Of a DNA stretch of 33,728 nt, positions 1 through 33,728 are shown in pieces. The first letter of the stretch is position 1. Each line of letters begins with the position of its first letter. The notes beneath the pieces were generated by a model. The model made no database searches. It was not told where the DNA came from and worked only from the letters and a program-made list of their open reading frames with translations. The position numbers and the translations under genes were made by a program. The DNA is from an uncultured Chloroflexota bacterium. Lineage in GTDB: Bacteria > Chloroflexota > Limnocylindria > Limnocylindrales > CSP1-4. The stretch spans positions 1 to 33,728 of the forward strand of contig CAIYHO010000106.1 in NCBI GenBank assembly GCA_903925955.1, given 5' to 3'.

Positions 1-427
1 CGCCGGGTGGCAGCAGGTGAAGATGAGGCGCAGCTGGTCATCGGCGATGGGCGCCATCTCGTCCTCGGCGGCCGCCATCAGCGCAGTGTCCCGTCGCGAG
101 GTCTCAAAGGCCGTATCGGCCACAATCGCATCGGCTTTCGACGCCAGCGTGCGGGCGCGACGAACGCGGTCGATGGCGCGGTTGCGGGCGGTCGTGGTGA
201 TCCAGGCGCCCGGATTGGCCGGGATCCCGTCACGCGGCCAGCGCTCAAGCGCCGCGACATAGGCATCGGCAACCGCCTCCTCGGCCAAGTCGAAATCGCG
301 CAGCACACGGATGAGCGCAGCCGTTGCCCGGCCGTGCTCCTCGGCGAAGACGCGTGCGACGGCACGGCGGGCAACCGCGTCCGCGGCAGCGTCCGGCGCC
401 CCAACCGCCGCCGGCGTGGGCGGCTCG
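1..427 (-). CDS. RNA polymerase ECF sigma factor (SigJ/ECF42-like), partial: C-terminus runs off the window
   Basis: Minus-strand translation gives ...AVADAYVAALERWPRDGIPANPGAWITTTARNRAIDRVRRARTLASKADAIV...APIADDQLRLIFTCCHPA, a typical ECF sigma motif; lies directly downstream of a YCII/DGPF gene. The start codon is not a clear ATG/GTG, so the 5' end is approximate. Confidence 0.85.
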
Positions 428-428
428 A

Positions 429-776
429 TCAGCCCATCTCCAAGATCGGCCTGATCTCGATGGTGCCCAGAGCGGCACCCGGAATGCGCGCGGCGGCCTC
501 AATGGCTGCGTCCAGATCGACAGCGTTGATCAGGTAGTAGCCGCCCAGCTGCTCCTTCGTCTCGGCAAAGGGCCCATCGCTCACGAGGCGCTTGCCGTTC
601 CGGATGGCAACCGTGGTTGCGGCCGACGGGTCCTGCAGCGCCTCCCCGCCCAGATGCTGACCGGTGTCCTCCAGCCAGTGCGTGTAGGCGTCGTACGCCT
701 GCCACATGGCGCCCATCTCGGCCTCATTCTGGGGCTGTGCGGCCGGGTCGCCGTAGATCATCAACAGGTAGCGCAT
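429..776 (-). CDS. YCII-related (DGPF) domain protein
   Basis: MRYLLMIYGDP...LVSDGPFAETKEQLGGYYLINAVDLDAAIEAAARIPGAALGTIEIRPILEMG; DGPF motif; adjacent to ECF sigma gene. Confidence 0.9.
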   Translation of the reverse strand: MRYLLMIYGDPAAQPQNEAEMGAMWQAYDAYTHWLEDTGQHLGGEALQDPSAATTVAIRNGKRLVSDGPFAETKEQLGGYYLINAVDLDAAIEAAARIPGAALGTIEIRPILEMG

Positions 777-897
777 CGCGTTGTCCCTCGGGTACAGGGG
801 CCCGGCAGTTGCGGGCCGTCATCCTAACGACGAATTGCCAAGCGCGATTTCGACAGCGTCACGGGCGCTTCTTGCGGCATCGTGCGAGCATTCCGCC

Positions 898-2415
898 ATG
901 GCGTCGCCCAAGGAGATCCTGGTCATCGGGGGCCGCGAGGTTGCGGTGAGCAACCCCGGGAAGATCTACTTCCCGCAGGCCGGATACACAAAGCTTGATC
1001 TGGTCCGCTACTTCCTGTCGGTGGCCGACGGCGCGGTCCTGGGTGTCCGGGGCCGGCCGATGGCGCTGAAGCGCTTTGTGGACGGGGCCGAAGCCGAACC
1101 CTTCTTCCAGAAGCGCGCGCCGGACAACCGACCGCCGTGGCTGCGCGTTGCCACGCTGACGTTCCCCTCCGGCCGGACGGCCGACGAGATCGTGGTGGAC
1201 GATGCCGCCGGGCTTGCCTGGGTGGCCAACCTTGGCTGTCTTGACCTGAACCCGCACCCGGTCCGCGCAGAGGACCTGGACCACCCCGACGAGCTGCGCG
1301 TGGACCTGGACCCGGTGCCGGGCGTGCCGTGGTCGCAGATCCGCCTCGTGGCCATGGTGGTGCAGGAGTCGCTGGCCTCGGTTGGGCTGGTTGGCTGGCC
1401 GAAGACCTCCGGCTCGCGTGGCATCCACATCAACGTGCGGATTGAGCCGCGCTGGACGTTCCCGGAGGTGCGGCGGGCGGCGCTGGCGCTGGCGCGCGAT
1501 GTGGAGCGGCGTGCGCCCACGCTTGCGACGTCGAAGTGGTGGAAGGAGGAGCGCCACGGCGTATTCCTCGACTACAACCAGAACGCGCGGGACCGTACGG
1601 TGGCGTCTGCCTACTCCGTGCGGCCGCTGCCCGATGCGCGGGTCTCGTTCCCGCTGCGCTGGGACGAGGTACCTGTTGCGGTAGCCGAGGACTTCACGCT
1701 GGCCACCGTGCCCGCGATCTACGCGGCTCGGGGCGATGCTGGCGCTGGTATCGATGCCGCCGTGGGCTCGCTTGAGGCGCTCCTGGAGCTGTCCGCGCGT
1801 GATGAGGCTGAGGGGCTGGGCGATGCGCCCTGGCCACCGAACTACGCGAAGCAGGACGGGGAGCCGCCGCGGGTCCAGCCGTCGCGTGCGCGCCGCCCGG
1901 CTTCCGAGTACCAGCCGGGCAAGGGCGTTGCCGGTGGTCCGCCACCGGACGTTGCTGCCGAGCGGGCAGCCGCCGTGGCCGCTGGGGATCCCAACGCGGG
2001 TCTGCCGCAGCTGCCCACTCTGGCGCCCGGGTCCGAGGGCTGGCAGGGCACCCGCCCAACGCCCACCGGCCGTCGCCGCTCGTCCATCCCCGTCATCGAG
2101 ATCGCCCGCGCCGCGTCCAAGCGCGAGGTCCAGGCGGGCTTCGAGCGCTGGTCCCTGCGCCACCCGGAAGCCGCCGCGCACCTCGAGCCCGCAGACGTCC
2201 TCACCGACGCCATGCGCGGCCGCTCATCTGCCTGGTACCGCCTGCGCGTCAACCTGACACATGTCCCGGAGCCGCTGCGCCCGGCCCAGGAGGAACTCGA
2301 CCCGGACTACGACCCGTGGGCGTCAATCACGCCCGAGGAGCGCGCCGCGTGGGAGACCGCGCAGGCAGCTCTTGGTGGGCGACGAACGGCACCAAGGAGG
2401 CGCGACGATGGTTGA
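898..2415 (+). CDS. LigD-type DNA polymerase/primase (NHEJ PolDom) with C-terminal extension
   Basis: MASPKEILVIGGREVAVSNPGKIYFPQAGYTKLDLVRYF...LRVDLDPVPGVPW...WPKTSGSRGIHINVRIEPRW...GVFLDYNQNARDRTVASAYSVRPLPDARVSFPLRWDEV: AEP/PolDom motifs. ATG at 898 preferred over the longer ORF start. Confidence 0.9.
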   Translation: MASPKEILVIGGREVAVSNPGKIYFPQAGYTKLDLVRYFLSVADGAVLGVRGRPMALKRFVDGAEAEPFFQKRAPDNRPPWLRVATLTFPSGRTADEIVVDDAAGLAWVANLGCLDLNPHPVRAEDLDHPDELRVDLDPVPGVPWSQIRLVAMVVQESLASVGLVGWPKTSGSRGIHINVRIEPRWTFPEVRRAALALARDVERRAPTLATSKWWKEERHGVFLDYNQNARDRTVASAYSVRPLPDARVSFPLRWDEVPVAVAEDFTLATVPAIYAARGDAGAGIDAAVGSLEALLELSARDEAEGLGDAPWPPNYAKQDGEPPRVQPSRARRPASEYQPGKGVAGGPPPDVAAERAAAVAAGDPNAGLPQLPTLAPGSEGWQGTRPTPTGRRRSSIPVIEIARAASKREVQAGFERWSLRHPEAAAHLEPADVLTDAMRGRSSAWYRLRVNLTHVPEPLRPAQEELDPDYDPWASITPEERAAWETAQAALGGRRTAPRRRDDG

Positions 2416-2851
2416 ACGGTCCGATGTCGAGCGGTTCATCGACGACTATCGCCGGGCGTTCGAACGCTTTGATGTTGCGAGGGTGGCCGGGTATTTCGCG
2501 TTTCCCCTGCACGTGACCGGCGACGCGGCCGAGGTCACCGTCGTCAGCATCCCTTCGCTTGAGGCGTGGCTGCCGCAAATCGAGCGCATCGTCGGCGCCT
2601 ACCGGCTGCTGGGCGTGGCGTCCGCACGCCCGGGCGACATCCGGATCCGGCTCGTCACAGAGCGAATCGCGCAGGTGACAGTCGACTGGGCCCTAGATGA
2701 CGCCCAGGATGACTGCGTCTACGACTTCAACGCCTCGTACACGCTCGCCGACTTTGGCGCCGGGCTGCGGATCACGGCCATCGCCCACAACGAGCGCCCG
2801 AAGATGATGGCGGCGCTCGCTCGTAAACAGGCCGCTGATCGCACCGCCTAG
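2408..2851 (+). CDS. NTF2/SnoaL-like protein
   Basis: MVERSDVERFIDDYRRAFERFDVARVAGYFAFPLHVTGD...; size and pattern of an NTF2-fold protein; overlaps the preceding stop. Confidence 0.6.
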   Translation: MVERSDVERFIDDYRRAFERFDVARVAGYFAFPLHVTGDAAEVTVVSIPSLEAWLPQIERIVGAYRLLGVASARPGDIRIRLVTERIAQVTVDWALDDAQDDCVYDFNASYTLADFGAGLRITAIAHNERPKMMAALARKQAADRTA

Positions 2852-2868
2852 CGATCCCGCGGGCACAC

Positions 2869-3237
2869 CTACGCCGTCGCCGGGAGCCAGAGCACCGCGT
2901 TCACGAGGTCGCTGGGCCGCTGCGCCAACTCGAGTGCCTCCAGCGCGTCCGCGATCCGCCCCACGCCAGCCCGAGTTGGCGGTGTAGCGCGCGAACTGCA
3001 GAGCACCACGCCGGGGTGCGGCCGGCCGGCCGAAATCTCCACGGCGGCCAGCGCGCGGAAGCCCGCGATGTCGTAGGTCACAACCGTCCGGCTCTCAACC
3101 GTGGCGGCTTCCCAGACCCGGCGATCGATGGCCCCACGGAGGTCCGCCCGCTCAGCACTGGCCACCGCGTCATGGCCGCGAGCCCGCAGGATGTCGGCCA
3201 CGGCAACCGGCACGTGTTCGTCAAGCAGAACCCTCAC
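2869..3237 (-). CDS. DUF5615-type PIN-like toxin
   Basis: MRVLLDEHVPVAVADILRARGHDAVASAERADLRGAIDRRVWEAATVESRTVVTYDIAGFRAL...: DUF5615 N-terminal LLDE motif and VTYD motif; 4-bp overlap with upstream antitoxin. Confidence 0.75.
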   Translation of the reverse strand: MRVLLDEHVPVAVADILRARGHDAVASAERADLRGAIDRRVWEAATVESRTVVTYDIAGFRALAAVEISAGRPHPGVVLCSSRATPPTRAGVGRIADALEALELAQRPSDLVNAVLWLPATA

Positions 3238-3671
3238 GGGAAGAGCCGGCGCCGCTTCTCCTGCAGCGCGAACTCTCGCTCGAAGATCGCCTCGTTCTCG
3301 GCCAGCCAGGCGTCGATCTCCTCCGTGTACGTCAAGTAGTAGTCAAGCGCGATCTGCACCCTCGTCGCAGGCAGGTTCAACAGCGACGCAACCTCATGTA
3401 CGTCCCCGGCATTCGCCTTGAGCACCATCACGATCTCCCAGACGTCCGGCCCGCCCACAACCGCCGCGCGCCGTCCGGCCGGCCCATCCGCGAACCGGAT
3501 GCCAGGGTGCTCCACGAGGCGCAGCCCCTCCTCGAGGTACTGCTCCGCCAATGAGGTCCGCGTTGTGCCCTGCATCGCGGCGCGCACGTCTAGCCGCTTC
3601 ACCATGTCTGGCGGCAGGCGGAAGCTGCTGACCTCTCGAACCGCCTTCTTGGAACCTTGTCGCTCGCTCAT
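3234..3671 (-). CDS. antitoxin: RHH-like N-terminus plus DUF433-like C-terminus
   Basis: MSERQGSKKAVREVSSFRLPPDMVKRLDVRAAMQGTTRTSLAEQYLEEGLRLVEHPGIRF...GPDVWEIVMVLKANAGDVHEVASLLNLPATRVQIALDYYLTYTEEIDAWLAENE; couples with toxin via overlap 3234-3237. Confidence 0.7.
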   Translation of the reverse strand: MSERQGSKKAVREVSSFRLPPDMVKRLDVRAAMQGTTRTSLAEQYLEEGLRLVEHPGIRFADGPAGRRAAVVGGPDVWEIVMVLKANAGDVHEVASLLNLPATRVQIALDYYLTYTEEIDAWLAENEAIFEREFALQEKRRRLFP

Positions 3672-3677
3672 GCCGAC

Positions 3678-3705
3678 ATCGTAACTCGTCGTATTACGTC
3701 GTCAA
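3678..3705 (-). promoter_or_regulatory. putative promoter of the antitoxin/toxin pair: TTGACG-N16-TACGAT, 6 nt before ATG
   Basis: On minus strand TTGACG (3705-3700), 16-nt spacer, TACGAT (3683-3678), then 6 nt to ATG (3671): leaderless arrangement. Confidence 0.55.
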
Positions 3706-4458
3706 CACTGTCTGCGCTCGGGGTGCACTCGGCGAGGCCGTGATCCGATACCCATCGGGCGTGCTGTGTGCCCAGAGCATTGCGGCCCCAGGCCAGGGTC
3801 CGGTCCCAGTGAGCGCAGCGAGTGCCGCGTCCGGCGACCCCGGATAGGACGCGGCGATCAGCGCGCCAAACTCCCGGACAACGTCCCGGTTGTGCCGAGT
3901 GGCCCTCACAACCAGGAGGCGCGAAATGGTCGCCGTCTCGCCGTCCCGGTACGGCCACACTGCGGCCGACGGCAGCGACGACGCCTTGTCCCGGCTCCGT
4001 CGGAGCAGTTGCTCTAGCCGACGCAGCTCGGACTCAATTTCGGTGGCGATAGCCAAGTGCTCTGCCGCGTCATGGAACACAAGGTCAATCGAACCGCGGG
4101 CTGGCCGCCACACGCCCACCTCGGGCCACGGACCCCACCGAACGTGTGCCAGCCGCAACAGCGCCACCGCGATGGCCGACTGGTGCCGATCACGTATCGG
4201 GGATCCCGTGTTGGGGTAGAGGCGGCACGCAAGGTCCGCACCCAGCGCGGCCGCAATGCGCGCGTAGATCTCCAGCGTTGGCTCGGCCTTGTGCTCCTCG
4301 ATTCGCGACAGGTAGCCCTGCGAGATCCCGCATGCGGCCGCGACCTGCCGTTGGCTTGCGCCCGCGTCCTCGCGCATGCGGACGATGTCCTCCGCCATCT
4401 GGTACCTAATCGACGCCAGCCGCTTGATCGCGTCGCTCTGGATCTTCGTGAGGCTCAT
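3694..4458 (-). CDS. XRE-family HTH protein with C-terminal putative endonuclease-fold-like domain
   Basis: HTH: DIVRMREDAGASQRQVAAACGISQGYLSRIEEHKAEPTLEIYARIAAALG; C-term: EVGVWRPARGSIDLVFHDAAEHLAIATEIESELRRLEQLLR. Paralog of 31098..31904. Confidence 0.8.
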   Translation of the reverse strand: MSLTKIQSDAIKRLASIRYQMAEDIVRMREDAGASQRQVAAACGISQGYLSRIEEHKAEPTLEIYARIAAALGADLACRLYPNTGSPIRDRHQSAIAVALLRLAHVRWGPWPEVGVWRPARGSIDLVFHDAAEHLAIATEIESELRRLEQLLRRSRDKASSLPSAAVWPYRDGETATISRLLVVRATRHNRDVVREFGALIAASYPGSPDAALAALTGTGPWPGAAMLWAHSTPDGYRITASPSAPRAQTVLTT

Positions 4459-4480
4459 GCCGACATTGAAGCGACAGCCG

Positions 4481-4512
4481 CTTATCTGCGACTTATCTGC
4501 GGCTCATCTCGG
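4481..4512. promoter_or_regulatory. tandem 11-bp-period repeat upstream of XRE gene (putative operator)
   Basis: cttatctgcg at 4481-4490 and 4492-4501, degenerate ctcatctcgg at 4503-4512; first copy 23 bp from the start codon. Confidence 0.6.
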
Positions 4513-4533
4513 GCACTCCTCGAGCCCTGGCGT

Positions 4534-4783
4534 CCCGGATATTCCTGCGGGGCATCGATTCCCACCACGAAGTGCCGCAGCGATGCCCGGCAGGCATCAC
4601 CGGAGCAGAAACGGGGGCGAAGCGGGGGCGAAACCGGCGTCGCGATGCCCGGCAGGCATCACCACGACACGATCGGGGCAAAACTGATGCCCCCGGGAAA
4701 TACCCGCGGCAAGGGGCGGCGAGGGGCGACGGGAACCGGCGAAGCAGTGCCCAAATCGATGCCCCCGGGGAATACCCGCGGCA
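4534..4783. repeat. intergenic mosaic of direct and inverted repeats
   Basis: gcgatgcccggcaggcatcacc at 4580-4601 and 4642-4663; gatgcccccggg(a/g)aatacccgcggca at 4686-4711 and 4758-4783; inverted related copy cccggatattcctgcggggcatcgat at 4534-4559. Confidence 0.8.
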
Positions 4784-4828
4784 TGCCGTGGCGGGGTGGG
4801 CGCGCTGACGAATCGCACCGCCTAACGC

Positions 4829-6235
4829 CTAGTCCACGTCCTCCTGGATCAACCCGTCGTCGGCCAAGGGTGGCTGACCGCGCAGCTCGCGAAGGCGGTT
4901 GACGCGGTCGATGGTGCGCGGGTGCGTTGAGAAGATCCCGGCTGCGCGCTTCTCGCGAGCCCGGATGGGGTTGACAAACCAGAGCGGCGCCGTGGCGCGG
5001 TTGGCGGCAAGCAGCGCCTGGTCCGTCCGAGCCGCTCGCAGCAGCGCGCCCTCCAGTGCCGCCGGGTTGCGCCCCAGCTCCACGGCCGTGGCGTCGGCGA
5101 GGTACTCGCGCTGTCGCGACACGGCCACCTGGGTGAGGCGCGCGAACACCGGTGCAATGGCGTTGAGCACCGTGGCCACCAGCAGCAGGACAAGGACAAA
5201 GATGATGATGGCCAGGACGATGGCGAATGCATCGCCCGCGTCCGAATCGCCGCCACCGCCGCCGCTGCTGCCGCCGCCACCGCCTCCGCCACCACCGCCG
5301 CTTGACCCGCCGCCGGATGACGAGCCGCCGCCTCCCCAGTGGCCGAAGCCCCAGGAGCCGCCGCTGCCGCCACCACCGGCCGCATCCGCGATGAGCCTCG
5401 GGATCCGAAACGGCAACGTCACCACGCGGAAGAACCCGTCGGCCACCAGTACCACCGCGCCCACGCCGATGGCGGCGATCAGGCTGTAGCGGCTGTCGTA
5501 GTTGCGGATGTGGGCGAGCTCATGGGCCACCACGCCCTGGAGCTCCTCGCGCGACATGACGTTGAGCAGCCCGCGCGTCACCACCAGCACGGCGTGCTCC
5601 GGGTCACGCCCGGCGGCAAACGCGTTGGGCGCGTTCTCCTCCACCACATACAGCCCGGGTGCCGGGATCCCTGCCGCAATGGCCAGCTCGGTCACGGTGT
5701 CGCGCAATGGCCCTGCGTCATCGGCCGCCAAGGGCCGGGCAGACGAGATGCGCAGCAGCGCCCGCTCGCCGCGCGTGTAGGCCAGCCACGCCGAGGCCGC
5801 GCCAATCGCCACGGCCCCGCCGGCAAACGCCAGCCCAACGGACGTTCGCAGCGACACGACCGCCGCAATCACATAGGCGGTCAGCGCAAGCAGGACCACG
5901 ATGGCAGCCGACAGCAGGAGTGCGTCCCGCCGATTGACGGCCGCCTGCGACCAGAACGTATCGCCTGCGGGCGCGATGCGGTGCAGCACCAGCGGCGTCA
6001 CCACCAGCAGGATCAGCGCAACCAAGAGCACCACCGCCGGCTCCCACGGGGTAATCCCCAGCGGCCCCGGCTTGAAGGTGAACGGCAGGACGCCGTACTC
6101 GCCCACGTAGTACACAACCAGCGCCGTGATCAGCGGCACCAACACCAGCACTGCGATGAACGCCAGACCGATGCGGCCGTAGTCAGCGTCGGCAATCCCT
6201 GAGGCGATCTGCGAACGATCCCCCCGCTTGCTCAT
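4829..6235 (-). CDS. M48-family (HtpX-like) membrane zinc metalloprotease with Gly-rich insertion
   Basis: VVAHELAHIRNYDSRYSL (HExxH), REYLADATAVELGRNPAAL; N-terminal TM segments. Confidence 0.9.
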   Translation of the reverse strand: MSKRGDRSQIASGIADADYGRIGLAFIAVLVLVPLITALVVYYVGEYGVLPFTFKPGPLGITPWEPAVVLLVALILLVVTPLVLHRIAPAGDTFWSQAAVNRRDALLLSAAIVVLLALTAYVIAAVVSLRTSVGLAFAGGAVAIGAASAWLAYTRGERALLRISSARPLAADDAGPLRDTVTELAIAAGIPAPGLYVVEENAPNAFAAGRDPEHAVLVVTRGLLNVMSREELQGVVAHELAHIRNYDSRYSLIAAIGVGAVVLVADGFFRVVTLPFRIPRLIADAAGGGGSGGSWGFGHWGGGGSSSGGGSSGGGGGGGGGGSSGGGGGDSDAGDAFAIVLAIIIFVLVLLLVATVLNAIAPVFARLTQVAVSRQREYLADATAVELGRNPAALEGALLRAARTDQALLAANRATAPLWFVNPIRAREKRAAGIFSTHPRTIDRVNRLRELRGQPPLADDGLIQEDVD

Positions 6236-7317
6236 TCCCCGAAGATCCTCGAGAGCAGGAACGGCGCCGTGGTCTCCAGCTGGTCATAGCGGCAGTCGCG
6301 CGGCGTGCGGTCGGGCCGCCAGCGCCGGAACGTTGACGCATGGCGGAACCGGTCGCCCTGCATGTGGTCGTACGCCACCTCAACCACGCGCTTGCAGCGC
6401 AAGGGCTCCCACGAGAGGTCCTTGCCTCGGTTCCAGCGCGAACTCGCACCCGGCAGCCGCTGGCCGGAACCCTCTGCGCCAAACGACGCCTGGTCAGCCC
6501 ACTCGCGCCACGGGTGATTGTTGAGCGCGTCGTCGCGCAGCGGCGCCAACTCGGCGAGCAGCGCCTCGCGCCGTTCCCATGTGAACGACGCCGTGATCCC
6601 CACGTGGTGGAGCTTGCCCCCGGCGTCATACAGCCCCAACAGCAGCGACCCGACGTGTGTTCCCAGGCCGTTCTTGTGCCAGCGGAACCCGGCCACCACG
6701 CAATCGGCGGTGCGCTCGTGCTTGACCTTCACCATGGCGCGCTTGCCCGGCTGATACGTCCCGTCAAGGCGCTTGGCCACAACGCCGTCGAGACCCGCGC
6801 CCTCAAACCTGTCAAACCAGTCGGCGGCCACCGCCCGATCCAGCGTGGCGGGTGTCAGGTAGATGGGCGCCGTTGCCCCGCCCAGCACCGCCTCCAGTCG
6901 CGCACGCCGCTCTGACTGCGGCTGCTCCCGCAGATCCTCGTCGCCCAGCGCCAGCAGGTCCCACGCCACAAACGAGGCCGGCGACTCAGCCGCCAGCGTC
7001 CGCACACGCGAGTCCGCCGGGTGGATGCGCAGGAGGAGCGCGTCAAAGTCCAGGGCGCCGCCGCGGGCAATCACAATCTCGCCGTCCAGCACACAGCGCT
7101 CTGGCAACTGCTTGAGAAACGGCAAGGCCAGCTCCGGGAAGTACCGGTCCAGAGGCTTCAGTTCGCGCGACTGGATAAACACCTCGTCGCCGTCCTTGAA
7201 GACCATGGCTCGGAAGCCATCCCATTTGGGCTCAAAGAGCCAGCCGTCACCAGGCGGCAGACCGGAGGAGGGCTTGGCGAGCATCGGCTCGACGGGGTGG
7301 CTGAAGGGGAGCGCCAT
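6232..7317 (-). CDS. ATP-dependent DNA ligase (LigC/LigD-ligase type)
   Basis: MLAKPSSGLPPGDGWLFEPKWDGFRAMVFKDGDEVFIQSRELKPLDRYFPEL...LDGEIVI...DGVVAKRLDGTYQPGKRAMVKVKHERTADCVVAGFRWHKNG...; KxDG ligase motif. Confidence 0.93.
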   Translation of the reverse strand: MALPFSHPVEPMLAKPSSGLPPGDGWLFEPKWDGFRAMVFKDGDEVFIQSRELKPLDRYFPELALPFLKQLPERCVLDGEIVIARGGALDFDALLLRIHPADSRVRTLAAESPASFVAWDLLALGDEDLREQPQSERRARLEAVLGGATAPIYLTPATLDRAVAADWFDRFEGAGLDGVVAKRLDGTYQPGKRAMVKVKHERTADCVVAGFRWHKNGLGTHVGSLLLGLYDAGGKLHHVGITASFTWERREALLAELAPLRDDALNNHPWREWADQASFGAEGSGQRLPGASSRWNRGKDLSWEPLRCKRVVEVAYDHMQGDRFRHASTFRRWRPDRTPRDCRYDQLETTAPFLLSRIFGE

Positions 7318-7365
7318 ACCCGCACGATACCGCGCGCTGCAAGATGCGCCTCTCGGGCGGCAGGG

Positions 7366-8928
7366 TCAGCGGCTGGCGTCCCAGGCAGCCAGCGCCTCGC
7401 GTGTCCGCTCTCGAGCCAGGTTCCACGACGGCCAGCCCGTGTCCCGCATCTCCGCCCGCAACGCGTAGTTCCGCTCCGCAAGCTGCGACTCCAAGGCCGC
7501 TCGGTCATCGGCCGAGAGTGTGGGCAGCGCGGCAATCGCCAACGGGACGGCCTCGTCACCCAGCCCGCCGAAGTAATCGAGGTCAAGCCCTGTCCAGCCA
7601 TCCGCGGGGACCAGCGCAGGGTTGGCTGCGCGGGCGAGGTTCTGTTCCGCAACAAAGGACTCAGGCCCGGCGACATTCATCCCGCCCAACGCAACCAGCG
7701 CCAACGCGGCCAACACGTGGAGCGTCCACTGAGTGCGGTTGCGGACCAGCAGCGCCACGGTTGCCACCACGGCCGCCGCCAGCCAGCCGATAGACACCAG
7801 CACCACAAACCGGAGTTCCGTCCAGCCATAGGCGTCTTGGTAGAGCCGCAGACGTGCGAGCGCCGAGGCGAGGATCACCAGCGTGAGCGCAAGCATCGCG
7901 ACCGAGGCGCCAAGCTGCGCCCGTGACCGCTGGCCAACCAGCCGATCCAGCCCCACCGCAATCGACACGGCGATAGCAGCGACGGCCACCAGCTCAAAGA
8001 ACCCGCGGCGTGCGTAGTCCGAATAGGTGAAGCCCGACGCTGCCAATGTGTCGCGGCCGCCAAACAGGTACGCCACCTGCAGGACGACGAAGGCAAGAAA
8101 CAGCATGTCCAGGACGACGAGGACGGTCGTCGCCTCCACCGTCTCAAGCAGCGCCCTCGGCACGGCTGGCCCCGTTGCAGCAGTTGGCCCCCAGCCCACC
8201 GTCTCCACGGGCTTGGTCATCCCCGTGAACGCAGGCAGCGCCGCGGCTCCCAGCGCCAACAGGCCCGCCACGCCCCAGGCCACAACCGCTGTGACGATCC
8301 CCTGTGCGGTCAGCGTCTCCAGATCAAGGGCGATGTGCCAATCCAGCAGCGAGGCGGCAATCCGGCCAAACACGGCATCGGCGGCCGAAAAAAGCGCGGT
8401 GAACAGCAGGACCAGCGGCAGCGCGATGATGAGCCCGCGGAGCACGGGCTTGGCGCGGGCGGGGATTGCCGGGAGGCGGCGGCCGGCCGGCGCATCTGGG
8501 TTAACCGGTGCCCGACGCACGGCTGCCGCAAGCACCGCGGCCACCCCGGCCATGGCCGCAAACATCGCGCCGAGGGCCCAGGCCGCCACCATGCTCACTG
8601 CGCCTCGGGTTACGCGAGCGCCGCCCAGCGCGGCGATGGCCGCCGTGATCAGCGTGGCCGAGACCAGCAGGTCCAGCATCACCAGCCACGGGTCCGTGCG
8701 GAGCGCGGTCATCGCCGCAAAGCCAATCGCTGCCGGCGCCATCCACGCGTCCGCGGGATCCATCCGCCGCAGCCCGGCCTCACCCGCTGCCGCCACAGCC
8801 GCAGCCGCCAGCGCCACCACCAGCAGCGGCATGTTCACGCCAAGCGCATTGCCCGGCAGCGTGATCGCCGCAAGCGCTCCCACGGCAATCGCAAGGGCAA
8901 GGATGCGGATGGCGTCGTGTCGGGTCAT
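7366..8928 (-). CDS. DUF4173-family integral membrane protein
   Basis: MTRHDAIRILALAIAVGALAAITLPGNALGVNMPLL...; multiple TM segments; FGGRDTLAASGFTYSDYARRGFFELVAVAAI motif typical of DUF4173. Confidence 0.8.
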   Translation of the reverse strand: MTRHDAIRILALAIAVGALAAITLPGNALGVNMPLLVVALAAAAVAAAGEAGLRRMDPADAWMAPAAIGFAAMTALRTDPWLVMLDLLVSATLITAAIAALGGARVTRGAVSMVAAWALGAMFAAMAGVAAVLAAAVRRAPVNPDAPAGRRLPAIPARAKPVLRGLIIALPLVLLFTALFSAADAVFGRIAASLLDWHIALDLETLTAQGIVTAVVAWGVAGLLALGAAALPAFTGMTKPVETVGWGPTAATGPAVPRALLETVEATTVLVVLDMLFLAFVVLQVAYLFGGRDTLAASGFTYSDYARRGFFELVAVAAIAVSIAVGLDRLVGQRSRAQLGASVAMLALTLVILASALARLRLYQDAYGWTELRFVVLVSIGWLAAAVVATVALLVRNRTQWTLHVLAALALVALGGMNVAGPESFVAEQNLARAANPALVPADGWTGLDLDYFGGLGDEAVPLAIAALPTLSADDRAALESQLAERNYALRAEMRDTGWPSWNLARERTREALAAWDASR

Positions 8929-9098
8929 TGATGTCTCCGTGTGGTAGCAGCGGTGCGGCCGCGCCATTGACGCATCGCCGACACGACCTGTGACCCTTCC
9001 CTCGGGGCCACGAAACTCGTAGGGTTGCACCGGCGTCCCAGTCTCGCCGCCGACACGCGGCGATCCGGCACCGACAGTGTGCCCCCGGAGGTGACGTC

Positions 9099-10019
9099 AT
9101 GTGGAGCCGCAGCAGGCGAGCCCCATCGCTCCCGATCCTTGCCGTTCTGGCCATGACCGTGCTTGTGGCCGCGTGCGGCAGCTGCGCATCGGCGCCGCGA
9201 GAGCCCAATGACGGTGCCTTCGCCGGTCCAACCGCGGCGCCCGCGCCCGGCACCGGCAGCGAAGCCGGCGCTTCTACCAGCCCCACCGGAGACACACTGC
9301 GGGTGGTCTACACGGGCTCGCTCCAGCTGGTTGTTGCGGACCTGCCCGTTGCCCTGGGCGCCGCCCGCGACAAGATCAACGCGGCTGGCGGCTATATCGG
9401 CGCCTCCCAAGAATCCAACGACTACGGCAAGCCGGTCGCCCAGATCACCTACCGCATCCCGTCCGAGCATTGGGACGCCGTGATCTCGGATCTGCGCGGC
9501 CTGGCAACCAAGGTTGTGGCCCAGCAGACACAAGCGCTCGAGGTGGGTGGCCAACTGGTTGACCTTGAGGCGCGGATCCGCAACCTGCGGGCAAGCGAGG
9601 CAGCGCTCCTTGAGATTGCCGCAAAGTCCGGCAAGGTCAGCGACCTTCTTGAGGTCCAGGCACAGCTCACCGAGGTGCGCGGCCAGATTGAGGTGCTGGA
9701 CGCCGAGCGTGCGCGACTGGCCGACCAGGTGAGCTACGGGACGCTCGTGGTGACCCTCGGTCTGGAGACCGTGGCAGTTCAGGAAACCGCCAAAGACTGG
9801 GATCCGGCCAAGGATGTCGATGCCGCCGCAGCCACGATGATCGAGATTGGCCAGGGCCTGGTGCGGTTTGCCATCTGGTTTGTGATCGTGCTGCTGCCGC
9901 TGCTGCTGGTGCTGGCCGTCATGGTGTTCCTGGCTCGCAAGGCCGGGCGCCGCTGGCTGCCGAAGCGGGAGCCGGCGGTTGCCGCCAAGCCGATTGAGGG
10001 CTGGACCGACCAGCGCTGA
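9099..10019 (+). CDS. DUF4349 domain lipoprotein
   Basis: Lipobox LVAACGS; TGSLQLVVADLPVALGAARDKINAAGGYIGASQ...YRIPSEHWDAVISDLR...; C-terminal TM; SD-like ggaggtgacgtc before ATG. Confidence 0.85.
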   Translation: MWSRSRRAPSLPILAVLAMTVLVAACGSCASAPREPNDGAFAGPTAAPAPGTGSEAGASTSPTGDTLRVVYTGSLQLVVADLPVALGAARDKINAAGGYIGASQESNDYGKPVAQITYRIPSEHWDAVISDLRGLATKVVAQQTQALEVGGQLVDLEARIRNLRASEAALLEIAAKSGKVSDLLEVQAQLTEVRGQIEVLDAERARLADQVSYGTLVVTLGLETVAVQETAKDWDPAKDVDAAAATMIEIGQGLVRFAIWFVIVLLPLLLVLAVMVFLARKAGRRWLPKREPAVAAKPIEGWTDQR

Positions 10020-10058
10020 GGCACACGCCCCTGCGGCGGGCCGCTCCCGGGTGGGCCC

Positions 10059-10172
10059 TTGACCCACGCCTGACTCAGGACACAACCCGGCACACACGGT
10101 TCGGACCCCGGGACGCGGTTTCGGGGTCCGGACTCTGCACGATGCACGCCCCGGTGAGTCTGAGCTGGGTCG
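10059..10172 (+). repeat. TGASTCA palindromic intergenic element, copy 1
   Basis: Left end ttgacccacgcctgactcag (10059-10078), right end tgagtctgagctgggtc (10155-10171), conserved internal ctctgcac (10133-10140), central hairpin cggaccccg/cggggtccg (10102-10110/10122-10130). Confidence 0.75.
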
Positions 10173-10218
10173 CGGACGTGCATCCCGCACCGACACGGCG
10201 GCGCGGTCACGGGCGCGG

Positions 10219-10252
10219 GCGCCGCGGCGCGGGCGCTGCGGCGCCGCGGCGC
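10219..10252. terminator. GC-only palindromes between convergent genes (possible bidirectional terminator)
   Basis: gcgccgcggcgc, a perfect 12-bp palindrome, at 10219-10230 and 10241-10252. No T-tract. Confidence 0.35.
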
Positions 10253-10264
10253 TGATTGGCCGCG

Positions 10265-12022
10265 CTACACGGCCTCGTACGGCACGTAGTTTGGCCGCCA
10301 CATCGCAGCAACCACGGCCGGCGGGATGGCCTCCGGGGCAAACCGCCGCCCCACGCCAAGCTGGCCCAGATGCGCCACCCCGGCAATCGCAATCTCGCGC
10401 GCCACAACCCGCAGGTCGCTGATGGGCGGAAACAGCTGGCCCTCCGCGAGGATCTCCGTTGACGCAAGCTCGGCAAGACGCCGGGCCGCCACCAAGAAGG
10501 CCGTCTCGGGCAGGGTCCGCGCCTCGGACACAATTGCGGCCAGCCCCATGCCCGGGAAGACGTAGGCGTTGTTCGCCTGCGGCACGCGCCGGAGCACGCC
10601 ACCCACTTCAACAGGCGGGAACGGGCTGCCGGTGGCCACGATGGCGCGGCCGTCGGTCCAGGCCATGACGTCCGCGGGCTTGGCCTCTGTGTTGGCCGTG
10701 GGGTTTGAGAGCGGCAGGATGATCGGCCGGTCTGCGGTTGCCGCCATCGTGCGGACAACCTCCTCGGTGAACATGCCGCCGTGCGCCGTGGTGCCCAGCA
10801 GGATGTTGGGCTTGAAGGCGGCAACCACCTCAACAAGGTCGTGCGGGCCGTCCGGAGACAGGCCATACCCGGCCACCACATCGGGCGGCAGCGCACACTC
10901 GGTCTTGTCGTCCTCAAGGCCTGGGCGACCCTGCACCAGGAGCCCGTGCGAGTCCAGCACGGCCATCGAGTTGCGCGCCTGCTCGGGTGTCATGCCGTCT
11001 TCGATCATCGCCAGACGCAGCAGCCGCGCGATGCCGGTCCCCGCCGCCCCGGCCCCGGCCAAGACAATCCGCGCGTCGCCGAGCGTGTGCCCCGTGGAGC
11101 GCAGGGCTGAGAGGATCACGGCAACCGAGATGGCGGCCGTCCCCTGGATGTCGTCGTTGAACGAGCAGATCCAGTTGCGATAGCGCTCAAGCAGGCGGAT
11201 GGCGTTGTGCTGCTTGAAATCCTCCCACTGGAGGACGGCCCGCGGATGGACTTCGCGGACGCCGGCGACAAAGGCCTCAACAACCTCGTCATAGGCAGCG
11301 CCGCGCAGACGCGGACGACGCCAGCCCACATAGAGCGGGTCTCCCAACAGTTCGGCCCGGTCCGTGCCGACGTCCAGGGAGACGGGCAGCGTGTTGGCCG
11401 GGTGGACGCCCGCAGCGGCCGAGTAGATGGCGAGCTTCCCAACCGGAATGCCCATGCCGCCGGCACCCTGATCGCCCAGGCCCAGGATCCGCTCGTTGTC
11501 GGTGACCACAATCAGCCGGATCTCGTCGCGCGCGGCGTTCCGCAAGATCTCGGGCACGCGATCCACGTCGTCGGGCGTGATCCATACGCCACGCGGCCGC
11601 CGATAGTGGTGGCTGAACTCCTGGCACGCCCGACCCACGGTGGGCGTGTAGACGATGGGCAAGAGCTCCTCAAGATGCTCCAGCAGCACGCGGTGGAACA
11701 GCGTCTCGTTGCGGTCCTGCAGCGCGGCTAGCCCGATGTAGCGCTCAAGATCGTCGCCCTTGCGCCGGACATGCTCCAGTTCCAGGCTGACCTGCGTCTC
11801 GATGTCCACGACACGCGGCGGCAGCAGCCCGCGGAGACCCAGCGCCTCGCGCTCCGAGTCGCTGAACGCGGCGTCCTTGTTGAGCACGCGGTCCGCGAGG
11901 AGCGCCATGCCCCGCAGGGCCACGGGCGCCGACCCGCTGCTGCCGCGGATGGTGTCAAGGACACGGCGGGCGGCCGAGGCCGGGTGGCCGGCGCGTTGGC
12001 CATGGGCGATGTCGAGGGTCAT
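10265..12022 (-). CDS. NAD-dependent malic enzyme
   Basis: RYIGLAALQDRNETLFHRVLLEHLEELLPIVYTPTVGRACQEFSHHYRRPRGVWI...VVTDNERILGLGDQGAGGMGIPVGKLAIYSAAAGVHPANTLPVSLDVGTDR: malic enzyme signatures. ATG at 12022 preferred. Confidence 0.95.
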   Translation of the reverse strand: MTLDIAHGQRAGHPASAARRVLDTIRGSSGSAPVALRGMALLADRVLNKDAAFSDSEREALGLRGLLPPRVVDIETQVSLELEHVRRKGDDLERYIGLAALQDRNETLFHRVLLEHLEELLPIVYTPTVGRACQEFSHHYRRPRGVWITPDDVDRVPEILRNAARDEIRLIVVTDNERILGLGDQGAGGMGIPVGKLAIYSAAAGVHPANTLPVSLDVGTDRAELLGDPLYVGWRRPRLRGAAYDEVVEAFVAGVREVHPRAVLQWEDFKQHNAIRLLERYRNWICSFNDDIQGTAAISVAVILSALRSTGHTLGDARIVLAGAGAAGTGIARLLRLAMIEDGMTPEQARNSMAVLDSHGLLVQGRPGLEDDKTECALPPDVVAGYGLSPDGPHDLVEVVAAFKPNILLGTTAHGGMFTEEVVRTMAATADRPIILPLSNPTANTEAKPADVMAWTDGRAIVATGSPFPPVEVGGVLRRVPQANNAYVFPGMGLAAIVSEARTLPETAFLVAARRLAELASTEILAEGQLFPPISDLRVVAREIAIAGVAHLGQLGVGRRFAPEAIPPAVVAAMWRPNYVPYEAV

Positions 12023-12049
12023 GCGGGTGGACTCCGGTGGAACAACCGG

Positions 12050-12074
12050 CAGCCCCCGCGGGTCGCGGGGGCTG
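12050..12074 (-). terminator. perfect 11-bp stem / 3-nt loop hairpin between uspA and malic enzyme
   Basis: cagcccccgcg-ggt-cgcgggggctg. Confidence 0.55.
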
Positions 12075-12104
12075 CTGGGATGGCTTGGCGGGAAGTGGGA
12101 TCGC

Positions 12105-12506
12105 CTACCGGGCGACGACAACGGTGGCGTGGGCGTTGACTGCGACGTGCTCCGAGACACTGCCCTGAAGGGTACGGGCGACGGAGCCCAAACCGCGGGA
12201 CCCGATCACGATGGTGTCGTAGCCGCGCTCGTCGGCGATGCGCTCGATGACCTTTGCGGGGTCCCCGCCGGGCTCGATGAGGTCGGCCTCGATGCCGGCG
12301 TCGTGGAGCAGCTTGCGGGCCTCGATCAGCTCCTCGGCATGGACCGTGCGGTCATCCCACGGATCGATGGGCACGCGGCCCGGGTGCACGGGGACAACGC
12401 TGATGACGCCGACATGGGCGCCAGTCTTGGTGGCCAACTCGATGGTCATGTCCAGAGCCCGCTTGGCGGGCTCGCCGCCGTCGTAGGCGAGCAGGATCTT
12501 CTGCAT
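12105..12506 (-). CDS. universal stress protein (UspA family)
   Basis: MQKILLAYDGGEPAKRALDMTIELATKTGAHVGVISVVPV...DTIVIGSRGLGSVARTLQGSVSEHVAVNAHATVVVAR. Confidence 0.95.
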   Translation of the reverse strand: MQKILLAYDGGEPAKRALDMTIELATKTGAHVGVISVVPVHPGRVPIDPWDDRTVHAEELIEARKLLHDAGIEADLIEPGGDPAKVIERIADERGYDTIVIGSRGLGSVARTLQGSVSEHVAVNAHATVVVAR

Positions 12507-12660
12507 GGTCGGCTCCTCTCGGGCGCCTGCGACGCCGCGCGGGCAGGCTCGACGCCCGTTTCTGATGGCAGGAGCATGGCCCCCCGCCACGCAAAGGCCA
12601 ACTGCCCGGGGACACGGTGGGCGGGGCCAATGGGCACGAAGACGCTGTGACGCCCTCGCG

Positions 12661-12693
12661 GCCGGTGTGCGGTGCCGGTGTGCGGTGTAGGAT
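12661..12693 (+). promoter_or_regulatory. tandem 13-bp repeat followed by TAGGAT -10-like box upstream of response regulator
   Basis: gccggtgtgcggt at 12661-12673 and 12674-12686; taggat 12688-12693; GTG start 12703. Confidence 0.5.
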
Positions 12694-12702
12694 CGGCGAG
12701 CC

Positions 12703-13401
12703 GTGGCAGCCACCATTCTGATCGTCGAAGACGAGTTCGCCGTCGCCCGTGGGATCGAGTACGCCCTCCAGCAGGAGGGTTATGAGGTCACGGTTGCGCG
12801 ATCCGGCGAAGAGGGCCTTGAGTTCGCCACCGCCCAGGCGCCGGACCTCGTGCTGCTGGACGTGCGCCTCCCCGGCATCGATGGCTTTGAGGTGCTGCGC
12901 CGATTGCGCGCCGCAGGCTCCAAGGCGCCGGTGCTGTTCCTCACGGCACGGGGCGACGAGTTTGACAAGGTAGTGGGGCTGGAACTGGGCGCCGACGACT
13001 ACGTCACCAAGCCCTTCGCCCTGCGCGAACTCATGAGCCGCATCCGGGCGCTGTTGCGCCGGGCGTACGGTGACCTCGCAAATGCCGCGGGCGGCCGCGT
13101 CATCCGCCATGGCGACCTTGTCATCGACCTTGAGCGTCGTCGCGTTCAGCGGGGCAATCGACGGCTGGGCCTCACCGCCACCGAGTTTGAGATCCTGCGC
13201 CACTTGGCCAGCCGCCCGGGACGCGTGTTCAGCCGGCGTGAACTTCTGGAGCTGCTGCGCGACTACGAGGCGCTGGACCAGGACGAGAAGACCATCAACG
13301 TCCACGTGAGCCACCTGCGCGAGAAGATCGAGGACGACCCGTCAGATCCGCGGTTCGTGCTGACGGTGCGTGGGGCCGGCTACCAGTTCGCCGAGCGCTA
13401 G
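12703..13401 (+). CDS. OmpR/PhoB-family response regulator
   Basis: ILIVEDEFAVARGIEYALQQEGYEV...DLVLLDVRLPGIDGFEVLRRLR...LGADDYVTKPFALRELMSRIRALLRR...winged helix C-term. GTG start. Confidence 0.95.
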   Translation: MAATILIVEDEFAVARGIEYALQQEGYEVTVARSGEEGLEFATAQAPDLVLLDVRLPGIDGFEVLRRLRAAGSKAPVLFLTARGDEFDKVVGLELGADDYVTKPFALRELMSRIRALLRRAYGDLANAAGGRVIRHGDLVIDLERRRVQRGNRRLGLTATEFEILRHLASRPGRVFSRRELLELLRDYEALDQDEKTINVHVSHLREKIEDDPSDPRFVLTVRGAGYQFAER

Positions 13402-13402
13402 C

Positions 13403-15118
13403 GTGGACGAGCCGGCCGACACCGGCGGGGCGCGGACTGCTGAAACCCGGGGGCAGGAGCCGCGCCGCTGGGAGGTGCACCCGCCGCGACCCAGCGTCCC
13501 GCGCTCGTTTCAGAACCGGCTCACCATCGCGTTCCTGGGGATTGTCGCGCTGACGCTGGCGCTGGTTGCCCCGGTGGTGGTCAACCGCCTTGACGACTTC
13601 TTCCGCCAACAGGAGCAGCAGGCGCTGCAGGCGCATGCCGAGGCGACGGCGGCCATCCTTGAGCGCTTCATCGTGGACACGGTGGGCACCAAGGCCGTTG
13701 TGGCGGAGATGAACGGCAAGCTAGAGCTCAACCCGGCCGTGAAGTCGCTGCTCACGACGGACCGGCTGCTGGACCTTGCCGCCAACACCCTTGCCCTGGC
13801 CGATCTGACGGTGGAGTTTGGCGCGGCACGTCTGGACACGGACGGCGTGCTGGTGGTGAACCCCGATCCCGGCCTCACGTTTGTCACGCTGCTCACGGCA
13901 ACGGCCACGCTTGACCAGCGCCGCGACCCGGTGATCACCCCGGCCCACGCAACCGTCGCGCGGACCAACATGGCGCGTGACTGGGGCATGGAGGTCACGC
14001 TGTCGAACCCCTACACCAGCCGCGCCAGAACGCTCGCGGCCATCACCGGGCTGCTGCTTGCGATGGCGATGGCCGCCATGCTGATCGCCGTGATCGCCGC
14101 CAGCCTGATCGCGCACCGGTTTGCGCAGCCGATCATCCGCCTCACAGACGCGTCGCGCCGTCTGGCCGAGGGCAACCTTGCGTCGCGTGTCGCCACCGAG
14201 GACGGCACGGGCACCCTCGAGGTCCAAGTCCTCGCTGAGCAGTGGAACACGATGGCGGCACGTCTTGAGGAGAGCGTCGGGATCATCCGCCGAGACCGCG
14301 ACCTCAGCCGTGACTTCCTCGCTGACGTCAGCCACGAGCTGCGCACGCCCATTGCCGCCACCCGGACCTTCATCGAGTTGCTCCAGGGGCCAGCCGGGCT
14401 GGACCCTGCCGCGCGGACCGAGTTCCTCGATGCCTCGGCCGTCCAGCTTGACCGGCTCGACTGGCTGGCCCAGAACCTGCTGGAGCTCTCGAAGCTGGAT
14501 TCCGGGCTGGTGCTGTTGGACCTGCGCCCGGACGATGTCCGCGGAACAGTGGAGTCTGCGGTGGAACAGCAGCGGACCATGGCCGAGCGCAAGGGGATCG
14601 CGCTCTCGGTCACACTCCCCGACCGGCCGCTGCGGATCAGCCACGACTCACCGCGGCTTGGCCAGGTTGTGGGCAACCTTGTCGGCAACGCCATCAAGTT
14701 CACGCCCCGCGGCGGCGAGGTGCACGTTTCCGCCAAGCGCGAGGCGGACGGCGGCGTGCGGATTGAAGTGGCCGACAGCGGCGCGGGCATCCACCCGGCC
14801 GAGCTGCCGCGGATCTTCGAGCGGTTCTACCGCGGCTCTGCGGCAAACGAGGCGCGCGGTACCGGTTCTGGACTTGGGCTTGCAATCGTGAAGTCCATCG
14901 TGGACATGCACCACGGGACCATTTCGGTGGAGAGCCGCGTGGGCCACGGGACACGGTTCACGGTGGTGCTTCCGCGGGACCCCGGCGAGATGGCATCAGC
15001 GGATCCTCCGGCGCGCCGACAGCGGCGCCGCAAGCCGCCGACAACGGGATCGGGTGTGAAGGTGGATGATTCTTCACCGACTCTCTCATCCGCGCGCAAT
15101 GGCGCTCCGTCACCCTAG
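13403..15118 (+). CDS. sensor histidine kinase (HAMP-HisKA-HATPase)
   Basis: DFLADVSHELRTPIAATRTFIELLQG (H-box), NLVGNAIKFTPRGGEV (N-box), GTGSGLGLAIVKSIVDMHHG (G-box); GTG start next to RR stop. Confidence 0.93.
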   Translation: MDEPADTGGARTAETRGQEPRRWEVHPPRPSVPRSFQNRLTIAFLGIVALTLALVAPVVVNRLDDFFRQQEQQALQAHAEATAAILERFIVDTVGTKAVVAEMNGKLELNPAVKSLLTTDRLLDLAANTLALADLTVEFGAARLDTDGVLVVNPDPGLTFVTLLTATATLDQRRDPVITPAHATVARTNMARDWGMEVTLSNPYTSRARTLAAITGLLLAMAMAAMLIAVIAASLIAHRFAQPIIRLTDASRRLAEGNLASRVATEDGTGTLEVQVLAEQWNTMAARLEESVGIIRRDRDLSRDFLADVSHELRTPIAATRTFIELLQGPAGLDPAARTEFLDASAVQLDRLDWLAQNLLELSKLDSGLVLLDLRPDDVRGTVESAVEQQRTMAERKGIALSVTLPDRPLRISHDSPRLGQVVGNLVGNAIKFTPRGGEVHVSAKREADGGVRIEVADSGAGIHPAELPRIFERFYRGSAANEARGTGSGLGLAIVKSIVDMHHGTISVESRVGHGTRFTVVLPRDPGEMASADPPARRQRRRKPPTTGSGVKVDDSSPTLSSARNGAPSP

Positions 15119-15178
15119 ACACCATCAGATCAGCATTCGACCGCCCTGCGGTCTCCCCCGTGCACGAGCAGCCGAGAT

Positions 15179-16591
15179 ATGACCCAAGACTCCCAGCCTG
15201 ATCCGCTTGACGAGACCCAGCCAATTGAGCCCGCGGCGGCGGACGTTGGCAGGTACGCACCCACTCCGGAGCCGCGACCCGACACGCGCTGGGCGTGGGC
15301 GTCGGCGGCCAGCCAAACGCCTACGCCGTGGGCATCGGCCGCAACGGCCACGGGTGCCGCATCGGTTGGAGATGTCCCTCCGCCACCGGAAGCCACACCC
15401 GCGGGCGGTTTCGGTGGCTCCAGCGTGCCGCCGCCATCGCCCGTCACGCCCGCGCCCAGCCCTCGGCGCCAAGGCGGAGCCGGCATTGGCGCGGTTGTCG
15501 CCGCGTCGCTGCTCTCGGCTGTGCTCGCGTCCAGCGGCACCGTGTTCGTGCTGCGCCAGACCGGCGCCTTCACCGGACCCGCCACGTCAGCCCCGCAGGC
15601 AAACCCGTCGGCTGGGACCGGCAATCCCGTGTCCATCAATGAGTCGTCGGCAGTGATCGCGGCGGCGGCGGCGACCAGCCCCGCGGTTGTCAAGCTCACC
15701 GTCACCGCCCAGGGCACCGATCCGTTTGGCACCGGGCAGTCCGAAGGCGTGGGCTCAGGCGTGCTCTATGAGGCAACGGGCTGGATCCTCACCAACAAGC
15801 ACGTCGTCAACGGCGCCACCAAGATCGTTGTGGAGCTGAAGGACGGCCGAACCTTTGACGGCCGCGTCTACGGCATCGATACCTACACAGACCTTGCCAT
15901 CGTAAAGATCGACGCCACGGGGCTGCCGGTTGCGGCCCTGGGCAAGTCAGACGATCTCAAGGTGGGCCAGCTGGTGATTGCCATCGGCAGCCCGCTGGGC
16001 ACCTACTCGTTCTCGGTGACAAGCGGGATCGTGTCGGCCAAGGGCCGCGAGCTCACCGAGGGCACCGCCCGGATCACCAACCTGATCCAGACTGACGCCG
16101 CCATCAACCCGGGCAACTCCGGTGGTCCGCTGGTGGACGCGGCGGGCAACGTGGTGGGGATCAACACGGCGGTTGCCACGGACTCGTCCGGGATTGGCTT
16201 CGCCATCCCCATCGACATCGCACGGCCAATCATGAACCAGGCGCTCAAGGGCGAAACGCTGGCGCGGCCCTACATCGGCGTCCGGTACAACACCATCACG
16301 CTGCAGCTCAAGACGGCGCTGGGCCTGTCCGTGGACAACGGCGCGCTCATCGGCAGCGGCGACGGCACCGGCAACGGCGTCACCGCTGGGGGCCCGGCCG
16401 ACAAGGCGGGGCTCAAGGACGGCGACATCCTCCTGGCAATCAACGGCGCCCAGCTCAACCAGGAGCACCCGCTTGACGCGATGCTGGTCCAGCACGCGCC
16501 CAACGAGGTGGTCACGCTGGACGTTCTGCGCGCTGGCGCCACCATCAAGGTGCAGCTGACCCTCGGGGTCAGGCCAACAAACCTGCAGTAG
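15179..16591 (+). CDS. HtrA/DegP-like S1C serine protease with PDZ domain
   Basis: GSGVLYEATGWILTNKHVVNGA...DTYTDLAIVKIDA...DAAINPGNSGGPLVDAAGNVVGINTA (GNSGGP); TM near N-term; C-terminal PDZ. Confidence 0.93.
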   Translation: MTQDSQPDPLDETQPIEPAAADVGRYAPTPEPRPDTRWAWASAASQTPTPWASAATATGAASVGDVPPPPEATPAGGFGGSSVPPPSPVTPAPSPRRQGGAGIGAVVAASLLSAVLASSGTVFVLRQTGAFTGPATSAPQANPSAGTGNPVSINESSAVIAAAAATSPAVVKLTVTAQGTDPFGTGQSEGVGSGVLYEATGWILTNKHVVNGATKIVVELKDGRTFDGRVYGIDTYTDLAIVKIDATGLPVAALGKSDDLKVGQLVIAIGSPLGTYSFSVTSGIVSAKGRELTEGTARITNLIQTDAAINPGNSGGPLVDAAGNVVGINTAVATDSSGIGFAIPIDIARPIMNQALKGETLARPYIGVRYNTITLQLKTALGLSVDNGALIGSGDGTGNGVTAGGPADKAGLKDGDILLAINGAQLNQEHPLDAMLVQHAPNEVVTLDVLRAGATIKVQLTLGVRPTNLQ

Positions 16592-16648
16592 CGCGCGGGT
16601 CTGATGCCGCTGCGGCGGCTCGCTGCGGTCGCTGTTGTTGCGGCCGCG

Positions 16649-17035
16649 TCAGGCCGAACGGCGGCGGTGGATCTCAATGCCGGCTGACCGGAACGGTCCG
16701 CTCAGCTTGATGGCAGGCTTGCGGATCCGCACCGTGACTTCATCGGCCGGAAACCCAACGAGGAGCTCCTGGGCAATGGCCTCGGCGAGCGCCTCAATGA
16801 GGTTGAACCGCGTGGACTCGACGATCTGGCGGCAGACGTCGTAGACGCGCGCATAGTCGATGGTCAGGGCAAGATCGTCCGAGATGCCAGCCGGCTGCAG
16901 GTTGAGGGCCAGTTCCACGTCAACCTCAAACGGCTGCGTGTGGAGCTGCTCTTCCACGTAAACGCCGTGCATGCCGTCAAGGACCATCGCCTCCAGCATG
17001 ATCCGGTCGCTCACGTCCCACTCCCCGTGCTCCAC
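16649..17035 (-). CDS. folB: dihydroneopterin aldolase
   Basis: DRIMLEAMVLDGMHGVYVEEQLHTQPFEVDVELALNLQPAGISDDLALTIDYARVYDVCRQIVESTRFNLIEALAEAIA; GTG start overlapping the folP end. Confidence 0.9.
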   Translation of the reverse strand: MEHGEWDVSDRIMLEAMVLDGMHGVYVEEQLHTQPFEVDVELALNLQPAGISDDLALTIDYARVYDVCRQIVESTRFNLIEALAEAIAQELLVGFPADEVTVRIRKPAIKLSGPFRSAGIEIHRRRSA

Positions 17036-17997
17036 CCGGCCGGCCGCCAGCCGCGCCGCACGGCATCCGCAACCCGCGCCGCGCGGACATTGGCCGCGAC
17101 ATCGTGGACCCGCACGATATCCGCTCCGGCCACCACGCCGAGGACCGTGCTGGCAGCGGTGACCTCCACCCGCTGGTCCGGCGGCAGGTCCAGCAGCTTG
17201 CCCAGCGTGGACTTGCGCGAGGTGCCCAGCAGCAGGGGGCGCCGAAGCACGCGCAACGCATCCAGCCCGGCGAGGAGCGCGAAGTTGTGCTCGGGCGTCT
17301 TGCCGAAGCCAAAGCCCGGATCGATGACCAGATGCTCCCAGGGAACGCCCGCGTCCAGCGCACGGTCCAGGGCGCGCCACAGGTCCGCCACCACCTCGGC
17401 CATGAGGTTGCGGTAGCGGGCAGCGTCGCGGTTGTGCATCAGGACAATCGGCACGCCGTGCTGGGCGGCCACGCGCATGAGCGCGTCGTCATCGGCCACG
17501 CCCCACACATCGTTGAGCAGGTGGGCGCCCGCGGCCAGCGCCGCCTCGGCGACGGCCGGGCTGGTGGTGTCCACGGAGATGGGCATGCCCGGGAGCGCCT
17601 GCGCAAGAGCGCGGACCACGGGTACAACCCGGCCAATCTCGGCGGCCGCGGTGATGGGCGCGTGCCCGGGTCGGCTTGAGGCGCCGCCAACGTCAAGGAT
17701 GTCCGCGCCGTCGGCAACCATCGCCCGGGCTTGGGCGAGGGCTGCCTGGACCGGGTCTGCGCCGCGGAGGAGCCCGTCGCCTGAGAACGAGTCCGGCGTG
17801 ACGTTGAGGACGCCCATGACATACGTGCGCTCGCCCCAGGCAAACGTCTGGCGGCCCAGCACCAGCGGGGCGGGGGTGTCGGGCAGGCCAGGGCTTGCGC
17901 CGTCCGGCAGCCGGAACGACGGGGTTGCAGCGCCGCCGCCCACCTCGGGGCGCTCGCGCACCACGCCTTCCTCGCCCGGGAGCCGCCGGTCCGTCAT
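17011..17997 (-). CDS. folP: dihydropteroate synthase
   Basis: YVMGVLNVTPDSFSGDG...ADILDVGGASSRPGH...ISVDTTSPAVAEAAL...VIDPGFGFGKTPEHNFALL...LLGTSRKSTLG. Confidence 0.95.
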   Translation of the reverse strand: MTDRRLPGEEGVVRERPEVGGGAATPSFRLPDGASPGLPDTPAPLVLGRQTFAWGERTYVMGVLNVTPDSFSGDGLLRGADPVQAALAQARAMVADGADILDVGGASSRPGHAPITAAAEIGRVVPVVRALAQALPGMPISVDTTSPAVAEAALAAGAHLLNDVWGVADDDALMRVAAQHGVPIVLMHNRDAARYRNLMAEVVADLWRALDRALDAGVPWEHLVIDPGFGFGKTPEHNFALLAGLDALRVLRRPLLLGTSRKSTLGKLLDLPPDQRVEVTAASTVLGVVAGADIVRVHDVAANVRAARVADAVRRGWRPAGWSTGSGT

Positions 17998-19367
17998 GAC
18001 GCCTCCGGGTCCCGCAGCACGGGATCCTCCACAAGCCTGGCGCGCGCTGCGCCAACCAGGTACAGGGACCCGGCCACCACGACGGTACCGTCCCCGGTTT
18101 GGAGCGCGAGGTCCAGCGCAGCATCCGGTGTCTCTGCCGCCACCGCGCGCAAGCCCGGGATCCCGGCTGCCTGCCAAGCCGCCGCCAAGTCCGGGGCGGA
18201 GAGCGCCCGCGGCAGATCCAGCGATGTGCAGATCACCGTGGCCCCTGCCAGCGCCGCACAGCCCGACATCGCGGCAATGACACCGGGCACGTCCTTGTCC
18301 GACATCGAGCCCCACACCAGCGTCAACGCCGGGGGGTTAGCCGCGCCGCCACCCGCAAGATGCGGGCGCAGATCGTCCAGCGCCACTGCCAGCGCAGCTG
18401 CGCCCGCCGGGTTGTGCGCCCCGTCCAGCAGCACTTCGCGCGTCCCGCCGCCTGGTACCGCCGCGCCCACAAGCTCTAGGCGGCCCGGCCAGCGCGCCTG
18501 CGCATACCCGCGCCGGCGGGCATCGTCGGGCACCTGGGCAATCCCGGCGGCGGCCAGCGCGTCGAGGAGTGCATCGGCCACGGCAAGGTTGGCGCCCTGG
18601 TGTCGGCCGCGCAGACCCACCTCAGTTGGGCCAAGGCGCGGCAGATCCACCGTAAGCGCGTCTCGGGTCCACTCCAGCACGTTTGCGGGCCCTACGACGG
18701 CAAGCGGGACGCCCAGACGCAGACAGCGACGGCGCACAACGCCAAGGGCATCACCGGTGGTACCGGTAACCGCCCGATCGCCACGTCCGATGATGGCCGC
18801 CTTCTGGCGCGCAATCGCCTCCAGCGTGGAGCCGAGACGATCCGTGTGGTCCAGCGCGACGTTGGTCAACACCGCCACGCCGCCGTCCCAGGCATGGGTG
18901 GCGTCAAGCCTGCCGCCGAGGCCCACTTCAACCAGCGCCACGTCCGGCTTCGTCAGGGCGAAGTGGCGGAACATGACCGCGGTGAGCAACTCAAACTCGG
19001 TCAGAGGGCCAAGACGCCGCGCCACCTTGGCCGCAACCGGCAGCACAGCCGCCACGCCGCTCGCGAAGTCCTCCGGCGAAATTGGCCGCCCATCCACCAC
19101 GATCCGCTCGCGGTACGTCACCAGGTGGGGTTTTGGGGTCTCGGCCGTCCGGTACCCAGCGGCTCGGAGCGCCGATCCGGCCAGCGCAATCACGCTGCCC
19201 TTACCGTTGGTGCCCGCGACAAGCGCGCCGCGGACGGCCAGTTGCGGATCGCCAAGCTCGCGAAGCAGGGCGCGGACGCGGCCCAGCCCCAGGCGAATTC
19301 CAAAACGACCGCGCGCCTCGAGAGCGGCAAGAGCGTCGGCGTAGGAGAGGTTGTCGGGCGCGCTCAC
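17994..19367 (-). CDS. folC: bifunctional folylpolyglutamate/dihydrofolate synthase
   Basis: VAGTNGKGSVIALAGSALRAAGYRTAETPKPHLVTYRERIVVDGRPIS...EVGLGGRLDATHA...LDGAHNPAGAAAL. Confidence 0.95.
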   Translation of the reverse strand: MSAPDNLSYADALAALEARGRFGIRLGLGRVRALLRELGDPQLAVRGALVAGTNGKGSVIALAGSALRAAGYRTAETPKPHLVTYRERIVVDGRPISPEDFASGVAAVLPVAAKVARRLGPLTEFELLTAVMFRHFALTKPDVALVEVGLGGRLDATHAWDGGVAVLTNVALDHTDRLGSTLEAIARQKAAIIGRGDRAVTGTTGDALGVVRRRCLRLGVPLAVVGPANVLEWTRDALTVDLPRLGPTEVGLRGRHQGANLAVADALLDALAAAGIAQVPDDARRRGYAQARWPGRLELVGAAVPGGGTREVLLDGAHNPAGAAALAVALDDLRPHLAGGGAANPPALTLVWGSMSDKDVPGVIAAMSGCAALAGATVICTSLDLPRALSAPDLAAAWQAAGIPGLRAVAAETPDAALDLALQTGDGTVVVAGSLYLVGAARARLVEDPVLRDPEAS

Positions 19368-19945
19368 TCGCGGCCCAGATCATCCCCGTAGAACACGCAC
19401 TGGTTAAAGCGCGGGGTGAGGCACACGTCGTTGACGTAGCTCTCATCGAGGTGGACGCCGCCGCGCAGCTGGCACCGCGAGATGTTGGTGGGCTGCCGGA
19501 TCAGGCCCTTGAGCAGGTGCGGCGCCTGGATGGGGATGGCGCCGCGAGAGCCCGTCACATAGAAGTGCGGGCAGACGTTGCGCCGGAGGCTTGGCATCCC
19601 AAACGTCCGGGGAGCCGGCGCCAGCCCCGGGTCACGGCTGACAGGGCGGTAGACGCCACGCTCGCCGCTGATCCCCATGGGGCGCTGCGCCAGGGCAGAC
19701 GCAAGGAACGCCCTGGACATCGGGCCCTGCCCGGTGCGGGCGGACGCAGGCGGGGCAAAGCGTGTCGGGGGTGGCGTTGCGGCGGGTGCCGGGGTTGCCG
19801 GGTCGGCCGCTGGCGCGCCACGGTCAGAGGCTGTCGCCGGGCGCACAAGGACACGGGAGACCGGGGCGTGGCTCCACGTCCCGCGGTCGCCGGGTACCGG
19901 CCGCATTGGCCTCCGGTCTCGCGCCTCCACCAGGTCCTCCCTCAC
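19364..19945 (-). CDS. uncharacterised Pro/Ala-rich protein with C-terminal four-cysteine module
   Basis: ...VCPHFYVTGSRGAIPIQAPHLLKGLIRQPTNISRCQLRGGVHLDESYVNDVCLTPRFNQCVFYGDDLGRE; stop overlaps folC start. GTG 19945 or ATG 19906 start uncertain. Confidence 0.6.
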   Translation of the reverse strand: MREDLVEARDRRPMRPVPGDRGTWSHAPVSRVLVRPATASDRGAPAADPATPAPAATPPPTRFAPPASARTGQGPMSRAFLASALAQRPMGISGERGVYRPVSRDPGLAPAPRTFGMPSLRRNVCPHFYVTGSRGAIPIQAPHLLKGLIRQPTNISRCQLRGGVHLDESYVNDVCLTPRFNQCVFYGDDLGRE

Positions 19946-20104
19946 GCACAGCCGCTGGCTGGCTCGTGCTTGGCGCAGCGTACCACCGGGCCCGCGCAGG
20001 CTGGTCGGCCCGTGCCACCAGCCCGCGGGCAGCGCACGCGGCCAGCGCCCGGGGCAATTGCGACGCGCGCGGGCAAGCGCCCGCTTCGTGCGACAATCCG
20101 CCCG

Positions 20105-21328
20105 ATGGAGCCCCGCCGCGGGGGGCGGCCCTCGCAGGTCAGCCCCCGAAAACCCTCCACCGGCCGCCCGACCCCCAAGCGGGTCCGACCGGTTGCGCCG
20201 TCGGCTGCCCGGCTCTCCCGACACCGGACGATCGAGCGCCGCAGGGGTTTGCCCCCCGGCGCCCAAATCCTCCTTGGCGCGGGCATCGTGCTGCTCAGCG
20301 TCGTGGTGCTGTTCGCCGGTGCCGGCAAGGTGGGCCCGATGCTCGCCGCCGCGGTTCGGAGCCTGGGCGGTCTGGCGTCAGGCGTGGTCCTGCCCAGTGA
20401 GTCCGCCACACCGCTGCCCTCGGGCGCCATCAGCGACGCACCCGTGATCCTTGCCCCAGACCAGCCCTCCACTAACAACGCCGCCGTCCAGATCACCCTC
20501 AAGGTGCCGGGGTCCGTTGCTGGCCAGACGGGGTACAGCTGCAGGCTCTGGGTCACGCTGCCAAACGCGGAAGCTGTCATCGCCACCGAGGTGCCGGTTG
20601 GCGCTACCACGCAGCTCAAGATCCCTGACGTCGCGCTCTCGGAGGGCGCAAACAGCTTCCAGGCCTCCATCGTGGGCCCGGGCGGCGAGAGCGTGCTCTC
20701 CACCCCCGTCACCTGGATTCTGGACACCACGAAGCCCACCGTGAAACTCAGCTCACCGGCCAACAACTCATCGCTCTCAAAGGACACGGTGCTGGTCAAG
20801 GGCAAGACGCAGGCCGACAGCGCCGTGCGGATTGCCAATGGGGCCAACGGAGCCGCCGTCGCCACCACCGCAGACGCAACAGGCGCCTTCGCAGGGACCA
20901 TCGCGGTGGCCGCTGGGTCCAACGTCATCACGGTCTCCGTCACGGACCCTGCGGGCAATGCCAATGCGGCCTCGGTCACGGTGACCCGCGGAACCGGGCA
21001 GCTTCGCGTGGTCCTTACCGGCACCACGTACCGGTTCAAGGTGGCGACCCTGCCCAAGGGCGTCACGTTCACGGTGGTGGTCACTGGACCCGACGGGCGA
21101 CGACTCGCCGGCGCCAAGGCGCTCTTCACCGTCACCGTCCCAGGCCTTGAGCCCATCGTGTCCCCCGAGTTCCTCACGGACTCCAGCGGCACATCGTCCT
21201 TCACCACCACAATTCCGGCGCCGTCACTGCCCGGAACGGGTACTGGCAGCGGGCTTGCCAGCGTGTTGATCACCCTGCCCGATGGCATCACCACGGCCAC
21301 CGCCCGCCAGGTGCTCACGGTCCAGTAG
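20105..21328 (+). CDS. membrane-anchored secreted protein with Ig-like repeat domains
   Basis: Basic N-term plus TM GAQILLGAGIVLLSVVVLFAGAG; DTTKPTVKLSSPANNSSLSKDTVLVKGKTQADSAVRIANG...GSNVITVSVTDPAGNANAASVTVTR (bacterial Ig-like fold). Confidence 0.75.
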   Translation: MEPRRGGRPSQVSPRKPSTGRPTPKRVRPVAPSAARLSRHRTIERRRGLPPGAQILLGAGIVLLSVVVLFAGAGKVGPMLAAAVRSLGGLASGVVLPSESATPLPSGAISDAPVILAPDQPSTNNAAVQITLKVPGSVAGQTGYSCRLWVTLPNAEAVIATEVPVGATTQLKIPDVALSEGANSFQASIVGPGGESVLSTPVTWILDTTKPTVKLSSPANNSSLSKDTVLVKGKTQADSAVRIANGANGAAVATTADATGAFAGTIAVAAGSNVITVSVTDPAGNANAASVTVTRGTGQLRVVLTGTTYRFKVATLPKGVTFTVVVTGPDGRRLAGAKALFTVTVPGLEPIVSPEFLTDSSGTSSFTTTIPAPSLPGTGTGSGLASVLITLPDGITTATARQVLTVQ

Positions 21329-21383
21329 CGGTCGTCAGTCATTCGCGCGTGACAGCGCGCTCAGGTGTAGCTACGCTTGCAGC

Positions 21384-21791
21384 ATGCCGCCCTGGCGCTG
21401 TCCCCACTGCAATACGCCCCAGCCAGAGACGTCGCGTTGCTGGCTGTGCGGCAAGATGACCACCGCCTGCATTGCCTGTCGCCACTTCCGGCGGGGCATG
21501 GCGGGTGGTCTTGCGCTGTGTGGACGCAACCTCAAGGGCCCCGTGCTGCGCGGACCGGAGGTCATGCCCTGCTGGGAGGCACCGCCGCCGCTCGCCCCAG
21601 CCACCCCCGCTGCGGACGGGCATCTGCCCATCGCAACCCGCTCCAGTCGAACGTTCGTTCCAGTTGACGAGTTGGCGAAGGCCCTGCCGACAGCCGAAGA
21701 GCGGGCCCAGGCGGCGCGCGATGCAGCGGCGCTGGCGGCGCGGAACCAGCGCGACTGGGGCTGGGTCCTGTTTGCCGAACTGGAGGCCTAG
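21384..21791 (+). CDS. small zinc-ribbon-like protein
   Basis: MPPWRCPHCNTPQPETSRCWLCGKMTTACIACRHFRRGMAGGLALCGRNLKGPVLRGPEVMPCWEA: CxxC...CxxC...CxxC. Confidence 0.65.
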   Translation: MPPWRCPHCNTPQPETSRCWLCGKMTTACIACRHFRRGMAGGLALCGRNLKGPVLRGPEVMPCWEAPPPLAPATPAADGHLPIATRSSRTFVPVDELAKALPTAEERAQAARDAAALAARNQRDWGWVLFAELEA

Positions 21792-21809
21792 GAGGCCCTC
21801 ACCGACCCG

Positions 21810-21900
21810 CCAGACGGCGGCCTCACCTGCCCAGACGATCCGTGCGGCCCAGACGGCTCAGGCGGCCCGGCCCACGCCAGACGGCCAGACGGCCAGACGG
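21810..21900 (+). repeat. degenerate ccagacgg octamer cluster
   Basis: Exact ccagacgg at 21810, then tandem at 21877, 21885, 21893; further cccagacg-type copies between. Confidence 0.5.
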
Positions 21901-21929
21901 CGGCCCAGGCGTCCGCTCACGCCCCCCGT

Positions 21930-22042
21930 GACCCACCACAGACTCACACGGCGCCTCACCGTGCAGAGCTCGGCGCCTGATGGGTCGCCTTCCGCCTCGA
22001 ACCCTGCACGCCGATGTCGATGCTGAGTCAGGCGTGGGTCAA
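21930..22042 (-). repeat. TGASTCA palindromic intergenic element, copy 2 (inverted relative to copy 1)
   Basis: ctgagtcaggcgtgggtcaa (22023-22042) is the exact reverse complement of 10059-10078; other end gacccaccacagactcac (21930-21947); inner gtgcagagctcg (21961-21972). Confidence 0.75.
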
Positions 22043-22088
22043 CAGACCCCCTACGTTGACCCGAGCCGACCTCGCCCCCCCGGTCAGG

Positions 22089-24041
22089 CTACGGCGTGCA
22101 CGTACCGCCAAACGAGGCGCTGTCGTAGAACTCGAAGTTGATGGTGCTCCCGGTGGCCACCTTGGAGCCAGCCGCCAGCGACTGCGTCCAAGCGAACCAG
22201 GCAGTGCGGTCAAACGAGTTGGCCGGATCAGGGTTGCCATCCGGAAGGCCCGTGATCGTGCCCATCTTGAGACCGTCAGCCGCGAGCGCGTCTGCGACGT
22301 CGCCAAGCAGCTGGCACTTGTAGTTGGGCACGGTCACCTTGGCGGGCGTCGGGACCGGTGTGGGGGCCGGCGTGGGGGCCGGCGTGGGCGTGGGTGTTGG
22401 TGACGGCGTGGGCGTGGGCGTAGGCGACGGCTCCGGGCCATCGGACACCACGTAGCTCACGGGCGTGCCGGGGGCCACGATGACGCCCGGCAGCGGGTTC
22501 TGGCTGATGATGGCGCCAGCAGCCACAAGCGGGTCAAACCCGGTGGTGCGGGTGCCGATGGCGAGCCCCGCCGTCACAACCTCCTTGAGCGCGTCGGCCT
22601 CCACCTTGCCGCGCATGTCAGGGACGGTGACAGACTGCTTGCCGCGGGCGACGGTCAGCTGGATCTGGGATCCGGCGGCAACCGCCGCACCCTGCAGGGG
22701 GTTCTGCGCAATGACCGTGTCCGGCGCAACGTCGGCACGCTCCTCAGACGCGGAGCGCACAACGGTCAGGCCAAGCTGGGCCGCGTTCTTCTCCGCATCC
22801 GCGTAGGCCATGTTGATGAACGAGGGCACGGTGACCATCGCACCGGATGCCGTGGGTGACGGAGTGGCGCTGGCGGCCGGGCCGCCCGAGACAAACTTGA
22901 AGACCAGCAGGCCGAAGACCAACAGAATGGCGATGGCGAGGCCACCCGCGATCCAGGCCCACGGACCCGCGTCCTGCTCGTCGCCATCAGACATGGGCGG
23001 CGGGGGCGGCACGCTTCGCGTGGAGATGGGCGCGGGACCACCGGGTCGGGCGTAGGCGTCGGGCGGATAGGGCATCGGGGGCGCAGGGCGCGCCGGGATG
23101 CCGGCGCCGGCAGGGCGGGGCACGCCTGGGAGACCCGAAGCGGCAGCCGCACCGGCAGCCACACCGGCGGCAGCCACACCGGCGGCAGCTCCGGCCGCGG
23201 CGGACCCGCCAACTCCTGTGTCAGCCAGAAACCCGTCCAGCGCACCGGCCATTGCGGCAGCCGTGGGGTAGCGGTCATCGGGATCGAAGGCCATCGCGCG
23301 CAGGACAATCGCGTCAAGTTCTGACGGGATGGACCCGCGCAGCGAGGACGGGCGCGGCGGCGTGGTGGTCAGGCGGGCCAGCGCCACGGCGGCGGCTCCG
23401 TCTCCGCTGAACGGCCGCTGGCCGGTGAGCGCCTCAAACAGGACGATGCCCAGGGCGTAGATGTCGGAGGCGGCCGTGGCCTGCTCCCCGCGCGCCTGCT
23501 CCGGCGCAAAGTAGTGCACGGAACCCATCGTGGTGCCGGGCATGGTGATCTGCGATTCGGCAATCGCCCGGGCGATGCCAAAGTCCGCAACCTTCACGCG
23601 CCCATCTCGGCCCACAAGGATGTTGGACGGCTTCACGTCGCGGTGGACGATGCCGTGGACGTGGGCGGCGTGGAGCGCCTTGGCAACCTCGGCCGCCACA
23701 CGTGCAGACTGGCGCGGGGCCAGCGGGCCGTTGTCGCGCAGGATGGCGCCCAGATCCTGGCCGTCCACCAGCTCCATGACGATGTACGGACCGGACTCCT
23801 CTTCGCCGAAGTCAAAGACCGCCACGATGTTGGGGTGGCTCAGCGAGGCGGCGGCGCGTGCCTCGTCGCGGAAGCGGGCGAGGAAGTCCGGATCGCGGCC
23901 AAACTCCGGACGCAGCAGCTTGATGGCAACGTCCCGCTCCAGCTGGGCATCACGGGCGCGGTAGATGCTCGCCATGCCGCCCTGCCCGAGCAGCTCAAGC
24001 AGACGGTATCGGCCGTCCAGCGTGCTCCCGATCTCGGTCAT
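22089..24041 (-). CDS. PASTA-domain serine/threonine protein kinase (PknB-like)
   Basis: YRLLELLGQGGMASIYRARDAQLERDVAIKLLRPE...HGIVHRDVKPSNILVGRDGRVKVADFGIARA; TM IAGGLAIAILLVFGLLVFKFV; PASTA repeats (VPSFINMAYADAEKNAAQLGLTVV..., VPDMRGKVEADALKEVVTAGLAIG...). Confidence 0.95.
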   Translation of the reverse strand: MTEIGSTLDGRYRLLELLGQGGMASIYRARDAQLERDVAIKLLRPEFGRDPDFLARFRDEARAAASLSHPNIVAVFDFGEEESGPYIVMELVDGQDLGAILRDNGPLAPRQSARVAAEVAKALHAAHVHGIVHRDVKPSNILVGRDGRVKVADFGIARAIAESQITMPGTTMGSVHYFAPEQARGEQATAASDIYALGIVLFEALTGQRPFSGDGAAAVALARLTTTPPRPSSLRGSIPSELDAIVLRAMAFDPDDRYPTAAAMAGALDGFLADTGVGGSAAAGAAAGVAAAGVAAGAAAASGLPGVPRPAGAGIPARPAPPMPYPPDAYARPGGPAPISTRSVPPPPPMSDGDEQDAGPWAWIAGGLAIAILLVFGLLVFKFVSGGPAASATPSPTASGAMVTVPSFINMAYADAEKNAAQLGLTVVRSASEERADVAPDTVIAQNPLQGAAVAAGSQIQLTVARGKQSVTVPDMRGKVEADALKEVVTAGLAIGTRTTGFDPLVAAGAIISQNPLPGVIVAPGTPVSYVVSDGPEPSPTPTPTPSPTPTPTPAPTPAPTPVPTPAKVTVPNYKCQLLGDVADALAADGLKMGTITGLPDGNPDPANSFDRTAWFAWTQSLAAGSKVATGSTINFEFYDSASFGGTCTP

Positions 24042-24092
24042 GGGCGGGTCGTCTCCCTGCTCAGTGCCACTTTGTCAGTGTCGTCAGTTTGG

Positions 24093-24971
24093 TCAGATAT
24101 CCAGCGAGCGCAAGTACTCGCGGAACGCGCCGCCAAACTCCGGTCTGGCAAGCGCCAGTTCTACCGACGCCTGAAGCCAGCCCATCGTGGTGCCGGCGTC
24201 ATAGCGCGTGCCCTCAAAAGCGTAGCCAAAGACGCTTTGCTCATCCATGAGCGCATGAATGGCGTCCGTGAGCTGGATTTCGCCGCCGGCGCCGCGCTGC
24301 GTCTGCTCCAGCTTGTCGAAGATCTTGGGCGTCAGCACATAGCGGCCAACGACAGCCAGGTTGGACGGCGCGGTCCCCGGTTCCGGCTTCTCCACCAGCT
24401 GGTTGACCGTGTAGGTGCGGTTCCCGTCTGACGAGCCGCCCACGGGCTCGCCGCCAATGACGCCGTACCGGTGCGTGTCCTGGGGCGGCACCTCCATCAC
24501 CGCCACAACCGAGCCGTGGTGCTGCTGGTAGGCGTGGATCAGCTGGCCGATGCAGGGCCGGTCCGCGATGACCACGTCGTCCGGGAGGAGGACGGCAAAC
24601 GGCTCGTGGCCGATGAGGTCCTTCGCCATGAGCACCGCGTGGCCAAGGCCCAGCTGCTCCTTCTGGCGGATGTAGGCAATCTGGGCGAGGTCCGTGATGT
24701 GGCGGACCTGGCGCAGCTTCTCAATCTCGCCCTTCTCCTCAAGCAGGTGCTCAAGCTCAAAGGAGCGGTCGAAGTGGTCCTCGATGGCGCGCTTCTGCGA
24801 GGACGTGACGATGATGATCTGCTCGATGCCTGCAGCCACCGCTTCTTCTACGGCGTACTGGATCACCGGCCTGTCAACCAGCGGCAGCATCTCTTTGGGC
24901 TGCGCCTTTGTCGCGGGTAGGAATCGCGTGCCCCAACCTGCGGCGGGAAGGACGGCTTTGCGGACGCGCAT
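24093..24971 (-). CDS. galU: UTP-glucose-1-phosphate uridylyltransferase
   Basis: MRVRKAVLPAAGWGTRFLPATKAQPKEMLPLVDRPVIQYAVEEAVAAGIEQIIIVTSSQKRAIEDHFDRSFELE...; GalU signatures. Confidence 0.95.
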   Translation of the reverse strand: MRVRKAVLPAAGWGTRFLPATKAQPKEMLPLVDRPVIQYAVEEAVAAGIEQIIIVTSSQKRAIEDHFDRSFELEHLLEEKGEIEKLRQVRHITDLAQIAYIRQKEQLGLGHAVLMAKDLIGHEPFAVLLPDDVVIADRPCIGQLIHAYQQHHGSVVAVMEVPPQDTHRYGVIGGEPVGGSSDGNRTYTVNQLVEKPEPGTAPSNLAVVGRYVLTPKIFDKLEQTQRGAGGEIQLTDAIHALMDEQSVFGYAFEGTRYDAGTTMGWLQASVELALARPEFGGAFREYLRSLDI

Positions 24972-25042
24972 CGGACCTCTTGTGAGCGTGACGGACCTGC
25001 GGGCGAGTATACCGGCGGGTGTGGCCGGAACCCCGGTGGGCG

Positions 25043-25381
25043 TCAGGCGGGGACGAACTCGTGGTTGTCCCGGTGGATCCCGTCGCAGAGGCCAAAGGCC
25101 GGCGGATCGGTTGGAAGCTCGATGGGGCGCATGATCTCACGCACCTCGCCCCGGCGGCAGAACAGATAGCCCTTCTCGCCCATCCAGCGGCGGACGCAGG
25201 CGGGGTCACCGTGGAACTGGTGGGGGCCCGGATTGATCAGCGCGGTCTCGTCCCAGCCAACGGCAACCTCAGGCGAGACGACATCAAGCAGGTTCACCCG
25301 CCACGGGGTGCCATCGATGATCTCGCGGCAGCCGTCACAGCGGCGGGCAACGTTGTCGCTGACGATGGTTCGGATCGTCAC
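25043..25381 (-). CDS. hypothetical protein with CxxC and HxxxxC (possible zinc-binding)
   Basis: VTIRTIVSDNVARRCDGCREIIDGTPWRVNLLD...PHQFHGDPACVRRWMGEKGYLFCRRGEVREIM...; start uncertain (ORF extends to 25450). Confidence 0.5.
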   Translation of the reverse strand: MTIRTIVSDNVARRCDGCREIIDGTPWRVNLLDVVSPEVAVGWDETALINPGPHQFHGDPACVRRWMGEKGYLFCRRGEVREIMRPIELPTDPPAFGLCDGIHRDNHEFVPA

Positions 25382-25462
25382 GCCCAGGATCTCCACGTCC
25401 GCGAGGATAGCAGGGGAGGCCACCCGGCGAGAGGCGTGGTCGGGCACCATCCAAGGCAGCGG

Positions 25463-25990
25463 CTAGGGCTTGACCGCCGCGGGACCGTAGGTTCCGGAGC
25501 CGAGGAACCAGCCGTCGTCCACCTTGATGACATACCCAAGCTTCGGTTCTTGCGTATTCGCATGCTCGGGGTTGGGCCACGTGTAGTACAGCCAGCCGGA
25601 GCCAGCTGTGGCGAGCCGCACGAGTCCCTCGATGACCATGATGCCGTTTGGGTCTTTCATGTCGATCAGGTTCTTGCCCACCAGCGTCGCGTCGCCGCCG
25701 TGGGCAATCACGGTCCCGGTGAAGTCGTAGGCAAAGATGTAGAGCTGGCCGTGGTGGAAGTCCCCGCCCGGCGCGGTGAAGGTCTGCAGCGCGGTGGCCT
25801 TGCCGTTCGCCTTGGCGTAGGCAACAGCCTTCTCGACGAACAGCTGCACATCGGCCTTGGTGGGGTCAGCAGACGACGCAGGCGAAGGAGTGGCAGCGGC
25901 ACCACAGGCGGCAATCAGCAGCGCCAGCACCAAGCTCATGACAACCAGAACCTGCCGCGGCTTGGTGCGCGATCCATGGCGGACCGACAT
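25463..25990 (-). CDS. lipoprotein with single cache-like sensor domain
   Basis: Lipobox LLIAACGAA; VQLFVEKAVAYAKANGKATALQTFTAPGGDFHHGQLYIFAYDFTGTVIAHGGDATLVGKNLIDMKDPNG...GWLYYTWPNPEHANTQEPKLGYVIKVDDGWFLGSGTY. Confidence 0.85.
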   Translation of the reverse strand: MSVRHGSRTKPRQVLVVMSLVLALLIAACGAAATPSPASSADPTKADVQLFVEKAVAYAKANGKATALQTFTAPGGDFHHGQLYIFAYDFTGTVIAHGGDATLVGKNLIDMKDPNGIMVIEGLVRLATAGSGWLYYTWPNPEHANTQEPKLGYVIKVDDGWFLGSGTYGPAAVKP

Positions 25991-26025
25991 GCGGTGTCTC
26001 CTCAGGCCTCACGCACAGCACAAGC

Positions 26026-26102
26026 TGGTACCCCCAACCGGATTCGAACCGGTGATCTCCGCCTTGAAAGGGCGGCGTCCTAGGCCTCTAGACGATGGGG
26101 GC
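26026..26102 (-). tRNA. tRNA-Glu (anticodon TTC), CCA encoded
   Basis: Minus strand GCCCCCATCGTCTAGAGGCCTAGGACGCCGCCCTTTCAAGGCGGAGATCACCGGTTCGAATCCGGTTGGGGGTACCA: acceptor, D, anticodon (CCGCC-CTTTCAA-GGCGG) and T arms all form. Confidence 0.95.
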
Positions 26103-26143
26103 ACGGTGGCCGGGAGGCGGGGCCGAGTGTACCAGCGGCACGG

Positions 26144-26542
26144 TCAGCCGGACTTGGTCCCGCCCCAGATCATGCTCATGATCACAGCGCCTGCCAACAA
26201 CAGCATCGAGGCGGCTGTCGCGAGTCCGGCGGCCAGCGCGGTAAGGACGGCGGCGCCATCGCGGCCCTCGCGGCCCGCGGTGAAGACGGCGCGCAGCCCC
26301 AAGAGACCCCACACCAGCAGCACGAGCCCGCAGATCAGGAACCCGGTGGCCATCAGGGGCACCTGCAGCTGGTCACGCACGACGATGGACCAGAAGAGGA
26401 ACGCCACGCCGCCAGCCAGCGCCAGGGCCAGCGTCACGCGGACGGGAGTGATCCGCAGGGGGCCGATGCGTGGGCCGCGCGGGGCGTCAGACGCGGCACG
26501 GCGCGCCGCCTTGGATCGAGCGGGAGAGGGTGCGCGGCTCAT
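26144..26542 (-). CDS. small integral membrane protein, unknown function
   Basis: Three hydrophobic segments (VTLALALAGGVAFLFWSIVV, LMATGFLICGLVLLVWGLLGL, ALAAGLATAASMLLLAGAVIMSMIWG). Confidence 0.55.
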   Translation of the reverse strand: MSRAPSPARSKAARRAASDAPRGPRIGPLRITPVRVTLALALAGGVAFLFWSIVVRDQLQVPLMATGFLICGLVLLVWGLLGLRAVFTAGREGRDGAAVLTALAAGLATAASMLLLAGAVIMSMIWGGTKSG

Positions 26543-27177
26543 CGCTCGGGCAGCAAAGCGGGGGCTGCCCCGCCCCGAAGCCGGTGGTAGACCGCCACGT
26601 TCCAGGCCAGTCTCGGCCGCTTCAAGCCGGCGCCAACGGTCTCGCCCCGCTCGCCAAAGGCCTCGGCCAGCAGTTCGCGTGCGCTCTCAAGCGTGTCGAA
26701 GGTCCAGAAGCAGTGGATGACGCGGACGCGGAACCTGCCGCCCCCAAGGAAGGGCCCGTCACGCCGGGTCCACGCGCCGTAGGCGGGTGCACCGGGTTCC
26801 ACCAGCATCGACACGTCGTCGCGCCCGTAGTCGTGCAGGACGAGCAGCCGCCCACCGGGCCGAAGGACGCGGTCCACCTCAGCGAGGTCGGCGCCATTGA
26901 CGCCGTGGAATCCAGTCCACAGCGAGGCCACCACGTCAAGGCTTGCGTCTGGCGCACCGATGCGCAACGGGCCTGCCAAGGCCACGTCCACGACGCTGGC
27001 AGCGCCTGCGGACAGCCGGTCCCGGAGGTCCCCGGGCGGCGTGTCGAGGAGGGCGATATCGCCGCCGGCGAGCTGGCCAAGCTCCTCGAGAACGCGCGGG
27101 ATCTTGCCTTCGATGTCTGCGACTGCGCGCAGCCGATCGGCAAGGGGCGCGGCCAGGGCGAACGGCAGATCAGCCAT
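26539..27177 (-). CDS. class I SAM-dependent methyltransferase-like protein
   Basis: GAASVVDVALAGPLRIGAPDASLDVVASLWTGFHGVNGADLAEVDRVLRPGGRLLVLHDYGRDDV: post-motif pattern of methyltransferases. Confidence 0.65.
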   Translation of the reverse strand: MADLPFALAAPLADRLRAVADIEGKIPRVLEELGQLAGGDIALLDTPPGDLRDRLSAGAASVVDVALAGPLRIGAPDASLDVVASLWTGFHGVNGADLAEVDRVLRPGGRLLVLHDYGRDDVSMLVEPGAPAYGAWTRRDGPFLGGGRFRVRVIHCFWTFDTLESARELLAEAFGERGETVGAGLKRPRLAWNVAVYHRLRGGAAPALLPER

Positions 27178-27183
27178 GCCCGT

Positions 27184-28746
27184 TCATCCTGCTGATACCG
27201 CCACCAGACCGGACCGCGCAGGCACCTCAAGCGCCACGTGGCCATCGGCGCCCGGCACCAGCACTGCGCCCGCAGGAACGCCGGGCAGCGCGAGGACCGT
27301 CAGCAGCCGGCCGGCCAGCTCCGGCGCCCAGACGTCCACCCACGCTGGTCCGTCGCCAGCGTTTACGGCCACTAGCGCAGCCCCGGCATCGCCCGCATCG
27401 CGGACAAATGCCATGGCGTCGCCCGCAGAACCGGCCACGCGGAACGTGCCCCGACGCAGCGCGGCCGTTGCGTGGCGGATCGCCAGCGCGGCGCGGGTCC
27501 AGGCCAGCCCGTCGGCGTCCCACGTGGACTCGTCCCACGGGAAGGAGCGGCGGCAATCGGGATCGTGATCGCCCTCCACGCCAACCTCGTTGCCGTAGTA
27601 GATGCACGGCGCTCCGGGCAGCGTGGCCTGGAGCAGCACGGCCAAGCGCCAGGCGCCAGGATCTCGGCCAGCCATGGTCCGGAAGCGCGGGCTGTCGTGG
27701 CTGTCGAGCAGGTTGAGCTGCACCTCGGTGATCGCCCTGTCGTATAAGCCCATCAGCCGCTCAAGCTCTCCGCCAAAGGCGGCGCCGTCACGCCGGTGCG
27801 TCCTGCTGCCGTACTCGTGGTGGCTGCGGACAACGTGCTCGTTGAGGTGGCCCTGCGCGGCGTACCCAAGGATCGCCTGCGCCAGCGGGTAGTTCATCAG
27901 CGCGTCAAACCTGGTGCCGGCCAGCCACTCGGGCGCCTCATGCCAGATCTCGCCCACGATGTACGCCTCGGGGTTGACCGCCCGACAGCGCGTCCGGAAC
28001 TCCTCCCAGAAGCCCTCGTCGCGGATCTCGGCCGGGACATCCAGCCGCCAGCCGTCGATGCCAAACTTGAGCCAGTACTCGGCCACACCCATGAGGTACT
28101 CGCGGACCAGCGGGTTGCCGGTGTTGAGTTTGGGCAGCGCGGGCAGGCCCCACCAGGCGCGGTAGCCAAGCCGGTGGAAGGACTCGTCGCCCTTGTCGTC
28201 CCACGTGGGCTGGAACGCCGGGTCCACGGGCCAGTGATCGTTGTCCGTGGGCCAGGGGTACGGGCGGAACGGCCGCTGCCTGGCAAGCGCTGCAGGCACG
28301 TAGTGGAACCACTCGCGATACGGCGAGCCATCGCCGGTCTCCAGCACGTGGTGGAAGGGCCAGAAGCCGCGCCCGGTGTGGTTAAACACGCCGTCCAGCA
28401 CCACCTTGATGCCGCGCGCGTGGGCCGCGTCAAGCAGTTCGCGCAGGGCGTCGTTGCCGCCCAGCAGCGGATCCACCGTCATGTAGTCGTACGTGTGGTA
28501 CCGGTGGTTGGACGCCGACGCGAAGATGGGGCACAGATAGATGGCATTGATGCCCAGATCCGCCAGATACGGCAGATGCTCCACAATCCCCAGCAGGTCC
28601 CCGCCCTTGAACCCGTGATGGGTTGGCGGCGCGCCCCATGGCTCCAGCGGACCCGGCTTGGGGACGCGGGCGGAGATCGCGAAGCGGTCCGGGAAGATCT
28701 GGTAGAAGACGGCGTCGCGGACCCAGCTTGGCGTGTAGATGGACAT
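27184..28746 (-). CDS. GH13 alpha-amylase/neopullulanase-like, predicted cytoplasmic
   Basis: DAVFYQIFPDRF...LADLGINAIYLCPIFASASNHRYHTYDYMTVDP...GIKVVLDGVFNHTGRG...IDGWRLDVPAEI...LLDSHDSPRF: GH13 conserved regions; no signal peptide. Confidence 0.93.
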   Translation of the reverse strand: MSIYTPSWVRDAVFYQIFPDRFAISARVPKPGPLEPWGAPPTHHGFKGGDLLGIVEHLPYLADLGINAIYLCPIFASASNHRYHTYDYMTVDPLLGGNDALRELLDAAHARGIKVVLDGVFNHTGRGFWPFHHVLETGDGSPYREWFHYVPAALARQRPFRPYPWPTDNDHWPVDPAFQPTWDDKGDESFHRLGYRAWWGLPALPKLNTGNPLVREYLMGVAEYWLKFGIDGWRLDVPAEIRDEGFWEEFRTRCRAVNPEAYIVGEIWHEAPEWLAGTRFDALMNYPLAQAILGYAAQGHLNEHVVRSHHEYGSRTHRRDGAAFGGELERLMGLYDRAITEVQLNLLDSHDSPRFRTMAGRDPGAWRLAVLLQATLPGAPCIYYGNEVGVEGDHDPDCRRSFPWDESTWDADGLAWTRAALAIRHATAALRRGTFRVAGSAGDAMAFVRDAGDAGAALVAVNAGDGPAWVDVWAPELAGRLLTVLALPGVPAGAVLVPGADGHVALEVPARSGLVAVSAG

Positions 28747-28752
28747 TCGCAG

Positions 28753-28777
28753 AGTCTACGTGCGACGCGGTTAGACT
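28753..28777. promoter_or_regulatory. divergent TAGACT -10-like boxes, perfect inverted repeat AGTCTA-N13-TAGACT
   Basis: agtcta 28753-28758 (TAGACT on minus, 6 nt to ATG) and tagact 28772-28777 (plus, 7 nt to ATG). Confidence 0.55.
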
Positions 28778-28784
28778 GGTGCCG

Positions 28785-30518
28785 ATGGATGTACAGCAGC
28801 GCCTTCTCACGTCTCTTGCGGCGGTCCTGATCGCGGCGTCTGGCTGCGGCTCGCAGGCACCGTCCCCGACGGCCCCATTGGCTCCGTCGGCGGCACCTAC
28901 CGCCACTACGGCGGCCTCAGCCACAGCAGCGCCCGGCTCAGCCTGCACAGCCGCAGCCACGCCTGCGTCCAAGGACTGGAACAAAGGGACCTGGTACGAG
29001 GTCTTTGTCCGCAGCTTTGCCGATGGCAACAACGACGGGATCGGCGATCTGCAGGGCCTCACGGCCAAGCTTGACTACCTCAACGACGGCAACCCGGGTA
29101 CCACCACGGACCTCGGCATCACCGGGATCTGGCTGATGCCCGTGTTTGAGTCGCCCAGCTACCACGGCTACGACGTGATCGACTACCGCAAGATCGAGAA
29201 GGACTACGGCACCAACGCGGACTTTGTCACGTTCCTTGCCGCTGCCCACAAGCGCGGCATCAAGGTGATCCTGGATCTTGTGCTGAACCACAGCTCCAAC
29301 CGCAACCCGTGGTTCATCGCCTCCGCCAAGAAAGACCCCAAGTACGCGGACTGGTACACGTGGTCAGACACGAACCCCAGCTACATGGGCCCCGAGAACC
29401 AGGTGGTCTGGCGCGAGAACGGCGGACGCTGGTACTACGGGCTCTTCTCGGAGCAGATGCCAGACCTGAACATCGCCAACCCGGCGGTCACGGCCGAAAT
29501 GGAGTCAATCGCCAAGTACTGGCTGAGCGACGTTGGCGTGGACGGGTTCCGGCTTGATGCCGTGAAGTACCTCATCGATGAGGGCAAGAAGCAGGCCAAC
29601 ACCAAATCCACGATGGACTGGCTGGCGGGCTTCCACAAGGCGGTGCTGGCGGACAACCCGGGGGCGATGCTCGTGGGCGAGGTCTGGGACACCTCCACAA
29701 CGGCCGGCAGCTACGTGCCCGGCGCCATGGACCTGACGTTCAACTTCGGGCTGTCCACGGGCACCAGGCTGGCGCTCCAGAACCAGCGTGTCGCGCCGCT
29801 GAAGACCGGGCTCATGGACACGCTCACCGCGTGGCCGCCGTCGCAGTCCGGCATCTTCCTAGCCAACCACGACCAGAACCGGATCATGGGCGAGCTTGGC
29901 GGTGATGTGGCGGCTGCGAAGCTGGCAGCGTTCCTGCTGTTCAGCGAGCCGGGCGTGCCGTTTATGTACTACGGCGAGGAGATCGGCATGACGGGCCACA
30001 AGCCCGACGAGCAGATCCGCACGCCCATGCAGTGGACCGCCGACGGGCCGGCCGGCGGCTTCTCCCCGGTGACGCCGTGGGAGCCGATGGAGGCCGACTG
30101 GCAGACGGTCAACGTGGCGGCCCAGACAACCGACCCGGCGAGCCTGCTGTCAACCTACCGCGCGCTCGTTCAGCTCCGGGCCGCCGAACCCGCGCTGCAG
30201 GGCGGTGAGACGGCCATCGTGGACGGCGGGGCGGAGCCGGTCATCGGCATCCTGCGGTCGCTGCCGGGACGCACGCTCCTCACCGTGACCAACGTGAGCA
30301 GCACGGACGTGACCGACTACGGGCTCACGCTTGATGGCGGACCGCTCTGCGGCAACGTCAAGGCGACCGTTGTGGCCAGCACGGGCGTGGACGCCGCCAC
30401 GCTGGCCGCTATCGCCAGCCCATTGGTCACGGCCACCGGCGGCCTCAACGCCTACAAGCCCTTCGCCGGGCTGCCGCCGCGCAGTGCTGTCGTCATCGCC
30501 CTGGAGCCGCTGCCGTGA
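28785..30518 (+). CDS. secreted lipoprotein GH13 alpha-amylase/alpha-glucosidase
   Basis: Signal/lipobox AASGCGS; WYEVFVRSFADGNNDGIGDLQGLTAKLDYLND...GIKVILDLVLNHSS...VDGFRLDAVKYLID...ANHDQNR: GH13 motifs. Confidence 0.93.
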   Translation: MDVQQRLLTSLAAVLIAASGCGSQAPSPTAPLAPSAAPTATTAASATAAPGSACTAAATPASKDWNKGTWYEVFVRSFADGNNDGIGDLQGLTAKLDYLNDGNPGTTTDLGITGIWLMPVFESPSYHGYDVIDYRKIEKDYGTNADFVTFLAAAHKRGIKVILDLVLNHSSNRNPWFIASAKKDPKYADWYTWSDTNPSYMGPENQVVWRENGGRWYYGLFSEQMPDLNIANPAVTAEMESIAKYWLSDVGVDGFRLDAVKYLIDEGKKQANTKSTMDWLAGFHKAVLADNPGAMLVGEVWDTSTTAGSYVPGAMDLTFNFGLSTGTRLALQNQRVAPLKTGLMDTLTAWPPSQSGIFLANHDQNRIMGELGGDVAAAKLAAFLLFSEPGVPFMYYGEEIGMTGHKPDEQIRTPMQWTADGPAGGFSPVTPWEPMEADWQTVNVAAQTTDPASLLSTYRALVQLRAAEPALQGGETAIVDGGAEPVIGILRSLPGRTLLTVTNVSSTDVTDYGLTLDGGPLCGNVKATVVASTGVDAATLAAIASPLVTATGGLNAYKPFAGLPPRSAVVIALEPLP

Positions 30519-30946
30519 CGCTGCGGGACGCGGACAAGCCCCAGCGCCCGCGGCGCCCGCTCCTGCTGGAGTTGGCATCCGCGTTCATGATCGTGAACGG
30601 GCTGCTGAGCACGTCCGCGTCCGCCACCATCGTCATGAAGCTGGGCGAGACGCCGGGCGTCGGGGATCCGGGGGTCCTGCTCCTGATCACGCTTGCCATC
30701 GGCATCAGCACGATCGTGCTGGGCATCCTCATCCGGTATGCCCGCGCCTGGATCGTGGCGCTCAACGTCGCGGCCGTGGCGGGCTTCCTCGAGCTCACCG
30801 CCGGCAGCCAGCCGGGCCTGATCGTGGGCCTGCTGGACGTGTTCGTCGTGTTGGCGCTGCTGATGACCCGGCCCTGGTTCACGTGGTCGCCGGACGGCGC
30901 CGCTGATCAGGACGCGGCCGAAGGCGCCGCAGCCGAAGGCGCGTGA
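30515..30946 (+). CDS. small membrane protein, unknown function
   Basis: 4-bp overlap with upstream gene; four hydrophobic segments. Confidence 0.65.
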   Translation: MTLRDADKPQRPRRPLLLELASAFMIVNGLLSTSASATIVMKLGETPGVGDPGVLLLITLAIGISTIVLGILIRYARAWIVALNVAAVAGFLELTAGSQPGLIVGLLDVFVVLALLMTRPWFTWSPDGAADQDAAEGAAAEGA

Positions 30947-30955
30947 AACCACCCC

Positions 30956-31068
30956 GAATTCACGCCTGACTCAGGCCGCGGGGTGACGCGCAGGGTTCGT
31001 GCCCCCAAGTCGCGGTTCGCCCTTCGAGCTCTGCACCCGGGACGCAATCCTGAGTCACTGGTGAATTC
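30956..31068 (+). repeat. TGASTCA palindromic intergenic element, copy 3
   Basis: gaattcacgcctgactcagg (30956-30975) vs inverted cctgagtcactggtgaattc (31049-31068), 17/20 matching; inner arms gcgcagggttcg / cgagctctgcac. Confidence 0.85.
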
Positions 31069-31097
31069 CGGAGGGGCCACTACCCTGTCCCCGCTCG

Positions 31098-31904
31098 CTA
31101 TGCCCGAAGCAGGCGCGTCGCAGCATCCGCGTAGTCCGCGTAGGCCGGCGGGCGTCGGCGCCCCCCGAGCGTTGTTGCGCCGAGCCAGTCGGCCCGTCGG
31201 CGGGCTGGGTCCGCGGTGCCGAGCACCCAGCCCTGGGGCGGCGGCCGGCTCGGATCTGCCAGCCAGGCCGCGGCAGCGTCAACTGGTCCGGGGAACGCGT
31301 GCCCGATGAGGTCGCGCTGGTCTGCAAGGCGTCGGGCGACGGTTTGCGTGTCAAGGGCGACCACCAACACGGCGACCCGCTGCGGACGCCACCCAAGCTC
31401 TCGAGCAGCCTGCCACGCCTCGCGCACATAGAAGGCGAGCGTTCGCTGCAGGGCCCCAACATCGTCAATCACGGTCTTGGTCTCCTCAACGAGGAGGGTG
31501 CGGTCAGCCTCGCGGAAGCCCAGCAGGTCAATCCAACCCTTCGGCGAATTGAGCCCCAACTGCACCTCCGACGCGGTGTGCCACGCATCGCGCTGCAACC
31601 GCCCAGCCACGTAGCCGTTGAGCCGCGCATGCAACGCCCCGCGCTGGTGGCGCCGATCCTCCAGGTGCCGGCCGTCCAGATCAAGCGTGGCCCGAATGCC
31701 CAGCGCCGCAAGCACGGACGCTAGCGCTCGCAGGTCAAGGTCAGCCCGGGCGGTCTCAATCCTGCAGACCATCGACTGCGACGTGTGGGCCCGGATGGCG
31801 AGTTCCTGCTGCGTCCAGCCGATGAGCTGCCGCGCCTCCTTGACGAGGTCCGCAACCTGCCCCGGCATGCCGAGTTGGCCGAGTTGGATCCTGGTGCCTG
31901 CCAT
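31098..31904 (-). CDS. XRE-family HTH protein with C-terminal PD-(D/E)xK-like domain
   Basis: HTH: LVKEARQLIGWTQQELAIRAHTSQSMVCRIETARADLDLRALASVLAALG; C-term: GLNSPKGWIDLLGFREADRTLLVEETKTVIDDVGALQRTLAFY (D...ExK). Confidence 0.8.
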   Translation of the reverse strand: MAGTRIQLGQLGMPGQVADLVKEARQLIGWTQQELAIRAHTSQSMVCRIETARADLDLRALASVLAALGIRATLDLDGRHLEDRRHQRGALHARLNGYVAGRLQRDAWHTASEVQLGLNSPKGWIDLLGFREADRTLLVEETKTVIDDVGALQRTLAFYVREAWQAARELGWRPQRVAVLVVALDTQTVARRLADQRDLIGHAFPGPVDAAAAWLADPSRPPPQGWVLGTADPARRRADWLGATTLGGRRRPPAYADYADAATRLLRA

Positions 31905-31926
31905 GGGCAGACCCTAGCGAACCGCG

Positions 31927-31943
31927 CTTATCCCAGCCTTATC
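31927..31943. promoter_or_regulatory. tandem CTTATC with 11-bp period upstream of second XRE gene (putative operator)
   Basis: cttatc at 31927-31932 and 31938-31943; first copy 23 bp upstream of start codon, same as at 4481. Confidence 0.6.
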
Positions 31944-31974
31944 TGGATGGGCCTCTACCGCCGCGCGACGCCGC

Positions 31975-32170
31975 GAATTCGCCCCTGACTCAGCCCGCGA
32001 ATTCACCCATGACTCAGACCACGGCCTGACACGCAGGGCTCGATCCCGCAAGTCGCGGTTCGCCCCGCGAGCTCCGCACCCGGGGCCTGATCCTGAGTCA
32101 CCGGTGAATTCAGGGCATGCCAAACGTCAGCTCCGCACCCGGGGCCTGATCCTGAGTCACCGGTGAATTC
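31975..32170 (+). repeat. TGASTCA palindromic intergenic element, copy 4, with duplicated left and right ends
   Basis: Left ends gaattcgcccctgactcag 31975-31993 and gaattcacccatgactcag 31999-32017; right-end 42-bp block agctccgcacccggggcctgatcctgagtcaccggtgaattc at 32070-32111 and 32129-32170 (identical). Confidence 0.85.
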
Positions 32171-32207
32171 CGGACGTGCTGGACGTCGCGTGGCGCCCGC
32201 CGGACGA

Positions 32208-33155
32208 TCAGCCCTTGACGCCGCCCACAGCGAGCCCGCCAACCAGGTATCGCTGGAAGACGAAGAACACCACGGATACCGGCAGGGCAAACAGGATGGC
32301 GAATGCTCCAAACTCGGACCAGGTCGTTGTTCGGGCGAAGCCGCCCACCATGCTGTTGAGGGCAATTGACAGCGTCCAGTCCGAGACGGTGCCGCCCACA
32401 AACATGTAGCAGGTGAGGTACTCGCTCCAGCCGCCCAGGAAGCCCAGGAAGCCGGTCACGGCGATGGCCGGGATGGACAGGGGCAGGATGACCTTGCGGA
32501 AGATCTGGAACTGCGTCGCGCCGTCCACGGCGGCAGCCTCTTCCAGGTCCTTGGGCACGGTGTCCAGATAGCCCTTGAGGTTCCAGATGGCGAACGGCAG
32601 CTGGCCGGCGATCACCGCGAGGATGACGCCGATAAGCGAGGCGCGAAGGTTGAACGAGAGGCCGCCGAAGTCAATCCGGAACTGGTTGAGGAAGACGTAG
32701 AGCGGGATCATCGTGGCGACGGCCGGCAGCATCAGCACGCCCAGGATGCCAATCATCAGGGCCTCTCGGCCGCGGAACCGGAGCCTGGAGAACGCATAGG
32801 CGGCGGTGACGCCCAGGAGGACAGCGACGACGGAGCTGCCCAGGGCGATCTTGAGGCTGTTGGCCATCAACCCGAAGAAGCTGATGTCATTGGTCGTGGG
32901 CCGGTTCAAGACCTTGGCGTACGCGTCCAGCGACGCGCCCGCCGGGATCAGGTTGAGCGCGTCCGGTCGAGCAATGTTCCGGGGGTCGATCGACATGCTC
33001 ACGATCCAGATGATCGGGAACAGCACTGTCAGGGTGATGAACAGACAAATGACTTGGATGAGCAACTGGCGGCTGAGCGGCAGCGGGCGCTCGGCGCGGC
33101 TGCTGTCAGCGCTCTTGCGACGGGGCTTGGATGCCGGTGTTGCGGCAGCGGTCAT
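32208..33155 (-). CDS. carbohydrate ABC transporter permease (MalG-like)
   Basis: TM protein; VPKDLEEAAAVDGATQFQIFRKVILPLSIPAIAV: EAA motif of sugar ABC permeases. Confidence 0.93.
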   Translation of the reverse strand: MTAAATPASKPRRKSADSSRAERPLPLSRQLLIQVICLFITLTVLFPIIWIVSMSIDPRNIARPDALNLIPAGASLDAYAKVLNRPTTNDISFFGLMANSLKIALGSSVVAVLLGVTAAYAFSRLRFRGREALMIGILGVLMLPAVATMIPLYVFLNQFRIDFGGLSFNLRASLIGVILAVIAGQLPFAIWNLKGYLDTVPKDLEEAAAVDGATQFQIFRKVILPLSIPAIAVTGFLGFLGGWSEYLTCYMFVGGTVSDWTLSIALNSMVGGFARTTTWSEFGAFAILFALPVSVVFFVFQRYLVGGLAVGGVKG

Positions 33156-33182
33156 GGTGGTACTCCTCGTCTTCGCTGCGGG

Positions 33183-33728
33183 CTATTCGGCGTAGCTCTT
33201 GGTCGCCTGAGCAAGCCGGTTTGTCACCAGCGTCACGGCGAGGAGCAGGAAGAACAGATAGACGGCGAACGCGGCGGCCACGCCGTAGAGCTGGCGGTCG
33301 TACGCGAGGCGGTAGGCCTGCGTCACCAGGATCTCGGTCCGGCCAAACGGCTCGCCTGCCGTCATGAAGTACGGCAGCGAGAAGAGGTTGAACGTCACCA
33401 CGAAGCCGTAGATGGCAAAGGGCAGCATCGCTGGCCGCAGGAACGGGATCGTGATGGTTCGGAACTTCTGCCACCAGTTGGCGCCGTCCATCTCGGCCGC
33501 CTCATAGAGCTCACCCGGGATGCTCTGGAGGGCGCCTGTGGCCACCACCGAGTTGAGCGGCCAGCCCAGCCAGGTATTGGCGGTGATCATGGCGAAGTAC
33601 GCCAGGGGCAGCGGGATGAACGGGATGGGGTCGTTGACCTGGCGGATCCAGTCCAGGTTCAGACCCGGGGCCGTGGCTGCCACGCCAAACAGGCCGGCAA
33701 CCGCCTGGAGCAGGAAGTTCACCGCACC
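33183..33728 (-). CDS. carbohydrate ABC transporter permease (MalF-like), partial at window edge
   Basis: ALQSIPGELYEAAEMDGANWWQKFRTITIPFLRPAML: EAA motif; N-terminus outside window. Confidence 0.92.
   Translation of the reverse strand, partial: GAVNFLLQAVAGLFGVAATAPGLNLDWIRQVNDPIPFIPLPLAYFAMITANTWLGWPLNSVVATGALQSIPGELYEAAEMDGANWWQKFRTITIPFLRPAMLPFAIYGFVVTFNLFSLPYFMTAGEPFGRTEILVTQAYRLAYDRQLYGVAAAFAVYLFFLLLAVTLVTNRLAQATKSYAE

Follow-up and report, generated by a model that had tools for sequence, protein, structure and literature searches.

A dispersed 113-bp four-box element in an uncultured Chloroflexota bacterium and its candidate partner, a helix-turn-helix protein with a predicted PD-(D/E)XK nuclease domain

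Results

A 113-bp element on both sides of an XRE-type gene

The window, by which we mean the whole stretch of 33,728 nucleotides analysed, lies on contig C106 of a 3.64-Mb MAG of 308 contigs (G000). It carries a gene for a 268-aa protein on the minus strand (31098-31904), placed between two copies of a 113-bp element. Copy 1 (30956-31068) lies 30 bp 3' of the gene and copy 2 (31999-32111) 95 bp 5' of its start; both are of the same GAATTCA/TGACTCA subfamily and neither is assigned a strand. Copy 1 has its boxes at 30956-30962, 30967-30973, 31051-31057 and 31062-31068, its core half-motifs near 30989-30999 and 31025-31035, and arm pairs of 8 bp and 9 bp, both perfect, indicating that the element with nested inverted arms reported here by the first-pass annotation is real and was placed exactly. 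The three further copies reported for the window are real as well, with two of their boundaries off by one base: copy 3 is at 10060-10172 on the plus strand and copy 4 at 21929-22041 on the minus strand, each with TGACCCA-type outer boxes and in a convergent gap. What had been taken as a single copy from 31975 to 32170 consists of the full copy 2 and of duplicated ends, namely a solo left end (GAATTCGCCCCTGACTCAG) at 31975-31993 and a 42-bp partial right end at 32129-32170, both unstranded and adjoining copy 2. The position of these end duplicates on the two sides of a full copy suggests local duplication or failed copying.

A dispersed family of constant length

The 113-bp element is a member of a dispersed family found far above chance. 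A covariance model (R1) built from a gapless 12-copy alignment identified at least 77 copies among 150 scored candidates in the element's own genome, with E-values down to 4e-24, and a fixed-length IUPAC four-box pattern matched 44 copies there versus none with the reversed control, adding copies absent from the model's matches. With one more copy beside a partner gene, the MAG has at least 87; all genomes are draft assemblies, and all copy numbers given here are lower bounds. Elements occur in 10 of the 12 genomes of the genus, one of which (G010) has a single copy, and none were found in G004 and G009. The first-pass annotation was right to propose an intergenic family of dispersed palindromes with a REP/BIME-like lifestyle: it had named the absence of further copies as its own refutation, and such copies are present in the host and its congeners. 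Many copies in G000 lie less than about 250 bp from contig ends (C2, C9, C10, C21, C37, C111, C119, C137, C148 and others; L057-L113), as though arrays of elements interrupted the assembly; the genome probably has more copies than were counted.

Exactly 113 bp was the length of 74 of the 77 scored copies in the window's genome. Counting end-to-end distances in 443 kb of own-genome sequence gave 113 bp in 42 cases, 114 bp in three and any other listed length once, and shuffled sequence, the control for this count, contained no single ends. Given that the length is held despite a median pairwise identity among copies of ~58%, a decaying repeat is disfavoured. Near-identical tandem copies, flanks included, are common; between species, orthologous copies (84-97% identity) occur alongside non-orthologous ones. 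Several of the orthologous copies are old, so that many copies may now be static.

Covarying outer boxes and sharp ends

Each copy consists of two 18-bp palindromic ends (heptamer-N4-inverted heptamer) enclosing a dyad-symmetric core with motifs around GTGCANGGTTCG..CGAACCNTGCAC. In the window's genome the outer heptamers are mostly TGACCCA, TGAGTCA or GAATTCA and the inner ones AGACTCA, TGACTCA or TGGGTCA. Congeners keep the layout, mostly at 112 or 113 bp, with heptamers that differ between species and subfamilies: G011 boxes are mostly TGACTCA..TGAGTCA, one G005 subfamily has TGGCACG..CGTGCCA, and the boxes of G006 switch in concert between TCCGTCA..TGACGGR and YCATTCA..TGAATGR. One protein reading all boxes of a copy would explain such concerted switches. 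The core motif GAGCGTGG/CCACGCTC recurs across genera (L215, L216, L222, L225 and copies in G003) despite quite different heptamer boxes.

The first-pass annotation had asked for compensatory changes in the arms. Measured against within-species shuffles, the outermost heptamers covary strongly (0.869 observed versus 0.764 expected, z ~12) and the inner heptamers weakly (z 3.4), and covariation is absent from the core (z 1.5 or less), so that the expectation held for the outermost boxes, weakly for the inner ones and failed for the core. Given that covariation is strong in the outermost heptamers only, we concluded that the conserved property is a fixed layout of half-sites and not an RNA or DNA hairpin as such. 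The long imperfect hairpin originally described thus loses its standing as the conserved property, and what is kept instead is the fixed length with four boxes resembling protein sites. The element ends are sharp and without flank homology, no pairing continues past them into the flanks, and no consistent direct repeat that could be a target-site duplication was found at the flanks of the own-genome copies or of the G016 copies described below. Outside the element, T is enriched at position -12 and A at +12, and no copy has A at -1 or T at +1; the flanks are otherwise unrelated.

Element copies in intergenic and convergent gaps

The copies are intergenic except for rare overlaps with gene ends. 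Tabulation of the flanking genes, called with a codon-usage caller, showed that 59 of 132 gaps with an element are convergent, as are 19 of the 170 gaps without one (odds ratio 6.4, p=6e-11), the background being element-free gaps of at least 113 bp from the regions chosen for containing elements. The earlier observation that three of the four window copies sit between convergent genes agrees with this tabulation. In six cases (G000 contigs C12, C47, C245, C35, C28 and C10) the terminal TGA of the element provides the stop codon for the gene next to it. No T-tract was found and 30600-32400 contained no terminator-like site; Rfam searches at gathering and relaxed thresholds returned nothing relevant. 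Single-strand folds of the elements were somewhat better than those of shuffles (z -2.3 to -4.9).

A partner gene encoding an HTH fused to a nuclease-like domain

The first-pass annotation held that no transposase ORF lies next to any copy; this is misleading, as the ORF between 31068 and 31975 is a recurrent partner gene. Its product carries an XRE-type HTH domain at residues 18-71 (31692-31853, minus strand; Pfam HTH_3, E=2.9e-6), HipB-like in sequence and in fold, followed by a PD-(D/E)XK nuclease-like domain at residues 78-195 (31320-31673, minus strand) with E113, D126 and E141-x-K143. These four residues (E113, D126, E141 and K143) are invariant across 21 homologues. AlphaFold2 models the C-terminal domain as alpha-beta-beta-beta-alpha-beta with pLDDT of 85-89; its fold matches are the R2 restriction-like endonuclease, XisH, BstEII and Hjc, at moderate TM of ~0.3-0.4, and the scattered weak Pfam matches of family members are mostly to PD-(D/E)XK families, below the Pfam cut-offs. 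In the model the domain has the fold core and the active-site residues of PD-(D/E)XK enzymes, and its nuclease activity is predicted. The HTH would be the reader of the heptamer boxes. Clustering the gene neighbours of the elements across genomes revealed only one family with every member next to an element. No match to the partner protein was found on plasmids or phages, nor did viral contigs searched with one element pattern give a match.

A genus-wide protein search separated 11 core genes, with bit scores above 180, from all other paralogs, which scored below 75. Each of the 11 core genes has an element no more than ~170 bp away, and at least seven have one on either side. At one, on contig C327 of G006, the model matched weakly (E 0.1), and the TCCGTCA-type elements beside the gene were identified by reading the sequence. 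Among 18 non-core paralog loci there was one borderline 17-bit element match and no other. Since the core genes come from searching whole genomes at the protein level, this association is free of the bias that comes with the choice of regions. The element-free genomes G004 and G009 are also without a core gene; in G002, G007, G008 and G010, all four incomplete MAGs, elements are present and a core gene was not detected.

In two genomes that have two core genes, the two pair with different element subfamilies. In G000 the C106 gene of the window has GAATTCA-type elements on both sides and the C151 gene has TGACCCA-type ones, these being the two largest box classes of that genome. In G006, TCCGTCA-type elements lie on both sides of the C327 gene, and the C328 gene adjoins a CCATTCA-type element of the YCATTCA class, and TCCGTCA and YCATTCA are the two box classes there. 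Element interiors co-segregate with box class (permutation p ~5e-4). Aligning window positions 30922-32210 with contig C243 of G007 (4910-5682) showed that the whole element-gene-element segment is missing from G007, a close relative, with unrelated sequence in its place. The two sequences diverge here over hundreds of bases, and the search for an empty site in G007 and G008 yielded none that was clean and had a precise junction.

Similar arrangements in other genera

In other genera of the family, homologues at 35-45% identity have two-ended dyads of 111-125 bp beside them, with boxes unlike those above (L222, L216/L279, L283, L278, L223 and L285). In G016 (genus g6) we found five GCATGAG..CTCATGC elements of 112 or 113 bp on four contigs, two of them bracketing the homologue, versus none in the control, and homology among these G016 copies, which are younger, stops exactly at the outer boxes. 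Other homologues outside the genus (e.g. L214, L217 and L219) showed no convincing flanking dyad, so that the wider protein family includes members without such a pairing. Dyads of 55-220 bp near distant paralogs (e.g. 67 and 149-197 bp) are close to the scan background and were left out of the evidence. Such further two-ended dyads, of 67, ~150 and 197 bp, were seen at L278:10119-10315, L238:1286-1482, L229:1354-1504, L233:303-451, L241:1281-1347 and L227:2182-2248, some of them close to HTH-nuclease genes, and may be other element families.

Discussion

The 113-bp unit is probably a dispersed element of the non-autonomous kind, with the XRE-HTH/PD-(D/E)XK product of the gene at 31098-31904, and the paralogs of this protein, as its cognate trans-acting protein. 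In the mechanism that we propose, an HTH dimer would bind each 18-bp end, and two dimers would hold both ends in a symmetric complex, with ~95 bp (9 helical turns) between the centres of the ends; there the nuclease domain would nick or cut DNA, and the element would thereby be copied or moved, with host repair completing the process. The protein gene, with an element on each side, would persist as a unit, and each paralog would serve the element subfamily bearing its boxes. The anatomy of the element, its association with the gene and the paralog pairing are observed; DNA binding by the HTH, catalysis by the C-terminal domain and spread of the element through that catalysis are inferred. We know of no case of strand transfer by a PD-(D/E)XK domain alone.

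Short palindromic repeats that go with a dedicated enzyme gene, itself flanked by the repeats, are known from REPINs, and to our knowledge the mode of their spread is still unresolved. The 113-bp element resembles the REPIN/RAYT systems and REPtrons of Pseudomonas, Stenotrophomonas and E. coli in having palindromic inverted ends at fixed spacing, a size of ~100 bp, many extragenic copies, near-identical tandem clusters with flanks, an enzyme gene bracketed by repeats and enzyme paralogs matched to repeat subfamilies. For REPINs, inverted ends at fixed distance, high copy number, tandem clusters with flanks, a repeat-flanked enzyme gene and separate repeat groups beside separate enzymes have been described (PMC3116915, PMC2817692). 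The element is likewise a fixed-length inverted doublet, extragenic and in high copy, and its enzyme gene lies next to its own repeats in 11 of 11 cases, in at least seven of these between two of them. It differs from REPINs in that its partner is an XRE-HTH/PD-(D/E)XK protein and not a Y1 HUH transposase, in that it lacks the GTAG/GT(A/G)G head, the flank columns showing no conserved GTAG, and in that both its ends are built, like a dimer operator, as double-heptamer dyads, with no covariation in the core. A RAYT in the genus is refuted at the sensitivity of our search, as Y1_Tnp (PF01797) matched in 0 of 12 genomes versus 5 of 14 control genomes. Given that no RAYT enzyme was found in the 12 genomes and that the partner protein is unrelated, we concluded that the element and its partner work like a REPIN-RAYT pair without being one.

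Likenesses to other systems are partial. MITEs and IRU/ERIC-type repeats are also short, symmetric, dispersed, intergenic and without coding capacity, whereas the 113-bp element lacks a target-site duplication, is of invariant length and has a dedicated non-DDE partner. Integron attC sites share the two-ended paired boxes (box-spacer-box ... box-spacer-box) able to pair across the element, but the boxes here are not RYYYAAC/GTTRRRY, the centre is constant in length and there are no cassette arrays. The partner's HTH is of the HipB kind and, as in XRE/HipB-type repressors, could read a palindromic operator; unlike these repressors, the protein has an added PD-(D/E)XK domain and ~100 dispersed two-operator sites instead of one promoter operator. 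The mobile-DNA PD-(D/E)XK enzymes R2 and XisH share with it, by fold search, the predicted fold and the E..D..ExK signature, and TnsA, a PD-(D/E)XK enzyme of mobile DNA, is likened to it in the same two respects; the partner differs from such enzymes in that its domain is missed by Pfam at cut-offs and in that it is an HTH fusion of ~270 aa.

The main rival to spread by the partner protein is a regulatory or architectural function of the sites for the host, in which the XRE-nuclease would be a regulator or nucleoid-type protein acting on ~100 dispersed two-operator sites, in chromosome organisation or as transcriptional roadblocks between convergent genes, and the copies would be kept by selection without spreading. 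A nucleoprotein complex of fixed shape would suit the strict length and symmetric four-box layout, some copies are conserved in orthologous places in different species, and the strong convergent-gap enrichment (odds ratio 6.4, p=6e-11) is in keeping with such a role. We nevertheless regard it as unlikely, as it leaves unexplained the bracketing of the gene by elements, the pairing of paralogs with different subfamilies, the near-identical tandem copies and the presence or absence of elements at orthologous loci, and has no need of conserved nuclease residues. The convergent gaps also bear on a function as RNA or DNA hairpin, be it a mobile bidirectional terminator, as the first-pass annotation had suggested, or an mRNA-stabilising 3' structure; the element TGA serving as a neighbour's stop codon in six cases and the folds somewhat better than shuffles point the same way. 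The enrichment would be expected from simple promoter avoidance too, the core stems are without covariation and the inner boxes weak in it, and neither a T-tract, a terminator-like site nor an Rfam family was found, which makes a hairpin function quite improbable; for the bidirectional terminator in particular, the enrichment stands against the missing T-tract.

Two kinds of known mobile element were weighed as well. MITE relics, another suggestion of the first-pass annotation, here taken as derived from an ordinary DDE insertion sequence whose terminal repeats are of the TGACCCA type, would account for the inverted terminal repeats, the small size and the dispersal, yet conflict with the absent target-site duplication, with the strict length, unexpected among highly diverged copies of a decaying MITE, and with a recurrent partner that is non-DDE; we hold this very improbable. 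A true REPIN, that is REP doublets moved by a Y1 HUH transposase, would be suggested by the fixed-length inverted doublet, the high copy number, the tandem clusters and the element-flanked enzyme gene, but with no Y1_Tnp, no GTAG head in the ends and a partner made of HTH and PD-(D/E)XK it is barely credible.

Going one step beyond the locus, we lean towards a new class of dispersal system, in which an XRE-HTH/PD-(D/E)XK protein would mobilise a fixed-length, palindromic four-box element in trans; its origin would be independent of RAYT-REPIN systems, and it would occur in several genera of this Chloroflexota family, with HTH specificity and boxes coevolving. A literature search, the coverage of which left out most subscription journals, found nothing on this pairing of protein and repeat. 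Given that each paralog pairs with a different box subfamily in two genomes, the DNA-recognition code is directly testable. A role is now suggested for a protein family that is widespread in the bacterial family and known to Pfam only as 'helix-turn-helix'. If the proposal is true, an unrelated second enzyme has REPIN-like habits, which would point to repeated evolution of this lifestyle and add an independent system for testing how such repeats spread.
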